Shown here one piece after another: positions 1 to 64,000 of a stretch of 64,000 nt of DNA. The DNA is from Natronosalvus vescus (GTDB lineage: Archaea > Halobacteriota > Halobacteria > Halobacteriales > Natrialbaceae). The notes beneath the pieces are model-generated. The model worked only from the letters and a program-made list of their open reading frames with translations, did no database searches and was not told the origin of the DNA. The stretch lies in the NCBI RefSeq assembly GCF_023973145.1, contig NZ_CP099546.1, forward strand, positions 3,410,001 through 3,474,000, read 5' to 3'. The translations under genes were made by a program, and so were the position numbers. Within the stretch, counting starts at the first letter, position 1; the number at the start of each line of letters is the position of its first letter.

Positions 1-122
1 GGGTTCCAGGACACCGTTTGCTCGCCGACGTCGTCACGGAAGGGGCCGAAGAAGCGACACTCGAGTTGCACGCCGGTGCATACGTCGTGATCAGTCTTGT
101 AGCCGGCGATTCTCTCCGTTGA
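1..122 (+). CDS. 3' end of an unidentified protein (partial)
   Basis: An open frame runs from base 3 to a TGA at 120-122. It encodes about 39 residues ending in AYVVISLVAGDSLR. The composition, with Glu- and Ala-rich stretches and GTC/GAC/GAG codons, is typical of haloarchaeal coding DNA, so this is most likely the C-terminus of a gene starting before the window. No family is recognised. The stop lies only one base before an ATG at 124 that could open the next gene, although the better start of that gene is further in. Confidence 0.5.
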   Translation, partial: VPGHRLLADVVTEGAEEATLELHAGAYVVISLVAGDSLR

Positions 123-189
123 GATGCGTCCTCTCGAGTCGAGATCGGGTCGCCGGCGCGCTTTTGGTGGTGTACGATCAAACAGGCGT

Positions 190-3100
190 ATGACGTACAC
201 GGCGGAGAAGGAGGCGACGTCGATCCTGACCGTCGGTTCTGCCCCCTGGCTCGAGACGGTCGATGCGACTGCGCCTGACGATACTGACACCGCGGCTGAC
301 GAGACTGGTCAGCCGGTATCTCCTGCGGTGTCTATCTATGGTCCGGTTTCCTCACTCGAGGCGGGACGAACGACCCTCGACGGATTCGACGAAGTCGATT
401 GCATTCTGACGGACGACGCCGAGGTAGTACCGTCCGTGACGAACATTCCCGTTATCGTGGGCCCACCAGGTGGCGCGACCGACGGACGAGACCCCATTGC
501 CGACGAAACGGCGACTGAAGTGACGGTTGGTTCCACTGGCGTATCCGAAGATGCGAGCAGAAGCGAGCGTGCCGAAGAGATTGGTGCCGACGAAGCGGCC
601 TGTGTGGCGCATCTCGAGTCAGCGCTCGAAGCCGGTGCCGCCGCAGTAGTGACGCCGATGACAGCCGAACAACCTACGTTACTTCGCCAACGGATAGATA
701 CCGTCATCGACCGAGAATCGTCGAGAAGGGCGCTCGAAAAGCGGGAAACGTGGTACCAGACGCTGATCGAGAAATCACCAGCCCTGTTTCTGGTGCTCGA
801 CGACGACTGTCGTGTCACGTTCACTGGTCCGTCCATCGAACACGTCGCCGGATACGATCCGGAGACGATACTCGGATCCCGGATCGACGAACGCATCCAC
901 GACGAGGATCGCAACCGATTCCGACAGGCGTTCGAGGGTGTCGTCGATGCAGGTGTCGGGGAGTCGACGTCCTGTGAATACAAGTACCGACATGCCGATG
1001 GAACCTGGCACGTCCACGAGGCCGTCATCACAAATCGGCTTGGAGGTGACGTCGTCGGTGGGATCGTGTTGTCAGTACGGGATATCACGGCTTATCGACG
1101 TGTCGAACAGGAGTTGAGCAAATCTTTCGACAGGGTGACTGATGCGTTCCTGTCGCTCGACGCGGAGTGGCGGTTCACGTACGTCAACGATCAGGCGGAA
1201 CACGTACTCGGGAAAACGAAAGCCGAATTGCTTGGTCGCCACCTTATCGACGCCTTTCCCAAAATCGAAGGGACGCCCTTCGAACGGGAGTCACTCGCCG
1301 CAATGAAGACCCAGGAGCCACGAACGATCGAGAGCTATTACGAGCCACTGGAACGGTGGTTCGAAGCGCGAATGTATCCGTCCCCTTCCGGGCTGTCAAT
1401 TTACTTTAAAGACGTCTCGACGCGAGTCGAGCGGGAACGAACGCTGGCCGATCGTTCCGAACGACTGCAGGTGCTGATCGAGAACGTACCGGTAGTGTTC
1501 TTTTCCCTCGATGAAACGGGGACGTTTACACTTTCTGAGGGACACGGTCTGGAACGGATCGGCTACGAGCCCAATGAGGTCGCCGGCGAATCGATTTACG
1601 ACGTGTATAGCGATCATCCCGGAATACTCCAGGACGTCAACCGAGCCTTCAACGGGGAGGCCGTCCACTCGTTCCGGTTGGTCAGTGGTCGAAGTTTCGA
1701 GACGTGGTATCGACCCGTCGTATCCGGCGATACCGTCGAGCGAGTGATCGGCATCGGCGTCGACGTAACGGAACGACAGCAGTACGACGAAACCCTCAAC
1801 ACGCTCTATGAAGCGACACAACACCTGCTAACAGTCGAAACCAAACAGGTAGCCTGTGAGTACATCGTCGACGTCGCGACGGACGTACTCGATCTCGAAA
1901 ACGTCGCCGTCTACCGGTTCGACGAACACGAGAACGAACTCGTTCCGGCGGCCTACACGACGAACTTACTGACTCGCTTCGGAACGCCACCACGGTTCGG
2001 GCCGAACAGTAGTATCGCCTGGAACGTGTTCGTGACGGGCGAGACTGCAGTCTACGATGACGTTCGAGAATCCGAACACGTCTACGATTCGGACGCAACC
2101 GTACGAAGCGGGCTCTTCGTTCCGCTCGGGGAACACGGCGTCCTCGTCGCATTGACGGCGGACGTCGGCTCCTACGAGACGGATGTCGTCGATCTCGCAC
2201 AGGTGTTCGGGGCGACCGCCGAGGCCGCCCTCGACCGCATCAGTCGCACCGAACGACTCCACGAGCGTGAACAGGAATTGAAACGGCAAAACGAACACCT
2301 GGCCCAACTCAACGATGCCAGTTCGCTGAGAGAGGACATCGAATCGTTGCTCTTGCGGGCAGAGTCGCGTGCGGAAATCGAAGCGGGTATTTGCGATCGA
2401 TTGGTCGACATCGAAGGCTGTTCGTACGCGTGGATCGGTGAACCCGACCCTGGCGGAAACCAGATCGTTGCCAATGCCGAGGCCGGATACGGCCGTGGCT
2501 ATCTCGAGGCAGTGACGGTCACGGCCGTCGACGACGTGGGTGCGGAACCCACCGGACGAACCGCACGAACGTTGCAGCCGACCAGCATCGACAACGTCGG
2601 TTCGGATCTTCGGCACGGAAAGTGGCGTACTGAAGCCCTCTCACGTGATTTTCAGAGCGTCTACGCTGTCCCGATGGTGTACGACGACTTCCTGTATGGG
2701 GTAATCTCCGTCTACAGCACCGATCACACCGCGTTCGACGACCCGACCCGGTCGACGCTCGCTGAACTCGGCGAAACGATCGCCTACGCGATCGACGCCG
2801 TTCAACGCAAACGTGCCCTTCTGGGGGACGAAACGACCGAAATCGAACTCGAGATCCCGGCTGAGACGCCGCTGTCGACGCTTTCACAGATCGTCGATGG
2901 TCGTGTCGATCTCGAGGGCGTCCTTCCACAGGAGGACGGAACGACGATCGTCTTCGCAAGCGTCGAGGGATCGGTCGAACCCGAGGAACTCGAGTCGATC
3001 AACACGGTCGCCAGCGGGAGCGTTATTACTCGTGATGATGATCGAACGGTGGTACAACTGACGCTCACCGAGACGTTCCTTTCGTCGATCGTAGACAGTC

Positions 3101-3507
3101 ACGGCGGGGCACTTCGAGAGTTTACGACGCATCACGAAGAGGGGACGCGTACGACGCTCGAAGTACCACATTCCGTCGACGTGCGCGACGTCCTCTCCGA
3201 CATCAACCGTCGTGGCCTGTCTGCGTCGCTGGTTGCACGGCGAGAACACATCGCGGACGATGGATCGAGTATCGATCCCACTCGACCAGAGCAGTACGAC
3301 GAACTGCTTGGTAATCTAACCGATCGCCAGCGGGAGGTCGTGCAGACGGCCTATCACGGTGGCTTTTTCGACTGGCCGCGAGCTACGACCGGTGAGGATC
3401 TGGCGACGTCGCTCGACATTTCCCCACCCGCATTCCATAACCACGTTCGGACGGTAGAACGGAAGGTTTTCGCGGCGTTGTTCGATGGCGAACGCGCCGA
3501 TGGTTAA
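190..3507 (+). CDS. PAS/GAF sensor with bacterio-opsin activator-type HTH-10 domain
   Basis: Predicted one-component transcription regulator of 1105 aa in the haloarchaeal Bat-like family. The first ~200 residues have no clear domain. PAS domains follow at roughly 205-310, 315-420 and 425-530. A GAF domain lies at about 540-690 (TKQVACEYIVDVATDVLDLE) and a second GAF-like domain at 725-880. A Bat-type wedge domain precedes the C-terminal HTH-10 helix-turn-helix (LTDRQREVVQTAYHGGFFDW, then TTGEDLATSLDISPPAFHNH). There is no kinase core, so the ligand or redox signal is probably coupled directly to DNA binding. I prefer ATG 190 to ATG 124 because the extra 22 residues are Arg-rich and unlike this proteome, while SILTVGSAPW looks like a natural N-terminus. 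The signal and target genes are unknown. A HalOD1 gene follows and may be functionally linked. Confidence 0.87.
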   Translation: MTYTAEKEATSILTVGSAPWLETVDATAPDDTDTAADETGQPVSPAVSIYGPVSSLEAGRTTLDGFDEVDCILTDDAEVVPSVTNIPVIVGPPGGATDGRDPIADETATEVTVGSTGVSEDASRSERAEEIGADEAACVAHLESALEAGAAAVVTPMTAEQPTLLRQRIDTVIDRESSRRALEKRETWYQTLIEKSPALFLVLDDDCRVTFTGPSIEHVAGYDPETILGSRIDERIHDEDRNRFRQAFEGVVDAGVGESTSCEYKYRHADGTWHVHEAVITNRLGGDVVGGIVLSVRDITAYRRVEQELSKSFDRVTDAFLSLDAEWRFTYVNDQAEHVLGKTKAELLGRHLIDAFPKIEGTPFERESLAAMKTQEPRTIESYYEPLERWFEARMYPSPSGLSIYFKDVSTRVERERTLADRSERLQVLIENVPVVFFSLDETGTFTLSEGHGLERIGYEPNEVAGESIYDVYSDHPGILQDVNRAFNGEAVHSFRLVSGRSFETWYRPVVSGDTVERVIGIGVDVTERQQYDETLNTLYEATQHLLTVETKQVACEYIVDVATDVLDLENVAVYRFDEHENELVPAAYTTNLLTRFGTPPRFGPNSSIAWNVFVTGETAVYDDVRESEHVYDSDATVRSGLFVPLGEHGVLVALTADVGSYETDVVDLAQVFGATAEAALDRISRTERLHEREQELKRQNEHLAQLNDASSLREDIESLLLRAESRAEIEAGICDRLVDIEGCSYAWIGEPDPGGNQIVANAEAGYGRGYLEAVTVTAVDDVGAEPTGRTARTLQPTSIDNVGSDLRHGKWRTEALSRDFQSVYAVPMVYDDFLYGVISVYSTDHTAFDDPTRSTLAELGETIAYAIDAVQRKRALLGDETTEIELEIPAETPLSTLSQIVDGRVDLEGVLPQEDGTTIVFASVEGSVEPEELESINTVASGSVITRDDDRTVVQLTLTETFLSSIVDSHGGALREFTTHHEEGTRTTLEVPHSVDVRDVLSDINRRGLSASLVARREHIADDGSSIDPTRPEQYDELLGNLTDRQREVVQTAYHGGFFDWPRATTGEDLATSLDISPPAFHNHVRTVERKVFAALFDGERADG

Positions 3508-3621
3508 TCCTTTAACCACACCTCCTGGTAGCACTTATACAGTTAATAGTCACGCTCTTTAGAACCACCCTCGTACAGATAATCGTCTTCCCAGGACGCA
3601 TATTGGGGGGTCGGATACAGC

Positions 3622-3927
3622 ATGACCGAAACGTCTACACAATCACAGGGCATGGTTGCTGAAGCATACACAATTCAATACGATCGACTCGATAACACAC
3701 CGCTCAGCGTAGCGGTAGCCGAAGCCGTCGGAACCGCCACTGGAACCGATATTACGGCACTCGACCCGCTTCATTATGCGATCGATGCTGACGCACTCGA
3801 GCGACTTTTTGAACCCCGGGCAGACGGGCTTCGAACCGGCGGTCGGGTTACGTTTGAATTCAACGAGTGTCTAGTTACAGTCACATCGGACGGTGAGATC
3901 ACCGTCGAACCGATTGCTGAGCGTTAA
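3622..3927 (+). CDS. HalOD1-type small protein
   Basis: A 101-aa acidic protein matching the haloarchaeal output domain HalOD1. The core reads LSVAVAEAVGTATGTDITAL, then DPLHYAIDADALERLF, and ends in a beta hairpin (VTFEFNECLVTVTSDGEITV). HalOD1 proteins occur alone or fused to receiver domains and are thought to be signalling outputs; their biochemical role is not established. The gene follows the PAS/GAF/HTH regulator on the same strand after a 114-nt gap with its own TATA-like sequences (3533-3541 and 3600-3605). It therefore probably has its own promoter. Confidence 0.82.
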   Translation: MTETSTQSQGMVAEAYTIQYDRLDNTPLSVAVAEAVGTATGTDITALDPLHYAIDADALERLFEPRADGLRTGGRVTFEFNECLVTVTSDGEITVEPIAER

Positions 3928-4038
3928 TCAGTTACTTTCGTTTCCGTTGGTATTTCACCCTGGTGTGGGGACGACTTCGTTGGGCCAGGGTGGGATATTA
4001 ACACACTATATTGTATTTATCCATCATAGGAAACTGAC

Positions 4039-4044
4039 TTATAC
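4039..4044 (+). promoter_or_regulatory. TATA box of the 34-aa mini-gene
   Basis: TTATAC centred about 26 nt before ATG 4067, the spacing expected for a leaderless archaeal transcript. This supports 4067 as a genuine start. Confidence 0.55.
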
Positions 4045-4066
4045 CTGCTAGTCGCTACGATGTGCC

Positions 4067-4171
4067 ATGACATCGAAGACAACGATGAAAGACGTCAGTC
4101 ACACCCCACCAACCGGCGATTCAGTCACGAACGTCTGGCACCGAGGCCACTCGGCGCACGAAGACGAGTAG
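4067..4171 (+). CDS. 34-aa mini-protein, function unknown
   Basis: A very short reading frame of 34 codons ending in TAG, rich in His, Thr and Asp/Glu, with the segment MKDVSHTPPTGDSVTNVWHR. It has haloarchaeal codon use, and a TATA box 22-28 nt before the ATG implies a leaderless mRNA. The next 148 nt contain no gene. There is no membrane segment or Cys motif. An internal ATG at 4085 (residue 7) is an alternative start. I do not recognise a function; promoter spacing and composition make it more than a chance frame. Confidence 0.55.
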   Translation: MTSKTTMKDVSHTPPTGDSVTNVWHRGHSAHEDE

Positions 4172-4285
4172 CGGACATCGTTCGGATTACGCAGTGTAAG
4201 CTATGTTGAGGTACTCGAACCGCGGTACGTACACTCGAGTGCACTCCCGACGAGTACCGACAGAGATTTCCGCCGCCCCAAGGGG

Positions 4286-4291
4286 TTTATA
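4286..4291 (+). promoter_or_regulatory. TATA box of the CysD-like gene
   Basis: TTTATA preceded by a G-rich stretch, about 29-34 nt before ATG 4320. This predicts a leaderless or very short-leader transcript. Confidence 0.55.
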
Positions 4292-4319
4292 CGCTGGTAA
4301 TTATATCTCATTATAGCGT

Positions 4320-5291
4320 ATGGCCACAGATTTCCCGCACAACGTTACCGTCGATTACGAAGACGGCATCGACGAAGACCCCGAGGACTATCCGCACATC
4401 CACGACAAAATCGAGAAAGCCATCGACGTCACCCGCCAGAGCCTTGAGCAGTACGAGAACCCGGCCGTGATGTGGACCGGCGGCAAGGACTCGACGCTCG
4501 TTCTGTACTTCGTCAAAGAGGTTGCCGATCGATACGACCTCGAGGTACCGCCAGCGATCTTCATCGATCACTACCAGCACTTCCAGGCGATCCACGACTT
4601 CGTCGACCACTGGGCCGACGAGTGGGATCTCGACGTCATCTACGCGCGCAACGATGACATTGGCGACTACGTCGACGACCACGGTCTCGAACCGGGTGAC
4701 GACATCCCCGTCGCTGCACTCGACGAGCACAACCGTCACCACATCGAGAACATCCTCGAGTACGACGAGGAGTCGTTCCCGTTCCTGCTCGACACCTACG
4801 CGGGGAACCACCTCCTCAAGACCGTCGCACTCAACGATGCCCTCGAAAATTACGATGTGGACGGCGTGATCTCTGGTGTCCGCTGGGACGAACAGGAAGC
4901 CCGTGCCGACGAGACGTTCTTCTCCCCGCGCCACGATCCGGATATCTACCCGCCCCACGACCGGGTTCAACCGATCCTCCACTTCGACGAACGGGCGGTC
5001 TGGGAGGCCTTCTGGAACTTCGTCGTCCCCGATACGGTAGCGAGCTATCCCGACGACGGCTACGTCCCACAGAACGCCGAAGACCTCCCCAAAGGAGTCG
5101 AACAGGACGACATCCCGGTCTCGCCCAAGTACTGGGAGGGGTTCCGATCGCTCGGCAGCGAAATCAGCACGAAGAAATCGAACGACGAACCGGCCTGGCT
5201 CCAGGATCTCGAGGGGACGACCGAGCGTGCCGGCCGTGCCCAGGACAAAGAGGATCTGATGGAGCGGTTGCGCGACCTCGGGTACATGTAA
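4320..5291 (+). CDS. CysD-like PP-loop ATP pyrophosphatase (PAPS reductase/ATP sulfurylase-2 family)
   Basis: A 323-aa protein of the adenine-nucleotide alpha-hydrolase (PP-loop) superfamily. The PP-loop is WTGGKDSTLVL near residue 53. Two segments align by eye with CysD, subunit 2 of bacterial sulfate adenylyltransferase: GVISGVRWDEQEARADETFF around residue 186, and FRSLGSEISTKK followed by a C-terminal TTERAGRAQDKEDLMERL. The protein contains no cysteine at all, so it cannot be an assimilatory PAPS reductase, which needs a C-terminal Cys. CysD normally works with the GTPase CysN, and no CysN-like gene is in this window. Substrate adenylation (sulfate or another acid) is therefore inferred. 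It stands alone with its own promoter. Confidence 0.78.
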   Translation: MATDFPHNVTVDYEDGIDEDPEDYPHIHDKIEKAIDVTRQSLEQYENPAVMWTGGKDSTLVLYFVKEVADRYDLEVPPAIFIDHYQHFQAIHDFVDHWADEWDLDVIYARNDDIGDYVDDHGLEPGDDIPVAALDEHNRHHIENILEYDEESFPFLLDTYAGNHLLKTVALNDALENYDVDGVISGVRWDEQEARADETFFSPRHDPDIYPPHDRVQPILHFDERAVWEAFWNFVVPDTVASYPDDGYVPQNAEDLPKGVEQDDIPVSPKYWEGFRSLGSEISTKKSNDEPAWLQDLEGTTERAGRAQDKEDLMERLRDLGYM

Positions 5292-5574
5292 CTCGAAACG
5301 GAACGAATTGCTATTGGACGTATACGCCGCGACGTTCTGGTCACGGTGAATACCCCACACTGTCAAAAGACTCCGGTGGCATCGGAGAAAGTCGGCTCAA
5401 CCAGTCCGGCGGAGGCCTGGTTCTCGAGCTGGACGAGTTTCCCAGCTGGCCCTACACATAGCGGAACCAGAATCGGAACATACGCTCCAGTAATCGAACG
5501 ATTCTTTCGTGTTACAGGTGGATCGGCCGTCACCTAACGAGTGAGAACGCACCACCCTGTAACTGACCAACCGA

Positions 5575-7371
5575 TCACTCGACCGTGACGCTCTTGGCGA
5601 GATTCCGCGGCCGATCGATCGAGCGGCCCAGTTCGTTGGCCACCCAGTAGGCGACCAGTTGTAACTGCACGTTAGCCAGCACCGACCCGGCGATCTGGTC
5701 GCTTTCGGGTACTTCGAGCACCGCGTCTGCGTACCGTTCGACGTCGCTTTTGCCGTCGGTCACCGCGACAACTGGTGCACCTCGAGCCTCGACTTCTTTG
5801 ACGTTCCCGATGGTCTTCCGGGCGGCTTCCCCGTTGCCGATCACCGGAGCGAAGACCGGCGTCTCCTCGGTTACGAGCGCCAGCGGGCCGTGTTTCAGCT
5901 CCCCGGCAGCGAACCCTTCGGCGTGTTTGTAGGTAATTTCCTTCATCTTGAGTGCCCCCTCGAGTGCGGTCGGGTACAGTAACCCGCGACCGATGAAGAA
6001 GTACGCCTCGGCGTCGCGAAACACCTCGGCGACGAGTCGGGCCTGGGAGGTGTCGAGCACCGTTTGCACCTGCCCGGGGAGATCCCGGAGCGGTTGGATC
6101 GTCTCCCGATCGGGCGAGTCTGCGAGGTGCGTGGCAACCAACGCGAGTGCGACCTGCTGGCTCGCGAAGGTCTTCGTGGCGGCGACCCCGATCTCGGGGC
6201 CGGCCCGGATGTAGAGCGCGTGATCGCACTCTCGCGCGGCGGTGCTGCCGACCGTGTTGGTCACGGCGAGCGTCCGGGCACCCAGCCGGTTCGCACAGCG
6301 AAGCGCCCTGAGCGTGTCGGCGGTCTCACCGCTCTGGGTCACTCCGACGACGAGCGTATCCTCGTCGATGACGGCCGACTCGGGGGTGTACTCGCTGGCC
6401 AGGGTCGCGGTTGCCCGAATCTCACGCGCTCGCAGTAACTGAGCCCCAAACATGGCGGCATGATAGGATGTACCACAGGCGACGAACTGGACGAACTCGC
6501 CGCTCGAGAGTCCATCGAGATCCTCGAACGTGACGATCCCGTCGAGTTCGTCGACGCGGCCGCGAAGGCATTGCCGTAGCGCGGTCGGTTGCTCGTTGAT
6601 CTCTTTGAGCATGTAGTGGTCGTACCCGCTCTTGCCTGCCTCCTCGGGATCCCAGTCGATCGTCTTCACGTCCATCTGGAGGGGGTTCCCATCGCCGTCG
6701 GTGACCGACATCGATTCCGCGTCGATCCTGGCGAACGTCCCATCCTCGAGGTACACCACTTGATCGGTGTGTTCGATGAACGCCGGAACGTCGCTGGCGA
6801 GGTAGTTCGATTCCTCCCCGAGACCCAGGACGAGCGGGGAGTCCTGGCGGGTTCCATAGATCGCGTCTCCCTCCGCGAACACCGCAGCGATTGCGTAGCT
6901 CCCCTCGAGTCGATCGATGGCCGTTCGAAACGCCCGTTCTTCGTCGAATCCTGCCTCGAGGTACTGCCCGATCAGGTGGGGGACGACTTCGGTATCGGTA
7001 TCGCTCGAGAAGGCGACGCCCGAGTCCGTCAGTTTGTCCCGGAGCGACTGGTAGTTCTCGATGATGCCGTTGTGGACGACGGCGACCCGTTCGTCGCTGT
7101 CGGTGTGTGGGTGTGCGTTCTCGTCCAACGGTGGGCCGTGGGTACTCCAGCGGGTGTGGCCGATTCCGATCCGCGTCTCGAGGGGCGATTCCTCGGCGAG
7201 TGCGCGATCGAGCGCCTCGACTTCACCCGCACGTTTGCACACCTGAACGTCCGGGCCGGGAACGGCGACACCAGCCGAATCGTAGCCGCGATACTCGAGA
7301 CTGTACAGCCCCTCGAGCAACACGTCCTGGGCGATGTCCTCGGAGCCAGCGTAGCCGACGATGCCGCACAT
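5575..7371 (-). CDS. glmS: Glutamine-fructose-6-phosphate aminotransferase (isomerizing)
   Basis: Makes glucosamine-6-phosphate from fructose-6-phosphate and glutamine, the first step of UDP-GlcNAc synthesis; cytosolic. The predicted protein is 598 aa, the normal family length. Starting at MCGIVGYAG puts the N-terminal nucleophile Cys at residue 2, typical of class II glutamine amidotransferases; an ATG 9 nt upstream would bury it, so 7371 is chosen. The glutaminase domain covers about 1-220 (YRGYDSAG, HTRWSTHG). Two SIS sugar-isomerase domains follow (FVACGTSYHAAM; GRGLLYPTALEGALKMKEI). The C-terminus ends LAKSVTVE as in GlmS. The start overlaps the stop of the upstream glmU-like gene in a TGATG junction, indicating translational coupling. 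Confidence 0.96.
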   Translation of the reverse strand: MCGIVGYAGSEDIAQDVLLEGLYSLEYRGYDSAGVAVPGPDVQVCKRAGEVEALDRALAEESPLETRIGIGHTRWSTHGPPLDENAHPHTDSDERVAVVHNGIIENYQSLRDKLTDSGVAFSSDTDTEVVPHLIGQYLEAGFDEERAFRTAIDRLEGSYAIAAVFAEGDAIYGTRQDSPLVLGLGEESNYLASDVPAFIEHTDQVVYLEDGTFARIDAESMSVTDGDGNPLQMDVKTIDWDPEEAGKSGYDHYMLKEINEQPTALRQCLRGRVDELDGIVTFEDLDGLSSGEFVQFVACGTSYHAAMFGAQLLRAREIRATATLASEYTPESAVIDEDTLVVGVTQSGETADTLRALRCANRLGARTLAVTNTVGSTAARECDHALYIRAGPEIGVAATKTFASQQVALALVATHLADSPDRETIQPLRDLPGQVQTVLDTSQARLVAEVFRDAEAYFFIGRGLLYPTALEGALKMKEITYKHAEGFAAGELKHGPLALVTEETPVFAPVIGNGEAARKTIGNVKEVEARGAPVVAVTDGKSDVERYADAVLEVPESDQIAGSVLANVQLQLVAYWVANELGRSIDRPRNLAKSVTVE

Positions 7372-8543
7372 CAGTGCCACACCTCGGCATCGCTCTCGAG
7401 CGTTCCATTGACGGTGGCTCCTGCGTGGATTACTGTTTCGGCACCGACCATCGTCCCGGGGGCGTACGTCACTCCACCCTCGTCGCTCACGCGATCGGCG
7501 AGCAGCGCTCCCAGGGATTCGCGCTGATGGATTCGGTCACCGACGACGACGTCACCGGGACCGCCGACGACCGAGGAGCCCACGCCGATCTGCACGCCTC
7601 GACCGGTGACCCCCTCTATCACCGTCGCGCCCGATCCGATTCTGGTGTCGGCATCGACGACGCTGTGTTCGACAACGGTTCCCGAACCGACGGTCACGTT
7701 GGCCCCCAGCGAGACGTACGGCCCGACGACGGCACCCGGCCCGACGACGCAGTCGGCCGATATCGCAACTGGCTCGCGAATCACGGCGGAGTCGTGGACG
7801 CGTGCAGCGGCGTCGACGTGGCTCTCGACGAGTCCGTGATCGAACAGTGCCCTCGCCACCTCGAGTAAGTCCCACGGATAGGTCGCGTCGATCCACAGCC
7901 CTTCGGAGGCGACACCGCGAACGGTTTCACCCCGATCGATGACTGCAGAGAGACAATCGACCAGCGACAGTTCACCCGCCACCCGATCCATCGATTCGAG
8001 AACCTCGAGGACGACGGGTTCGATCGCGTAGACGCCGGCGTTGAGGCGATAGTGCCGGGAATCCTGCGGTCGTTCGACGAGTTCGACGACGCGGTCGCCT
8101 TCGAGGATGACGCCACCGTACAGCGACACGTCGTCCCGTCGTGTCGTACCGATCGTCGCAGCGGCGGCTGCGTCGTGGTTGGTACGGACGTCCTCGACGA
8201 TTCGCTCGTCGACGAGTTGGTCACCGTTGACCACGAGTGCGGAGCCGGAGATCTCCGAGGCGGCAGTGAGCAACGCGTGGCCGCTGCCGAGTTGCTTGTC
8301 CTGTACGACGTACGTGAGCGGGACGTCGCGATAGGTCGACCCGAAGTGAGATTGTACCCGGTCGCGACCGTGGCCGACGACGACGACGATTTCCGTTATT
8401 CCGGTATCGACGAGGACGTCGAATACGTGCTCGAGGATCGGTTTCGTGACGGCTGGTAACATCGGTTTCGGCCGATGTCGGGTGAGCGGGCGGAGCCGTC
8501 TCCCCTCCCCTGCAGCGAGAACGATAGCGAACCGAGGGTTCAT
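7371..8543 (-). CDS. GlmU-like bifunctional sugar-1-phosphate nucleotidyltransferase/acetyltransferase
   Basis: Probably acetylates GlcN-1-P and/or transfers a nucleotidyl group to GlcNAc-1-P, completing UDP-GlcNAc synthesis with GlmS. The protein is 390 aa. The N-terminal nucleotidyltransferase has the signature LAAGEGRRLRPLTRHRPKPM at residues 8-27 and QDKQLGSGHALL for base recognition. The C-terminal ~150 residues are hexapeptide repeats of a left-handed beta-helix (VVGPGAVVGPYVSLGANVTV). The start at 8543 (MNPRFAIVLAAGEG) is chosen because the 55 upstream codons are atypical and lie before the conserved N-terminus. Archaeal relatives are often annotated glucose-1-phosphate thymidylyltransferase, but the neighbour glmS favours the amino-sugar role. 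The gene forms an operon with glmS. Confidence 0.88.
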   Translation of the reverse strand: MNPRFAIVLAAGEGRRLRPLTRHRPKPMLPAVTKPILEHVFDVLVDTGITEIVVVVGHGRDRVQSHFGSTYRDVPLTYVVQDKQLGSGHALLTAASEISGSALVVNGDQLVDERIVEDVRTNHDAAAAATIGTTRRDDVSLYGGVILEGDRVVELVERPQDSRHYRLNAGVYAIEPVVLEVLESMDRVAGELSLVDCLSAVIDRGETVRGVASEGLWIDATYPWDLLEVARALFDHGLVESHVDAAARVHDSAVIREPVAISADCVVGPGAVVGPYVSLGANVTVGSGTVVEHSVVDADTRIGSGATVIEGVTGRGVQIGVGSSVVGGPGDVVVGDRIHQRESLGALLADRVSDEGGVTYAPGTMVGAETVIHAGATVNGTLESDAEVWH

Positions 8544-8806
8544 ACTACTGATAATAGATACACACAACGTTATTCTTGTGGCTTCCGAACAGGGGTCGTC
8601 GATGTCGGTGCCGTGTGGCAGATCGCGTATCGTGACTATCGCGAAGCGGCGAGTCTCAGGGAATTCGTTGACTGCTCGACTCCGTCTGTTGGTGACGGGA
8701 TAGGTCACTCGATGAGTGACGATTGGTTACAGACCCGTCTCCCCTGCAGCGAGGGTACCGGACGCTCGTATGCAGCCCCATCGGACGGCGATAACTCGAG
8801 CCCGAT

Positions 8807-9256
8807 TCAAAACGAGATGTGCGACGTCGATGTCGGGCCACTATCGTCATCGCCATCGCCATCGTCTTCATCGTCAACGCCGTCGATCCCGCCCTCGTGG
8901 GCGAACACGTGGCTCGAGTCCGTGAGGAAGACCGTTCCGTCCTCGACGGTCACGTCGATGGAGACGAGCCTGGTGCCCTTCGCTTTGCCGTTGTCACACT
9001 TGCCGGAACAGGCGTCGAACATGGAGCCGTGGCGCGGACAGACGATGTTGCCGTTGCGAATCGCGGCACCGAATCCACGGTCGAGACGCTGTGGCTCGTG
9101 CATACAGCGGTTGACCCAGGCCTCGACCCCCGACCCAGTATCACAGGGGACGAGGATGACCTCTTCGGGAGTGCCGAACTGATCGCGAACGGTGAAAAGC
9201 CAGGAGCCGTCCTCGTGGACGGTTTCGACGCTCGTGAGTTCCGTGTTCGTAGTCAT
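8807..9256 (-). CDS. Rieske-type [2Fe-2S] protein
   Basis: A 149-aa soluble protein with a complete Rieske cluster site: CMH at residues 51-53 and CPRHG at 73-77, giving two Cys and two His ligands. There is no membrane anchor or signal peptide, so it resembles the ferredoxin-like component of nitrite reductase (NirD) or Rieske dioxygenases rather than a cytochrome bc1 Rieske subunit. Extra Cys residues sit at 38, 83 and 87. The last ~25 residues form an Asp/Gly-rich tail (DDEDDGDGDDDSG), probably a halophilic solubility tail. No partner oxidoreductase is adjacent, so its electron donor and acceptor are unknown. Confidence 0.85.
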   Translation of the reverse strand: MTTNTELTSVETVHEDGSWLFTVRDQFGTPEEVILVPCDTGSGVEAWVNRCMHEPQRLDRGFGAAIRNGNIVCPRHGSMFDACSGKCDNGKAKGTRLVSIDVTVEDGTVFLTDSSHVFAHEGGIDGVDDEDDGDGDDDSGPTSTSHISF

Positions 9257-9387
9257 GTGAACCCCTCTGGAGCAGACGGCAAAAACGATTGGTGATCTGC
9301 TCTCGAGGCCGATACCCTGGTGACTGCGCTGGTCATCCTACGGCGACGAAACGTCAGCGTTAGGGTACCCGAGCGGCGAGAACGCGT

Positions 9388-10410
9388 ATGGACGTGCCGT
9401 GTGTCCGCGTCGCGCCCAAACACGGGGAGGCTGTTCGAAGTCGCCTCGCCGACGCGGACGTCGTCGCCGACGAGTTTGACATCACCGTCGAGGAGAGGTG
9501 GCTCTATATCCCGATCCGTGACGTCGAGGAAGCCACAGACGCACTCGAGGGATCGGCTGCCGAGACCGAGGGGAAGGTCATCGCGTACGATGTCGTCGAC
9601 TACGCAGCACCGCCGCGAAAGACACAGACCATGCCGGCTGACATCCTCGGCTGGGAACCCTCCTACGAACGCCTGGGCGAGACAGCCCTCCTCGAGGAGG
9701 ACGACGACGAACGGGCCCGCGAGATCGCTCGCGCAATCGCCGACTCGGATCTGCCGCTCGAGACGGTGTTGAACAAGGCCTCGAAGATCAAAGGCGAGAC
9801 GCGCGTCCGCGACTGGGACGTCCTCGCCGGTGAGGGGACGACTGTCGTCCACCGTGAGTACGGCTGTACGTTCGAACTCGACCTCGCCGAGGTGTACTTC
9901 TCACCGCGCCTCGCGACGGAGCGCCATCGGGTCGCCCAGCAGGTGACGACGGGCGAGCGAGCGTTCGACATGTTCGCAGGCGTCGGCCCGTTCGTGATCC
10001 CGTTCGCCAAACGTGGGGCCGAGTGTGTGGGCGTCGACGTAAACGAGACGGCGATCGAGTACCTCCGAATCAACGCCGAACGAAACGGCGTCGAGGATCG
10101 CGTGACGGCGATCTGTGCGGACGTGCGGTCGGTCGCACCCGAGTACGGCAACTGGGCCGACCGGATCGTGATGAACCTGCCGCACAGTGCCGACGAGTTC
10201 CTCGAGTCCGCGGTCACGATCGCCGGCGACGACTGCCTCGTCCACTACTACGACATCCAGCACGAGGACGATCCCTTCGGGCCAGGCGAGCGAACGATTC
10301 GGGAGGCCGCCGAACCAGCCTACGAGGTGTCCGTCGAGACCCGCCGCGTCGTCCGGTCGTACGCTCCACACGAACTCAACGTCTGTCTGGACGTCCGCCT
10401 CGAACGTTGA
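9388..10410 (+). CDS. tRNA (guanine-N1)-methyltransferase, Trm5/TYW2 family
   Basis: A 340-aa class I SAM-dependent methyltransferase of the archaeal Trm5 type, which modifies G37 next to the anticodon and prevents frameshifting. Visible motifs are the SAM-binding FDMFAGVGPFVIPFAKRG (about residues 192-209), the acidic ribose-binding VGVDVNETAIEYL, and the catalytic-type NLPHSADEFL near 264. The N-terminal ~150 residues carry the family's D1/D2-like regions (VLNKASKIKGETRVRDWDVL). It could equally be the paralogue that acts on the wyosine pathway (Taw22/Taw2 type); sequence alone does not separate them here. A tRNA gene follows 136 nt downstream on the same strand. Confidence 0.88.
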   Translation: MDVPCVRVAPKHGEAVRSRLADADVVADEFDITVEERWLYIPIRDVEEATDALEGSAAETEGKVIAYDVVDYAAPPRKTQTMPADILGWEPSYERLGETALLEEDDDERAREIARAIADSDLPLETVLNKASKIKGETRVRDWDVLAGEGTTVVHREYGCTFELDLAEVYFSPRLATERHRVAQQVTTGERAFDMFAGVGPFVIPFAKRGAECVGVDVNETAIEYLRINAERNGVEDRVTAICADVRSVAPEYGNWADRIVMNLPHSADEFLESAVTIAGDDCLVHYYDIQHEDDPFGPGERTIREAAEPAYEVSVETRRVVRSYAPHELNVCLDVRLER

Positions 10411-10545
10411 TCACCGTCTGATCACAGTCGTTTGAAGAGCGGCCTCGAGCGCTGAGTCGCGTTGACACGGCTCTCGATAGCGGATACGATTCGCAATCCT
10501 TATGCCGGCTTTCGATCCTACGTAGAAGTGGACGCGATGATCCGC

Positions 10546-10618
10546 GCCAGTGTAGCTCAGCCGGCAGAGCGAATCCTTCGTAAGGATTAGGTCGAGGGTT
10601 CAAATCCCTCCACTGGCT
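10546..10618 (+). tRNA. tRNA-Thr(CGU)
   Basis: A complete cloverleaf. The acceptor stem is GCCAGTG with CACTGGC and discriminator T. The D-arm is GCTC/GAGC, the anticodon stem AATCC/GGATT with loop TTCGTAA (anticodon CGT at 10579-10581), and the T-arm GAGGG/CCCTC with loop TTCAAAT. There is no intron and CCA is not encoded. A TTTTCTATT run right after the gene at 10619 is a likely termination signal. A box-A-like CCTTATG lies about 46 nt upstream. Confidence 0.96.
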
Positions 10619-10627
10619 CTTTTCTAT
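10619..10627 (+). terminator. T-rich terminator of tRNA-Thr
   Basis: A run of Ts interrupted by C and A follows directly after the tRNA 3' end, the usual arrangement for archaeal tRNA termination. Confidence 0.4.
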
Positions 10628-10782
10628 TCCTCGTGACGAAGCGGAAGCCACGCCCTGATAGGATCTTGATTTCGTCCATCTCTGCCGCGTTGTCAGCGTT
10701 CGACACGACACGCCACGTCTGAGACAACGAGCAAAAAAGAGCCAAAAAACGTTACTGTCCGTCTTCCGTATGAGAGGTACGC

Positions 10783-11781
10783 ATGGACGGCTCGAACCAT
10801 GACGATCCGAAATCGCCCTCACGTCGCGCACTTTTGGGCGGGATGGGCGTTGGGTTCGGGATGGCTCTCGCGGGCTGTGCTACGCCTACGAGCAGGGAAA
10901 TTGATGACGACGGTGATGCCAACGACCAGTCTCGAGCCGTCGATACCGAGGCGGAAGACCGGATCGACGCCCTCGAGGCGGAGCTCGCTGCGGTCACCGC
11001 GGAAAACGACGCACTCAAACAGCAGGTGTCTGATCTCGAGAACGACCTCGAACGCTCGCGGCAACGTCTCGAAGCCGCTAATCTCTGGGGATTCGATCAA
11101 GCAACGATCGAAGCGCTCCAGCAGATCGCGGACGAATGGAAAGAATCGGTCGTCGTTATAGACGCGATCACCGACGACGGTCTCTGGAGCGTCGGAACCG
11201 GCTGGGTGTACGACGATGGCGTGATCGCAACGAATGCCCACGTGGTCGAGCCGCAACGGCTGCCAGACGACCACTCGATAACCCGCTATCACGTCTGGGA
11301 TTACGAGGGGAACCGATCGACAGGCGACCTGCTCGGGTACACGTACGGAGGAGACGAGATCTTCGACGACCGGGAGGACATTGGCTTTCTCGAGGTCGCT
11401 GGCTCGATCACGGCAGGGAGGCGGATGAAGTACGGGATCTCGCGAGAGCTCGGCCCGGACGAACCGCTCGTTCAGATCGGCCATCCGTACAGCCTCGAGT
11501 TCTGGACAGCCGCTGGAGGGCCCTTCATCGCCCACGAAGAACCGTTTTTCACGTCGAATATTCCGGGTCAACCGGGCGTCAGCGGCGCTCCCGTCCTCGA
11601 CCTCGACGGCGACGTTATCGGAATGACCTGGGGCGGCCGATACACGCGACGACAGCATCGACAGATTGGCGACGCCCCGCAGTCGGGGGACAGAAACGTG
11701 CTTACGGCGTTCGAAAAAGCGGTAAACGGAGCCCACTCCTATATGCGCCGAATTCACACGGCAGCCGATACGCTCGTTTGA
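10783..11781 (+). CDS. Tat-exported lipoprotein, trypsin/HtrA-like serine protease
   Basis: A predicted cell-surface protease of 332 aa. The N-terminus has a twin-arginine signal (SPSRRALLGGMGVGFGMA) ending in a lipobox LAGC at about residues 29-32, so the mature protein should be lipid-anchored outside the membrane. Residues ~55-95 form a predicted coiled coil (heptad-like IDALEAELAAVTAENDALKQ). The protease fold has all three catalytic positions: His in ATNAHVV (~149), Asp in REDIGFLEV (~203) and Ser in GVSGAPVLD (~267). No PDZ domain follows. Likely role: quality control or processing of surface proteins. It lies alone downstream of tRNA-Thr. Confidence 0.87.
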   Translation: MDGSNHDDPKSPSRRALLGGMGVGFGMALAGCATPTSREIDDDGDANDQSRAVDTEAEDRIDALEAELAAVTAENDALKQQVSDLENDLERSRQRLEAANLWGFDQATIEALQQIADEWKESVVVIDAITDDGLWSVGTGWVYDDGVIATNAHVVEPQRLPDDHSITRYHVWDYEGNRSTGDLLGYTYGGDEIFDDREDIGFLEVAGSITAGRRMKYGISRELGPDEPLVQIGHPYSLEFWTAAGGPFIAHEEPFFTSNIPGQPGVSGAPVLDLDGDVIGMTWGGRYTRRQHRQIGDAPQSGDRNVLTAFEKAVNGAHSYMRRIHTAADTLV

Positions 11782-11979
11782 AACGGTCGAAACGAAGGGG
11801 CCTTTGGCAGTGCGGCGGTGCGGTACTGGTAATTCGGATCTGGGTTACGTGCCCGAAATAGGGTGGCGAGTGGAAACGTGATACGAATAGAACGGCGTAA
11901 AGGCACCTCGAGTCACACTCCTTGAGGACAACGTAGAGGGGTTCGACGAATTAGATTACGCTGGTAACGGCGGCGACGC

Positions 11980-12378
11980 TTACACAGACGCCCGGAGCGT
12001 CGTCAGATAGCTCGCCAGATCGGTCGTCGTCACGATGCCGACGACGCTGCCATCGTCGTCGGTGACGGGCATGTGGTGAATCCCCCGCTCGAGCATCGCG
12101 TCGGCCACATCGACGATCGGTTGCTGGGGCGAGGCGGTGACGACGTCGGTCGTCATGTACCGGGAGACGGTCGTCTCGGCCTTCGGGAAGCTTTCGGCGA
12201 CGATGGTCACGAAGTCGGTCGTCGTCAGGATCCCCTCGAGGTGTCCGTCCTCGTCGACGACGACGAGCGAGCTAATGCCGTGCTCGAGCAGTTTTTGTCC
12301 GGCGTCTTCGACGAGCGTATCTGGCGTGACGGTCACGAGATCGGAAGTCATCAGGCGTGCGACGAAAATATCGTCCAT
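11980..12378 (-). CDS. Tandem CBS-domain protein
   Basis: A 132-aa protein made of two CBS motifs (about residues 1-60 and 70-130), each with the typical end ILTTTDFV or IVTTTDLA. CBS pairs bind adenine nucleotides or other ligands and usually act as energy sensors that control a partner. No catalytic domain is present. A longer start at 12399 is possible, but a TATA box at 12402-12407 lies 24 nt upstream of ATG 12378, the right spacing for a leaderless mRNA, so the shorter form is chosen. The regulated partner is not evident from the neighbourhood. Confidence 0.88.
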   Translation of the reverse strand: MDDIFVARLMTSDLVTVTPDTLVEDAGQKLLEHGISSLVVVDEDGHLEGILTTTDFVTIVAESFPKAETTVSRYMTTDVVTASPQQPIVDVADAMLERGIHHMPVTDDDGSVVGIVTTTDLASYLTTLRASV

Positions 12379-12401
12379 ACGTGAGGGTGATGGACGCATC
12401 G

Positions 12402-12407
12402 TATAAA
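12402..12407 (-). promoter_or_regulatory. TATA box of the CBS gene
   Basis: TTTATA on the minus strand, 24 nt from ATG 12378. It overlaps the alternative upstream start region and so argues against that start. Confidence 0.6.
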
Positions 12408-12534
12408 TGTTGTCGTGGCAAGTGGTAGCTATGTACGCACCGATACAGCGTATGCCCTCGTTTCCAGAGCGTCGATGTCACGCTCGTTGAATATGCCCTC
12501 CAGAACTAACCGTCTGGCCCGCTTAAATTGCGTA

Positions 12535-13014
12535 ATGGCCGAACGAGATACCGCCGACGCGGGCGACGCCGACACCCAGCAGACGCAATCTCGAGTCGAC
12601 GCGACGACGGGCTACGGCGTCGCGATGACGTTCGTCGCCGGGGTTTTGCTGGCACTCGCCTACTACGGCTGGCTCGCGATCCAGGGGCCTCGAGCTATCG
12701 GACAGGGACTTCCCGAACCGTTTTACTTGCTCGCAATCGCCCTGTTGTTCGTCATCGAACTCCTCAACAGCCGTCAGGCAGGGATCGTCGTGGCCGTCGC
12801 CCGGGGTATCGCCGTCGCCGCAGTCTATGGGGCCCTGTTCGTCCTCGCGGTCGAAGGTGGCGTGTACATTTTGAACCAGCCCGAGGTCTTCCTCGACAAC
12901 TTCGTCGGCGTCACTGTCGTGGCGGTCTCGCTCGTGGTCGCTGCCCTCCTGTACGTCGCGTACCTGACCGTCCTCGACACGATGGATCGCCCCCGGGAAC
13001 CGGTAGAGCGGTAG
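12535..13014 (+). CDS. Four-TM haloarchaeal membrane protein, unknown function
   Basis: A 159-aa protein with a short acidic N-terminus (DTADAGDADTQQ) followed by about four hydrophobic segments: AMTFVAGVLLALAYYGW, FYLLAIALLFVIEL, GIAVAAVYGALFVLAVEG and VGVTVVAVSLVVAALLYVAY. The C-terminus is short and charged. ATG 12535 is preferred over in-frame starts at 12415, 12475 and 12493, whose extra residues are basic and not haloarchaeal in style. The protein is divergent from the CBS gene across a shared intergenic region. I recognise no functional family. Confidence 0.7.
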   Translation: MAERDTADAGDADTQQTQSRVDATTGYGVAMTFVAGVLLALAYYGWLAIQGPRAIGQGLPEPFYLLAIALLFVIELLNSRQAGIVVAVARGIAVAAVYGALFVLAVEGGVYILNQPEVFLDNFVGVTVVAVSLVVAALLYVAYLTVLDTMDRPREPVER

Positions 13015-13101
13015 CGGTTCAATCAGGGAAACGGTAGGGTTCCAATCAGGGCAGCGGTAGCGACCCCTGCTCGAGTCCCGACTATTCCGATCGGACACAG
13101 G

Positions 13102-13107
13102 TTTAAG
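13102..13107 (+). promoter_or_regulatory. TATA box of the helicase-nuclease operon
   Basis: TTTAAG within GGTTTAAGTACC, 34-39 nt upstream of ATG 13141. It is the only convincing promoter before the three overlapping genes. Confidence 0.5.
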
Positions 13108-13140
13108 TACCATACAGTCACTACACCGTGACAGACCACC

Positions 13141-15387
13141 ATGCCGCCAGACGGGCCGCCGGCCCTCGAGGGAACGCTCGTCGCCTGTTCCCACCCCCGA
13201 AGCGACCTCCACGCGTGTATCACCGACGAGTACGCCGACCTGGTCGACCGCGTCGGCGCAAAGAACGTCCTCGTCCTCCAACGCCATCCGTCGGGACTCG
13301 AGCGACTCGAACGGACGCTGGTCGAAGCCGATACGATCCACACGCCCCGACTCGAGGCCCTGCCCGAACACGCCTCAAAGGTACTCGAGGAGTACGATCC
13401 GACGCTCGAACGCCTCGAGTACGAAGAGCGGATCGAACTCATCTCGCTCGTCATCGCCGGAGCGAGTCGCGACGTCCCGCCGTACCTCGAGCGTGCCAGC
13501 GACCACGATGGGTTCGCCCGTGACGTGGGTCGTCTCCTGCTCGAGGCGACCCGGCAACGAATCGATTCGACGACCATCGATCCAGACACCCATTCTTGTC
13601 TCGCCTACCTCTACGCGATGAACGATCGGTTTCACGACGAACTCGAGGCACGGGGGTTCATCGAGCGGGCGAGCGTGATTCCCCGGGTCGTCGATTTGCT
13701 CGAGGCGGACGCCGACGGCCTCCGAGAGCGCGTCACCGCATCGTTCGACGCCGTTCTCGCAGTGCAGTTCGAGGAGTTTCGCCGGCTGGATCGACACTAT
13801 CTGGCGGCGCTGACCGCCGACGCCGACCTCGTCTGTGTCGGGCAACGGCACGCGAGCGTCGAACGTACCCGCGTCGAACCAGGCTCGCTCGAGTCGATTG
13901 CGACCGGGGTCGGTCTCGAGTGCCGTCCCCCAGCACGCGAGACGGGACCGGAGACGCCCCACCGAACGATTACAGAGCTCCTGGCAACCGGCTCACCCCC
14001 AGTGGACGAGCAGGATCCGTCTGGCACCGCCTACCGAATCCGGGCCGAAACCGCCCGCGACCAGGCCACACAGGTCGCCCGCGAGATCGAGTCACTGTGT
14101 GTTCGGGAGGGCTGGTCGTACGACGAGGTCGCCGTCGCCGTGCCGCGAGCGGAGCGGATCCCGCCCACCCGACGGTGGCTACGTGACGCCGGGGTGCCGA
14201 CGGCGACCGTCGGCACACCGTCGCTGGCGGACGATCCGGCCGTCAGCGAACTGTACGCGGTCATCGAAGCCCAGTGTACGCTCGATCGGGGCCGCTCCAC
14301 GGCCGACCTCGAGGAGGTCGTCGTCGATCGACTGGCCGCTCGCGTTCCCGACTTCTCGCCGACCACGCTCGAAACCTGCCGAGACCGGTCGGTGACGACG
14401 ACCCTCGAGCGCTGGCTCGAGGTGACGAACCTCAAAGGCCGCATCGCACGCGACGAGCCCTGGGTCGACGCTCGCGAACAGTTCGAGAGCGTTCGCCGCG
14501 TCCTCGAGATTGCCCGTTTCGTCGAGCAGACCGACCTCGTTGCCCCCGACTGGCAGGGCCTCCGCCGGATGCTCCAGCGGACGATCGAGTACGACGCGCC
14601 TCACGTCCACACCATCGAGACCGCCACGACCGGTGGCGGAGTGTCCGTCTGTCCGATCGACGACCTCGCCACCGACACGCGGGAGGCCGTGTTCGTGCTC
14701 GATCTGACCGACGACAACTATCCGGGGACGCAGTTTCTGACCCCGTTGTTTCCTCAGGCGTGGCTGCGGTCGATGCCGGCGTTTCCCGCCGTGACGAATC
14801 CGACACCGGTGGAACTCGAGGAGACGTTCGCCACGGTCAGGGCGGACGAAGCGGTGGCCGATCCCTTCGAGCGCTACCACGCCGAACGATCGCGTCGGAA
14901 ACTCGCGCTGGCTTCGCGGGCCGCACGGTGCCACCTCTGTCTCTGCTCGTACGAGCGCGAAACCGACGGATTACGCCGAACGCATGAGGAATCCCGGTTC
15001 GTTCGCGAACTCGACGCCTCGCCAGTCGTCGAACTGGAAGACGTCGATCCCCCCGATACTCGCGGGCGGATCCACGGCCGCCAGCGCACGCTCGAGGCGA
15101 TTCTGGGGACGCCCTGGAACGACCTCGAGACCCTCCGGCGACGGACATCGATCGGTGAAGTGGCGTCGCTCTCAGATAGCGAGGAGTGGATGCAGGAGAT
15201 CGCGCTCGCACTCGAGACTGTCGGGGGTGACAGGGATGCTGGTGGTTGGGCCGAGGATGCTGCAGGTGACGATGACGGAACCGTCGAAGGTGGCAATGAC
15301 AGGGTTGCTGGCGGGTGCGTCGACGAGGAACTCCGACAGGCCATCGAGACGCAGTTCGAATTTGCCGCGGGGGAAGTTCGTCGATGA
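13141..15387 (+). CDS. AddB/RecC-like inactivated superfamily-1 helicase subunit
   Basis: A 748-aa protein, first of three overlapping genes. It has the overall plan of a UvrD/AddB-type helicase, but the ATPase motifs look degenerate. Where a Walker A would be, the N-terminus reads TLVACSHPRSDLHAC with no GKT/S. The motif II region is DAVLAVQFEEFRRLDRHYLA instead of VDEFQ. The C-terminal half keeps UvrD-C-like segments: QVAREIESLCVREGWSYDEV (~310), the motif V region VSVCPIDDLATDTREAVFVL (~500), and a degenerate motif VI (RRKLALASRAARCHLCLC). I infer a structural, DNA-holding partner like RecC or AddB. Unlike AddB, it carries no nuclease domain; that seems to be the next gene, whose ATG overlaps its stop (ATGA). 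The last ~70 residues are Gly/Asp-rich and probably flexible. Confidence 0.66.
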   Translation: MPPDGPPALEGTLVACSHPRSDLHACITDEYADLVDRVGAKNVLVLQRHPSGLERLERTLVEADTIHTPRLEALPEHASKVLEEYDPTLERLEYEERIELISLVIAGASRDVPPYLERASDHDGFARDVGRLLLEATRQRIDSTTIDPDTHSCLAYLYAMNDRFHDELEARGFIERASVIPRVVDLLEADADGLRERVTASFDAVLAVQFEEFRRLDRHYLAALTADADLVCVGQRHASVERTRVEPGSLESIATGVGLECRPPARETGPETPHRTITELLATGSPPVDEQDPSGTAYRIRAETARDQATQVAREIESLCVREGWSYDEVAVAVPRAERIPPTRRWLRDAGVPTATVGTPSLADDPAVSELYAVIEAQCTLDRGRSTADLEEVVVDRLAARVPDFSPTTLETCRDRSVTTTLERWLEVTNLKGRIARDEPWVDAREQFESVRRVLEIARFVEQTDLVAPDWQGLRRMLQRTIEYDAPHVHTIETATTGGGVSVCPIDDLATDTREAVFVLDLTDDNYPGTQFLTPLFPQAWLRSMPAFPAVTNPTPVELEETFATVRADEAVADPFERYHAERSRRKLALASRAARCHLCLCSYERETDGLRRTHEESRFVRELDASPVVELEDVDPPDTRGRIHGRQRTLEAILGTPWNDLETLRRRTSIGEVASLSDSEEWMQEIALALETVGGDRDAGGWAEDAAGDDDGTVEGGNDRVAGGCVDEELRQAIETQFEFAAGEVRR

Positions 15388-16463
15388 CCGCCGAACCCGA
15401 CCCGGATGCGGACACGGGCGACGAGAGCGGCTCGAGTGACTCGAGTGACCGCCACAACGTCCCCATCGAGGGGATCCAGACGTACCTCTCCTGCCCACGC
15501 CAGTACGAGTACGAGCACGTCTATCGGCTCACAGCCGACGACGAGAGCCCCGAGACCGACCGCTTGCACCTCCTGCGGAGAGCGATCTGTGCGGCGCTTC
15601 GAGCCGGCGACGTCGAGACGCTCGAGGAACGGGCACTCGAGGAGTTCGAAACCCAATGGGACGACTACGCCGAGGAGGTTCACTCACCCACACAGCGCCG
15701 TCACGAACGGCGCGTGCTCGAGGCCACGATTCGAGCCTACGCCGAAGCGGTCGGTTGCGACCACGCCAAGGGGCTGTACGCGACCAGGGCGACCGGCATT
15801 ACGGGGGAGCTGGTCGGCCCCGATCTGCCGGTGACGGCGACGGTTTCCGCTACTCGAGTGGGCGGTGAGAACGTCGTCGACCTCGACATCGACGCCACCA
15901 TCGACTACGCCTTCCTCGAGGGATCCTCGTTCGTCGGTGTCCGATTCGTGGCGGCGCCCGACCACCTCGGACTGGCTCGCTATCGCGACTCGTGGGAGGG
16001 CGACATTGAAGACGCGTTCGCCGATCACGTCGACCCAGAATCCGACAGGTTCGAACCGCGTCTCGTCGGCACCCTGTTCGAGACGGCCACGGTGCTCGAG
16101 GGTCTCCGCACCCTCCGGGATCGACTGGGGCTGGAGGACGCCCGAACCTGCCGATACGTCCAGATCCCACTCCTCGATCGAGGTGGGCTCTCAGTCAACT
16201 GGCATCGCGACCGCGTCGAAACGACGCTCGAGCCAATCGATCTCACCGATCGGTATCTCGACCACGACACCTTCGGGATGACGCTCGAGCATCGCAATCG
16301 AACGATCGACGGCCAGCTCAAACGGGTCACATACGCGGCGTCGACGGGATCGTACGAACCCACCGAGCGCTGGGAACAGATCGAACGCCACGCCTGTCCG
16401 ACCTGCCCGTACACCGTCTGTTGTCCGGAGTATCTCTCGAGCGAGGTGGCGTTCGATGGGTGA
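15384..16463 (+). CDS. AddB nuclease-domain-like Fe-S protein with degenerate catalytic motif
   Basis: A 359-aa protein translated from an ATGA overlap with the preceding gene; it overlaps the next gene by 8 nt. After an acidic N-terminal tail it has YLSCPRQYEYEHVYRL (Cys37) and near its end ACPTCPYTVCC (Cys338, Cys341, Cys346/347). This C...CxxC...C pattern is the 4Fe-4S staple of AddB/Cas4-type PD-(D/E)XK nucleases. The expected catalytic strand (GxxD...DYK) is not visible: the corresponding region reads IDATIDYAFLEGSSFVGVRF without the D/E-x-K. I infer a nuclease fold that has lost catalysis but kept the Fe-S fold, acting as the detached C-terminal half of an AddB-like subunit. Alternative: a nuclease with an unusual active site. 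Confidence 0.6.
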   Translation: MTAEPDPDADTGDESGSSDSSDRHNVPIEGIQTYLSCPRQYEYEHVYRLTADDESPETDRLHLLRRAICAALRAGDVETLEERALEEFETQWDDYAEEVHSPTQRRHERRVLEATIRAYAEAVGCDHAKGLYATRATGITGELVGPDLPVTATVSATRVGGENVVDLDIDATIDYAFLEGSSFVGVRFVAAPDHLGLARYRDSWEGDIEDAFADHVDPESDRFEPRLVGTLFETATVLEGLRTLRDRLGLEDARTCRYVQIPLLDRGGLSVNWHRDRVETTLEPIDLTDRYLDHDTFGMTLEHRNRTIDGQLKRVTYAASTGSYEPTERWEQIERHACPTCPYTVCCPEYLSSEVAFDG

Positions 16464-19400
16464 GGAGGGAGACCGATCACAGACCCCACAGGGCAATCAG
16501 CGAGCAGTCATCGAGAGCGACGCGACGTGCATATCGGTCGACGCCGGTGCCGGAACCGGCAAGACGACGACGATGCTCATGCGGATCGAACGGGCACTCG
16601 AACGCGGGGACGTCGACCCCGAGGAGATCCTCGTCGTCACCTTCGCGAACGAGGCTGCCGCCAACATCCGAGAGTCGATCGCCGACAGACTCGAGCCCGC
16701 GGTGGCCGCACGCATCGACGTTTACACCTACCACTCGCTATGTTATCGGCTGGTTCGGGAGTACGCCTACTACCTCGGCCTTTCGCCGTCGTTCGAGGTC
16801 GTCACCGAACGCGGCCGGCGACGACTCCTGAATCGGCTGCTCGCCGAGCGCGATTACGGGTTCGCGGCGGTCGACGTTGCACCCGGTGAGCGGGCAACAC
16901 CGGCGACGCTCGCGAGAACCGTCGACGAGTTCGTTTCCGTCATGAGCCGGGAGAACATCGATCCCGACGACCTTGAGGCGGCGCTCCCCGACGAGCGCAC
17001 GCTCAACTTCCTCGACGAACTCCTCTCGATGGCCCGGCGGGAAGCCACCGCGTCGCTCTCGTTCGACAACGAAGCGCTCCGATACTTCAACCGGGACGAA
17101 CATCTCGAGGCAGCCCGCGAAGCACTCGTCAGCTACGGCACGCGGTTGACGTTCTGCCGGGAGAAGATCGCCGAATCTCCGGCTTCGTTCCGGGAGGAAC
17201 CACTCGTCGAGGAGATCGACGCGTATCTCCGCACCGTCCAGGCCTGCGTGACGAACGTTCACGGCGCGATGGATCTCGACGATCCTACTACGAAACAGCT
17301 TCCTCGGGTGCTCTTCGCAAACCAGATCTGGGGGGATCGAACGAAGGCGATCGAGCAGACGCCGATCGGTCGCCTCGAACACTACGTGGCCTTTCTCAGG
17401 CAAGCGATCCACTACACGGCGATCTACGCGGACTATCGGGAGCTCCTTGCGACGGAGGGTGCCGTCGACTTCGACGAACTCGTTCGGACGGCAACGCGAC
17501 TGGTTGCCGATCCGAGGGTCGCCGACGAAATCGTCGGTCGGTGGACACACGTTTACTGCGACGAGTTTCAGGACACCGACGCGACCCAGTGGTCGCTGGT
17601 GACCGAACTCACCCGTGGCGACGACCGACCGGAGCTGCTCGCGATCGGCGACACCGACCAGGCGATCTACGGCTGGCGTGGCACCGATCCCAGGGGCCTC
17701 GAGCGCGTCGGTGCGGACGACCCGGATCACGAGTCGATCGAACTCGAGGTGAACTTCCGATCGAGACAGGAGATCCTGGATCTCACGAATCACTGTTCGT
17801 ACGGGCCGCAGACGTCGAAGACGCTCCGGGAGTTCGGTCGAATCCCGGGCGAGTACGACGAATCGAATCCGCTACACCGCGTGCTGAAAGTCGAGAGCGA
17901 CGACCTCGCGTGGTCGGTACCAGAGCAGGTGGGAATGACGATTTCCCGCCTGCTCACCGACGAGTGCGCCCGCGTTCCGAAGCGAACGGTCGGCGACATC
18001 GCCGTGATCGTCCGGACGAACGCTCAGGCACAGGCGATCACCGACGAACTCGAGTCCCGCCAAATCCCCTACGAGCGGGCCGGCTCGACGGTGGGTTCGA
18101 CCGCCCCGGGCGTCCAGACGATCATCTCGTACCTCCGGGTGCTCGCTGACCCCGGTGCCGAGACCCACCTCCGGCGGGTGTTGCTCATGCGATACCGGCT
18201 GTCGGAGACTGACCTGACTCGACTCCAGACGGCCGACACCGGGCTGTACGAAGCACTCCGTTCCGTCGACATCGACACGCTAGAAAACCCGTCGCGCGTC
18301 GAACGAGCGCGAGCAGATCTCGAGGCGCTCACGGCCGAGACAGACGCCTATCCCCTCACCCAGTTTCTGCGACGGTTCCGTGAGCGAACGCGACTCGAGT
18401 GGTTCCTCGAGCCGGCGGCTCGACGTGCCTTCGACCGGATCGAACGCTTCGCCGACACGTACGACGGCAACGACGTGCTGGGGTCGCTCTCGACACGCTT
18501 CGTCGATGCGCTCGAGCGAGCGGTGACCGGTGGATCTGGCGACCGCCAGCAGGGAACGACCTCCGAAGATGCGATCGACGTTATGACCGTTCACCAGGCA
18601 AAAGGCCTCCAGTACGACACGGTACTCGTGCCGTACTGCTCCGACGAGGAGTGGTGTGTCCGATCTGACTACGCCTACAGCGCGCGATATCGACTGCTCA
18701 CTGCCATGCTCGATGCGGACGAGGGGTCACCGTCACCATTGTATGCGGATCTCGCGACCGAACCGGTCGCCGAATCCTGGCGCGTTCTCCACGTTGCGCT
18801 GACGCGGGCCGAAAATCACCTCTTCGTGTTCGGTTCCGAGTACGACTACGAGGGCGGATCGGATGCATTGGGGTCGTCCACGGCCGAGGCGTGCCTCCCG
18901 TCATCGATCGAGTGGTCGGTCACAGGCGAGCGCCTGGATCTCTGGACGACACTCACCGAGGCGTTCGAGCGGGTCGAAGAAACCTATCCGGAGACCGTTG
19001 TGGACGTGACCGACACCCTCTCAGCGACCACGCAGGGCCCGATGGGAGAGGTTGCCTACACCGACGGCGATGACGAGCGCACGCTCGAGGCCACAGAGGC
19101 AGTCGGGGTGATCCACCGCCTGGGTCGGTTGCTCCGTAACGGCTCCCTACTCTCGGCGTCCGACGCGGCACCGTCCGTGTCCGAAACACCGATTCCAGCG
19201 AGCCGCCGAACCGGTGCGCTCGATCGGGCTGCCGTTCGATTTTCGATCGACGCCCTCTTCGATCCGACCGGTGACTCCGCTCCCGGCGCGCTCACCCACA
19301 GCTACAGCGCGTTGCGAACCCACGGCGAGTGTCCGCGAAAGCACTACCTCGAGTACGTCGTCGGTGCCCCGGACGATCCAGTAGCGGACGACTCGAGCAA

Positions 19401-20076
19401 CGGAGAGGGTTCTGCCGACGCCACCGATCCGACGGCACCCCGCCAGAACGCTCGCCTCGTCGGTACCGTCTTCCACGCCGTCGCCGAGGAGTCGTTCCAC
19501 CGAGGCTATACAAGCCAATCCGAGTGGGAGAACGCCGCCAGGCGACAGCTGGCGGCTCGTGGCCAGCACCAGCACGAACCGACCGTTCTGGCGTGTATCG
19601 ACCGATACTTCGAGGCAGGCACACCTGAAATAGACGCACCCGTCCACGAGTGGCCGGAACTCGCCGCCGAAGTGTCGTTCACCGTCGACGACGTCCCTGG
19701 CGTCGACGGTTCCGTCGTCGGTGCGATCGACACCGTTCGTCGGACGCCCGACGGAGATCTGGTCGTCCTCGATTACAAGGCCACTGGCGAACGGATCGAC
19801 CCCGACTCGGCCGTCCAGCTCTCGCTGTACGCCCGCGCCTACGAACGCCAGTTCGGCGAGGCCGTCGACGCAGTGGGCTACGTCTACGTTGGCCCGGTCG
19901 ACGGTTCCCGACCGCGGGTGGATCTCCGCCAATCCACCGTAGTCCCCGCCTGGGAATCAGTTCGCGACGCGCTCGAGGCACTCGACCAGCCAGGGTACGC
20001 GGAGACGACGCCAGGCTCACACTGTCAGTACTGTGCCCACCGCTCGCTGGGCTGTGGGCCGGATCACCTCGAGTAA
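16456..20076 (+). CDS. UvrD/AddA-like ATP-dependent helicase fused to PD-(D/E)XK nuclease with Fe-S site
   Basis: A 1206-aa helicase-nuclease, the active subunit of the three-gene cluster. Superfamily-1 motifs are complete: Q motif QGNQRAVI (12-19), Walker A GAGTGKTT (31-38), Walker B HVYCDEFQDTD (~366), motif III DTDQAIYGWRG (~399), motif IV VNFRSRQE, motif V MTVHQAKGLQYDT (~710) and motif VI VLHVALTRAENHL (~777). The C-terminal nuclease has GAIDTV (~1089), VLDYKAT (~1103) and VQLSLYA, so the PD-(D/E)XK residues are intact. Four Cys (959, 1190, 1193, 1200) fit an Fe-S staple around it. It probably unwinds and resects double-strand breaks for recombination, using the two upstream proteins as partners. 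It starts inside the end of the preceding gene, implying coupled translation. Confidence 0.86.
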   Translation: MGEEGDRSQTPQGNQRAVIESDATCISVDAGAGTGKTTTMLMRIERALERGDVDPEEILVVTFANEAAANIRESIADRLEPAVAARIDVYTYHSLCYRLVREYAYYLGLSPSFEVVTERGRRRLLNRLLAERDYGFAAVDVAPGERATPATLARTVDEFVSVMSRENIDPDDLEAALPDERTLNFLDELLSMARREATASLSFDNEALRYFNRDEHLEAAREALVSYGTRLTFCREKIAESPASFREEPLVEEIDAYLRTVQACVTNVHGAMDLDDPTTKQLPRVLFANQIWGDRTKAIEQTPIGRLEHYVAFLRQAIHYTAIYADYRELLATEGAVDFDELVRTATRLVADPRVADEIVGRWTHVYCDEFQDTDATQWSLVTELTRGDDRPELLAIGDTDQAIYGWRGTDPRGLERVGADDPDHESIELEVNFRSRQEILDLTNHCSYGPQTSKTLREFGRIPGEYDESNPLHRVLKVESDDLAWSVPEQVGMTISRLLTDECARVPKRTVGDIAVIVRTNAQAQAITDELESRQIPYERAGSTVGSTAPGVQTIISYLRVLADPGAETHLRRVLLMRYRLSETDLTRLQTADTGLYEALRSVDIDTLENPSRVERARADLEALTAETDAYPLTQFLRRFRERTRLEWFLEPAARRAFDRIERFADTYDGNDVLGSLSTRFVDALERAVTGGSGDRQQGTTSEDAIDVMTVHQAKGLQYDTVLVPYCSDEEWCVRSDYAYSARYRLLTAMLDADEGSPSPLYADLATEPVAESWRVLHVALTRAENHLFVFGSEYDYEGGSDALGSSTAEACLPSSIEWSVTGERLDLWTTLTEAFERVEETYPETVVDVTDTLSATTQGPMGEVAYTDGDDERTLEATEAVGVIHRLGRLLRNGSLLSASDAAPSVSETPIPASRRTGALDRAAVRFSIDALFDPTGDSAPGALTHSYSALRTHGECPRKHYLEYVVGAPDDPVADDSSNGEGSADATDPTAPRQNARLVGTVFHAVAEESFHRGYTSQSEWENAARRQLAARGQHQHEPTVLACIDRYFEAGTPEIDAPVHEWPELAAEVSFTVDDVPGVDGSVVGAIDTVRRTPDGDLVVLDYKATGERIDPDSAVQLSLYARAYERQFGEAVDAVGYVYVGPVDGSRPRVDLRQSTVVPAWESVRDALEALDQPGYAETTPGSHCQYCAHRSLGCGPDHLE

Positions 20077-20225
20077 GCGGTGTGGCGAGCGATTTCGGCG
20101 AACTCGGGCTGGCGATCCTAGTCACTCCATTCCGCCGACTGATCGCAGGTGAGTCGGCTCGAGACTCGAGAGTCGAATAACGAGTCGGCTGTGACGACTA
20201 CAGGTCGCTCGAAACGCAGGGTTGG

Positions 20226-23200
20226 TCAGTCGTCGCTCGCGGCGTAGCCCGCCGACTCCGGTTCCGGGGCTGCGCCAGCCGTACCCGGCAACTCCGCCCG
20301 GACGTCATCTCGCCCGTCCTCCGTAATCGCCTGGTGGTAGGCGTCTGGCATGACCTTCACGAACGCCTCGAGGCTCGCCTCCCACTCCTCGAGCAGTTCC
20401 CGGCCGCGTCCGGAGCCGGTGTAGGCGACGTGGTTTTCGAGCAGGCGCTCGAGCATGGCCTCGTCGGCCTCGTCGAGGTCGTCGTACAGCGAGACCATTT
20501 CGGTGTTGGCGGCCCGGCGGAGCGTCGATTCGGGGTCGTAGACGTAGGCGATACCGCCGGACATCCCGGCCGCGAAGTTGGTGCCCGTTTCCCCGAGGAC
20601 GGCGACGACGCCGCCGGTCATGTACTCACAGCCGTGGTCGCCGACGCCTTCGACGACCGCCTTGGCACCGGAGTTGCGGACGGCGAAGCGTTCGCCGGCG
20701 ACGCCGTTGACGTACAGTTCGCCATCGGTTGCACCGTACAACGCGACGTTGCCGATGGCGACGTTTTCGGTTGGGTCGTAGCCGGCCGTGTCGGGCGTCC
20801 GGACGGTGATCTTCCCGCCGGAGAGTCCCTTGCCGACGTAGTCGTTCGCGCCGCCCTCGAGGTGGAGTGAGACACCGCTGGCGAGGAACGCACCGAAGCT
20901 TTGCCCGGCGGTTCCCTCGAGGTCGACGGTCAGAGTGTCCTCGGGCAGCCCTGGCTCGCCGTACCGGCTGGTGATCCGGTTCGAGAGCATCGTGCCGACA
21001 GCACGGTCGACGTTCGAGATGGATTTCGAGAGGGTTCGCGGCGTCTGGGATTCAATCGCATCGGCCGCATCCTCGATGAGTGTCCGATCGAGATGCTTAT
21101 CGAGTTCGTGATCCTGCTCGCGAATCTTCGTCCGCACGTCCCCGGCGGGGTCGGCGAGGACGTCCGAGAGATCGACCGTCCGCGCTTTCGGGTGGTCGAC
21201 GTCCGACCGCTGGGTGAGGACGTCGACGTGACCGATCATCTCTTCCAGGGATCGGAAGCCGAGTTCGGCCATGATCTCGCGCAGTTCCTGGGCGATGAAC
21301 GTCACGAAGTTGATGACGTGCTCGGGTTCGCCGGGGAAGCGCTTGCGGAGATCCTCGCGCTGGGTGGCGACGCCGACCGGACAGGTGTTCTTGTGACACT
21401 GGCGGGCCATCACGCAGCCCTCGGCGACGAGGGAGGCGGTGCCGAAGACGTACTCCTCGGCCCCGAGCAAGGCGGCGACGGCGACGTCGCGGCCGGTTTT
21501 CATCCCGCCGTCGGCGGAGACGCGAATGCGATCACGGAGACCGGTCGCACAGAGCATCTGGTTCGCTTCAGCGAGGCCGAGTTCCCAGGGGAGACCCGCG
21601 TGTTTGATCGAGGTTCGTGGGGAGGCACCGGTGCCGCCGGAGTGGCCCGAGATGTGCACGACGTCGGCGTTCGCCTTCGCCACTCCTGCGGCAATAGTTC
21701 CAATCCCGGCTTCTGAGACGAGTTTGACGTTGATGTCGGCGTCTTCGTTCGCCGTTTTGAGGTCGAAGATCAGCTGTTTGAGATCCTCGATCGAGTAAAT
21801 GTCGTGCTGTGGCGGCGGTGAGATCAGGCCGACGCCGGGGGTCGACTTGCGCACGTGGGCGATCATCTCATTGACCTTCTGGCCGGGGAGGTGGCCACCC
21901 TCGCCGGGCTTGCTCCCCTGGGCCATCTTGATCTGGAGTTCGTCCGCGCTCGAGAGGTACGTGCTCGTCACGCCGAAACGGCCGCTGGCGACCTGTTTCA
22001 CGGTACATTCGCGTTCGGTGCCGAATCGCTCGGGCGGTTCGCCGCCTTCGCCGGAGTTGGACTTCCCGCCGATTCGGTTCATCGCGACGGAGTTATTCTC
22101 GTGAGCTTCCGGAGAGAGGCTCCCCAGGCTCATCGCTGCCGTAGAGAACCGCTGGACGACGTCTCGGACGGGTTCGACCTCGTCGATCGGGATCGGGTCG
22201 CGGTCGCTGTCGAATTCGAGGAGTCCCCGGAGCGTCCGGAGGTCAGTCGACTGGTCGTTGATCTGGTCGGCGTACTCCCGATAGCGCTCGTAATCGCCCG
22301 AGCGGACGGCCTGCTGGAGAGTGCCGACGGTCTGTGGGTTCCACTGGTGGTGGATACCATCCGAGCGGTGCTCGAACTCGCCCTGGCGGGCCAGCGTCGC
22401 CTCCTTCTCGTCGAACGCGGCCGCGTGGCGCTCCATCACGTCGGCCTCGAGTTCGGCGAGCCCGATTCCTTCGGTGCGGTTCTCGGTGCCCTCGAAGTAC
22501 TCCGCGACGAGCGAGGAGTCCAGACCGACGGCCTCAAAGATCTGGGCGCCCTGGTAGCTCTCGATCGTCGAAATGCCCATCTTGGCCTTCGTCTTCAGGA
22601 TGCCGTCCTCGAGCGCGCCGACGTAGGCGTCGATCGCCACCTCGATGTCTGCGCCGTCGGGGCCCGCGGTGACGTCCTCGATGGTCTGGTAGGCGAGGTA
22701 GGGGTTGATCCCGTCCGCGCCGTAGCCGATCAGCGTCGCGAACTGGTGGACGGTTCGGGGATCGCCAGTCTCGAGGACGATCCCGGCGTGGTTGCGTAGC
22801 CCCTCGCGGACGAGGTGGTGGTGGACGCCCCCCATTGCGAGTAGACTCGGGATGGGAACGGTGTCTTCGTCGACACCACGGTCGGAGAGGACGACGACAT
22901 CGTGGCCCGCTTCGATGGTGGCAACTGCGTCTTCGCGGACGCGTTCGATGGCGGCCTCGAGTGCGGCCCCCGGTTTTGCGTCGTCGACGGCTCCTCGATC
23001 GTAGGTGATGTCGACCGTCGCAGCCGTAATACCGTTTTTCTCGCATCCGCGGATCGCCTCGAGCTGGGCGTCGGTGAGTATCGGCGAGTCGGCGACGAGC
23101 TGACGGGCGTGTTCGGGCGACTCCGCGAGGAGGTTGCGCTGGAAACCCAGGCGGGACTCGAGGGAGGTGACGCGCTCCTCCCGGATGTAATCGAGCGGCG

Positions 23201-24803
23201 GATTCGTCACCTGCGCGAACAGTTGCTTGAAGTACGAGAACAGCGGCCGGTTGAACTCGGTGAGCACCGACAGCGGCGTGTCGTCGCCCATCGAACCGAT
23301 AGGATCCTTCCCCTTCTGGGTCATCGGCTCGATCATGTTCTCGAGTTCGTCGTGGGTGTAGCCGAAAGCGGCCTGAGCGGCTCGGATCGACGGGACGGCG
23401 TGCTGGGGCGCACGTTCGCCCGTCGTTTCGATCGACTCGAGTGCCACCTGTTCGCTGGCGACCCACTCGCCGTAGCGATCGTCGACCAGCGACTCGAAGA
23501 CCTCCTCGTCGGGGATAACACGCCCTTCGTTCGGATCGGCGAGGAAGAGTTCTCCCGGCTGGAGTCGACCGCGTTCGGCGAGGTTTTCGGGGTCGGTCTC
23601 GAGCGCACCGGCCTCGCTGGCCATGATCAGTCGATTGTCGATCGTCACGTCGTACCGGCAGGGACGGAGCCCGTTGCGATCGAGGACTGCGCCGACGCGC
23701 TCGCCATCGGTTGCCGCGACGAGTGCCGGACCGTCCCAGGGTTCGACGAGCGAGGCGTGGAAGTCGTACCAGTCCCGGCGAGCCTGATCCATGGTCTCGT
23801 CGCTCCGCCAGGCCTCGGGGACGAGCATCCGAAGGACGTGCGCGAGGTCGCGCCCGTCCTGGAGGAGGAGTTCGACGGCGTTGTCGACGCTCGCCGTGTC
23901 GGACTGGGTCGGATCGTTGATGCCGGGTTTGACCGCCTCGAGATCCGAGATGACGTCGCTCTCGAGATCCGTCTCGCGGGCGCGCATCCAGTTGACGTTC
24001 CCCTGAATCGTGTTGAACTCGCCGTTGTGAACGACGTTGCGGTACGGGTGAGCGAGGTGCCAGGCACCGAGGGTGTTCGTCGAGAAGCGCTCGTGCACCA
24101 TCACGAACGTCGATTCGAGGCGCTCGTCGGTCAGATCCGTGTAGTAGGTCGCGAGCTGTTCGCCCTTGAGCAGGCCCTTGTAGACGACGGTCTTCGAATC
24201 GAGCGAGCAGACGTAGAAGCGGTCGGAGCCGTCGATATCGGTGTTCTCGACACTGTTCTCGAGTGCGCGTCGGGCAACGTACAGCCGTCGGTCGAAGGCC
24301 TCGCGCTCGAGGTCGTCCGTCGGCGCAACGAACACCTGCCAGACGTCCGGTTCAGAGGACAGTGCGGTCTCGCCGAGGCCGTCGGCGTCAGTGGGGACGT
24401 CCCGCCAGGTCAGCACCTCGAGGTCGTACGTCGCGAGAACGTCGGTGACGATATCGGTGAGTTGGTTGCGGGCGGTCGCATCCTGTGGGAGAAAGAGCGA
24501 GCCGGCGGCGTACTGCCTCGGCAGATTGACGTCGAGATTCGCGTCGAAGAACGAATCGGGCGTCTGTACCATGATCCCGGCACCGTCGCCGGTATTCTCC
24601 TCGGCACCGGTGGTTCCACGGTGCTCGAGGTTCACGAGTAACTCGATTCCGTCGGCGACGACGTCGTGGCTCGAATCGCCCTCGAGATCCATGACGACGC
24701 CGACACCGCAGTTCGACCGCGTGTCGTCGGGGCTCGCGAGACCCCGGTGGCTGTGGAGCGACGAGGCTCCGTGTGGCTGTGGCATGTCTTCACGAGGGAG
24801 CAT
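20226..24803 (-). CDS. gltB: Glutamate synthase large subunit (probably ferredoxin-dependent)
   Basis: Converts 2-oxoglutarate plus glutamine to two glutamates; the key enzyme of the GS-GOGAT ammonia route. The protein is 1525 aa, normal for GltB. The class II amidotransferase domain begins at the nucleophile Cys32 (RSNCGVGVVMD), exposed after propeptide removal. The central domain and the FMN-binding synthase domain follow (SPPPQHDIYSIEDLKQLIFD; SGHSGGTGASP). The 3Fe-4S site is CVMARQCHKNTC. The C-terminal GXG beta-helix closes the protein. No NADPH-dependent small subunit (GltD) is adjacent, so ferredoxin is the likely donor. ATG 24785 (residue 7) is an equally possible start. A TATA box lies near 24839-24846. 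Confidence 0.95.
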   Translation of the reverse strand: MLPREDMPQPHGASSLHSHRGLASPDDTRSNCGVGVVMDLEGDSSHDVVADGIELLVNLEHRGTTGAEENTGDGAGIMVQTPDSFFDANLDVNLPRQYAAGSLFLPQDATARNQLTDIVTDVLATYDLEVLTWRDVPTDADGLGETALSSEPDVWQVFVAPTDDLEREAFDRRLYVARRALENSVENTDIDGSDRFYVCSLDSKTVVYKGLLKGEQLATYYTDLTDERLESTFVMVHERFSTNTLGAWHLAHPYRNVVHNGEFNTIQGNVNWMRARETDLESDVISDLEAVKPGINDPTQSDTASVDNAVELLLQDGRDLAHVLRMLVPEAWRSDETMDQARRDWYDFHASLVEPWDGPALVAATDGERVGAVLDRNGLRPCRYDVTIDNRLIMASEAGALETDPENLAERGRLQPGELFLADPNEGRVIPDEEVFESLVDDRYGEWVASEQVALESIETTGERAPQHAVPSIRAAQAAFGYTHDELENMIEPMTQKGKDPIGSMGDDTPLSVLTEFNRPLFSYFKQLFAQVTNPPLDYIREERVTSLESRLGFQRNLLAESPEHARQLVADSPILTDAQLEAIRGCEKNGITAATVDITYDRGAVDDAKPGAALEAAIERVREDAVATIEAGHDVVVLSDRGVDEDTVPIPSLLAMGGVHHHLVREGLRNHAGIVLETGDPRTVHQFATLIGYGADGINPYLAYQTIEDVTAGPDGADIEVAIDAYVGALEDGILKTKAKMGISTIESYQGAQIFEAVGLDSSLVAEYFEGTENRTEGIGLAELEADVMERHAAAFDEKEATLARQGEFEHRSDGIHHQWNPQTVGTLQQAVRSGDYERYREYADQINDQSTDLRTLRGLLEFDSDRDPIPIDEVEPVRDVVQRFSTAAMSLGSLSPEAHENNSVAMNRIGGKSNSGEGGEPPERFGTERECTVKQVASGRFGVTSTYLSSADELQIKMAQGSKPGEGGHLPGQKVNEMIAHVRKSTPGVGLISPPPQHDIYSIEDLKQLIFDLKTANEDADINVKLVSEAGIGTIAAGVAKANADVVHISGHSGGTGASPRTSIKHAGLPWELGLAEANQMLCATGLRDRIRVSADGGMKTGRDVAVAALLGAEEYVFGTASLVAEGCVMARQCHKNTCPVGVATQREDLRKRFPGEPEHVINFVTFIAQELREIMAELGFRSLEEMIGHVDVLTQRSDVDHPKARTVDLSDVLADPAGDVRTKIREQDHELDKHLDRTLIEDAADAIESQTPRTLSKSISNVDRAVGTMLSNRITSRYGEPGLPEDTLTVDLEGTAGQSFGAFLASGVSLHLEGGANDYVGKGLSGGKITVRTPDTAGYDPTENVAIGNVALYGATDGELYVNGVAGERFAVRNSGAKAVVEGVGDHGCEYMTGGVVAVLGETGTNFAAGMSGGIAYVYDPESTLRRAANTEMVSLYDDLDEADEAMLERLLENHVAYTGSGRGRELLEEWEASLEAFVKVMPDAYHQAITEDGRDDVRAELPGTAGAAPEPESAGYAASDD

Positions 24804-24838
24804 CTCCCATAAGAGGTTACCCCATAATGACTAAGTGT

Positions 24839-24846
24839 ATTATAAT
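24839..24846 (-). promoter_or_regulatory. TATA box of gltB
   Basis: ATTATAATA-like element on the minus strand, 36-43 nt from ATG 24803. It would give a short leader before either candidate start. Confidence 0.45.
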
Positions 24847-24983
24847 CACATATTAGGTTATTTTATCAATACGGGTGTACTCGAGGTCGAACACCGGTTC
24901 GACGAACCGGTGTCAGGAACGCGCTCACAAATCGGCGATATATTCCGCGGACGAAACGCTATACTACCGTGTTCACAACGGAG

Positions 24984-25793
24984 ATGTATGAACGGGTGGA
25001 TCGTCAGGAAACTGGAGCCTCGCATCAGATCGCGACGGCGGTGGCCCTCTCGATGACGGCCCGTAATGATTTTTTCGACGGGATGCGCGCGTGTGCGCCA
25101 CTTATGGTCGGGATGGTGCCGTTCGCGCTCATCGCCGGCGTCACCGCGGTGAACGTCGGTATCGATCCAGTACTGGCTGTTGTGATGTCTCTCGTCGTGT
25201 TCGCTGGAGCGGCTCAACTCGCGGCGATCGACCTGATTGGACAGACGGCATCTGTCGTCGTCGTCGTGTTCACGGCGATCGTCATCAATCTCCGCTTTAT
25301 GATGTACAGCGCATCGATCGCACCGCATTTCAGCCGCTTTTCGCCTGCCTCGAAGTGGTTCAGCGCGTACGTACTTACCGACATGGCGTACGCCCTCTCG
25401 GTCGCCGAGTTCGACGCGTCCCCCTCTGAAGACCGGAGCAGAAAGTGGTACTATCTCGGGACGGCGATGATGGTCTGGATAACCTGGCAACTTGGCACCA
25501 TCGCTGGCGTTATCCTCGGCACCAGTATTCCGGACGGGCTCTCCCTCGAGTTCGCGATCCCGTTGACGTTCATGGCGTTACTCTTCCCAGTCCTGAAGGG
25601 GCGTCCGACGATGCTTGCGGCGCTGGTCTCCGGGTTCATCGCGATGATCGCGGCACCACTGCCGTTCAATCTCGGGCTGGTAACGGCGGCCCTCGTCGGC
25701 ATTCTCGCCGGCGTGCTTATCGAAGTGCGAGCCGGGAAATTCCCGTCGGGGCGACAGGCCGAGGACGTCGGCGACAGTGGTGAGTCGGCGTGA
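24984..25793 (+). CDS. azlC: AzlC-family branched-chain amino acid exporter, large subunit
   Basis: A 269-aa membrane protein of the AzlC/LIV-E family, which with AzlD exports branched-chain amino acids or analogues. The family signature is visible: FFDGMRACAPLMVGMVPFAL, then FAGAAQLAAIDL, then NLRFMMYSASIAPHF, and LTDMAYALSVAEF. About eight hydrophobic segments are present. ATG 24984 is chosen among in-frame starts (GTG 24969, ATG 25053) because TATACT at 24960-24965 lies about 20-24 nt upstream. Its stop overlaps the start of azlD in a GTGA junction. Confidence 0.9.
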   Translation: MYERVDRQETGASHQIATAVALSMTARNDFFDGMRACAPLMVGMVPFALIAGVTAVNVGIDPVLAVVMSLVVFAGAAQLAAIDLIGQTASVVVVVFTAIVINLRFMMYSASIAPHFSRFSPASKWFSAYVLTDMAYALSVAEFDASPSEDRSRKWYYLGTAMMVWITWQLGTIAGVILGTSIPDGLSLEFAIPLTFMALLFPVLKGRPTMLAALVSGFIAMIAAPLPFNLGLVTAALVGILAGVLIEVRAGKFPSGRQAEDVGDSGESA

Positions 25794-26134
25794 CGACCGG
25801 CTACAGCTCACAGACCATTTTGGTGATAATCATTGCTGCTGGAGTCGGCACATTCGCATTGCGCCTCTCGTTCATTCTCCTGTTCGGCCGACTCAGCGAG
25901 GTGCCACCCCGTGTGATCGGCGTCCTGCGGTTCGTGCCCGCTGCGGTTCTCGCCGCGCTCGTCGTCCCCGCCATCCTCAGTCTCGAGGTAGACCCTACGA
26001 TCGGGCTCGAGTTCGAGTGGCCGACGCTCATAGCCGGAACAATTGCTGCGGTCGTCGCCTGGCGAACCGAGAACGTTCTGGCGACTATCGGTGTCGGCAT
26101 GCTCGTGCTGTGGACGCTACAGCTGGTGCTGTGA
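25790..26134 (+). CDS. azlD: AzlD-family small subunit of branched-chain amino acid exporter
   Basis: A 114-aa protein with four hydrophobic helices (TILVIIIAAGVGTFALRLSF; LRFVPAAVLAALVVPAIL; TLIAGTIAAVVAW; VGMLVLWTLQLVL), the normal AzlD size and layout. It starts with GTG at 25790, which shares bases with the azlC stop (GTGA). The two are therefore translated together and form the two-part exporter. Confidence 0.9.
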   Translation: MTTGYSSQTILVIIIAAGVGTFALRLSFILLFGRLSEVPPRVIGVLRFVPAAVLAALVVPAILSLEVDPTIGLEFEWPTLIAGTIAAVVAWRTENVLATIGVGMLVLWTLQLVL

Positions 26135-26644
26135 GTTGGTGGCGACTGACCATCGTGTGTTCCTCACAATCAGGGCGATAGCGACACCACTCGAAGTGAT
26201 GGTTCCACAAAAGGTGTCAGAGGCACGTAGTGCCCACCCCAACGGATGAACACCACGTATGATACTCTCTGCTCCATCCATATGCGCTCAGGGGCTAAAC
26301 GATTAGGGTTGGTTGGGATTATCACACATCAGTCGCCTCAGGGTCTGGCTCACTCTCGATATGGCGTTCGATCGTGTACGCAATTCTATGTCCACTCACG
26401 CACAATCTCACGCTCAGTTCAAGATTCCATGTACACTCACGCTTAATTCCCCGTCTAGCTTGAGTACGCAGGACGCGTGTAACCGGTTTCACCGACAAGC
26501 GCAAGCACGAGAACGAACGTCGATAAACAATCGAGTAACCGCGTCCGGATTCGGACGAGCCGACCTCATAGGTATGTTGTAGTCTCTTTTCGGTGATTCC
26601 CCTCCAGATCGACAATAACCGGCAAAAAGTTACAGCAAACCGTA
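26135..26644. other. 510-bp gene-poor gap between azlD and proS
   Basis: No convincing gene. On the minus strand a frame ending in a TGA near 26322 has an acidic C-terminal stretch (HRIAYTIERHIESEPDPEA) that looks like a leftover haloarchaeal coding end, but the residues before it are basic and unlike protein from this genome. It may be a decayed gene. No repeat or RNA gene was seen. Confidence 0.35.
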
Positions 26645-28132
26645 TCAGTACGTCCGGGCGAAGTACGCCAGCTGATCCGCGTGCTCGCCACAGATCGTAC
26701 ACGTCGCGTCTTCGTCGTCGGGGGCCACCGGTTCGCCGTCGGTCTCGGGGCTTTCTTCGGCGAGGGGCTGGAAAACGATCTCAGCGGCGACTTTCTCCTT
26801 GATGACCTCCTCGCAGGCCTGGTCGCCACACCACGGCACCTTCACGTAGCCGCCGTGGCGACCGATCGTTCCCATGATATCCTCGGGGCTGTCGGCCGTC
26901 CGAACGTTCGACTCGAGTGTTTCCTCGGCCGCATCGTAGAGCTTCTCGTAGATCGTATCGAGGTGTTCGTCGACGGTGTCGTCGATCCCCTCGCGGTCGG
27001 CGACCAGCTTTTCGTTGTCCGGCCGGTGAACCAGCGTGACCTCGCCGTCCTGTGCCTCGTTCGGCCCGATCTCGAGCCGCAGAGGGACGCCCTCGAGTTC
27101 GTGCTCGTTGAACTTGAAGCCGGGATTGCGCTCGTCCCGGTCGTCGAGTTCGACGCGGAAGCCGGCGGCCTCGAGTTCGTCGGCGATGTCACCGGCGTAG
27201 CCGAGTACCTCGTCCTGGGTGTCGGCCTGCCAGATAGGGACGATCACGACCTGCGTGGGCGCGACCGTGGGTGGGAGCACCAGCCCCTGGTCGTCCGAGT
27301 GGGTCATGATGAGCGCGCCCAGTGCGCGCCAGGACAGTCCCCAGGAGGTCGTGTACGCCGTCTGCTCGTTCTCGTCCTCGTCGGCGAAGGTGATGTCGAA
27401 CGCCTCGGCGAAACTCTGGCCGAGGTGGTGGCTCGTCCCGCCCTGGACGGACTTGCCGTCGGGCATCAGACACTCGACGGTCGTCGTCGTATCCGCGCCG
27501 GGGAACTTGTCGTGTTCGGGCTTCTTCCCTTTCAGGACGGGAATCGCGAGAACGTCCTCGTACACCCGCGCGTACTGCTCGAGACGTGTCCAGACCTCCT
27601 CCCAGGCCTCCTGGTCGGTTTCGTGGGCCGTGTGGCCTTCCTGCCAGAGGAACTCCTTGGTTCGGAAGAACGGTTTGGTGTCCGTCGCCTCCCACCGAAC
27701 CACGGAGCACCACTGGTTGAGCCGCATGGGCAGGTCGCGGTGGCTCCGCGTCCACTCGGCCATGAAGGGTGCGATGATCGACTCGCTTGTCGGGCGCACC
27801 GCGAGACGCTCCTCGAGTTCGGTGTGCCCGCCCTGGGTGACCCAGGCGACCTCGGGGTCGAAGCCTTCGACGATGTCTTTTTCGCGCTCGAGGTAGCTCT
27901 CGGGGATGAAAATCGGGAAGTAGGCGTTCGTGACGCCGGTCTCCTTGAACCAGCCGTCGAGGGCATCCTGGATCGATTCCCAAAGCGCGTAGCCGCGGGG
28001 TTTCGTGACGATGAAGCCGCCCATGGGTGCGTAGTCTGCCAGTCCGGCCTTCTTAACGACCTCGGCGTACCACTCGCCGGGTCGATGCGATTTGGACTCG
28101 GTGATGCCGAGTTCCTGTGATTCCTCGCTCAT
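26645..28132 (-). CDS. proS: Prolyl-tRNA synthetase, archaeal/eukaryal type
   Basis: Charges tRNA-Pro. The protein is 495 aa, typical of the archaeal ProRS lacking the bacterial editing insertion. Class II motifs are visible: motif 2-like RWEATDTKPFFRTKEFLWQE (~153-172), the proline-binding TSESIIAPFM near residue 117, and motif 3-like LGALIMTHSDDQGLVLPP (~275). The anticodon-binding domain follows (APTQVVIVPIW). The C-terminal domain has CGDQACEE and CTICGEHA, a zinc-site-like Cys set, and ends in FARTY, the Tyr end known from this ProRS type. A TATA-like CTTAAAC at 28157-28163 lies about 28 nt upstream, suggesting a leaderless transcript. Confidence 0.97.
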   Translation of the reverse strand: MSEESQELGITESKSHRPGEWYAEVVKKAGLADYAPMGGFIVTKPRGYALWESIQDALDGWFKETGVTNAYFPIFIPESYLEREKDIVEGFDPEVAWVTQGGHTELEERLAVRPTSESIIAPFMAEWTRSHRDLPMRLNQWCSVVRWEATDTKPFFRTKEFLWQEGHTAHETDQEAWEEVWTRLEQYARVYEDVLAIPVLKGKKPEHDKFPGADTTTTVECLMPDGKSVQGGTSHHLGQSFAEAFDITFADEDENEQTAYTTSWGLSWRALGALIMTHSDDQGLVLPPTVAPTQVVIVPIWQADTQDEVLGYAGDIADELEAAGFRVELDDRDERNPGFKFNEHELEGVPLRLEIGPNEAQDGEVTLVHRPDNEKLVADREGIDDTVDEHLDTIYEKLYDAAEETLESNVRTADSPEDIMGTIGRHGGYVKVPWCGDQACEEVIKEKVAAEIVFQPLAEESPETDGEPVAPDDEDATCTICGEHADQLAYFARTY

Positions 28133-28156
28133 ACGTCGATAGTCTGCCAGCGCACT

Positions 28157-28163
28157 CTTAAAC
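28157..28163 (-). promoter_or_regulatory. TATA-like box of proS
   Basis: GTTTAAG on the minus strand, about 28 nt before ATG 28132, consistent with a leaderless mRNA. Confidence 0.45.
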
Positions 28164-28434
28164 GATGCGAAGGTGTGTGAGCGTTACTCCCCCCGAGTGT
28201 GCTGCTTCAACACGTTGAAGGCGCGTATGGTGTGCGTAGCACCAACTGAAACGAGCTACACACCGATCGAAGCCTCATCTTGCGATCGGAAGTGCAGTGA
28301 CGTTCAGTGGCTATTTTTGACTCGGTCGACACGAGGCCACAACTGATTGGCTCGCCGATAGCCCAGTATCGACCGGTTATTCGTACACCCCTGTTATCGT
28401 TATTTCAGCATCATATTTAGTCACACGGTACTGT
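28164..28434. other. Intergenic region between proS promoter and IS remnant
   Basis: No gene seen. The segment becomes AT-richer toward 28400. The stretch around 28424-28437, next to the transposase stop, has a GGTACTGTCTAGTT-like sequence that may be the surviving end of the insertion sequence. No matching inverted copy was found at the other side. Confidence 0.3.
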
Positions 28435-28870
28435 CTAGTTCTTCACCTCCTCGACGGGAGTTCGTTCGTTTAGTGCCTGGTTCGATCGATCGTGGTTATA
28501 ATGGTGTCTGAAGCGTCTCAGCCAGCGGCGTGCACTGGCTGGACTGCCCCGCCAGAACGAGTGAAAGCGGTCGATCCGCATCGACACGGTCTGAAACCAC
28601 TTTTCGATGTGGTTTCGCTCGCTGTAGTCGAGCTGACCGCTCAATTTCCGACGAGCAAGGGCAGTCAGATAGCACCCAGCATCCACGAGAAACGCTGTGT
28701 CGTTGAGTTCGTGTTTCTCCTCCAATCGGTGGAGAAAGGCCGCTGCGGGGTCGGTGCCGCGACGGCTGAACACGTCGATTTTGAGCAGCAGCTTCGATTC
28801 TGTGTCGATTGCGGCGTACAGCCACTTTTTCTCGCCGTCGATCTCGATCTGTTTTTCGTCGACCGCGACC
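28435..28870 (-). pseudogene. Truncated IS6-like (DDE) transposase remnant
   Basis: About 145 codons of the catalytic domain survive. They begin near AVDEKQIEIDG and end at the TAG at 28435-28437. The three acidic residues are visible (VDEKQ, FLVDAG, HIEKWF), followed by the family tail HHYNHDRSNQALNERTPVEE. The N-terminal helix-turn-helix region of about 60 residues is missing. The open frame can be followed on to 28989, but that part (ERPVPVVDP and beyond) is the reverse complement of an amylase fragment, not transposase. The remnant has no start codon and is presumably inactive. The family is assigned from memory of haloarchaeal IS6/ISH-type transposases. Confidence 0.72.
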
Positions 28871-29073
28871 TCTACGTATTCGAACGCGAGGGGAACCTCC
28901 TGGCGGGGATCAACAACGGGGACGGGCCGCTCGAGACGACTGTGGACACTACCTGGGCTGATCAGACGCTCACCGATTTCACCGATCACGGTGACGACGT
29001 CGAGGTTGCGGACGACGGGACGGTGACGCTCGAGGTACCGGCCAAAGGCTGGGTGATGTACGCCCCAATGTAG
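28862..29073 (+). pseudogene. C-terminal remnant of an alpha-amylase-like (GH13) gene
   Basis: A plus-strand frame ending in TAG at 29071-29073 encodes about 70 residues of the small beta-sheet C-domain found at the end of haloarchaeal alpha-amylases: YVFEREGNLLAGINNG, then LTDFTDHGDDVEVADDG and finally VPAKGWVMYAPM. The rest of the gene (catalytic barrel, >350 residues) is gone. Upstream bases are occupied by the truncated transposase on the other strand, so an insertion followed by deletion probably removed the gene. The same frame can be followed back to 28492, but that part is antisense to transposase and carries no meaning. Confidence 0.65.
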
Positions 29074-29079
29074 CTCGAG

Positions 29080-29189
29080 ACGGAAGACAGTACTTCAAAA
29101 AGTATAGAATGGATGTGGTCGCCGAATTGGATTGCTTCCAGCGGCTCGAGCGACTCTCGCTGAGGCGTTTCAATCGTATTCGGCGGCAA
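29080..29189 (-). pseudogene. Possible N-terminal remnant of another lost gene
   Basis: On the minus strand, directly beyond the amylase stop, a frame reads TIETPQRESLEPLEAIQF then GDHIHSILFEVLSS. It is acidic and looks coding. It then runs into the antisense of the amylase tail. It could be the beginning of a gene truncated by the same rearrangement. The family is not recognised, and the start codon is uncertain (TTG 29189 or further upstream). Confidence 0.3.
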
Positions 29190-29266
29190 ACACTAATCAG
29201 AGACGCCGGTCACGGTCACGCCGGCGTGAACGTGAACGGGAACCCCGTTGGTTCCGGTTCTCCGGC

Positions 29267-29272
29267 TTTTAT
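29267..29272 (+). promoter_or_regulatory. TATA-like box of the quinone oxidoreductase gene
   Basis: TTTTAT about 32-37 nt upstream of ATG 29304; predicts a leaderless or short-leader mRNA and supports that start. Confidence 0.4.
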
Positions 29273-29303
29273 GCGAGTTGGTCAAAAACACGTAAGGACG
29301 CAC

Positions 29304-30281
29304 ATGACCACCATGCACGCGATCGAAGTCGGTGCCTACGGCGACAGCGACGAACTCGAGTCGGTCGAGCAACCGGTTCCCGAGACGGAGGCGGGCGAGG
29401 TTCGTATCGCCGTCGAGGCGGCGGGTATCAACTTCGCGGACATCATGCAGCGGCGCGGTCTGTACCCCGGGGGGCCGGAACCTGCCTACGTGCCGGGGAT
29501 GGAAGTCGCCGGAACGATCGATGCCACCGGCGAGGGCGTCGGCCTGAGCGAGGGTGACCGGGTCGTCGCCATGTGCAACGGCGGGGGCTACGCCGAGTTC
29601 GTGACAGTCGACGCACGGATGATACTCCCCGTTCCGGATGGGATGAGTTTCGTCGATGCCGCCGGATTCCCCGTCCAGTTTCTCACGGCTCACTCCTGTC
29701 TGTTCGCCTGGGGTGGGCTCGAGGCGGGGGAGTCGGTGCTCATCCAGTCCGCCGCGGGCGGCGTCGGCACGGCCGCCGTCCAGCTGGCCTCCCGAGCCGG
29801 GGCGACGGTGTTCGGTACCGCCAGCAGCGACGAGAAACTCGAGCTGGCGGCCGACCTCGGATGCAACCATCCGATCAACTACACCGAGACCGATTTCCGC
29901 GAGGTCGTTCGAGCGGAGACCGACGACGGCGTCGACCTCGTCCTCGAGAGCGTCGGCGACGACGTCTTCGACAGGAGCCTCGACGCCCTGGCTCATTTCG
30001 GTCGGCTGGTTACCTATGGCGTCGCGAGCGGGGTTCCAGCGACGGCCCAGAACCAGCGGCTCCTGTTCGAGAACAAGTCCGTTATCGGGTTCCACCTGGG
30101 GCAGGCGTCCCGTCGCGACCCCGAGCGGATCATGCAGGCCATTCCGGAGCTGACAGAGGGGCTCGCGTCGGGCGACCTCGAGGTTGTCGTCGGCGAGACG
30201 TTCCCGCTCGAGGACGTCGCCGAGGCCCACCAGTTCATCGAGGATCGAGAGAGTATGGGGAAGGTCGTACTCGTTCCCTGA
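29304..30281 (+). CDS. NADPH:quinone oxidoreductase-type MDR enzyme (zinc-independent)
   Basis: A 325-aa medium-chain dehydrogenase/reductase of the quinone oxidoreductase (QOR/zeta-crystallin) group, which reduces quinones or enones with NADPH. It has the N-terminal GroES-like domain (INFADIMQRRGLYP, VPGMEVAGTI) and the QOR signature VLIQSAAGGVGTAAVQLA near residue 145, containing the Rossmann AAGGVG turn. Zinc ligands of alcohol dehydrogenases are absent. ATG 29304 is chosen because the frame upstream of it overlaps the decayed region and a TATA-like box sits about 35 nt before. It stands alone; the physiological substrate is unknown. Confidence 0.92.
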   Translation: MTTMHAIEVGAYGDSDELESVEQPVPETEAGEVRIAVEAAGINFADIMQRRGLYPGGPEPAYVPGMEVAGTIDATGEGVGLSEGDRVVAMCNGGGYAEFVTVDARMILPVPDGMSFVDAAGFPVQFLTAHSCLFAWGGLEAGESVLIQSAAGGVGTAAVQLASRAGATVFGTASSDEKLELAADLGCNHPINYTETDFREVVRAETDDGVDLVLESVGDDVFDRSLDALAHFGRLVTYGVASGVPATAQNQRLLFENKSVIGFHLGQASRRDPERIMQAIPELTEGLASGDLEVVVGETFPLEDVAEAHQFIEDRESMGKVVLVP

Positions 30282-30358
30282 GTGCCAGTGCCAGTGACAG
30301 TCGTCCGTCTCTTCGGATGTCCCTTCGAGAACGCACGTGTGAGTCAGTATAATCGAGT

Positions 30359-30850
30359 TTACGCCGATCCGTCGAACGAGACGCCGCGCTCGAGACCGTG
30401 ATCCACGAAGTCCGCTTCGTCGAGCGGCCGACCGCCCTCGAACCGGAACGTTCCCGCGACGGTGTCGCCCTCGAGGACGGCTGGCAGCCACAGGCGGTCG
30501 TCCTCCCACATTCGATCGTAGGGAACGGCGTCGACCGACACCCACTCGGGTCTGGCTTCGGGTGTCGCCGTCGGCTGTCCTTCGTATTCGGTGGTACGGA
30601 ACACGTGGCAGACGGTGTGCACGTCGCCATCCAGCAAGAATGTGAGTTCGCCCGCTTTTTCCGTCTCGTTGGGATCGATCGCGAGGCTCACCTCCTCGTG
30701 AACCTCCCGCACCGCACACTCGAGTGGTGTTTCGCCGTCCTCGAGTTTACCGCCGGGGCCGTTGTACCACCCCTCGCCGAGTCCGCGTCGTTTTTCGATC
30801 AACAACACGTCGCTTCCGTCCAGGATAAAACAGAGCGTCGCCTCGATCAT
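30359..30850 (-). CDS. NUDIX hydrolase, MTH1/MutT-like
   Basis: A 163-aa NUDIX protein probably hydrolysing (oxidised) nucleoside triphosphates or related pyrophosphates. The Nudix box is at about residues 34-56: GGKLEDGETPLECA followed by VREVHEEVSL, with the Glu residues REVxEE that bind Mg2+. The usual Gly after EE is replaced by Ser. The N-terminal ATLCFILDGSDVLLIEKRRG and the WYNGPGGK segment resemble human MTH1/8-oxo-dGTPase. It is convergent with the oxidoreductase gene. Confidence 0.9.
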   Translation of the reverse strand: MIEATLCFILDGSDVLLIEKRRGLGEGWYNGPGGKLEDGETPLECAVREVHEEVSLAIDPNETEKAGELTFLLDGDVHTVCHVFRTTEYEGQPTATPEARPEWVSVDAVPYDRMWEDDRLWLPAVLEGDTVAGTFRFEGGRPLDEADFVDHGLERGVSFDGSA

Positions 30851-30913
30851 ACGCGTGTGTTCGCGTGTGACGGGAAAACTGCTGGTGATTTTCGATCGGT
30901 TCGTTTGGGGTGG

Positions 30914-31291
30914 CTACCGATCGGCCGCGACCGCCCGGACGGCGGCGACGAGTACCACGAGGCTACAGAGGATCATCGCCCCCTGTGCCCCGACGGCGAC
31001 GGGTGCGTCGACGGTGTCCCCGGTCAGCAACTCGAGCAGGTCGGGGATGCCACGCGTGCTACCGGCGATGCCGAGCACCGACAGGCCGGCCAGCCCGTAG
31101 ACGGCGAGGGCGGCGTGCTCCGTTCGACTGCCGGCGAGACCCAGACCCACGAAGAGAACGCCGAATATCGCCGGAATGAGGGCGGTTACGCTCGCGAAGT
31201 CTGTCACCACATACGCTGCGATGCCGATGACAATCAGGAGCGCACCGATAACCGTTCCGACCGTGAGCGCCTGGTTCGTTGCTGTTGCCAT
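30914..31291 (-). CDS. Four-TM membrane protein, unknown function
   Basis: A 125-aa hydrophobic protein with about four helices: VGTVIGALLIVIGIAAYVV, SVTALIPAIFGVLFVGLGLA, LAVYGLAGLSVLGIAG and GAMILCSLVVLVAAVRAVA. It lies 63 nt upstream (in gene direction) of the NUDIX gene and may share a transcript. Similar unannotated membrane proteins are common in haloarchaea. No motif gives a function. Confidence 0.75.
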   Translation of the reverse strand: MATATNQALTVGTVIGALLIVIGIAAYVVTDFASVTALIPAIFGVLFVGLGLAGSRTEHAALAVYGLAGLSVLGIAGSTRGIPDLLELLTGDTVDAPVAVGAQGAMILCSLVVLVAAVRAVAADR

Positions 31292-31370
31292 ACCGGCCGT
31301 TCCGTGAGAGTTACCAAAAAGGTGCCTGGTACGCGTCTCGATAGATAGCTCGGTTCTCCAGCTGCCTCGC

Positions 31371-32660
31371 TCACGCCTCTGGGTCGACCCCTGCGTCCGT
31401 CGACTTCCGGTCTAACAACCGGTCGAGACCGAGCGCGAGCGCAACCGAGAGGCCAGCACCGACGAACGCGAAACTGGCGATGACGACGAAGAACGTCGAA
31501 AGGGCGAACTCCTCGAGCACGAAGCCAGCAATCGCGATGCTCGCCGCTCCGAACCCGAACTCGCCGAGGTAGGTGTAACCGTACGAGAGGCCGCGACTAT
31601 CGGCGGGGGTGTAGACGGCTACCGCGTTCTGGTAGAACGGCTGGATCGCAAAGAGGAAAAAGCCGAGGACGCCACTGAGGACGATCAGCGCGCCCAGTCC
31701 CAGGTTTACGACGGGGATGAACGCCAGTGCGAGGACAGCGAGGATGACGAAGAAAACTGCCAGCCCGCGGGCGGCTGGAATCCTGTCCGTGAGCTTTCCG
31801 CCAGCGTACTGGCCGGCCATCCCGACGACCAGGAGACCGACGTATATGTAGAACCCGGGATCGATGTCGTACTGCTCGAGCGCGGGCAAGATTTCGAGTC
31901 CCTCGACCGCTGGCAGTCCGTGCATGATCTCGGGGAGGTAGGTGAGCATCCCGCGGTAGTACAGGCCTTCGAACGTGACGATGACGAAGACGATGGCGAA
32001 CGCACTGGCGAAGAGGGCTCTGGAGTTCGTGACCAGGTCGCCGAGCGACAGCGCTTCGTCCGGGCCGGCATCGACGTCGTCCGCGACGGCCGCCGTCGAA
32101 TCGAAGTCTGCGCTGAGTCCGTAGACGACCGCCAGAAAGCCTGGAACCGCGAGCATGGCCGCGACCAGCGGCCACTCGAGGAAGATCAGCAACGTGGCGG
32201 CGACGAACGGACCGAGGGCGATGCCAAAGTTCCCGGCGATCCCGTGCCAGGCGAACACCGTTCCCCGTTCCTCGACGCCGGTACTGATGAGCGCGAGTCC
32301 AGCGGGGTGGTATATGCTCGCGGCGATCCCCCACAGCAAGAGCCCGACGGCGATGGCGTAAATCGACTCGAGAACGGAGGCGGCCGCGAGGACGGTGAAC
32401 GCGAGGCTCATCCCGAGCAGACAGAGCAGGATCAGTCGTTTAGGACCGTACCGATCGGCGAGGATGCCACCCGGGAGGGCGCCGATGCCGAACGGTGCAT
32501 AGCCCAGGGCCACGATGAGGCCGATGAGGGTGACGGTCACGTCGAACTCGGCGAGCCAGACGACCAGAAAGATCGGAATCGCGGTCTCGAACCAGTGGAC
32601 GAGGGCGTGGCCCGCCATGGTGAAGCCGGCGATCGATCGATCGTTCGAGTTGAGAGACAT
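31371..32660 (-). CDS. Major facilitator superfamily transporter
   Basis: A 429-aa integral membrane protein with about 12 hydrophobic segments and an MFS loop 2-3 signature (GILADRYGPKRLILLCLLGM near residue 66). A second-half counterpart, GGKLTDRIPAARGL, lies after helix 8. The central loop (~200-220) is acidic. The N-terminus SIAGFTMAGHALVHWFET resembles the fosmidomycin-resistance-like or nitrate/sugar-type branch of MFS, but the substrate cannot be read from sequence. It is in its own transcription unit. Confidence 0.9.
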   Translation of the reverse strand: MSLNSNDRSIAGFTMAGHALVHWFETAIPIFLVVWLAEFDVTVTLIGLIVALGYAPFGIGALPGGILADRYGPKRLILLCLLGMSLAFTVLAAASVLESIYAIAVGLLLWGIAASIYHPAGLALISTGVEERGTVFAWHGIAGNFGIALGPFVAATLLIFLEWPLVAAMLAVPGFLAVVYGLSADFDSTAAVADDVDAGPDEALSLGDLVTNSRALFASAFAIVFVIVTFEGLYYRGMLTYLPEIMHGLPAVEGLEILPALEQYDIDPGFYIYVGLLVVGMAGQYAGGKLTDRIPAARGLAVFFVILAVLALAFIPVVNLGLGALIVLSGVLGFFLFAIQPFYQNAVAVYTPADSRGLSYGYTYLGEFGFGAASIAIAGFVLEEFALSTFFVVIASFAFVGAGLSVALALGLDRLLDRKSTDAGVDPEA

Positions 32661-32845
32661 ACGAGTGGGTTGGTACTCGAGTGGCTGGCGTCCGACTACT
32701 TAGCCGCTTGGAATTCGGCACTCGAGGGAGCGGTGACGAGACTGCTGTGAAACCGGTGATCAGATTGCTCGGAAATGGCTCTTCGTCGACTACATTCGGC
32801 TCGTTCCTGGAATCGAAGGAATAGCGAGTCCGTGCCTGAAGAGGG

Positions 32846-33442
32846 TTACTCGTCTTCGATATCGCGATCGCGAACGCCGACGGCCTTCGAAACGTCGACG
32901 TCCTCGGGTTCCTCCTGGCCACCCACGACGAGGTCGCCGTCGGGCCCCTCGACGTAGACGTCGTCGGCAAACCCGCCTTCGGCGTGGGGGTGTTCGGGAT
33001 CCTCGAGTCGCTCGGGGGTCGATGGAGCCTCCGGAATGCCGCCCTCCGGTTCGAAGTCGCCGAGCGGATCGGCGATCGTGATGCCCCAGGTGTCGAAGAA
33101 GTCCCTGTAGCGCTCGTAGTGATCCTCGAGTTCGTCCGCGGGGAACTCCATCATCTCCGTCCAGCCGTGGTTGTAGAAGTCGAAGTTCGCCTGAATGTGG
33201 GTGATCTCGCGCGCTTCGGCCTCGGAGTACCCTTCGCGCAGCGCCTCGAGGTAGCTGTCCATCGTCGCCTCGAACAGCGCGTCGAGGTGGGCTTTGCGTT
33301 CCTCTGCGTGGGCCGAGTCGGCCTTCCTGGTGAACACTTTCGTGTGTAGGCGAACGAGTCCGGAGACGGCGACCGTCCGGACGACCGGCGTCTCGAGGGC
33401 CTTCCGGGAGGCGAAGTGACGAGCGTTCTGTCGAAGCTTCAT
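32846..33442 (-). CDS. Conserved haloarchaeal protein (possibly DUF6149)
   Basis: A 198-aa soluble protein. The basic N-terminal part (MKLRQNARHFASRKALETPV) precedes a helical core with ADSAHAEERKAHLDALFEAT and HIQANFDFYNHGWTEMMEFP. The C-terminal third is acidic and Pro/Gly-rich, probably disordered (PEAPSTPERLEDPEHPHA). I believe this matches the haloarchaeal family listed as DUF6149, but this is from memory. The role is unknown. It is divergent from the FAD oxidoreductase across 265 nt. Confidence 0.72.
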   Translation of the reverse strand: MKLRQNARHFASRKALETPVVRTVAVSGLVRLHTKVFTRKADSAHAEERKAHLDALFEATMDSYLEALREGYSEAEAREITHIQANFDFYNHGWTEMMEFPADELEDHYERYRDFFDTWGITIADPLGDFEPEGGIPEAPSTPERLEDPEHPHAEGGFADDVYVEGPDGDLVVGGQEEPEDVDVSKAVGVRDRDIEDE

Positions 33443-33678
33443 AGGTCGTCGTAGGGGGCCGATCCTAAAGAGCGATGTGGAGTCGTCTCAGCGGACTCGT
33501 ACGGATGAGTAATGCGTGGTGCCTCTCGGCCACGGGGAACTCGAGTGGACGCGTTCGATCAGAAAGCACATTCGTTCGGACATAACACGTTCACATGAAC
33601 ACCACCGCGCTCTTGAGGTCGTCACTCGGTTCAAACGAACATGTCCGATGACTCGAGGATAGGCGATATAGCAACCCA

Positions 33679-33684
33679 CTTTAA
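33679..33684 (+). promoter_or_regulatory. TATA-like box of the FAD oxidoreductase gene
   Basis: CTTTAA about 24-29 nt upstream of ATG 33708, the spacing of a leaderless transcript. Confidence 0.45.
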
Positions 33685-33707
33685 CCCCCGTTGCCAACAT
33701 TTCGGAC

Positions 33708-34946
33708 ATGACTGAGTACGTCATCATCGGCGACGGGATTTCCGGCAGTTCGGCTGCCGAGACACTCCGGGAGGAGGATCCGGAGTCGTCGATCACCGTC
33801 ATCACCGATGAGGGTGAACCGCTGTACAATCGAATTCTGATCAAAGAACACGCCAAAGGCAAACTCCCCGAGGCACCGATCTCGATTCACGACGAGGGAT
33901 GGTACGAAGAGCGCGACATCACGCTTTCGCTCAACACCCACGTGACAACCGTCGACACCGACAAGAAGATGGTTCGTACGCACGAGAAAGCGGACATCTC
34001 CTACGACAAGCTGCTGATCGCGACCGGTGGGACGCCGACGCAGTTGCCCGTCGAGAACAGTGACGCCGACGGCATTCATCACTTCTGGACGTTCCAGGAC
34101 GCCCGGAAAATCCGCGAGAGCGCCGAAGCAGCCGACGACGCCGTCATCGTCGGTGCTGGCCTGCTCGGAATCGACTTCGCCGCCGTCTGTGGTTCCCAGG
34201 ACGTCGCCGGCAAGTACCTGATGCGCGGGGATCGGTGGTGGCGCTACGCGCTGTCGGCCGACGGGGCTGAAATCATGCACGACGGGATGCGCGACGTCGG
34301 CGTCGAACCGGTCTTCGACAGCGGCGTCAGTGAGTTCGTAGTCGACGACAACGGGTGCGTTGAGGCCGCCATCGACGCCAACGGCGACCGCTACCCGTGT
34401 GACTTCGCGGGCGTGGCTATCGGTCTGACGTTCAACACGGAGTTCCTCCGCGAGACCGACATCGAACAGGAAAACGGCATCGTCGTCGATCAGTACATGC
34501 AGACCAACGTCGACGACGTGTACGCCGCCGGCGACCTGACGCAGTTTTACGACGTACTACTGGGCGAACAGGCACAGAACGGTTCCTGGGGGTCGGCCAA
34601 AGAGCAAGGTCGGGTCGCCGCCGTCAACATGGCCGCCGACGACGACGCCGAGGAGTTCGAGTGGGTCTCCTCGTACTCGATCACGCACTTCGACTTCCCC
34701 TTCCTCTCGTTTGGCCATCCGACACTCGGCGACGAACACGCCGAACGACGCTACTCCGACACCGAGTGGCGACGGATCGCGTTCAAAGACGGCAAAGTCA
34801 TCGGTGGCGTTCTCATCGGGGATCTCTCAGCACAGAGCAAGTTGAAACAACTCATGCGCGAACAGCGCGTCGTCTCCGATCAGGCCGAGGTACTGCTCGA
34901 GAAACGCGTCGATCTCGACAACCTCGCACCAACCCAGGAACAGTAG
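33708..34946 (+). CDS. NAD(P)/FAD-dependent oxidoreductase (NirB-N/rubredoxin reductase-like)
   Basis: A 412-aa pyridine-nucleotide-disulfide-type flavoprotein. The N-terminal FAD-binding motif is IIGDGISGSSAAE (about 6-18), with PLYNRILIKEHAKGK after it. The central NAD(P) Rossmann motif is VIVGAGLLGIDFA (~145-157), and the C-terminal FAD segment is VYAAGDLTQF. There is no CxxxxC redox disulfide, so it resembles nitrite reductase NirB N-terminal parts or rubredoxin/ferredoxin reductases rather than thioredoxin reductase. The electron partner is not encoded next to it. The Rieske protein at 8.8 kb is a conceivable partner but is far away. Confidence 0.88.
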   Translation: MTEYVIIGDGISGSSAAETLREEDPESSITVITDEGEPLYNRILIKEHAKGKLPEAPISIHDEGWYEERDITLSLNTHVTTVDTDKKMVRTHEKADISYDKLLIATGGTPTQLPVENSDADGIHHFWTFQDARKIRESAEAADDAVIVGAGLLGIDFAAVCGSQDVAGKYLMRGDRWWRYALSADGAEIMHDGMRDVGVEPVFDSGVSEFVVDDNGCVEAAIDANGDRYPCDFAGVAIGLTFNTEFLRETDIEQENGIVVDQYMQTNVDDVYAAGDLTQFYDVLLGEQAQNGSWGSAKEQGRVAAVNMAADDDAEEFEWVSSYSITHFDFPFLSFGHPTLGDEHAERRYSDTEWRRIAFKDGKVIGGVLIGDLSAQSKLKQLMREQRVVSDQAEVLLEKRVDLDNLAPTQEQ

Positions 34947-35257
34947 CCTTCGATCCGATACCGACCAATCGTCGATTTCTGGTGTTATTCCCATCGAACG
35001 GGCTGTAGAACCCATTCCTCGAGATTGCGGTGCTGGTTCAGCAGTGTTCATCGAGAAGTCACTCGAGTGTACGGATTCGGTTAACTCTGTTGAAACCCTT
35101 TAGGTGTGATAGAAATAGCGTACTGAATTGAGAGGATGGATGCAGAAAATCGACGCCGTTACTTTAACCAATTCGCGTAAATAATAACGACCAGTGGAAC
35201 TACCTATTGTTTGTTAAGGGGGCGACAAAATAGTTACTTTATTGTAATCGATCGTCG
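34947..35257. other. AT-rich intergenic region with IS/MITE-like terminus
   Basis: No gene seen. From about 35084 the sequence CTCTGTTGAAACCC...GGTGTGATAG...GTACTGAATT resembles an insertion-sequence end. A related, inverted sequence lies near 36060-36113. The following 150 bases are clearly AT-richer than the surroundings. Confidence 0.4.
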
Positions 35258-36113
35258 CTATTTTTTACCTTTCCCCTTTTTGTACCCTTTGCCCTTTCCA
35301 CACTTCTGCCTCGGCTTGTGGCCCTTCTTGCCTTCACGTTTTTTATGTTTATTACGGCTGTCTTTGCCAGTGTTGACGTAGCGAATGCACTGTCCTTGGT
35401 TTCGGAAGCCGTAGTTTTTCCATCCGCCACTCTTACAAGCCTCTTTGTTCGTTGGTGAGTCTCCGACTGCCGTGGCGCTCCCGCTCGCTGCCGTCCCCAC
35501 GACGACGAGTGCGCCTACTGCCGCTCCTTTTTGCAACACGGAGCGTCGGATACACTGTCCGTTATTGGTTCGCTCTTTTCTGTCATGGTAATTCCACCTC
35601 ACGCCTGTGAGGCGAACGCAAGTACTCCAGAGGCCCACTTTTAATAGATAGACCGTTCCAACCAGATCACATAATGGTTTCAATGGCAACACCAGAATTC
35701 GGTACAGAAGTCGACTGATAAACTGAGGTTGAATTTGACTAATTTTCCAGGACACATTTTACCAACCTTGAACATATTTGTTGTAGAATTTACGTTTCAA
35801 CCTCCATTAATTGTTTTCATCAACGTAATTGCGTGGGTAATATCACGGTGGCGTGATTATTTTGACGGGAGCAAGAGGACATTTACACCATTAAAGACGG
35901 GTTATGAGCCAAGACCAAAATCGGGAAGAAATGCATTTGCTTACGCGTTCAAAAAATCCAGTCCAGAACAGCACGTGGGCAGTGAGCGTCCCATGAATCC
36001 GTGTAGAATCACCACCACCACCACAAACCATGCCAGATCTCGCGTGGCGTTCGCGCCCTGTATTCAGCACGACCCTTGAAACCTATCACCGATTACGGAT
36101 CTCAACAGAGCCG
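35084..36113. mobile_element. Putative MITE/IS-bounded AT-rich segment
   Basis: The two ends carry related sequences in opposite orientation. The left end (from 35084) has CTCTGTTGAAACCC, GGTGTGATAG and GTACTGAATT. The reverse complement of the right end (to 36113) has CTCTGTTGAGATCC, GGTGATAG and GTGCTGAATA in the same order and similar spacing. Between them GC content drops and only a frameshifted gene is found. This could be one decayed composite element or two separate relics of one family. No transposase is visible inside. Confidence 0.4.
35258..35586 (-). pseudogene. Frameshifted Tat-secreted protein with Lys/Gly-rich basic tail
   Basis: The downstream frame encodes RRSVLQKGAAVGALVVVG, a twin-arginine signal core, then GSATAVGD, a probable cleavage region. 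The mature part is EACKSGGWKNYGFRNQGQC, a Cys-containing motif found in many secreted proteins, followed by a Lys/Gly-rich tail ending KGYKKGKGKK. This frame has no sensible start. An ATG at 35586 opens MTEKSEPITDSVS in another frame; restoring one C near 35548 (TCCGA to TCCCGA) would join it to RRSVLQ and give a perfect Tat signal of ~105 aa. So it is either a one-base deletion or an assembly error. The strongly basic tail is unusual for a halophile. Confidence 0.62.
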
Positions 36114-36217
36114 TTCATTTCTGTTTTCTCACTGCTGCTGTGAGTCTTTCCTCTCGAGTGAACCAGGAGTCACGACCTACACGTCACCAATTGCGAACTG
36201 CAAACAAGTGCTCTCTA
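35587..36217. other. 630-bp AT-rich gene-poor region
   Basis: No firm gene. A 30-codon frame at 35904-35996 (+) begins MSQDQNREEMHLLTRSKN and has a plausible start, but no homology or promoter supports it. Lower GC, homopolymer runs and CACCACCACCACC around 36010 set the region apart. The right-hand IS/MITE-like terminus lies at about 36060-36113. Confidence 0.35.
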
Positions 36218-37453
36218 CTACGTCGACCGAACGCCGATGCCGTGGAAGTCGCTGTCCTCGTTACCCTCGTCGGGTTCGACGACGGTGACGATCTCGCGAT
36301 CCTCGACGCTGAGAACGGAGAACCCTGGCGACTCACCTTCGGCAGCGTGTGGGTCGCCCGAAAGCGGCTCGGGGCCGCGAAGGCTGACGAACATGTACTC
36401 GTCGTCCGGGGAGCCCCACATGATGTCCGGCGCGGGGCCGTAATCGTCAACTTCGTCGACGACTTCGTTTGTCTCCGGGTCGACGACCAGGCCGTTATCC
36501 GTTTCTCGGTTGAGAATCCAGAGTTCGTCGCCGTCGTCGGTGAACCAGAATCCGTGGGCGTCGTAGCCGTCGGTGTCTCGAGCGACGTCCTCGGCACTGT
36601 ACTCGTCGGTCGGTTCGTTGGTTTCCGGATCGATCGGTTGGGTAGTTTCGGTGTCGACGGCGTACCACTCACCGACGCCACCCGTTTCCTCGTGGTTGCT
36701 TGGTGCACCAGCGGTCAGGTAGACGGTTTCCTCGTCGGGGCTGGCCATCGTCCCACAGTTAGTGCGGAGCTCAGCAGGGCTGAAGACGTGATCTATCTCG
36801 AACGAGTCGTAATCGAGCACGACGACGCCAGCGAAGTCGATTGACGGCCCGAGCGTGTGATAGGAGTGGCCGTTCGCATGATCGTGACAGATCGGTCGCC
36901 CGCGCACGCCGTCGTCGTCTTCGGGGAACTCGTCCTCTCGATCAGCGAACGCCGGTGCCTCGTCGATGACGAGTTCATCGACGATTTCGAACTCCTCGCT
37001 CTCGATATCGGCGTCGACGCGAACAATCGCTCCCTCGCCAATGGCGTCGACGTGGATGTGTTCGTCGTCGGGAGTGAACCCGGCGAAGTGCGAGCCAGCA
37101 CCGGTCTCGAGATTCGCGACGAGTTCGCGATCCTCCGTTCGGTAGACGAGCGTCCGTGCTCCGGCGGTACACGCTACGGCGGCGTACTCGCCGTCGGAGC
37201 TGAAGTCAATCATGTGGGGTACCTGTCCGAACTCGTCGACGTCGTCGTTGACGTCGATCGAGGCGATTTCCTGGAATTCGTCGTCGCCGGTTGGTTCGTA
37301 GACGTAGATCTGGTCAGTTCCCTGATCGAGCGCCCACACCTCGTAGCTGTCGCCGCCGGCACCGTTGTCGTCGCTGCCAAGGCAGCCAGCAACGGCCGTG
37401 AGGGTCGCACCAGCCGCCCCGCCAAGAAACGCACGCCGAGTTGATTGTCTCAT
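36218..37453 (-). CDS. Tat-exported lipoprotein with beta-propeller (YVTN-like) fold
   Basis: A 411-aa predicted surface lipoprotein. The signal MRQSTRRAFLGGAAGATL has twin arginines and leads to the lipobox VAGC at residues 20-23, followed by an acidic/Gly linker (GSDDNGAGGD). The rest is a series of ~45-residue blade-like repeats with patterns such as DQIYVYEPTGDDEFQEIASI, DFSSDGEYAAVAC and FTPDDEHIHVDAIGEGAIVR. This is typical of YVTN/WD40-like propellers. It has several His residues (CHDHANGHSYH) that could bind metal. The start at 37453 is set by the Tat motif; the longer frame adds 21 basic residues. Function unknown, perhaps binding or redox at the cell surface. Confidence 0.82.
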   Translation of the reverse strand: MRQSTRRAFLGGAAGATLTAVAGCLGSDDNGAGGDSYEVWALDQGTDQIYVYEPTGDDEFQEIASIDVNDDVDEFGQVPHMIDFSSDGEYAAVACTAGARTLVYRTEDRELVANLETGAGSHFAGFTPDDEHIHVDAIGEGAIVRVDADIESEEFEIVDELVIDEAPAFADREDEFPEDDDGVRGRPICHDHANGHSYHTLGPSIDFAGVVVLDYDSFEIDHVFSPAELRTNCGTMASPDEETVYLTAGAPSNHEETGGVGEWYAVDTETTQPIDPETNEPTDEYSAEDVARDTDGYDAHGFWFTDDGDELWILNRETDNGLVVDPETNEVVDEVDDYGPAPDIMWGSPDDEYMFVSLRGPEPLSGDPHAAEGESPGFSVLSVEDREIVTVVEPDEGNEDSDFHGIGVRST

Positions 37454-37752
37454 CGTACTACTCTCTGAGAACCCCATACGCAAAAATACACGGGTTTCAA
37501 GCCGTCTAAGCGGCAAATCTCATATCTAGACATAGGCTCCGGCAAAACTTGACACAGGTTTTTGTGTGTGTTCGAAGCGGATCAATGGATGTTCCTCGAG
37601 TCGCCAGTTGACCGGTCGGTCTCGCGAGTACAAACCCGACATGCGGTAATATATGCCACTTTCTGTGACAACGGCGGAGGTGGACTCGCAGGTGGTGACA
37701 GTACGCTGTGTCCCCCACATTGATTTCGTTGGGCCTATCAATGAGATGGCCG
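37454..37752. other. Intergenic region upstream of the beta-propeller gene
   Basis: No gene supported. Frames on the minus strand here are His/Cys/Arg-rich and not haloarchaeal in composition. ATATATGCC around 37647 is promoter-like, but no gene starts in the right place. Confidence 0.3.
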
Positions 37753-38547
37753 TCAACGCTGGCCAGGCACTCCGACGCACTTGCGGAACGCTTCCCCGGA
37801 CAGGTCACAGCGGTAGGCCGGCTTGTACATCATGTTCGAGCCACCGGCGTCGACGCACCACTCCTCGGCGATCGACTCCCGGAGGTAGTACTGCGGGCGG
37901 ACGTTCCCCGGCTGTACAACGTACTCGCTCAACTGGATCGGGGCACGCTCGAACAGCCCGCCCGGTTCGCGGCCGTCGATCAAGACGACTGACTTGTCTT
38001 CGAGATAGAGTCGCCCATCTCGAGCGCGCTTGGTGTGAGCGTTGTCGGGATGTGTCTCGAGGATTCGTTCCCGCTCGGTTCGTGGCGTCTCCGGGGTGAC
38101 GACGTCGACGCGGTCGACGGTCAGGTAGCCGATCAGGTAGCGGTGGGCTCGTCCGTCGGGGTCGTCTTCGCGGCGAAGCCCCGCGTAGAAGCCGACGACG
38201 TCGCCTGACTCGAGTTCCCGGAGGCTGGTGACGTAGCCGCTGGTACGGTGTTCGCCGTAGGTGAGCGCCTCGAAGTTCGGATCGTGGTGGAGCGGCCAGG
38301 CGGCGAGGTCGTCGCCGGTGACGACGGCATCCCCGTCGTGGATTGGCTGGGGTCGAATGCGGGTCGTCAGATCGGCGGCACAGCCCTTGCTGTATCGGAG
38401 GTTCCACGAGCCCAGTGTTTCCGTCTCGCTGGTCTCGCGCGTTTTCTCCGGGATCGGCACGTACTCGAACCGGCCGTCGGCGTACAGCGGCGCGAGCGCG
38501 CCGATGTTCGTCGTATCAGCACCAATACCGGCGAGTACCACGGTCAT
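37753..38547 (-). CDS. Conserved protein resembling nucleotide-modification-associated domain 3 (Nmad3)
   Basis: A 264-aa soluble protein starting MTVVLAGIGADTTNIGALAP, with YADGRFEYVPIPEK soon after. This N-terminal pattern recalls the Nmad3 domain linked by comparative genomics to modified-nucleotide systems; the match is from memory. Other conserved-looking parts are WPLHHDPNFEALTYGEH (~85), VGFYAGLRRED (~120) and EEWCVDAGGSN near the end. ATG 38547 is used because the 77 upstream codons are Arg/Pro-rich noise. No DNA-modification enzyme or restriction gene is adjacent, so the role is open. Confidence 0.6.
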   Translation of the reverse strand: MTVVLAGIGADTTNIGALAPLYADGRFEYVPIPEKTRETSETETLGSWNLRYSKGCAADLTTRIRPQPIHDGDAVVTGDDLAAWPLHHDPNFEALTYGEHRTSGYVTSLRELESGDVVGFYAGLRREDDPDGRAHRYLIGYLTVDRVDVVTPETPRTERERILETHPDNAHTKRARDGRLYLEDKSVVLIDGREPGGLFERAPIQLSEYVVQPGNVRPQYYLRESIAEEWCVDAGGSNMMYKPAYRCDLSGEAFRKCVGVPGQR

Positions 38548-38771
38548 AGGCGATGCTCGAGCGGCGGGTACAAAATCCTCGTGATGTCGGTGTCGGCGGT
38601 CGCTGTTGAGGGGTGATGGGTGCCGACGATTGGTCGTGTATCGTTTGCGAGGTGCCGGCGGTGAGACGATCGGTCTCGGTTTGGGAGCACACCGCTGGTC
38701 ATTTCTCGACAGGGGTTCAAGAGGGGGTAGATAGAAACTATTATTTGAGACCCATATATTGTGTGACACTG

Positions 38772-38966
38772 ATGGCACATCGTGGTGATGGGGAACGAAT
38801 CTTAGCCAAATGTGCTAACTGCGACTCCGTTTATGCAGCACGGATGTGGCCAAACGGTGATGTGCAACCGATCGGTGCCACCGAATGCAGGTGTGGCACG
38901 ACGGAGTTCATCGTCCTCGCAGAAATTGAGGATTCCGACTCCTCGAGGACGACCGGCACGGAGTGA
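38772..38966 (+). CDS. 64-aa CxxC/CxC small protein (zinc-ribbon-like)
   Basis: A short protein beginning MAHRGDGERILAKCANCDSV, with later TECRCGTTEF. The C-x2-C and C-x-C pairs about 25 residues apart suggest one zinc site. The C-terminus is acidic. ATG 38772 follows AT-rich TATA-like sequences (TATTATTTG near 38740 and CATATATT near 38752), so it is probably leaderless; the longer frame upstream is antisense to the promoter region of the neighbouring gene. Many such mini zinc proteins occur in haloarchaea; the role is unknown. Confidence 0.65.
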   Translation: MAHRGDGERILAKCANCDSVYAARMWPNGDVQPIGATECRCGTTEFIVLAEIEDSDSSRTTGTE

Positions 38967-39269
38967 CTGCTGTGTGTTCTCGATCGTTCAGCGAGGGAAG
39001 ACGCTCGAAAGCCACTGGATGAATCGGTCTGCCCATCCGATGAACCGCGTCGAGATCACGTGATCCGAAAGCCTTCGTCTCTCGTCAGTACGGTAGCCTC
39101 GGTCTGGCGAACGCCCTCGAGGCACGCGCCTTGCTTCGTTGAAGAGCTGTACTCCGTAGCTGGTTTAAAGATATAGATCGAGTACCGTCGCTCGCGAGAA
39201 TATGAACGTATGTTCAAGAGTCAGTTTTTCCTGCGAGATCCTTTTGTCCTGCTGTAGCGTGAGTCGAAT
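38967..39269. other. Intergenic region between two small zinc-protein genes
   Basis: No gene recognised. It contains TATA-like AT-rich stretches near 39165-39180 and 39236-39245; the latter, CCTTTTGT, is about 27 nt upstream of the next gene and may be its promoter. Confidence 0.35.
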
Positions 39270-39428
39270 ATGGCGACCAAATCCGACCCATACTGCAAAA
39301 TCTGCAACGATACGATCGATTCCGGTGATACTCTCGAGCATCACTTGGTGAAAGAACACAGGCCGCCCGAACTGGCCGAGCGGCTCGCTTCACAGTGGGA
39401 AGCGGAAGAACTCGGTGACCCCGAGTGA
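39270..39428 (+). CDS. 52-aa C2H2-type zinc-finger mini-protein
   Basis: A short gene encoding MATKSDPYCKICNDTI, a turn (DSGDTLEHHLVKEH) and an acidic helix (PELAERLASQWEAEEL). CKIC and HHLVKEH provide two Cys and two or three His in the order and spacing of a compact zinc finger. Codon use is haloarchaeal. It ends with TGA at 39426, and a perfect hairpin follows 12 nt later. Such mini-proteins in haloarchaea often regulate biofilm or stress responses, but nothing ties this one to a process. Confidence 0.72.
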   Translation: MATKSDPYCKICNDTIDSGDTLEHHLVKEHRPPELAERLASQWEAEELGDPE

Positions 39429-39440
39429 CGACGCTATTCG

Positions 39441-39462
39441 CAGCCAGTAATCGTACTGGCTG
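39441..39462 (+). terminator. Perfect 9-bp hairpin downstream of the zinc-finger gene
   Basis: CAGCCAGTA, loop ATCG, TACTGGCTG. It sits 12 nt after the stop codon. There is no T-run behind it, so it may be an mRNA 3'-end stabiliser rather than a classical terminator. Confidence 0.4.
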
Positions 39463-39885
39463 GGTGCCCGTCCAAATCACACTGAATAAACCCATTTAGC
39501 AAGGTTCCCTCACCGGCTACTGGAGGTACCGAACGCATGTGCTGTTCGTTCCCAGCCGGTAGACCAAACCTCGAGCCAAGAACTACGACCTGAATTGGAC
39601 ACACAGGGCTCGAGAAGATCGCCGGATCATTCGCTGAGTGAGGACACTTAAAGATCAGCTCGAGCGCTCGTAGCGACCCAGTCGAACACCTTTCACGGAA
39701 CGTGTCGGCTCTGCGCGGGGCCGTTTAACCACGTCGATAGGTTCGTCACAGCGTGCATTCCCTGTTCTCGGCGAATCGACTGCCGAGATATACCCCTTTG
39801 AGTTCGCAGCGACTTCTCAGACTGCGATGACGAATGATCAGCCCTCTGCCGTGGTGAGCATTACTGACTGTGTGCTCGTAGAATA
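39463..39885. other. Gene-free stretch after the hairpin
   Basis: No gene, RNA or repeat is supported. The sequence is mixed in composition and contains only short frames with unhalophilic residues. The promoter of the next small gene begins at its right edge. Confidence 0.35.
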
Positions 39886-39894
39886 TTTTTATAG
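39886..39894 (+). promoter_or_regulatory. TATA box of the 61-aa membrane protein gene
   Basis: TTTTTATAG about 22-30 nt upstream of ATG 39916, a textbook spacing for a leaderless haloarchaeal gene. Confidence 0.6.
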
Positions 39895-39915
39895 TATTGC
39901 AAATAGTACTGAGGC

Positions 39916-40101
39916 ATGAACACCCTGGAAGAATACCTCTTCTCGGCCAGCTTTTCACTCCCCGCTATTGGGTTCGTTGCTGGATTTTTAATGGGTGGCC
40001 CCATTGGTGCAGCATTGCTCGGAATCTTTGGATTCGTAGCCGGGATACGGTTAGATAAGATCGATGAATTGGAACGTGGAATTGAACAATTGAAAGACTA
40101 A
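39916..40101 (+). CDS. 61-aa membrane mini-protein, unknown
   Basis: A small protein with two hydrophobic segments (FSLPAIGFVAGFLMGGPIG and AALLGIFGFVAGI) and a charged helical C-terminus (LDKIDELERGIEQLKD). The Gly-rich hydrophobic part resembles a helical hairpin. A strong TATA box at the leaderless distance supports expression. Codon use is more AT-rich than in core genes (TTA, ATT, AAT), in line with an acquired accessory region. The family is not recognised. Confidence 0.65.
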   Translation: MNTLEEYLFSASFSLPAIGFVAGFLMGGPIGAALLGIFGFVAGIRLDKIDELERGIEQLKD

Positions 40102-40511
40102 CTAATGGCACCACACACGGCCGAAACGCTCAGTGGCGAGCGTGGGTCAGTCAAGCACGTGCTTCCCCTGAGTGTTCGACTGCTACAGTAGAGATGCCTA
40201 CAGTTTCGGGTGTGGTTTTCGGGCAGCAGACTTACTCGAGTGTGTCGGAATTGAACAGGCAGTGAATCTCGAGTGGCACTAACGAATGGCCGCACAGCGG
40301 TCATTCGACCCCTTTCTTCTGCGTCGTGAAAATGGAACCGCGGTCGCAGCAAAGCTTCTCCCTGCTCCCATTTTCATTCCTCGCTCGCCACGGTCGCTCC
40401 GCTCCCTCGGTTGCTTCGTTGTGAAAATGGAACCGCCGAGATTGAGCAAACCCGCAGGGTTTGCGATGTACGGCGGTCTCACGAGTGAACGAGCGCAGCG
40501 AGTGAATGAAG
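40102..40511. repeat. Repeat-rich region next to tRNA-Pro with degenerate tRNA 3'-end copies
   Basis: No gene. GTGAAAATGGAACCGC occurs at 40326-40341 and again at 40421-40436. The second copy continues into CGAGA, so ATGGAACCGCCGAGA resembles the tRNA-Pro 3' end on this strand (TGGGACCGCCGAGA at 40512). CCATTTTC at 40368-40375 is an inverted match to GAAAATGG at 40328-40335. These look like leftovers of site-specific integration at the tRNA. GAACGAGCGCAGCGAGTGA-type palindromic sequence is also present near 40487-40505. Confidence 0.45.
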
Positions 40512-40582
40512 TGGGACCGCCGAGAGTCGAACTCGAGTCCTACGGACCCCATCCGCAGAGGATACCACTACCCCACGGTCCC
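40512..40582 (-). tRNA. tRNA-Pro(GGG)
   Basis: Minus-strand cloverleaf. The acceptor stem is GGGACCG/CGGTCCC with discriminator A. The D-arm is weak (GGG...CCT). The anticodon stem is TGCGG/CCGTA with loop ATGGGGT, giving anticodon GGG. The T-arm is TCGAG/CTCGG with loop TTCGACT. CCA is not encoded. The G-U pairs in the D and anticodon stems are acceptable. Downstream of its 3' end lie degenerate copies of that end, suggesting use as an integration site. Confidence 0.9.
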
Positions 40583-40623
40583 GCATTCTGACCGATGGGC
40601 GTCCGGCGTTTAAGCGTATCGCT

Positions 40624-41688
40624 TCACGAACGGGGTGTGACGAGGTCACCTTCGTCACGAATCGCCAGACTCGAGACCGGATCGTTCTCGTAGGTCACCG
40701 GCGAGCGCCACCCCAGGACGTACCCATCGTGGGGTGCCGAAAGCGTCTCGACGCAATCCCCGTGAGGCGACACCACATCGGCAACCGCCTCCTCGGCCTC
40801 GAACGCGGTTCCGGTCTCGATCTGAGGTCGACAGATACCCACCGACTCGGCACGCGGCCCGACGAACCGCCTGACGGGGAACGACACCGGCGACTCGAAC
40901 CCTGGATCGGCCCCCGCTATCGATTCGGGAACCGACGGCAGCATCTCGAGGTGCCTCATCGCTCGGTAGACAGCGGCTACGCCGGCCGCACGACTCCCTT
41001 CCTCGATCGCATCGTGCCCGCCCAGCTCGAGCGTCAACGCGGGAATCCCTGCCTCGTTGAGCACGGCACCGGCGGTCGAGCGGTGGAGATTACGGTCGGC
41101 GTACTCCTCGGCGGGGTACTCGTTGACCAGCGGGAGTTCCGTCGCTCGAGCAAGGCCGTCGAGTCGGCCGGCCAGGTCGCGGGCCGCCGCTTCGTCGCGA
41201 TGGGTGCCGTAGAGGACGCGGTCGCGGATGACGAACGGCACGGAGCCCACCTGGGCGGTGTGCAGATCCAGCAGGGCGTCCGCGGAGTCGACGATTTCCT
41301 CGTACAGCCGCTCGTCGATCAGTTCCTGCACTCGCTTCCCGGTCGTATCCGCCGCATCGGCCGCCGGGAAAAACCGATTGGGATCGTCGTCGTGATACGA
41401 GGAGGTACGCTCGAGCCGCCTGATCCCGGAGGGGTTGCACATGGGAACGCAGACGACGGTGCCCCGTAACCCATCGGGAACGCCGTTGGTGAGGACGTCC
41501 TGCACCGCGGCCACGCCCGTCATCTCGTTCCCGTGGATGCCGCCGGTGATCCACAGCGTCGGCCCATCGCCTTCGCCGCGAGCGACCACGACGGGCAGGC
41601 GTTCAGCTCCACCGGTCGGTAGTGTCGTGACTTCGAGATAGCCGGTGGTTCGCGTCCCTGATTCGCACTGTACTGAACCAATCTTCAT
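40624..41688 (-). CDS. Succinylglutamate desuccinylase/aspartoacylase-family zinc deacylase
   Basis: A 354-aa protein of the AstE/AspA zinc carboxypeptidase-like family. Zinc ligands are visible in GGIHGNEMTG (His-x2-Glu, ~49-58) and LLDLHTAQVG (His, ~146). CNPSGIRRLERTSSY and DPNRFFP form the substrate arginine/asparagine region. Family members remove an acyl group from an amino acid, but the actual substrate here is unknown. ATG 41688 (MKIGSVQC) is preferred over 41700. Located between tRNA-Pro and a sensor kinase with no obvious pathway neighbours. Confidence 0.85.
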   Translation of the reverse strand: MKIGSVQCESGTRTTGYLEVTTLPTGGAERLPVVVARGEGDGPTLWITGGIHGNEMTGVAAVQDVLTNGVPDGLRGTVVCVPMCNPSGIRRLERTSSYHDDDPNRFFPAADAADTTGKRVQELIDERLYEEIVDSADALLDLHTAQVGSVPFVIRDRVLYGTHRDEAAARDLAGRLDGLARATELPLVNEYPAEEYADRNLHRSTAGAVLNEAGIPALTLELGGHDAIEEGSRAAGVAAVYRAMRHLEMLPSVPESIAGADPGFESPVSFPVRRFVGPRAESVGICRPQIETGTAFEAEEAVADVVSPHGDCVETLSAPHDGYVLGWRSPVTYENDPVSSLAIRDEGDLVTPRS

Positions 41689-41717
41689 ACCCGATTTCAC
41701 GGACGGGGGTATCGAAA

Positions 41718-41836
41718 TGGTACCGACTCGAGTCCGCTGTAGTCACGCTGACACTGGTACCGACTCGAGGGTCTGTGGGTACGCCGGAAGAAACGGACTC
41801 GAGGGGCTGTCGGTACTCCGGAAGAAACGGACTCGA
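41718..41836. repeat. Short direct repeats between two minus-strand genes
   Basis: TGGTACCGACTCGAG occurs at 41718-41732 and 41755-41769. CCGGAAGAAACGGACTCGA occurs at 41784-41802 and 41818-41836 (period 34). They lie in the noncoding gap between the kinase stop and the deacylase start. The function is unknown; local duplication by slippage is the simplest reading. Confidence 0.55.
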
Positions 41837-41847
41837 AGATTCTACGG

Positions 41848-44685
41848 TCACTCCGAATCGATTCGGCGGGCGTGATCGGCATCGTCCACGGCACCAGCCT
41901 GGTCGCTCGGGTCGCCAGCGACGGCGGGTCTGATCTCGACGTCGAAGCGGGCACCACCCTGTTCGCTCTCGGCGATCATCACGTCCCAGCCGTGAGCCTC
42001 CGCGACTTCGGTAACGATCGCCAGTCCAAACCCTGTGCCTTCTGGATGGGTCGTGTAGCCAGACTCGAGCACTGATGACCGTTCCTCCGGTGGAATCCCT
42101 GGCCCGTTGTCGGCGACGTAAAATCCCGTTTCGGTCACGCCGACGGTCACGGTGACGTCCTCGCCAACGTGTTCGATCGCGTTCCGAAAGAGGTTCTCGA
42201 AGAAAACGAGCACCCGGTTCTCGTCGGCCATCACCGTCGGTAACGTGCCCTCGATCTCGATCCCGAGATCCGGGTCGACGGTGCGTCCGGCCTGCCGGAC
42301 GACGTCCTCGAGAGCGAGGGACTCGGGATCGGTGAGGTTTCGGCCGCTTCGGGCGAGGGCGAGCACGTCGTCGATGAGTTCGTCCATCCGCTCGAGCGCC
42401 CACTCGATCTCCTCGAGGGAGTCAGTGATGCCCATATCGTCGGTCGCCCGGTCGGCGATCAGATCGAGGTGTCCCGTCGCGAGCGTGAGCGGGTTTCTGA
42501 GGTCGTGGGAGACCGTCCCGGCGAACTCCTCGAGTCGTTCGTTCTGGCGTTCGAGTTCCTGGCGACGTGCGTCCAGTTCGCTCTCGCGTTCGGCTCGTTC
42601 GATTGCCGCCTCGACGTTCGCCGCGAGGATGTTCGCGAGCGCGAGTGATTCCTCGTCGAAGTCGTTGCGGTCGACCGACGCGACCAACAAGAGGCCGTAC
42701 TCGCCGAGGGGAAGGTGTGCTTCGCTTCGAATTGGCGTCTCCGGGTTCTGTACTCCGTTCTGATACCGGACGTCGCCGTGGGCAATCGGCTGTCCAGCCT
42801 CGTAGGCATCCCAGGCGAGCCCGCCATTGCGCTCGATAATCGGTGGCTCGCCGAACAGCTCGCGAACACCCTCCGAGACCGCGACCGGAACCAGACCGTC
42901 GACTTCGGGATCGTATCGGTGAATCCCGTTGAGCTGGTAATCGAGGATTTCGTCGGCGATGTCACACCCAACTCTGGCGACCTCGTCGGCGTTTGCCGCG
43001 GCCATGAGTCGGCGGGTACCGTCGTGCAACGCTCGGATTCGTTGTTCCCGTTCCTTTCGGTCGCCGATGTCGCGAATCACGCCGACGCTTTTGATGAGGG
43101 TACCCTCTTCGTCGGCAATCGGTGCGATGTTCGCCTCGGCGACGTGTTCTTCCCCATCGGTGCTGGTAAAGGTGAGTTCGAACGTCCCCCACGTGCGCTC
43201 GTCGTCGTCGATGATTTCGTACAGTATCTGTTGGCCACGTGCGACCGCCTCTTGTGGCATGAATTCGAGGGGGTGTGCACCGATCACCGCCTCGCGGGTC
43301 GTCCCGACGGCGTCGATCATCGCGTCGTTTGCCACTTCGATCGTCCCATCGGTATCGAGAATGTACATCGGATCACCGACCGTTTCGACGAGCGTCCGAT
43401 ACTGCTCGAGTTCGGTCTCCCACCGTTTTTGCTCGGTGATGTCGGTGTAAATGGCGTATTCGTAAACCGTATCGTCGAGTTCGACCGCGAAGCCGCGAGC
43501 GAAGAACTCCCGGGGGCCGTTTGCCGTCTGGCGAGTGACTTCGGCGGAAATGACTTCGCCGACACCGACTGTGTCGTAGACGTCGACCGCTTCGATGCCG
43601 TCCGGTAACACGTGTTCGTCGAGCTTGTCGCCGATCACCTCGGAGCGATCGTAGCCGAAGAGTCGTTCGAAGGCGGGGTTGACGTCGACGATGGTGTCCG
43701 ATCCCGCCGTCCCCAGGAAGGCGACGGCGTCCGGCACGTTCTCGAACAACGCGGCGAATCGGTCTCGCTCGCGACGAACCGCCTTCTCGGATCGGATCCG
43801 GGAAATCGCAGCGGTGACGTGTGCGGCGAGTAACTCGGCGAGGGTTCGATCGCGTTCGGTGAACGACGCCGGATCCGTGGCTGCCGCCTGCAACACGCCG
43901 AACGAGCCAACGGGGACGCTGACCCCCGAACGAATTCGTTCGTCGACCGGTTTCGCCTCCGCACCGGTGTCGACGTGGTGGACGATCGAGGACTCCCCGG
44001 ATCGATAGGTGCTTCCGACCACGCCTTCGCTCACCTCGAACGATTTCGACAGTTCCGACACGATCTCGCCAGCAACGGCGGCGGGGCGTAATTGACCGTC
44101 GGATTCGATGTAGAGGGCACTGGCGTCGCTCTCGAGGACGTGTACCATCGCCTCGACGGCCAACTGATAGACTCCGTCGGGGTCGTGGCAGGATTCGAAC
44201 TCGAGGGCGACGTCGTGCATCGCGTCGACGCGGCCGAACCGGTTTTCGGCGTCGTCGGCCAGTACGTCGATGACGCGTGTACAGAGCGTCTGGAGCGCGG
44301 CAGTGTCGGTGCCAGCTGTCTTTCGAGCGTCCGAATCGGTCACCGCGGGCACGTACGCAGAAACACCCGCGTCGATTGCCGTAGCGGCGAACGCTTCGGA
44401 GCCGTCGCTCGCGTACAGAATGACCGGCGTTTCCGGGTACGTTCGCCGAACGGTTCGAGTAAACGAGAGGCTGTCCGATCGGGAGAGTGGCGACGCGACC
44501 ACAACGCAATCGACCCGTTGGTCACCGAGGGTCGAGATGGCGTCTGCGGCGGTTTCGACGGCCGTCACTTCGAGCCCAGGGCACGACGACTCGAGGGCCT
44601 CGACGGTGCGAGGTGAGCGGTCGGTGGGGTCGACATACAGGAGCGTCCCGTTGGCCGTCGACCGCCGCGCTCCGGAGTCGGGCAT
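41848..44685 (-). CDS. Sensor histidine kinase with pseudo-receiver, GAF and PAS domains
   Basis: A soluble 945-aa kinase. The N-terminal 130 residues look like a receiver domain (TLLYVDPTDRSPRTVEALES), but the phosphorylation site reads CVVVASPLS with no Asp, so it cannot accept phosphate in the usual way. Then come GAF (~150-305), PAS (~310-425), PAS (~430-545) and GAF (~560-700). The HisKA H-box is FAGTVSHDLRNPLTLATGH (~745), and the HATPase has FENLFRNAIEHV, VADNGPGIPPEER and EGTGFGLAIV. The start at 44685 is chosen over 44733 because TATAAG at 44716-44721 (reverse) lies 31 nt upstream. No response regulator is adjacent. Confidence 0.9.
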   Translation of the reverse strand: MPDSGARRSTANGTLLYVDPTDRSPRTVEALESSCPGLEVTAVETAADAISTLGDQRVDCVVVASPLSRSDSLSFTRTVRRTYPETPVILYASDGSEAFAATAIDAGVSAYVPAVTDSDARKTAGTDTAALQTLCTRVIDVLADDAENRFGRVDAMHDVALEFESCHDPDGVYQLAVEAMVHVLESDASALYIESDGQLRPAAVAGEIVSELSKSFEVSEGVVGSTYRSGESSIVHHVDTGAEAKPVDERIRSGVSVPVGSFGVLQAAATDPASFTERDRTLAELLAAHVTAAISRIRSEKAVRRERDRFAALFENVPDAVAFLGTAGSDTIVDVNPAFERLFGYDRSEVIGDKLDEHVLPDGIEAVDVYDTVGVGEVISAEVTRQTANGPREFFARGFAVELDDTVYEYAIYTDITEQKRWETELEQYRTLVETVGDPMYILDTDGTIEVANDAMIDAVGTTREAVIGAHPLEFMPQEAVARGQQILYEIIDDDERTWGTFELTFTSTDGEEHVAEANIAPIADEEGTLIKSVGVIRDIGDRKEREQRIRALHDGTRRLMAAANADEVARVGCDIADEILDYQLNGIHRYDPEVDGLVPVAVSEGVRELFGEPPIIERNGGLAWDAYEAGQPIAHGDVRYQNGVQNPETPIRSEAHLPLGEYGLLLVASVDRNDFDEESLALANILAANVEAAIERAERESELDARRQELERQNERLEEFAGTVSHDLRNPLTLATGHLDLIADRATDDMGITDSLEEIEWALERMDELIDDVLALARSGRNLTDPESLALEDVVRQAGRTVDPDLGIEIEGTLPTVMADENRVLVFFENLFRNAIEHVGEDVTVTVGVTETGFYVADNGPGIPPEERSSVLESGYTTHPEGTGFGLAIVTEVAEAHGWDVMIAESEQGGARFDVEIRPAVAGDPSDQAGAVDDADHARRIDSE

Positions 44686-44715
44686 GTCGTCTATTTCTAC
44701 CTCCGTGGCAACTGG

Positions 44716-44721
44716 TATAAG
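44716..44721 (-). promoter_or_regulatory. TATA box of the GAF/PAS kinase gene
   Basis: CTTATACC on the minus strand, 31 nt before ATG 44685. It lies inside the longer alternative frame and so argues for the shorter protein. Confidence 0.5.
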
Positions 44722-44834
44722 CGGTTCGGCCATTGGTCTCGTGAAGGATCCGTCCGCGTTCGCATATCGATGGACGATCGGGCCAATGTGCGAAATTCGA
44801 AATTCTATTTCGAGATTCGCATCATTTCGTGGCG

Positions 44835-44840
44835 TTTATT
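44835..44840 (+). promoter_or_regulatory. TATA box of carB
   Basis: TTTATT in GCGTTTATTACG, about 30-35 nt upstream of ATG 44870; indicates a leaderless or very short-leader transcript. Confidence 0.5.
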
Positions 44841-44869
44841 ACGATGTACACACTCCGGACGCACAACGA

Positions 44870-48049
<3,180 letters not shown>

Positions 48050-48121
48050 TTGCGCACCGTCGGAATACTCGAGACCTGGCATCTCGACGTCGGTGACTAC
48101 TCTCGAGCGATTTGTATGATC

Positions 48122-48164
48122 CCTCTCTTACGGTTCGGTGACTCCTCTCTTACGGTTCGGTGAC
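48122..48164. repeat. Tandem 22-bp repeat between carB and a sensor kinase
   Basis: CCTCTCTTACGGTTCGGTGAC occurs at 48122-48142 and again at 48144-48164. It lies in the 240-nt noncoding gap. Two copies only; function unknown. Confidence 0.6.
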
Positions 48165-48291
48165 CACTCTCGAGCAATCCGCTGATCGTTCACAACCCGT
48201 GAGCGGCGCACGCAGCCGTTGAACGAGGTATTTTCGACGGTCGAGAGATCCGACAGAGGGTTTAACTGAGTCGAGAATCACTACCTCTGCA

Positions 48292-51200
48292 ATGTCCGAA
48301 CGCGGGAGGCAAGAGACAGCTTCGTTTTGGGGGTCGGTGGCTCCCACCGACGGCTTCGAACGATTCCAGCAACTCGTCGACACGGTCGACGACGGCATCT
48401 ACCAGCTCGACGCCGGCGGGCACTTCGTCGGCGTCAACGACGCGCTCCTCGAGGCGTCCGGCTACGTTCGTGACGACCTCCTCGGCGAACACGTCTCGAT
48501 GCTTCTCGAGGATGCCGACGTTCGGCGTTTCGAACGAGAGGTTCAAGATCGACTCGACGGCGACGGAACGGACGACGCCACGTTCGAGGTGATCGTTCGG
48601 TCGGCCGATGGGAGCCCGATCCGCTGTACGGTGCGATTCAGTCTGCTCACCGACGACGGCGCGTTCGAGGGAACGGCTGGCATCGTCAGGGACGCAGGGC
48701 CTCCCCACGATCACCTCGCGTCGGTGTGGGCGGCGGACGAATCGATCACGGCTGTCATCAACGAAGCCGACGTCGGTGCCTTCGTCCTCGACGAGACCGC
48801 GACCGTCGCCTGGATCGACGACACCGCAGCGGAGTTTTTCGGCCTGGATCGGGCGGCTGTGGTCGGTCGGGACAAACGCGAGGTTATCGAAGAGACGATT
48901 CGCGATCGAGTCGATGACGACGATGCGTTCGTCGAAACCCTCCTCGCGACCTACGACGACAACAGTTACGTCGAGCGTTTCGAGTGCCTGGTGACCGCCG
49001 GGGAGGGCCGCGAAGCACGCTGGCTCGAACACCGGAGTAAACCGATCGAGTCGGGTCAGTACACGGGCGGTCGCATCGAACTCTACTACGACGTCACCGA
49101 TCGAAAGCGGGCCGAGGCCGACCTGCGCGAGAGCGAATATCGCTATCAGTCCCTCGTCGACGCCGTCGAGGAGTACGCTATCTTCCTGCTCGACGTGGAC
49201 GGTCACGTCACGAGCTGGAACGAGGGTGCAAAACGCATCAAGGGGTACGAGGAAGAGGACATTCTCGGCGAACACTTCTCGCTGTTTTATACGGACGACG
49301 ATCGGTCGGCCGGTGTTCCCGACCTCAACCTCGCGACCGCCGCGGCCGACCACACGACCACCGACGAAGGCTGGCGAGTCAGACGCGACGGATCGCAGTT
49401 CTGGGCGAACGTGACGATCAGCGCGATCAGAGACGACGACGGCGAGTTGCAGGGCTTTGCGAAGGTCACGCGGGATATGACCGAGCGGCGGGAGTACGAG
49501 CGCGAACTCGAGCGCCGAAAGCGGGAGGCCGAACGGGAACTCGACGAGGTGTTCCACCGCGTCTCGGATGCCTTCTACGCGCTGGACGAGGAGTGGCGAT
49601 ACACGTTCGTCAACGAACGTGCCCAGACGTTGCTCGGGCGGTCGGAGGAGGAGTTACTCGGTGAAGTCGCGTGGGAGATATTCCCGGAAGCCGTCGACAC
49701 GAACCTCTACGAGCAGTACCACGAGGCGATGACGTCTCAGCAACCGGTCTCGTTCGAACGGTACTCGGATCCACTCGGCATCTGGGCGTCGGTGACCGTC
49801 TACCCATCGGAGACCGGTGTTTCTGTATACTTCCAGGACATCACCGAGCGCAAAGCGCGCGAACGTGAACTCGAGCGATACGAGACCGCGTTCGAAACGA
49901 TCTGGGACGGCGTGACCATTCTCGATTCCGAGGGGTGTTTCGTCCTCGTCAACGACGCGTTCTGTGCCCTCACCGGGCACGAACGCGATGACGTCATCGG
50001 CGAACACGTCACGGTTGTCCTCGACGAGTCCGTCCACGAGGAGGCCGCAGAACTGTACGAAGACGTCACGGCGGGGAGCCTCGACGTCGCGACGATGACC
50101 TACGACCTGCAGACGTCGACGGGGGAGCGCGTTCCCGTCGAGGCACGGTTTGGGCCGTACCAGCACGAAGACGGTTCGGCCGGCGGCGTCGGCGTCATCA
50201 GGGACATCAGCGAACGCAAAGCGCGTAACCGGGAACTCCAGCAGTACGAGACCATCGTCGAAACCGTCGAAGACGGCATCTACGTGCTCGACGAGACGTA
50301 TCACTTCAGTGCGGTCAACGACGCGTACGTCGAGATGACCGGCTACACACGCGAGGAGTTACTCGGCGAACACTGTTCGATCGTGGTCGGCGACGACGTC
50401 TCGAGCCAGGCGGCGACGCTCTCTGAACACCTCACTCGAGGCGAGGATCAGGGCGCGGCGACGATCGAAGCCGACATCGAGCGTGCCGACGGAAGTCGGA
50501 TGCCTGCGGAAAGCCGGTTCACGCCGCTGCCGACCGACGATGGCGCCTACCGCGGGACGGTGGGCGTCGTCAGGGATCTCACGGATCGCCTCGAACACCA
50601 GCGCAAACTCGAAGAGAGTGAACGGCGGTATCGGACGCTCGTCGAGCACTTCCCGGACGGGATGGTCGCGCTGTTCGACGACGACCTTCGGTACACCGCC
50701 GTCGGCGGCCAACTACTCGAGCACTCGCCGGACGACCGAAGCGACCTCGTGAACGAGTCCATTCTCGATCGGTATCCGGACGACATCGTCGACGCGATCG
50801 AGCCACATTTCCGACGTGCTCTGGCGGGCGAGACTACCGAGTTCGAAGTGGAGTATCTCGACCGCCACCTGCACGCCTACGCACTCCCGATTGGGGACGG
50901 CGGTGATGACGGTGACGGCGATTCTGACGACGTGGGCGACATCGACGCCGGAATGCTCGTCGTCCAGGACATCACCGAACGGCGGGAGTACCAGCAGCGC
51001 CTCGAGGAGTCGAACGAACGCCTCGAACAGTTCGCCTACGCGGCCTCACACGACCTCCAGGAGCCGCTTCGGATGGTCTCGAGTTATCTCCAGCTCATCG
51101 AACGCCGCTACGGCGATCACCTCGACGAGGAGGGCACGGAGTTCCTCGAATTCGCCGTCGACGGGGCCGATCGCATGCGAGAGATGATCAACGGGCTCCT

Positions 51201-51699
51201 CGAGTACTCCCGGATCGAAACACTCGGCGATCCCGTCGAGCCGACCCCGTTAGATCCCATTCTCGAGTCGGTGCTCGACGATCTTCACCTCAAAATCGAG
51301 GAGGCCGATGCCGAGATCACGGCTGATTCGCTTCCCGAGGTGATGGGTGACGCCAACCAGCTTCGCCAGGTGTTCCAGAACCTGCTCGACAACGCCCTCG
51401 AGTACAGCGGGGAGACCCCGCCAGAAGTGGATATCGGAGCCGAACGACGCGGCGACGAGTGGGTCGTCTCGATCAGCGACCGGGGAGTCGGGATCGATCC
51501 CGACGCTACCGATCGGGTGTTCGAGGTTTTCGAACGCCTCCACACCCACGACGAACACGCCGGCACCGGCATCGGTCTCGCGCTCTGTACGCGCATCGTC
51601 GAACGCCACGGCGGCGACATCTGGGTCGAGTCGGCACCTGGAGAGGGATCGACCTTTTCGTTTACGCTGCCGACCAGTGACCGTCCACGCGAGGACTGA
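48292..51699 (+). CDS. Multi-PAS sensor histidine kinase
   Basis: A soluble 1135-aa kinase built from about seven PAS domains in tandem. The repeated pattern is VDTVDDGIYQLDAGGHFVGV at ~25, FLLDVDGHVTSWNEGAKRIK at ~300, ALDEEWRYTFVNERAQTLLG at ~430, WDGVTILDSEGCFVLVNDAF at ~540 and EDGIYVLDETYHFSAVNDAY at ~660. The kinase core has the H-box FAYAASHDLQEPLRMVSSYL (~917), the N-box FQNLLDNALEYS, G1 ISDRGVGIDPDA and G2 AGTGIGLALC. No membrane segments, so it should sense cytosolic redox, light or small-molecule cues. The core is nearly identical in motif to the kinase at 55.1 kb. No cognate regulator is nearby. Confidence 0.92.
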   Translation: MSERGRQETASFWGSVAPTDGFERFQQLVDTVDDGIYQLDAGGHFVGVNDALLEASGYVRDDLLGEHVSMLLEDADVRRFEREVQDRLDGDGTDDATFEVIVRSADGSPIRCTVRFSLLTDDGAFEGTAGIVRDAGPPHDHLASVWAADESITAVINEADVGAFVLDETATVAWIDDTAAEFFGLDRAAVVGRDKREVIEETIRDRVDDDDAFVETLLATYDDNSYVERFECLVTAGEGREARWLEHRSKPIESGQYTGGRIELYYDVTDRKRAEADLRESEYRYQSLVDAVEEYAIFLLDVDGHVTSWNEGAKRIKGYEEEDILGEHFSLFYTDDDRSAGVPDLNLATAAADHTTTDEGWRVRRDGSQFWANVTISAIRDDDGELQGFAKVTRDMTERREYERELERRKREAERELDEVFHRVSDAFYALDEEWRYTFVNERAQTLLGRSEEELLGEVAWEIFPEAVDTNLYEQYHEAMTSQQPVSFERYSDPLGIWASVTVYPSETGVSVYFQDITERKARERELERYETAFETIWDGVTILDSEGCFVLVNDAFCALTGHERDDVIGEHVTVVLDESVHEEAAELYEDVTAGSLDVATMTYDLQTSTGERVPVEARFGPYQHEDGSAGGVGVIRDISERKARNRELQQYETIVETVEDGIYVLDETYHFSAVNDAYVEMTGYTREELLGEHCSIVVGDDVSSQAATLSEHLTRGEDQGAATIEADIERADGSRMPAESRFTPLPTDDGAYRGTVGVVRDLTDRLEHQRKLEESERRYRTLVEHFPDGMVALFDDDLRYTAVGGQLLEHSPDDRSDLVNESILDRYPDDIVDAIEPHFRRALAGETTEFEVEYLDRHLHAYALPIGDGGDDGDGDSDDVGDIDAGMLVVQDITERREYQQRLEESNERLEQFAYAASHDLQEPLRMVSSYLQLIERRYGDHLDEEGTEFLEFAVDGADRMREMINGLLEYSRIETLGDPVEPTPLDPILESVLDDLHLKIEEADAEITADSLPEVMGDANQLRQVFQNLLDNALEYSGETPPEVDIGAERRGDEWVVSISDRGVGIDPDATDRVFEVFERLHTHDEHAGTGIGLALCTRIVERHGGDIWVESAPGEGSTFSFTLPTSDRPRED

Positions 51700-51911
51700 C
51701 TGGAACCGTCGTCCTTCTACGCTGTTTGTCGATTCCGTGGCGGACGAACGACGGAACGTGCCCACGACGATTCCGACGACGTGGGACACTTGGAGTGACG
51801 ACGCTGTCGTTCGTCCGATTCAGTGCCACCGAACCACCTGTGTGATGGACACCGATCCAGTGCTATCGACGGCTTTCGAAACATTTTCCAGATTCGATAG
51901 CGTACGTCACG

Positions 51912-52145
51912 ATGGTGATGAATATGACGGCGAGAGGCATCGATCCACAGACCCGACACGGTCGCTCGATTAGCCGTCACGATCTCGTACTCGCCAGTAT
52001 CCCGCTGGCATTTCTCGCCATGGGGCTGGTGTCCGTCGTGTTTGATGTGCGGTTCGAGACGGCGATGCTGTCGGCGAGTCTGATCGGCCTGTTCGCGATG
52101 GTCGATGGGATGGTGCTTCGCCCGCCGAACGGCCACGGCGGATGA
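51912..52145 (+). CDS. Small two-TM haloarchaeal membrane protein
   Basis: A 77-aa protein with a hydrophilic N-terminus (ARGIDPQTRHGRSISRHDLV) and two hydrophobic helices (LASIPLAFLAMGLVSVVF and AMLSASLIGLFAMVDGMVL). The short tail is PPNGHGG. Several ATGs are close together (51912, 51918, 51924). The type is common in haloarchaea; the function is unknown. It lies between a sensor kinase and folCP on the same strand. Confidence 0.65.
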   Translation: MVMNMTARGIDPQTRHGRSISRHDLVLASIPLAFLAMGLVSVVFDVRFETAMLSASLIGLFAMVDGMVLRPPNGHGG

Positions 52146-52353
52146 CGATCGATTTCGCGACGCTGTATTCGATCGGGAACTGATTCTGGATACACAGGTA
52201 TAATTTCTATAGTGTAATGATCCAATAGTTGTAGTAATGCCGTCGCGTCACCCGTCCCGTGCCCACTCGGGCACCGATCCGTTCCGCTTCAGTTCCTCCA
52301 CAACCGCCAACCAGGTTCGACACCCTAAAGCGGCCCGCCTCTGAGACACGACT

Positions 52354-54855
52354 ATGGAGTATCACGAGGCGGCGGACTTCCTCTTCTCACTTCGTCGATT
52401 CCGCCCCAAACCCGGCACCGAATCGACCCGGGCGTTCCTCGAGCACCTCGAGAACCCACACGAGGGCGTCCCGTTCGTTCAGATCGCTGGCTCGAACGGC
52501 AAGGGGAGCACCGCACGGATGCTCGAGTCGACCCTTCGCGAGGCGGGGCTCACGGTGGGTTTGTTCACCTCGCCACACCTCGACGACCTCCGCGAGCGGG
52601 TGCGCGTCGACGGACGAAAGATCCCGAAAGCGGCCGTTCGTGACTTCGTCGATACCGCCCACGAGTACGTCACCACGCAGGCAGCCGCCGGTGAATCCCC
52701 GACCTTCTTCGAGGCCATCACGACCCTGGCACTCTGGCACTTCGGCCACCAGGACGTCGACGTGGCCGTCCTCGAGGTCGGAATCGGCGGCCGATACGAC
52801 GCGACGAGCGTCGTCGATCCGGTCGCCAGCGCAGTGACGAGCGTCAGTTTAGAGCACACGAGCGTCATCGGCGACACCGTCGAGGAAATCGCCGCGGACA
52901 AAGCCCAGGTCGCCCCAACGAACGCCCCGCTCGTCACCGCCACGACGGGCGCGGCTCTCGAGACCGTCCGGGAGGAGGCCGGAGACGTTTGTACGGTCGC
53001 GGCGGCTGAATCGAGTGCAGCCGAGGATGCCGACGTCGTCGTCAGCTACGATGGTCTCACGAACCACGCCGAGGCGGCCATCTCGATCGAAGGTGACGGC
53101 TGGGGCGTCGACACCCGAATCCCCGTCCTCGGCCGCCACCAGGCGGAGAACGCTGGCATCGCCGCCACGCTCTCGCGCCAGGTTGCCGACGCCACAGCGG
53201 CCGACCTCGAGCGCGGCCTGCGAAACGCCCACTGGCCAGGCCGCTTCGAAGTGATGAACACCGCACCGCTGACGGTTCTCGACGGTGCCCACAATCCCGG
53301 CGCATGCGAGCGACTGGGCGAGACCCTCTCGTCGTTCGAGTACGAGGATCTCCACCTCGTGTTCGGCGCGATGCACGACAAGGATCACCGGGAGATGGCC
53401 GACGCACTCGCGACGCCGGATCGAGTGGTCACCTGCGAGCCGACGATCGACCGCGCCGAAGACGCCGACGTGCTCGCCCAGGTCTTCGCCGACGCCGGCG
53501 TCGATCACGTCGAGAATGGCGGATCCGTCGCCGACGCGCTCGAGCACGCCCTCGAGGTGGCAGGATCCGAGGACTGCGTACTCGTCACTGGATCGCTGTT
53601 CGCCGTCGCCGAAGCGCGCCGGCGGTGGACGCGTCGGGTTACACCCAAACGGGTTCGCGACCGGGCCGATGCTCGAACCGTGCTCGAGCGTGCCGACGTC
53701 GAGGCGGGAACGGTCACGCGCGTCGCCGGCAGCGGCGTCCACCGCGTCGTGACCCTGTCGCTCGAGCGCCAGCAAGCCCTCACGGTCGACCGCGAACTCG
53801 TCCGAATCGGCGGGGACTGTACGATTTCAGCCGTTCGGAGCGAGGACGATCCCGTCGACATCGTCCTGATGGGAACGCTCTCGGAGTTCGAGCGGCTGGC
53901 GACTACCCTCGACGACCGCCCGGACGGCCTTTCGTCGATCGCTCGAGCCCTGCGTCAGGCGCTGAATCTCGAGAGCGAAACTGGCAAACGCCAGGACGCC
54001 ACCAACGCCGGATCCAACACGAAACACGGGCGGGAGTACCCCTGGCACGACGAACCTGCCGTAATGGGCATTCTGAATGTCACCCCGGACAGCTTCCACG
54101 ACGGCGGCCAGTACGACGCCCTCGAAGCCGCAGTCGACCAGGCCAGATCGATGGTCGCCGACGGGGCTACCATCATCGACGTCGGCGGCGAGTCGACCAG
54201 ACCCGGTGCCGATCCCGTCTCCGTCGCCGAAGAGATCAATCGCGTCGTCCCCGTCATCGAGCGGCTTTCCGATCTCGAGGCGCTCGTCTCCGTCGACACC
54301 CGTCGGGCCGTCGTCGCCGAAGCCGCCCTCGAGGCCGGCGCGGACATCATCAACGACGTCTCCGGGCTCGAGGATCCCGAGATGCGGTTCGTCGCCGCCG
54401 AGTCCGACGCGCCGCTCGTCCTGATGCACAGCATCGACGCCCCCGTCGTCCCGGGGAAGGAGGTACAGTACGACGACGTCGTCGAGGACGTCATCGATCA
54501 GCTCACCGAGCGCGTCCTGCTGGCTGAGAAAGCTGGCCTCGAGCGCGACCGGATCGTCATCGATCCCGGTCTCGGCTTCGGAAAGTCGCCCGTAGAGAGC
54601 TTCGAGCTCTTGGGCCGGCTCGAGGAGTTCCGGGCCCTCGGCTGTCCGCTCCTCGTCGGTCACTCCCACAAATCGATGTTCGGCCACGTCGGTCGCGACC
54701 ACGGCGAGCGACTCGAGCCGACCGTCGCCGCGACGGCGCTGGCGGTCGACCGCGGTGCGGACATCGTCCGGGTGCACGACGTGGCCGAAAACGTCGCCGC
54801 GGTGCGGACGGCGCTGGCGACCCGTCGTGACGGTGGCTCGAGCGAGTGGGACTGA
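52354..54855 (+). CDS. folCP: Fused dihydrofolate synthase/dihydropteroate synthase (FolC-FolP)
   Basis: An 833-aa bifunctional folate enzyme. The N-terminal Mur-ligase-like FolC domain (~1-425) has the P-loop VQIAGSNGKGST (~46), TSPHLDDLRERVRVDG and LEVGIGGRYDATSVV. A middle domain of about 120 residues (~435-555) separates it from the C-terminal FolP TIM barrel (~565-830). That barrel has VMGILNVTPDSFHDGG, IIDVGGESTRPGADPV, ALVSVDTRRAVVAEA, DPGLGFGKSPVES and the terminal SHKSMFGH motif. FolP joins pterin pyrophosphate and pABA; FolC adds glutamate. The fusion is known in haloarchaea. No other pterin gene is next to it. Confidence 0.95.
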   Translation: MEYHEAADFLFSLRRFRPKPGTESTRAFLEHLENPHEGVPFVQIAGSNGKGSTARMLESTLREAGLTVGLFTSPHLDDLRERVRVDGRKIPKAAVRDFVDTAHEYVTTQAAAGESPTFFEAITTLALWHFGHQDVDVAVLEVGIGGRYDATSVVDPVASAVTSVSLEHTSVIGDTVEEIAADKAQVAPTNAPLVTATTGAALETVREEAGDVCTVAAAESSAAEDADVVVSYDGLTNHAEAAISIEGDGWGVDTRIPVLGRHQAENAGIAATLSRQVADATAADLERGLRNAHWPGRFEVMNTAPLTVLDGAHNPGACERLGETLSSFEYEDLHLVFGAMHDKDHREMADALATPDRVVTCEPTIDRAEDADVLAQVFADAGVDHVENGGSVADALEHALEVAGSEDCVLVTGSLFAVAEARRRWTRRVTPKRVRDRADARTVLERADVEAGTVTRVAGSGVHRVVTLSLERQQALTVDRELVRIGGDCTISAVRSEDDPVDIVLMGTLSEFERLATTLDDRPDGLSSIARALRQALNLESETGKRQDATNAGSNTKHGREYPWHDEPAVMGILNVTPDSFHDGGQYDALEAAVDQARSMVADGATIIDVGGESTRPGADPVSVAEEINRVVPVIERLSDLEALVSVDTRRAVVAEAALEAGADIINDVSGLEDPEMRFVAAESDAPLVLMHSIDAPVVPGKEVQYDDVVEDVIDQLTERVLLAEKAGLERDRIVIDPGLGFGKSPVESFELLGRLEEFRALGCPLLVGHSHKSMFGHVGRDHGERLEPTVAATALAVDRGADIVRVHDVAENVAAVRTALATRRDGGSSEWD

Positions 54856-55098
54856 ATTGATTTAACAGACCCTCTCAACGCTCGCTACCGATTGCCCACT
54901 CGGCGACCATCACAGGAGAGGGTGGTACGAGGAAGCCTATAGAATCATTACGTGCTGACGAGCGAGTTCCACTCTCGACCCACTCGACTCCGAAGGGACG
55001 TATCAGCAGAACCAACCCTCTACCGTAAACGAAGGTGTGATACTGATAGGTTTGCTCAGTAGAAGGATTTACCCACGTGCCCTCTTTTGTCTGTATCA

Positions 55099-57096
55099 AT
55101 GGCTTCAGAGCCACAGGGGAACGACGCACTCAAAACCCAAATCCGGCAACAGGAGGTAGTCGCTGCACTCGGCCAACAGGCGCTCGAAACCGACGATCTC
55201 GATCAATTGATGCACGACGCGTGTGTGACCGTCGCTGAGACACTCGAGACTGAGTACGCGAAAGTCCTCGAGTTGTGCCCGGGTGGCGACGACGTATTCC
55301 TCCGGCAGGGTGTCGGCTGGAACGACGGGCTCGTCGGAAGCGCAACCGTTCCTACCGATCTGGACTCGCAAGCGGGCTATACGTTGCTAAGCGAAGCGCC
55401 CATCGTCGTCGAGGATCTGCGCACCGAAGATCGGTTTTCTGGCCCCGACCTGCTCACGGATCACGACGTCGTGAGTGGAATCAGCGTCACTATCGGCTCG
55501 GTCGATGACCCGTGGGGTGTCCTCGGGACGCATACGACCGACCACCGGGAGTTCACCGAACACGATGCCACCTTCGTTCAAAGCATTGCGAACGTGCTCG
55601 CCTCCGCCATCGAAACTACAGAAGCGAGACGAGCCCTCGAGCGGGAAAAGGCGCTCAAAGACCAGATCGTCGATACCAGCCCCGTCGGGATAACGGTCGT
55701 CGGTTCGGACGGGCAGATGCAGTTCGCTAACGAATTCGCCGAGGACATCCTCGGTCGGACTCGTACGGAAATCGAAACGTTCTCACACGACGATCCGCGG
55801 TGGGGGCTCGTCGACAGCGACGGCGAATCACTGTCGGGGGGAGAGACTCCGTTCGAGCAGGTGCTGCAAACGGGCCAGCCAGTCTTCGACATGGAAATCG
55901 GCTTGCTGCGACCGAGCGGCGAGCGGATCTGGATCATGGTGAACGGTGCACCATTGGACACCGACGTCGACGGTGACGATCCGTCACACGCAGTCTTCTC
56001 CCTCACGGACGTCACCGAGCAAAAACGCCTCGAGACCGAATTCGAAGAGATGGTTGGCCGAATCTCCGACGCGTTTTACGCCGTCGACGACGAGTTTCGG
56101 TTCACTCACGTCAACGAACGCGCCGCAGAATTACTGCAGCGGCCTGCGGAAAAACTCATCGGGGAGAAGCTCTGGACGATGTACCCCGAGGCGGCCGAGG
56201 TAGAGGAAGTCTGGGAGGCGTTCCACACGGCGCTGAACGAGCAAGAACAGACCAGCTACGAACTGTACTTCGACCCACTGGATTTCTGGGTCGAGGCGAA
56301 CCTCTACCCATCCGAGACCGGCGTCTCCGTCTACTTCCGAGACGTTACTGAACGCAAACAGCGCGAACAACGACTCGAGGAGACGAACGAACGGCTCGAA
56401 CAGTCGAACGAACGGCTCGAACAGTTCGCCTACGCCGCCTCCCACGATCTGCAAGAACCCCTGCGGATGGTCTCGAGCTATCTTCAGCTCCTCGAACGGC
56501 GGTACGAAGGCGTCCTGGACGACGACGGCGAGGAGTTCCTCGCGTTCGCGGTCGACGGCGCCGACCGAATGCGTGCGATGATCGAGTCACTGCTCAAATA
56601 CTCTCGGGTCGATACACAGGGTGATCCGCTCGAACCAGTCGAACTGGATGCGGTACTCACCGACGTCCTCGCCGATCTACAGTTTCAGATCGACGAAACC
56701 GAGGCCGACATTACAGCGGAGTCCCTCCCCCGGGTCGAAGGGGATGGCAATCAACTGCGCCAACTCTTCCAAAATCTGTTCGATAATGCGCTCACCTACT
56801 CGGGTGACGATCCACCACGAATAGCCGTCACTGCCGAACGAAGTAATGGACAGTGGGTAGTGTCGATCACGGACGACGGAGTCGGTATCGCCCCAGGCGA
56901 CCACGAAACCGTCTTCGAGGTGTTTCAGCGTCTACACAGTCGCGACGAGTACGGCGGTACCGGTATCGGGCTGGCGCTCTGTCAGCGCATCGTCGAACGT
57001 CACGGTGGCGATATCTGGGTCGACTCGGCCCCCGGCGAGGGATCGACGTTTTTGTTCACGTTGCAGGCAGTTGATGATGCTGAGTTCGAGGTGTGA
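55099..57096 (+). CDS. GAF-PAS sensor histidine kinase
   Basis: A soluble 665-aa kinase. It has an N-terminal GAF domain (~20-165: LDQLMHDACVTVAETLETEY, SGISVTIGSVDDPWGVL), PAS (~180-300: QIVDTSPVGITVVGSDGQMQ) and a second PAS (~315-425: ISDAFYAVDDEFRFTHVNER). The H-box is FAYAASHDLQEPLRMVSSYL (~444), the N-box FQNLFDNALTYS, G1 ITDDGVGIAPGDH and G2 GGTGIGLALC. ATG 55099 (MASEPQGND) is preferred to the TTG at 55087. The kinase core is closely similar to that of the multi-PAS kinase 3.4 kb upstream, suggesting a recent paralogy. No response regulator follows. Confidence 0.92.
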   Translation: MASEPQGNDALKTQIRQQEVVAALGQQALETDDLDQLMHDACVTVAETLETEYAKVLELCPGGDDVFLRQGVGWNDGLVGSATVPTDLDSQAGYTLLSEAPIVVEDLRTEDRFSGPDLLTDHDVVSGISVTIGSVDDPWGVLGTHTTDHREFTEHDATFVQSIANVLASAIETTEARRALEREKALKDQIVDTSPVGITVVGSDGQMQFANEFAEDILGRTRTEIETFSHDDPRWGLVDSDGESLSGGETPFEQVLQTGQPVFDMEIGLLRPSGERIWIMVNGAPLDTDVDGDDPSHAVFSLTDVTEQKRLETEFEEMVGRISDAFYAVDDEFRFTHVNERAAELLQRPAEKLIGEKLWTMYPEAAEVEEVWEAFHTALNEQEQTSYELYFDPLDFWVEANLYPSETGVSVYFRDVTERKQREQRLEETNERLEQSNERLEQFAYAASHDLQEPLRMVSSYLQLLERRYEGVLDDDGEEFLAFAVDGADRMRAMIESLLKYSRVDTQGDPLEPVELDAVLTDVLADLQFQIDETEADITAESLPRVEGDGNQLRQLFQNLFDNALTYSGDDPPRIAVTAERSNGQWVVSITDDGVGIAPGDHETVFEVFQRLHSRDEYGGTGIGLALCQRIVERHGGDIWVDSAPGEGSTFLFTLQAVDDAEFEV

Positions 57097-57363
57097 ACCA
57101 ACGCGACAGGCAGAACCAGCGGATGTCGTCTCCTCGAAGAGAGTCCCGGTGTCGTAAGGCCGTCTAGGTGGCATTCGGAGCATTCGAAAGAGATCCGCGC
57201 CGAGTATACGTGCACCATCGCGGAAGGCGGCGCCCGAGCCTTCGATTTCTACCATTACGTCAGTTGAAACCGTTAATCACCAGAATCGACTGGGAATCAA
57301 TGAGTACTTCGAGAAGTCGATTGACGCTCGTTCCTGGGACGGGTGGAAAGTGGAAACGGCGTA

Positions 57364-58446
57364 CTACAACAACCCGTACTCGTCCTGCAGATCCTGGTAC
57401 ATTTCGAGGTAGGACTCGAGCACTCGCTCTCGATCCAGATTGGCGAACGAATCGTCGAATGTGCGGTGATCGAGGCTCCCTGCTTCCAGAATCGCGTCGG
57501 CGAGTTCCTGTTCGCTCGTGGTTCGGAAGCCCCGATCCCAGCCTTCGACCAGTTCGTGGGCCGACGAGTTGGCGTGATACTCCACGATCCCGATACACCC
57601 GGCTCCGAGCGCCCAGGCGAGTTCCGTCGGGAAGACACACTCAGTCGCCGTCTGGACGAACACGTGGGCACTCCGGTAGGCGGCGATTCGCTCCTCACGA
57701 GTGGCTTTGCCGTTGAACGTGACTCGATCGTCGATCCGAAGGTCGCGCGTGAGTCCTTCGTACAACTCTCGCTCGGGGCCGTCGCCAAGAATCAGCGCTT
57801 GCCAGTTGCGATCCCGAAGTTCCGCTAACCCGAGCAGCAGGCTCTCGAGGTTCGCCCCTTCGTCGAGTCGTCGGGCGTACACCACGTCGACGCGGTCGTC
57901 GGGTGGCGTCGACTCGATCCGCTCGAGGTCGATCGGGTTCGGGACGACCTCGACACGGTCCCCTGGAACCCCCCGTTCACGCACCCAGGTGCTGACGAGC
58001 CGTGAGGGGGTGACGATTCGATCCGGTTTCCGTGCCGCGTAGCGGTGGCCTCGGTCGTCGGGCACGCCAGAGAGGCTCCCCTCGAGATCGCTTTCGGGAT
58101 ACCACTCGAGGGCCAGTGGCGCTCGAGCGAGCATCGAGCCCCACTTCGCCGCACGCACCTGGCCGGTGGGTTCGACGCCGGCGTGGATGATGTCCGGGGC
58201 GATCGACCGGAGGGTAAACGGCACGCGCAACACGAACGATTGGCGGGCCTCGAGGTCGGGAACGACGCCGTGGTAGACGACGTCGTCTTGCTCGAGTCGT
58301 GGCTGTTCGTCGGGCCAGAACTTCGCACAGCAAACGTGTACCTCGTGGCCACGGTAGGTGAGGAGGTCGACGATTCGTTTGAACCGCTGGTTCGTCTCCG
58401 TGGGTCGGTGGTGGATGGTTTCGAAGGAGACGAACGCGATTCGCAT
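57364..58446 (-). CDS. Glycosyltransferase, GT4-type
   Basis: A 360-aa GT-B glycosyltransferase. N-terminal acceptor side: MRIAFVSFETIHHRPTETNQ and RFKRIVDLLTYRGHEVHVCC. C-terminal donor side: VVYARRLDEGANLESLLLGL, WQALILGDGPERELYEGL, VTFNGKATREERIAAYRSA and the E-x7-E-like FPTELAWALGAGCIGIVEYH. It probably adds a sugar to a lipid, glycan or surface protein (N-glycosylation or exopolysaccharide); the substrate is not evident. It is a single gene, with no other glycosylation genes adjacent apart from the LPG-synthase-like protein 3.4 kb away. Confidence 0.88.
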   Translation of the reverse strand: MRIAFVSFETIHHRPTETNQRFKRIVDLLTYRGHEVHVCCAKFWPDEQPRLEQDDVVYHGVVPDLEARQSFVLRVPFTLRSIAPDIIHAGVEPTGQVRAAKWGSMLARAPLALEWYPESDLEGSLSGVPDDRGHRYAARKPDRIVTPSRLVSTWVRERGVPGDRVEVVPNPIDLERIESTPPDDRVDVVYARRLDEGANLESLLLGLAELRDRNWQALILGDGPERELYEGLTRDLRIDDRVTFNGKATREERIAAYRSAHVFVQTATECVFPTELAWALGAGCIGIVEYHANSSAHELVEGWDRGFRTTSEQELADAILEAGSLDHRTFDDSFANLDRERVLESYLEMYQDLQDEYGLL

Positions 58447-58535
58447 CTACTCACGGCAAGACAGCGAGGGGGTAAAAATATAGGGCATTTTGGCTTCCGG
58501 GTGACACTCGAGGTCGGTGTTCCGACGTTTTGGGT

Positions 58536-59513
58536 TCAGTTGTCGGTGTTCTCGTCGTTTTCGTCGTCTCCGTCCCCTTGTTCATCACTCTCGTCATCGT
58601 CGTCTTCGTCACTGTTGTCGTCATCGCTCTCATCGTTGCTGCTGTCGTCTTCTTCCCCGTCGCTGTCTTCATCGTCGCTGTCGTCCTCGTCGCTGCTGTC
58701 ATCTTCTTCATCGTCGCTGTCGTCCTCGTCGCTGCTGTCATCTTCTTCATCGTCGCTGTCGTCCTCGTCGCTGCTGTCATCTTCTTCCTCGTCGCTGTCG
58801 TCCTCGTCGCTCTCGTCGGTCTCTTCATCGTCGTTCTCGTCATCGTCGGTCTCGTCGTTCTCGTCATCGTCGGTCTCGTCGCTCTCTTCATCGTCGGTCT
58901 CATCGTCATCACCGTCAACCTCATCACCCACGTCGTCACTTTCGTCATCGTCGCTCCCTTCGTCACCCTCTCCTTCGCCTTCACCATCTTCCCCTCCAGT
59001 CTCGTCATCACCCGTATCACCACTGTCGTCATCCCCATCAGCTTCATCCGGATCGTCATCGTCGGCGTCGTTCTCACTCCCGTCACCTCCGCTCCCACCA
59101 TCACTATCATCATCGCCGTTTGCAGTATCTTCAGCCCCGTCGTCACCAGTATCAGCATCGTCCCCAGCGCCACCTGCATTTTCGTCATCCGCCCCGCCAG
59201 TGTCCGTTTCGTCGTCTTCACCACTGTCTTCTTCCTCGTCGCTCGAGCCATCGCTCCCTTCGGTATCAGTATCTCCCGAATCCGTCCCATCGTCCGACGA
59301 CGAGGTGTCGTCATCGAGCCCCTCGAGTCGGTCACCGTCGCCGGAGTCGACCACGTCTGTAGCCGGCCCGACGTCGAACACGGCTGCCGATCCAGCCAGC
59401 CCGATCGTCAGCCCAATGCCGAGGAGAGCCGCACATATCGTGATGAGCACTGCGGTCGCCGACTCGGTCTGTTGCTGTGGTCGTGACGTCTCTCGGTCGA
59501 TCCCCGTTGCCAT
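58536..59513 (-). CDS. Single-TM protein with very long acidic low-complexity tail
   Basis: A 325-aa protein. Residues ~20-45 are one hydrophobic segment (VLITICAALLGIGLTIGLAG). Almost everything after residue ~70 is Asp, Glu, Ser, Gly and Thr, probably disordered and highly negatively charged. The tail contains a 13-residue unit of the type DDSDDEEDDSSDE in about three and a half copies, mirrored as a 39-bp DNA repeat at 58672-58812. It may be a surface tether or cation-binding spacer. The length probably varies among strains. No other domain is present. The plus-strand frames through this region are shadows of the repeat. Confidence 0.75.
   Translation of the reverse strand: MATGIDRETSRPQQQTESATAVLITICAALLGIGLTIGLAGSAAVFDVGPATDVVDSGDGDRLEGLDDDTSSSDDGTDSGDTDTEGSDGSSDEEEDSGEDDETDTGGADDENAGGAGDDADTGDDGAEDTANGDDDSDGGSGGDGSENDADDDDPDEADGDDDSGDTGDDETGGEDGEGEGEGDEGSDDDESDDVGDEVDGDDDETDDEESDETDDDENDETDDDENDDEETDESDEDDSDEEEDDSSDEDDSDDEEDDSSDEDDSDDEEDDSSDEDDSDDEDSDGEEDDSSNDESDDDNSDEDDDDESDEQGDGDDENDENTDN
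58672..58812. repeat. 39-bp tandem repeat encoding acidic units
   Basis: Unit starts are at 58672, 58711, 58750 and (partial) 58789, exactly 39 bp apart, each beginning TCGTCGCTGTCGTCCTCGTC on the plus strand. The repeat is in frame, so copy-number change would lengthen or shorten the tail of the acidic protein without breaking it. Confidence 0.85.
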
Positions 59514-59749
59514 CGATAGGCGACAGCACCAGCCGAACGGGCTTTGTTAGGCAGGTGCTTCCAGGCCCAGGATCAGCCCACCACAGGTGCGTTAGGAGCG
59601 TGGATGGATTCGAGCACTAACAATGGTAATCGTGCGCATCCGTCTCCAGAGCCACACAGTATCGCCGAACAAGTCACTCAGAACGAAACGTCGTACCCAC
59701 AACCGACGTTCCGGAACCCATTACTATTTCGGAACGATACTACCGACAC

Positions 59750-61630
59750 ATGCCAACGTACGACATCGAGCGGTACCTGAACGTCAGGAGCGCCTACGGC
59801 GCTTCCGTCGGCCCCGACGGCGACCGACTCGCGTTCCTGATGAATACGACCGGAACGCCCCAGGTGTGGACGCTCGAGGACGCTCGAGCCTGGCCCGAAC
59901 AGCGCACGTTCTACGACGAACGGGTGACGTTCGTCTCCTGGTCGCCCGAGCGACCGGAACTCGCGTTCGGGATGGACGAAGGCGGGAACGAGCGCGCACA
60001 GCTCTACCGTCTCGACGCGGGCTCCGGTGACATCACGAATCTGACGGCGATGCCCGACGCCAAACACCGCTGGGGTGGCTGGAGTCACGACGGCGACCGG
60101 TTTGCGTTCACCTCCAATCGCCGCGACGAGGCGGTCTTCGACGTCTACGTTCAGAAACGAGACGAGGCCGGCGACGAGGCGACCCTCGTCTACGAGGGCG
60201 AGGGCTGGCTCACCGTGGGCGGCTGGAGCCCCGACGATTCCCGATTGCTCGTCGCCCAGGCGTACTCGAACTTCGATCAGGACCTCTACAGCCTCGACCT
60301 CGAGAACGGCGACTGTACTCACCTCACCCCCCACGAGGGGGACGTTCGCTATCAGAGTGCGTCCTGGGCACCCGACGGCGACGGGTTCTATCTCGTTACC
60401 GACGAGGGAGCAGACACCCTCTACCTGGCGTATCTGGATCTCGAGACCCTCGACCTCGAGACCGTCATCGACGGCGGCGAGTGGAACGTCGACGGGATCG
60501 CCCTCGACGACGAGACCGGGCGATTCGTCACCTCCCAGAACGTCGACGGCTACACTGAACTCACCGTCGGCGAACTCGCTCACGACGACCCGACGGCGTT
60601 CGAAACGCTCCCCGAACCCGACCTTCCCGGCGGTATCTCGGGTGGCGTGAGCTTCGGCCCCGACGCCGAACTGTTCGCGTGTTCAACGACCGGCAACACG
60701 GTCAACACGAACGTATTCGTCGTTGACGCCGAAAGCGGCGAAACAGAACAGTGGACGCTCGCACCGACGGCTGGCATCCCACCCGAGACGTTTCGATCGT
60801 CCGACCTCGTCCACGTCGAGAGCTTCGACGGCCTCGAGGTACCAGGCTTTTTGACGCTTCCCGACGGTGGTGGTGCAGCCGGAAGTGGCTTCCACGGGGA
60901 CGTGGGCGGGGACGGCGACGGTGAGAGCGAGGACGAGAGCTACGACGACCGCCACCCCGTCATCGTCGACATCCACGGCGGCCCCGAGAGCCAGCGACGC
61001 CCCTCGTTCTCGAGCGTCAAGCAGTACTTCTTGAACCGCGGCTACGCTTACTTCGAGCCGAACGTCCGGGGCTCCTCGGGCTACGGCAGCGAATACGCGA
61101 GCCTGGACGACGTCGAAAAGCGCATGGACTCGGTTGCCGACATCGCCGCCTGTGTCGACTGGCTGGGCGATCACGAGGCAATCGACCCCGACCGCGTGGT
61201 CGCCATGGGCGGCTCCTACGGCGGCTTCATGGTACTGGCGTCGCTCACCGAGTACCCCGACCTGTGGGCGGCAGGCATCGACATCGTCGGCATCGCCAAC
61301 TTCGTCACGTTCCTCGAGAACACGGGCGACTGGCGGCGCGAACTCCGGGAGGCCGAGTACGGCAGCCTCGAGGACGATTGTGAGTTCCTCGAGTCGATCT
61401 CGCCGATCAACACCATCGACTCCATCGACGCGCCGCTATTCGTTCTCCACGGCGAGAACGACCCACGCGTACCCGTCGGCGAGGCCGAACAGGTCGTCGA
61501 GGAGGCCCGCGAACAGGGTGTCCCCGTCGAGAAATTGATTTTCGACGACGAGGGCCACGGCTTCACCAAACTCGAGAACCGGATCGAAGCCTACGGGGCG
61601 ATCGCCGAGTTCCTCGAAGAGCACGTTTAA
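59750..61630 (+). CDS. S9-family peptidase (acylaminoacyl-peptidase/prolyl oligopeptidase-like)
   Basis: A 626-aa serine peptidase. The N-terminal ~350 residues form a beta-propeller with TolB-like blades (GDRLAFLMNTTGTPQVWTLE, DGDRFAFTSNRRDEAVFDVY). The C-terminal alpha/beta-hydrolase domain has VDIHGGPESQRRPSF for the oxyanion hole, the nucleophile Ser in MGGSYGGFM (~485), Asp in LHGENDPRVP (~567) and His in DDEGHGF (~602). An acidic Gly-rich linker at ~380-400 joins the two. It probably degrades short peptides in the cytosol; there is no signal peptide. Confidence 0.93.
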   Translation: MPTYDIERYLNVRSAYGASVGPDGDRLAFLMNTTGTPQVWTLEDARAWPEQRTFYDERVTFVSWSPERPELAFGMDEGGNERAQLYRLDAGSGDITNLTAMPDAKHRWGGWSHDGDRFAFTSNRRDEAVFDVYVQKRDEAGDEATLVYEGEGWLTVGGWSPDDSRLLVAQAYSNFDQDLYSLDLENGDCTHLTPHEGDVRYQSASWAPDGDGFYLVTDEGADTLYLAYLDLETLDLETVIDGGEWNVDGIALDDETGRFVTSQNVDGYTELTVGELAHDDPTAFETLPEPDLPGGISGGVSFGPDAELFACSTTGNTVNTNVFVVDAESGETEQWTLAPTAGIPPETFRSSDLVHVESFDGLEVPGFLTLPDGGGAAGSGFHGDVGGDGDGESEDESYDDRHPVIVDIHGGPESQRRPSFSSVKQYFLNRGYAYFEPNVRGSSGYGSEYASLDDVEKRMDSVADIAACVDWLGDHEAIDPDRVVAMGGSYGGFMVLASLTEYPDLWAAGIDIVGIANFVTFLENTGDWRRELREAEYGSLEDDCEFLESISPINTIDSIDAPLFVLHGENDPRVPVGEAEQVVEEAREQGVPVEKLIFDDEGHGFTKLENRIEAYGAIAEFLEEHV

Positions 61631-61756
61631 TCGACACGCCTCGGTTCCGGGTAGTTAAACAGCGACACGAACACGTCGCACCGCTATCGGACAACATTAT
61701 GATACTAATCGTCTCGTTCCGGTTACTTCACGTCGGTCGACGCCGTCCGTGTCGGT

Positions 61757-62812
61757 ATGCACTATCGGCGCGCGATCGCTGGCCTCTCGATCGCGCTCGT
61801 TCTCGTCGGGTTACTTGTCTACGGCGTTGGCTGGGAAGACGTCCTCGAGGCGCTTCGGGCCGCCTCCCCGGCCTACGTCGGTGCCGCGTTTCTCTCGGGT
61901 GCGCTCGTGTTGGCACTCCGTGGTGCCGTCGTCGATCGCTTGCTCAGGCCAGTGGCCGGTAGCGCAACCGGAATCGCCTTCGTCGCCGCGTTCCTGTCGG
62001 GGTATTTCGCTCGGAGTGCGCTCCCCTGGGGGCGTTCGACGGGATCGCCGGTCATGGCCTTTCTTCTCGCGAAAAACTCCGATTCGCGGTTCGAGGACAA
62101 TCTCGCCGTCGTCGCACTCGCAGAACTCTTCGTCTTCGTCGGTAGCCTCCTCGTGGCACTCGTCGGCGCGGTTGCCGTCTTCGGCCACGCCGAATACGAT
62201 CTCTGCTGGACGATCGGTGACGGCCTCTCCCCAGCGGCCATCAGCGACACGACGACCGGTATAGTACTCGTGCTCGGAACGGTGCTCTTCGCCGGCGTCG
62301 TTTTAATTTATGCACGCAGCGGCAGCGACCTCGAGACCGTCGCCTACGCGTTCACCCGGCGGGTGGACGACGTCGTACAACCAGTTCCGCGCGTCTCGAG
62401 GGCTGACCCTGTGAGCTACCGTCTGGACGGATTTATCCGGACGCTCGAGACGGTGAGTGCTGCACGGCGGACGCTGGTGATCGCTCTCACCATTGGGTTC
62501 GTTAGCTGGCTCGTCAACGTACTCCCGCTGTATTTCGCGTTGCTGGCGCTCGGCGTCGAGGGATCGCTCCCGCTGGCGATGCTCTGTGCGCCGCTGGCGG
62601 CGTTCGGTGGCGTTATCCCCCTTCCCGGTGGCACCGGTGGAATCGAGGCCGCACTCGTCGTGTTGCTCGTCGCGATCGGGGGCCTCCCGGCCGATCTTGC
62701 CACCGCCGTCACCCTCCTCTATCGGCTGACGACCTACTGGCTACACCTGACACTCGGGGGCTCGGGGGCGCTCTTTCTGTCCGTTCGTGGCGATCGGACG
62801 CTCACGGTGTGA
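61757..62812 (+). CDS. Lysylphosphatidylglycerol synthase TM-region-like (UPF0104) membrane protein
   Basis: A 351-aa protein with about eight hydrophobic segments, starting AIAGLSIALVLVGLLVYGVG. It has the family marks SALPWGRSTGSPVMAFLLAK (~91-110) and PLPGGTGGIEAALVVLLVA (~290) and ends with LTTYWLHLTLGGSG. Bacterial members flip or modify lipids. Archaeal relatives include AglD, which acts in surface glycan synthesis, but AglD has an extra GT2 domain that is absent here. The role is inferred as lipid-linked sugar or lipid handling. Confidence 0.87.
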   Translation: MHYRRAIAGLSIALVLVGLLVYGVGWEDVLEALRAASPAYVGAAFLSGALVLALRGAVVDRLLRPVAGSATGIAFVAAFLSGYFARSALPWGRSTGSPVMAFLLAKNSDSRFEDNLAVVALAELFVFVGSLLVALVGAVAVFGHAEYDLCWTIGDGLSPAAISDTTTGIVLVLGTVLFAGVVLIYARSGSDLETVAYAFTRRVDDVVQPVPRVSRADPVSYRLDGFIRTLETVSAARRTLVIALTIGFVSWLVNVLPLYFALLALGVEGSLPLAMLCAPLAAFGGVIPLPGGTGGIEAALVVLLVAIGGLPADLATAVTLLYRLTTYWLHLTLGGSGALFLSVRGDRTLTV

Positions 62813-62980
62813 CCGAGATCAGCTGTCGGCTCTCCCAGGCCCAACCCTATACCCACACCCACACTGACGTCGACTCGAGCGACCACAACCACCTGTTCGG
62901 AGCCGGATATACATCCAGGAACGCCTCCAAGGCGATGTGCACTCGACAAACAAAAACGAAAAACGAAATCGGACAGGCGA

Positions 62981-64000
62981 TCACTCGATGACGCCCGTTT
63001 TCGTCGCCACCTCCCGAGCAGCCCGTTCGTCCATCCCGTCACCCAGAATCGTGTATCGATCGCGGATCGCGTGACAGGTTGTCAGCGCCTCGATCACCGT
63101 TTCGTCGTCGATGTCCAGTTCCGCCGCCGTCGTCGGAGCGTCGATGCTCGCGAGGGCGTCCCGAATGTCGACCCAGATACCCCGCTCTCCCCCGTGAAGG
63201 TAGGCGATCATGATCGCGCCGACGCCGACCTGGTGGCCGTGCAAGGCTGCCCCCGGCGCGAGCCGATCGAGCTGGTGTGAAAAGAGGTGTTCCGCGCCGC
63301 TCGCCGGTCTCGAGGAGCTAGCGATGGACATCGCAACCCCAGAGGAGACGAGCGCCTTCGTGACGATCCACGCCGAGTCCTCGAGACCCGGTTTGATCAT
63401 GTCCGCGTTGCCGACGAGAATTTCGGCGGTCATCTCCGCGAGCGCAGCGGCATATTCGGAGTACTCGACGTTCTTCAGGCGGTGAGCCAGCCGCCAGTCC
63501 ATCACGGCCGTGTAATTCGAGATGATGTCCGCACAGCCGGCCGTCGTGAGTTCCCAGGGGGCATTCGCCAGTATCCCGGTGTCAGCGATGACCGCGAGCG
63601 GCGGTTCGGCGGCGACGCTGTGGCGGGTGTCGCCGTCCGGAACCGATCCGCGGTTGCTGACGATTCCGTCGTGGCTCGCCGCCGTCGGAACCGAGATGAA
63701 CCCGGCGTTCAGGTGGTCGGTCGCCATCTTCGCGATGTCGATCGCCTTCCCACCGCCGACGCCCATCAGGTACGACACGTCTTCGGCCTCGGCCGTCTCC
63801 AGGACGGTTTCGACCGCGTCGAAACTGGCCTCTTCGACGGTGACGATCGCCGGCTCGATACCCCGTTCCCGGAAGTCCGCCGCAATCGGTTCGGCGGCGA
63901 GTTTCCGCGGGGTGGGGCTGGTCACGAGCAGCGGTCGGCCCTCGAGGTGGAGGTCGTCGACGACAGCGACGGTCTCTGAAAGGACGTCGTGTCCGACGAC
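62981..64000 (-). CDS. egsA: sn-Glycerol-1-phosphate dehydrogenase (5' end beyond window)
   Basis: Makes the archaeal lipid backbone sn-glycerol-1-phosphate from dihydroxyacetone phosphate with NAD(P)H. The frame stays open through the right edge (about 339 codons inside), so the true start is outside; an internal start at 63925 is not real. Dinucleotide site: GVGGGKAIDIAKMATDHL, then FISVPTAASHDGIVSNRGSV. Zinc ligands: Asp in AGCADIISNY, His in ASGAEHLFSH and His in ALHGHQVGVG. Full-length homologues are about 350 aa, so only a few residues are missing. Confidence 0.94.
   Translation of the reverse strand, partial: VVGHDVLSETVAVVDDLHLEGRPLLVTSPTPRKLAAEPIAADFRERGIEPAIVTVEEASFDAVETVLETAEAEDVSYLMGVGGGKAIDIAKMATDHLNAGFISVPTAASHDGIVSNRGSVPDGDTRHSVAAEPPLAVIADTGILANAPWELTTAGCADIISNYTAVMDWRLAHRLKNVEYSEYAAALAEMTAEILVGNADMIKPGLEDSAWIVTKALVSSGVAMSIASSSRPASGAEHLFSHQLDRLAPGAALHGHQVGVGAIMIAYLHGGERGIWVDIRDALASIDAPTTAAELDIDDETVIEALTTCHAIRDRYTILGDGMDERAAREVATKTGVIE

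Follow-up and report, generated by a model that had tools for sequence, protein, structure and literature searches.

The three overlapping genes at positions 13,141 to 20,076 of a 64,000-nucleotide stretch of the Natronosalvus vescus genome (the window) probably encode a single heterotrimeric DNA-end-processing enzyme of the AddAB/RecBC type, in which the AddB-like half has been split at the boundary between its helicase and nuclease domains. Inactivated domains of RecC and AddB, together with their roles, have been described previously (PMC1185551, PMC4824097). Here, the inactivated helicase and the nuclease fold are encoded as two proteins, followed by a motor that carries its own nuclease. 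From the folds, motifs and conservation reported below we infer the assembly into one complex, its polarity, the roles of the channels, the presence of an actual Fe-S cluster and the function in repair.

The three genes and the split AddB chain

The operon sits on a 3.84-Mb haloarchaeal chromosome and consists of three overlapping open reading frames of 748, 359 and 1,206 amino acids, all on the plus strand, to which all coordinates refer. Re-reading the window placed them exactly where the sequence-only reading had: gene 1 (13,141–15,387) and gene 2 (15,384–16,463) are joined by an ATGA overlap, and gene 2 and gene 3 (16,456–20,076) share 8 nt. A possible archaeal TATA box, TTTAAGTA (13,102–13,109), can be read directly in the sequence approximately 33 nt before the ATG of gene 1 and would be compatible with a single archaeal promoter for the whole operon; a search for a sigma-70-type site as the gene 1 promoter found none.

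Gene 1 has no Pfam match. It had been described from the letters alone as helicase-shaped but without ATPase motifs, and the analysis bears this out, given that a Walker A motif is absent from all 41 aligned loci in both of the clades described below; motif II reads FEEF. Neither gene 1 nor gene 2, when searched against the PDB as a single sequence, gave anything useful. With a profile of the gene 1 family, Bacillus subtilis AddB was the best PDB match (E 7.9e-9), followed by UvrD1, PcrA and AdnA. Residues 10–700 of the AlphaFold model (mean pLDDT 83) align with AddB 2–768 (Z 22, 607 residues aligned, rmsd 6.1), and the model also matches AdnA (Z 20–22). UvrD chains score slightly higher than AddB (Z 26), and the fold alone therefore does not single out AddB. 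In profile–profile comparison, gene 1 falls on residues 45–553 of the unsplit archaeal AddB (98%, E 1e-13), so that the profiles lead to AddB and not to an unrelated family. Judging by profile, model and alignment, gene 1 is an AddB/AdnA pseudo-helicase fold, that is, an inactivated SF1 helicase-like protein.

For gene 2, Pfam gives a partial PDDEXK_1 match (E 6e-6, residues 31–121) that covers only the first third of the domain, and a search with the family profile returned chance matches only. The protein in the window has four cysteines (37, 338, 341 and 347) and no D-x-K pair. Its model (mean pLDDT 87) aligns over residues 21–355 with AddB 785–1138 (Z about 14) and with AdnA 789–1039 (Z 14.7), and the next structural matches are the Argonaute-associated Cas4-like ACE1 and Dna2. 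Profile–profile comparison places gene 2 on residues 708–1010 of the unsplit archaeal AddB (94%, E 1e-7). As far as model and profile can tell, gene 2 is an AddB/AdnA nuclease fold that forms a protein of its own. Since the models of genes 1 and 2 cover successive parts of AddB, the two proteins continue each other along a single AddB chain, and the earlier claim that AddB had been cut into two proteins is upheld.

An unsplit form, with an AddB-like protein of approximately 1,030 aa encoded beside an AddA-like protein of approximately 1,090 aa, occurs in two families of the same phylum outside Halobacteria, and an unsplit AddB–AddA operon is also found in one haloarchaeon. These operons, and the profile of gene 1, which comes nearest to that of the unsplit archaeal AddB, would fit an origin by horizontal acquisition of a canonical bacterial AddAB, with addB later split by a frameshift-like event. 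The evidence from gene 3 points the other way.

Gene 3 is an SF1A helicase fused to a Fe-S-type PD-(D/E)XK nuclease. Pfam recognizes UvrD (4e-53) and UvrD_C in the helicase region (16,495–18,831) and PDDEXK_1 (6e-23) in the nuclease domain (19,300–20,046), which on its own returned nothing beyond chance matches. The Walker A motif, DEFQD, the catalytic residues D1092 and D1106-Y-K1108, and Cys 959, 1190, 1193 and 1200 are invariant across 28 relatives, and Q1121 and Y1125 are further residues of the nuclease domain. The protein is thus the complete SF1 helicase and nuclease with its own Fe-S cysteine set that had been claimed, and from these motifs it is predicted to be the motor and the only nuclease of the window complex. 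In a tree that sampled archaeal AddA, E. coli RecB, UvrD and single UvrD-Cas4-type proteins, gene 3 forms its own clade outside a supported AddA+RecB clade (99/98). Because it is not nested among AddA and RecB, it is not an AddA ortholog. When its profile is compared, the single UvrD-Cas4-type proteins also score better (E 4e-73) than archaeal AddA does (E 7e-65), and given both results we describe gene 3 as AddA/RecB-like in action without classing it there. The separate lineage, the nearer UvrD-Cas4-type profile and the Fe-S-type cysteine set of gene 3 all argue against an acquired and later split bacterial AddAB, which we consider improbable.

Conservation of the trio and two states of gene 2

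We examined 56 loci, comprising 55 fetched neighbourhoods and the window. In 55 of the 56, all three genes lie on the same strand in a constant order and overlap or almost touch; the sole exception (L080) is a truncated copy of gene 1, and gene 3 is incomplete in two loci (L071 and L074). Gene order is hence conserved among relatives to an extent that chance does not explain. Gene 1 was found by homology search in 54 of 145 Halobacteria genomes, and in a scan across 84,980 species of bacteria and archaea 77 loci came up, all of them haloarchaeal where the title names a species. Homologs of gene 1 are also carried by 16 haloarchaeal plasmids, one of them truncated; the NCBI label for these plasmid copies is 'DNA helicase UvrD', despite the absent ATPase motifs. 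No relatives of gene 1 were detected in virus and phage collections at the sensitivity used. Weak matches in one family outside Halobacteria turned out to be single UvrD-Cas4-type proteins and not the trio.

When trees were built separately for the three genes, each divided into the same two clades, with the window in clade I. The sequence-only reading had taken both AddB pieces to be catalytically dead. In the alignment of 41 loci, this holds for gene 1 in both clades and for gene 2 in clade I, in which every clade I row has lost the active site except for the first Asp, but it does not hold for gene 2 in clade II, in which the site (H, E, D, D, K, Q, Y) is complete in every clade II row. In the window, Asp174 (15,903–15,905), equivalent to the D of GxxD, is the sole catalytic-type acidic residue remaining. 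The Fe-S-type cysteine set has been kept: Cys37 (15,492–15,494), the first of a four-Cys staple, and Cys338, Cys341 and Cys347 (16,395–16,397, 16,404–16,406 and 16,422–16,424) are invariant in 41 of 41 loci across both clades.

Gene 2 evolves faster than its neighbours in clade I (mean pairwise identity 0.605, versus 0.691 for gene 1 and 0.696 for gene 3) and is not more diverged in clade II (0.690, versus 0.672 and 0.735). Between close clade I pairs its omega is about 0.1–0.4, with a median of 0.37, which indicates purifying selection on a maintained protein; a pseudogene was rejected as an explanation, given that omega is well below 1. The faster evolution in clade I and the lack of catalytic motifs in both window proteins could be taken to mean that genes 1 and 2 are relics in decay, or independent proteins linked to gene 3 by transcription alone, with no complex formed. 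Such a reading is at odds with the fixed gene order, the invariant cysteines, the low omega, the matching gene trees and the end-to-end match to AddB, and we regard it as highly improbable.

Genomic neighbourhoods and the likely role

The two clades differ in where they are found. Clade I occurs in 32 of the 36 Natrialbaceae genomes and in 3 of 109 other Halobacteria, mostly at stable chromosomal positions where a CBS-domain gene lies upstream and genes of the folate pathway, NUDIX genes or gltB lie downstream; defence genes were not seen among its neighbours. Clade II, also found on plasmids, is present in 19 of the 109 Halobacteria from outside Natrialbaceae, one of them with a truncated copy that the tree does not include, and 3 of the 36 Natrialbaceae genomes carry it as a second copy. 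In several genomes it lies directly downstream of an Argonaute gene (Piwi, E 1e-20) and a PLD gene, a pair that is the published APAP system (PMC11442185); other neighbours are a divergent ATPase gene, Mrr-type or methylase genes and, on plasmids, type I restriction genes. The ago-agaP pair is absent beside the window trio and the other clade I loci. The sequence-only reading was not aware of a description of such a three-part complex. Our searches of the open-licence literature likewise brought up no account of the trio itself. A 'helicase-encoding gene' near some haloarchaeal ago-agaP operons had been noted, with the suggestion that it may help, but the trio was not recognized there (PMC11442185).

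The position of clade II behind Argonaute–PLD genes in several loci and beside restriction-modification, Mrr and other defence-type genes, along with the plasmid-borne copies of gene 1, would suit a machine directed against plasmids and viruses in both clades, which shreds foreign linear or Argonaute-nicked DNA and takes no part in housekeeping repair. Clade I does not fit well with this: it is present in most genomes of its family, its flanking genes are mostly recurrent and free of defence neighbours, and it has lost one nuclease. We therefore consider an anti-plasmid or anti-virus role for both clades unlikely, but the defence-type loci of clade II do mean that a repair role for the window trio is not certain.

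The trio had been set against HerA–NurA–Rad50–Mre11 as the resection machinery that is usual in archaea. A NurA-domain gene is indeed present in the window genome, but no HerA HAS-barrel was found there, nor any recD over the cut-off. In Haloferax volcanii, Rad50–Mre11 restrains recombination and does not promote it, and HerA was not reported there (PMC7776575). With a NurA-domain gene but neither a HAS-barrel HerA nor recD, the window genome could reasonably be expected to need a processive end-processor, which falls short of proof. For the heterotrimeric end-processing enzyme, the likely role in Natrialbaceae would be double-strand end processing for recombination.

A broader evolutionary reading is also possible, and we put it forward tentatively. 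A RecBC-type resection heterotrimer with a detached, Fe-S-stapled pseudonuclease may have arisen in archaea separately from AddAB and RecBCD. In Natrialbaceae it would have become resident after the loss of one nuclease, its sister would work with Argonaute–PLD defence, and the detached second nuclease module would have been lost or kept independently of the rest.

The proposed enzyme and its relatives

In the proposed enzyme, gene 3 would act as a 3'-to-5' motor and, in clade I, as the sole active nuclease. Gene 1, by analogy with AddB and RecC, would separate the two strands of the duplex and form the lining of a channel in which the 3' strand is scanned, and gene 2 would dock at the site of the AddB nuclease domain. 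In clade I, gene 2 may then guide the other strand as a catalytically dead protein with a Fe-S staple, which would make it a counterpart of the nuclease-like 'hoop' of RecC. Clade I would thus combine one motor with one nuclease, which is the logic of RecBC, and clade II one motor with two nucleases, which is the logic of AddAB.

The trio shares with AddAB (Bacillus subtilis; PDB 3u44, 4cej) an inactivated SF1 helicase-like part and a Fe-S-type nuclease fold collinear with AddB, a single motor–nuclease partner and a layout in which the genes are neighbours and the AddB part leads, an order also seen in the related archaeal AddB–AddA operons. It differs in that the AddB part is two proteins and not one chain, that gene 1 has no Walker A motif, that gene 3 carries a four-Cys set of its own and, despite having the motor motifs, lies outside the AddA lineage, and that a second competent nuclease domain, the motif of which is present in clade II, is missing in clade I. 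Clade I is similar to RecBCD in having one motor–nuclease together with a helicase and a nuclease-like domain that are both inactivated (the RecC logic, PMC1185551), but the RecC-type content is spread over two proteins and retains the Fe-S-type cysteines, gene 3 does not group in the clade that includes E. coli RecB, and the genome has no RecD over the cut-off. Of the RecC-like plus RecB-like make-up suggested by the sequence-only reading, the RecC-type content therefore stands, and gene 3 plays the AddA/RecB part without belonging to the AddA/RecB clade.

As for mycobacterial AdnAB (PDB 6ppj, 9np6), the gene 2 model matches the AdnA nuclease as well as it does AddB, and gene 1 also resembles AdnA, but the pseudo-motor of the trio is a separate protein without an ATP-binding motif, and the trio does not have two motor–nuclease subunits. 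Gene 3 shares its domain architecture and cysteine set with UvrD-Cas4-like fusions (PMC5704561), the single-protein homologs of which, in another family of the phylum, are without gene 1 and gene 2 partners. With haloarchaeal APAP (pAgo and the AgaP PLD; PMC11442185) the link is one of position and is limited to clade II, given that clade I has neither an Argonaute nor a PLD gene nearby. PADLOC matches of gene 3 to GajB and to DRT helicases were rejected as general SF1 similarity, and, unlike in Gabija, genes 1 and 2 have no listed GajA match.

According to an earlier proposal, RecBCD went through a stage resembling AddAB, and the nuclease of RecC became inactive after it (PMC1185551). The gene 2 family shows both the active and the inactive nuclease state in a module that stands as a separate protein, which makes the inactivation step testable by swapping a single subunit, and the operon can be regarded as a natural experiment in the evolution of DNA-break-processing machines. 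The position of clade II beside Argonaute–PLD genes suggests a connection, open to experiment, of guided DNA cutting with degradation by a helicase–nuclease. End resection in haloarchaea is poorly explained, and a processive AddAB-like enzyme would be a concrete candidate for it in Natrialbaceae.

Gene order at clade II loci

At a number of loci of clade II, the sister clade in which the gene 2 nuclease is intact, the trio is preceded by a repeated series of a divergent ATPase gene (~560 aa), an Argonaute (~890 aa) and a PLD protein of 706 aa (L134-L139, L204, L207, L213, L216, L221, L223, L229), and this ATPase-Argonaute-PLD-trio module is shared by several haloarchaeal families. In a second clade II layout a divergent ATPase gene (568-620 aa) adjoins the trio and a PLD gene lies downstream, with no adjacent Argonaute (L069, L070, L076, L152, L219, L227); some related loci carry methylase genes upstream.

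Other helicase-nuclease and NurA genes

Apart from the trio, one haloarchaeon (G071) has a bacterial-type two-gene operon of AddB (1137 aa) and AddA (1248 aa) at L129:3149-10308. Family f12, of the same phylum outside Halobacteria, has UvrD-plus-nuclease in single proteins of 1020-1070 aa with a C-terminal Cys set (L116-L122, L130-L133), which genes 1 and 2 do not accompany.

In the N. vescus genome, a NurA-domain gene adjoins an SMC-like AAA_23 gene (L245:3583-7490, G000:C1 ~348583-352490), and a search for the HerA HAS-barrel found none. NurA matches occurred in 144 of 145 Halobacteria, plus the H. volcanii control; the latter differs from a review stating that both HerA and NurA are missing from H. 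volcanii (PMC7776575).

Gene 1 remnants and nomenclature

Gene 1 is truncated, and genes 2 and 3 are missing, at L080 and in Halorubrum lacusprofundi (NC_012030.1, 306936-307844). The truncated gene is a remnant, adjoining the same ATPase gene as the clade II trio. Public plasmid records name gene 1, which has no ATP-binding motif, 'DNA helicase UvrD', a name that is likely misleading.
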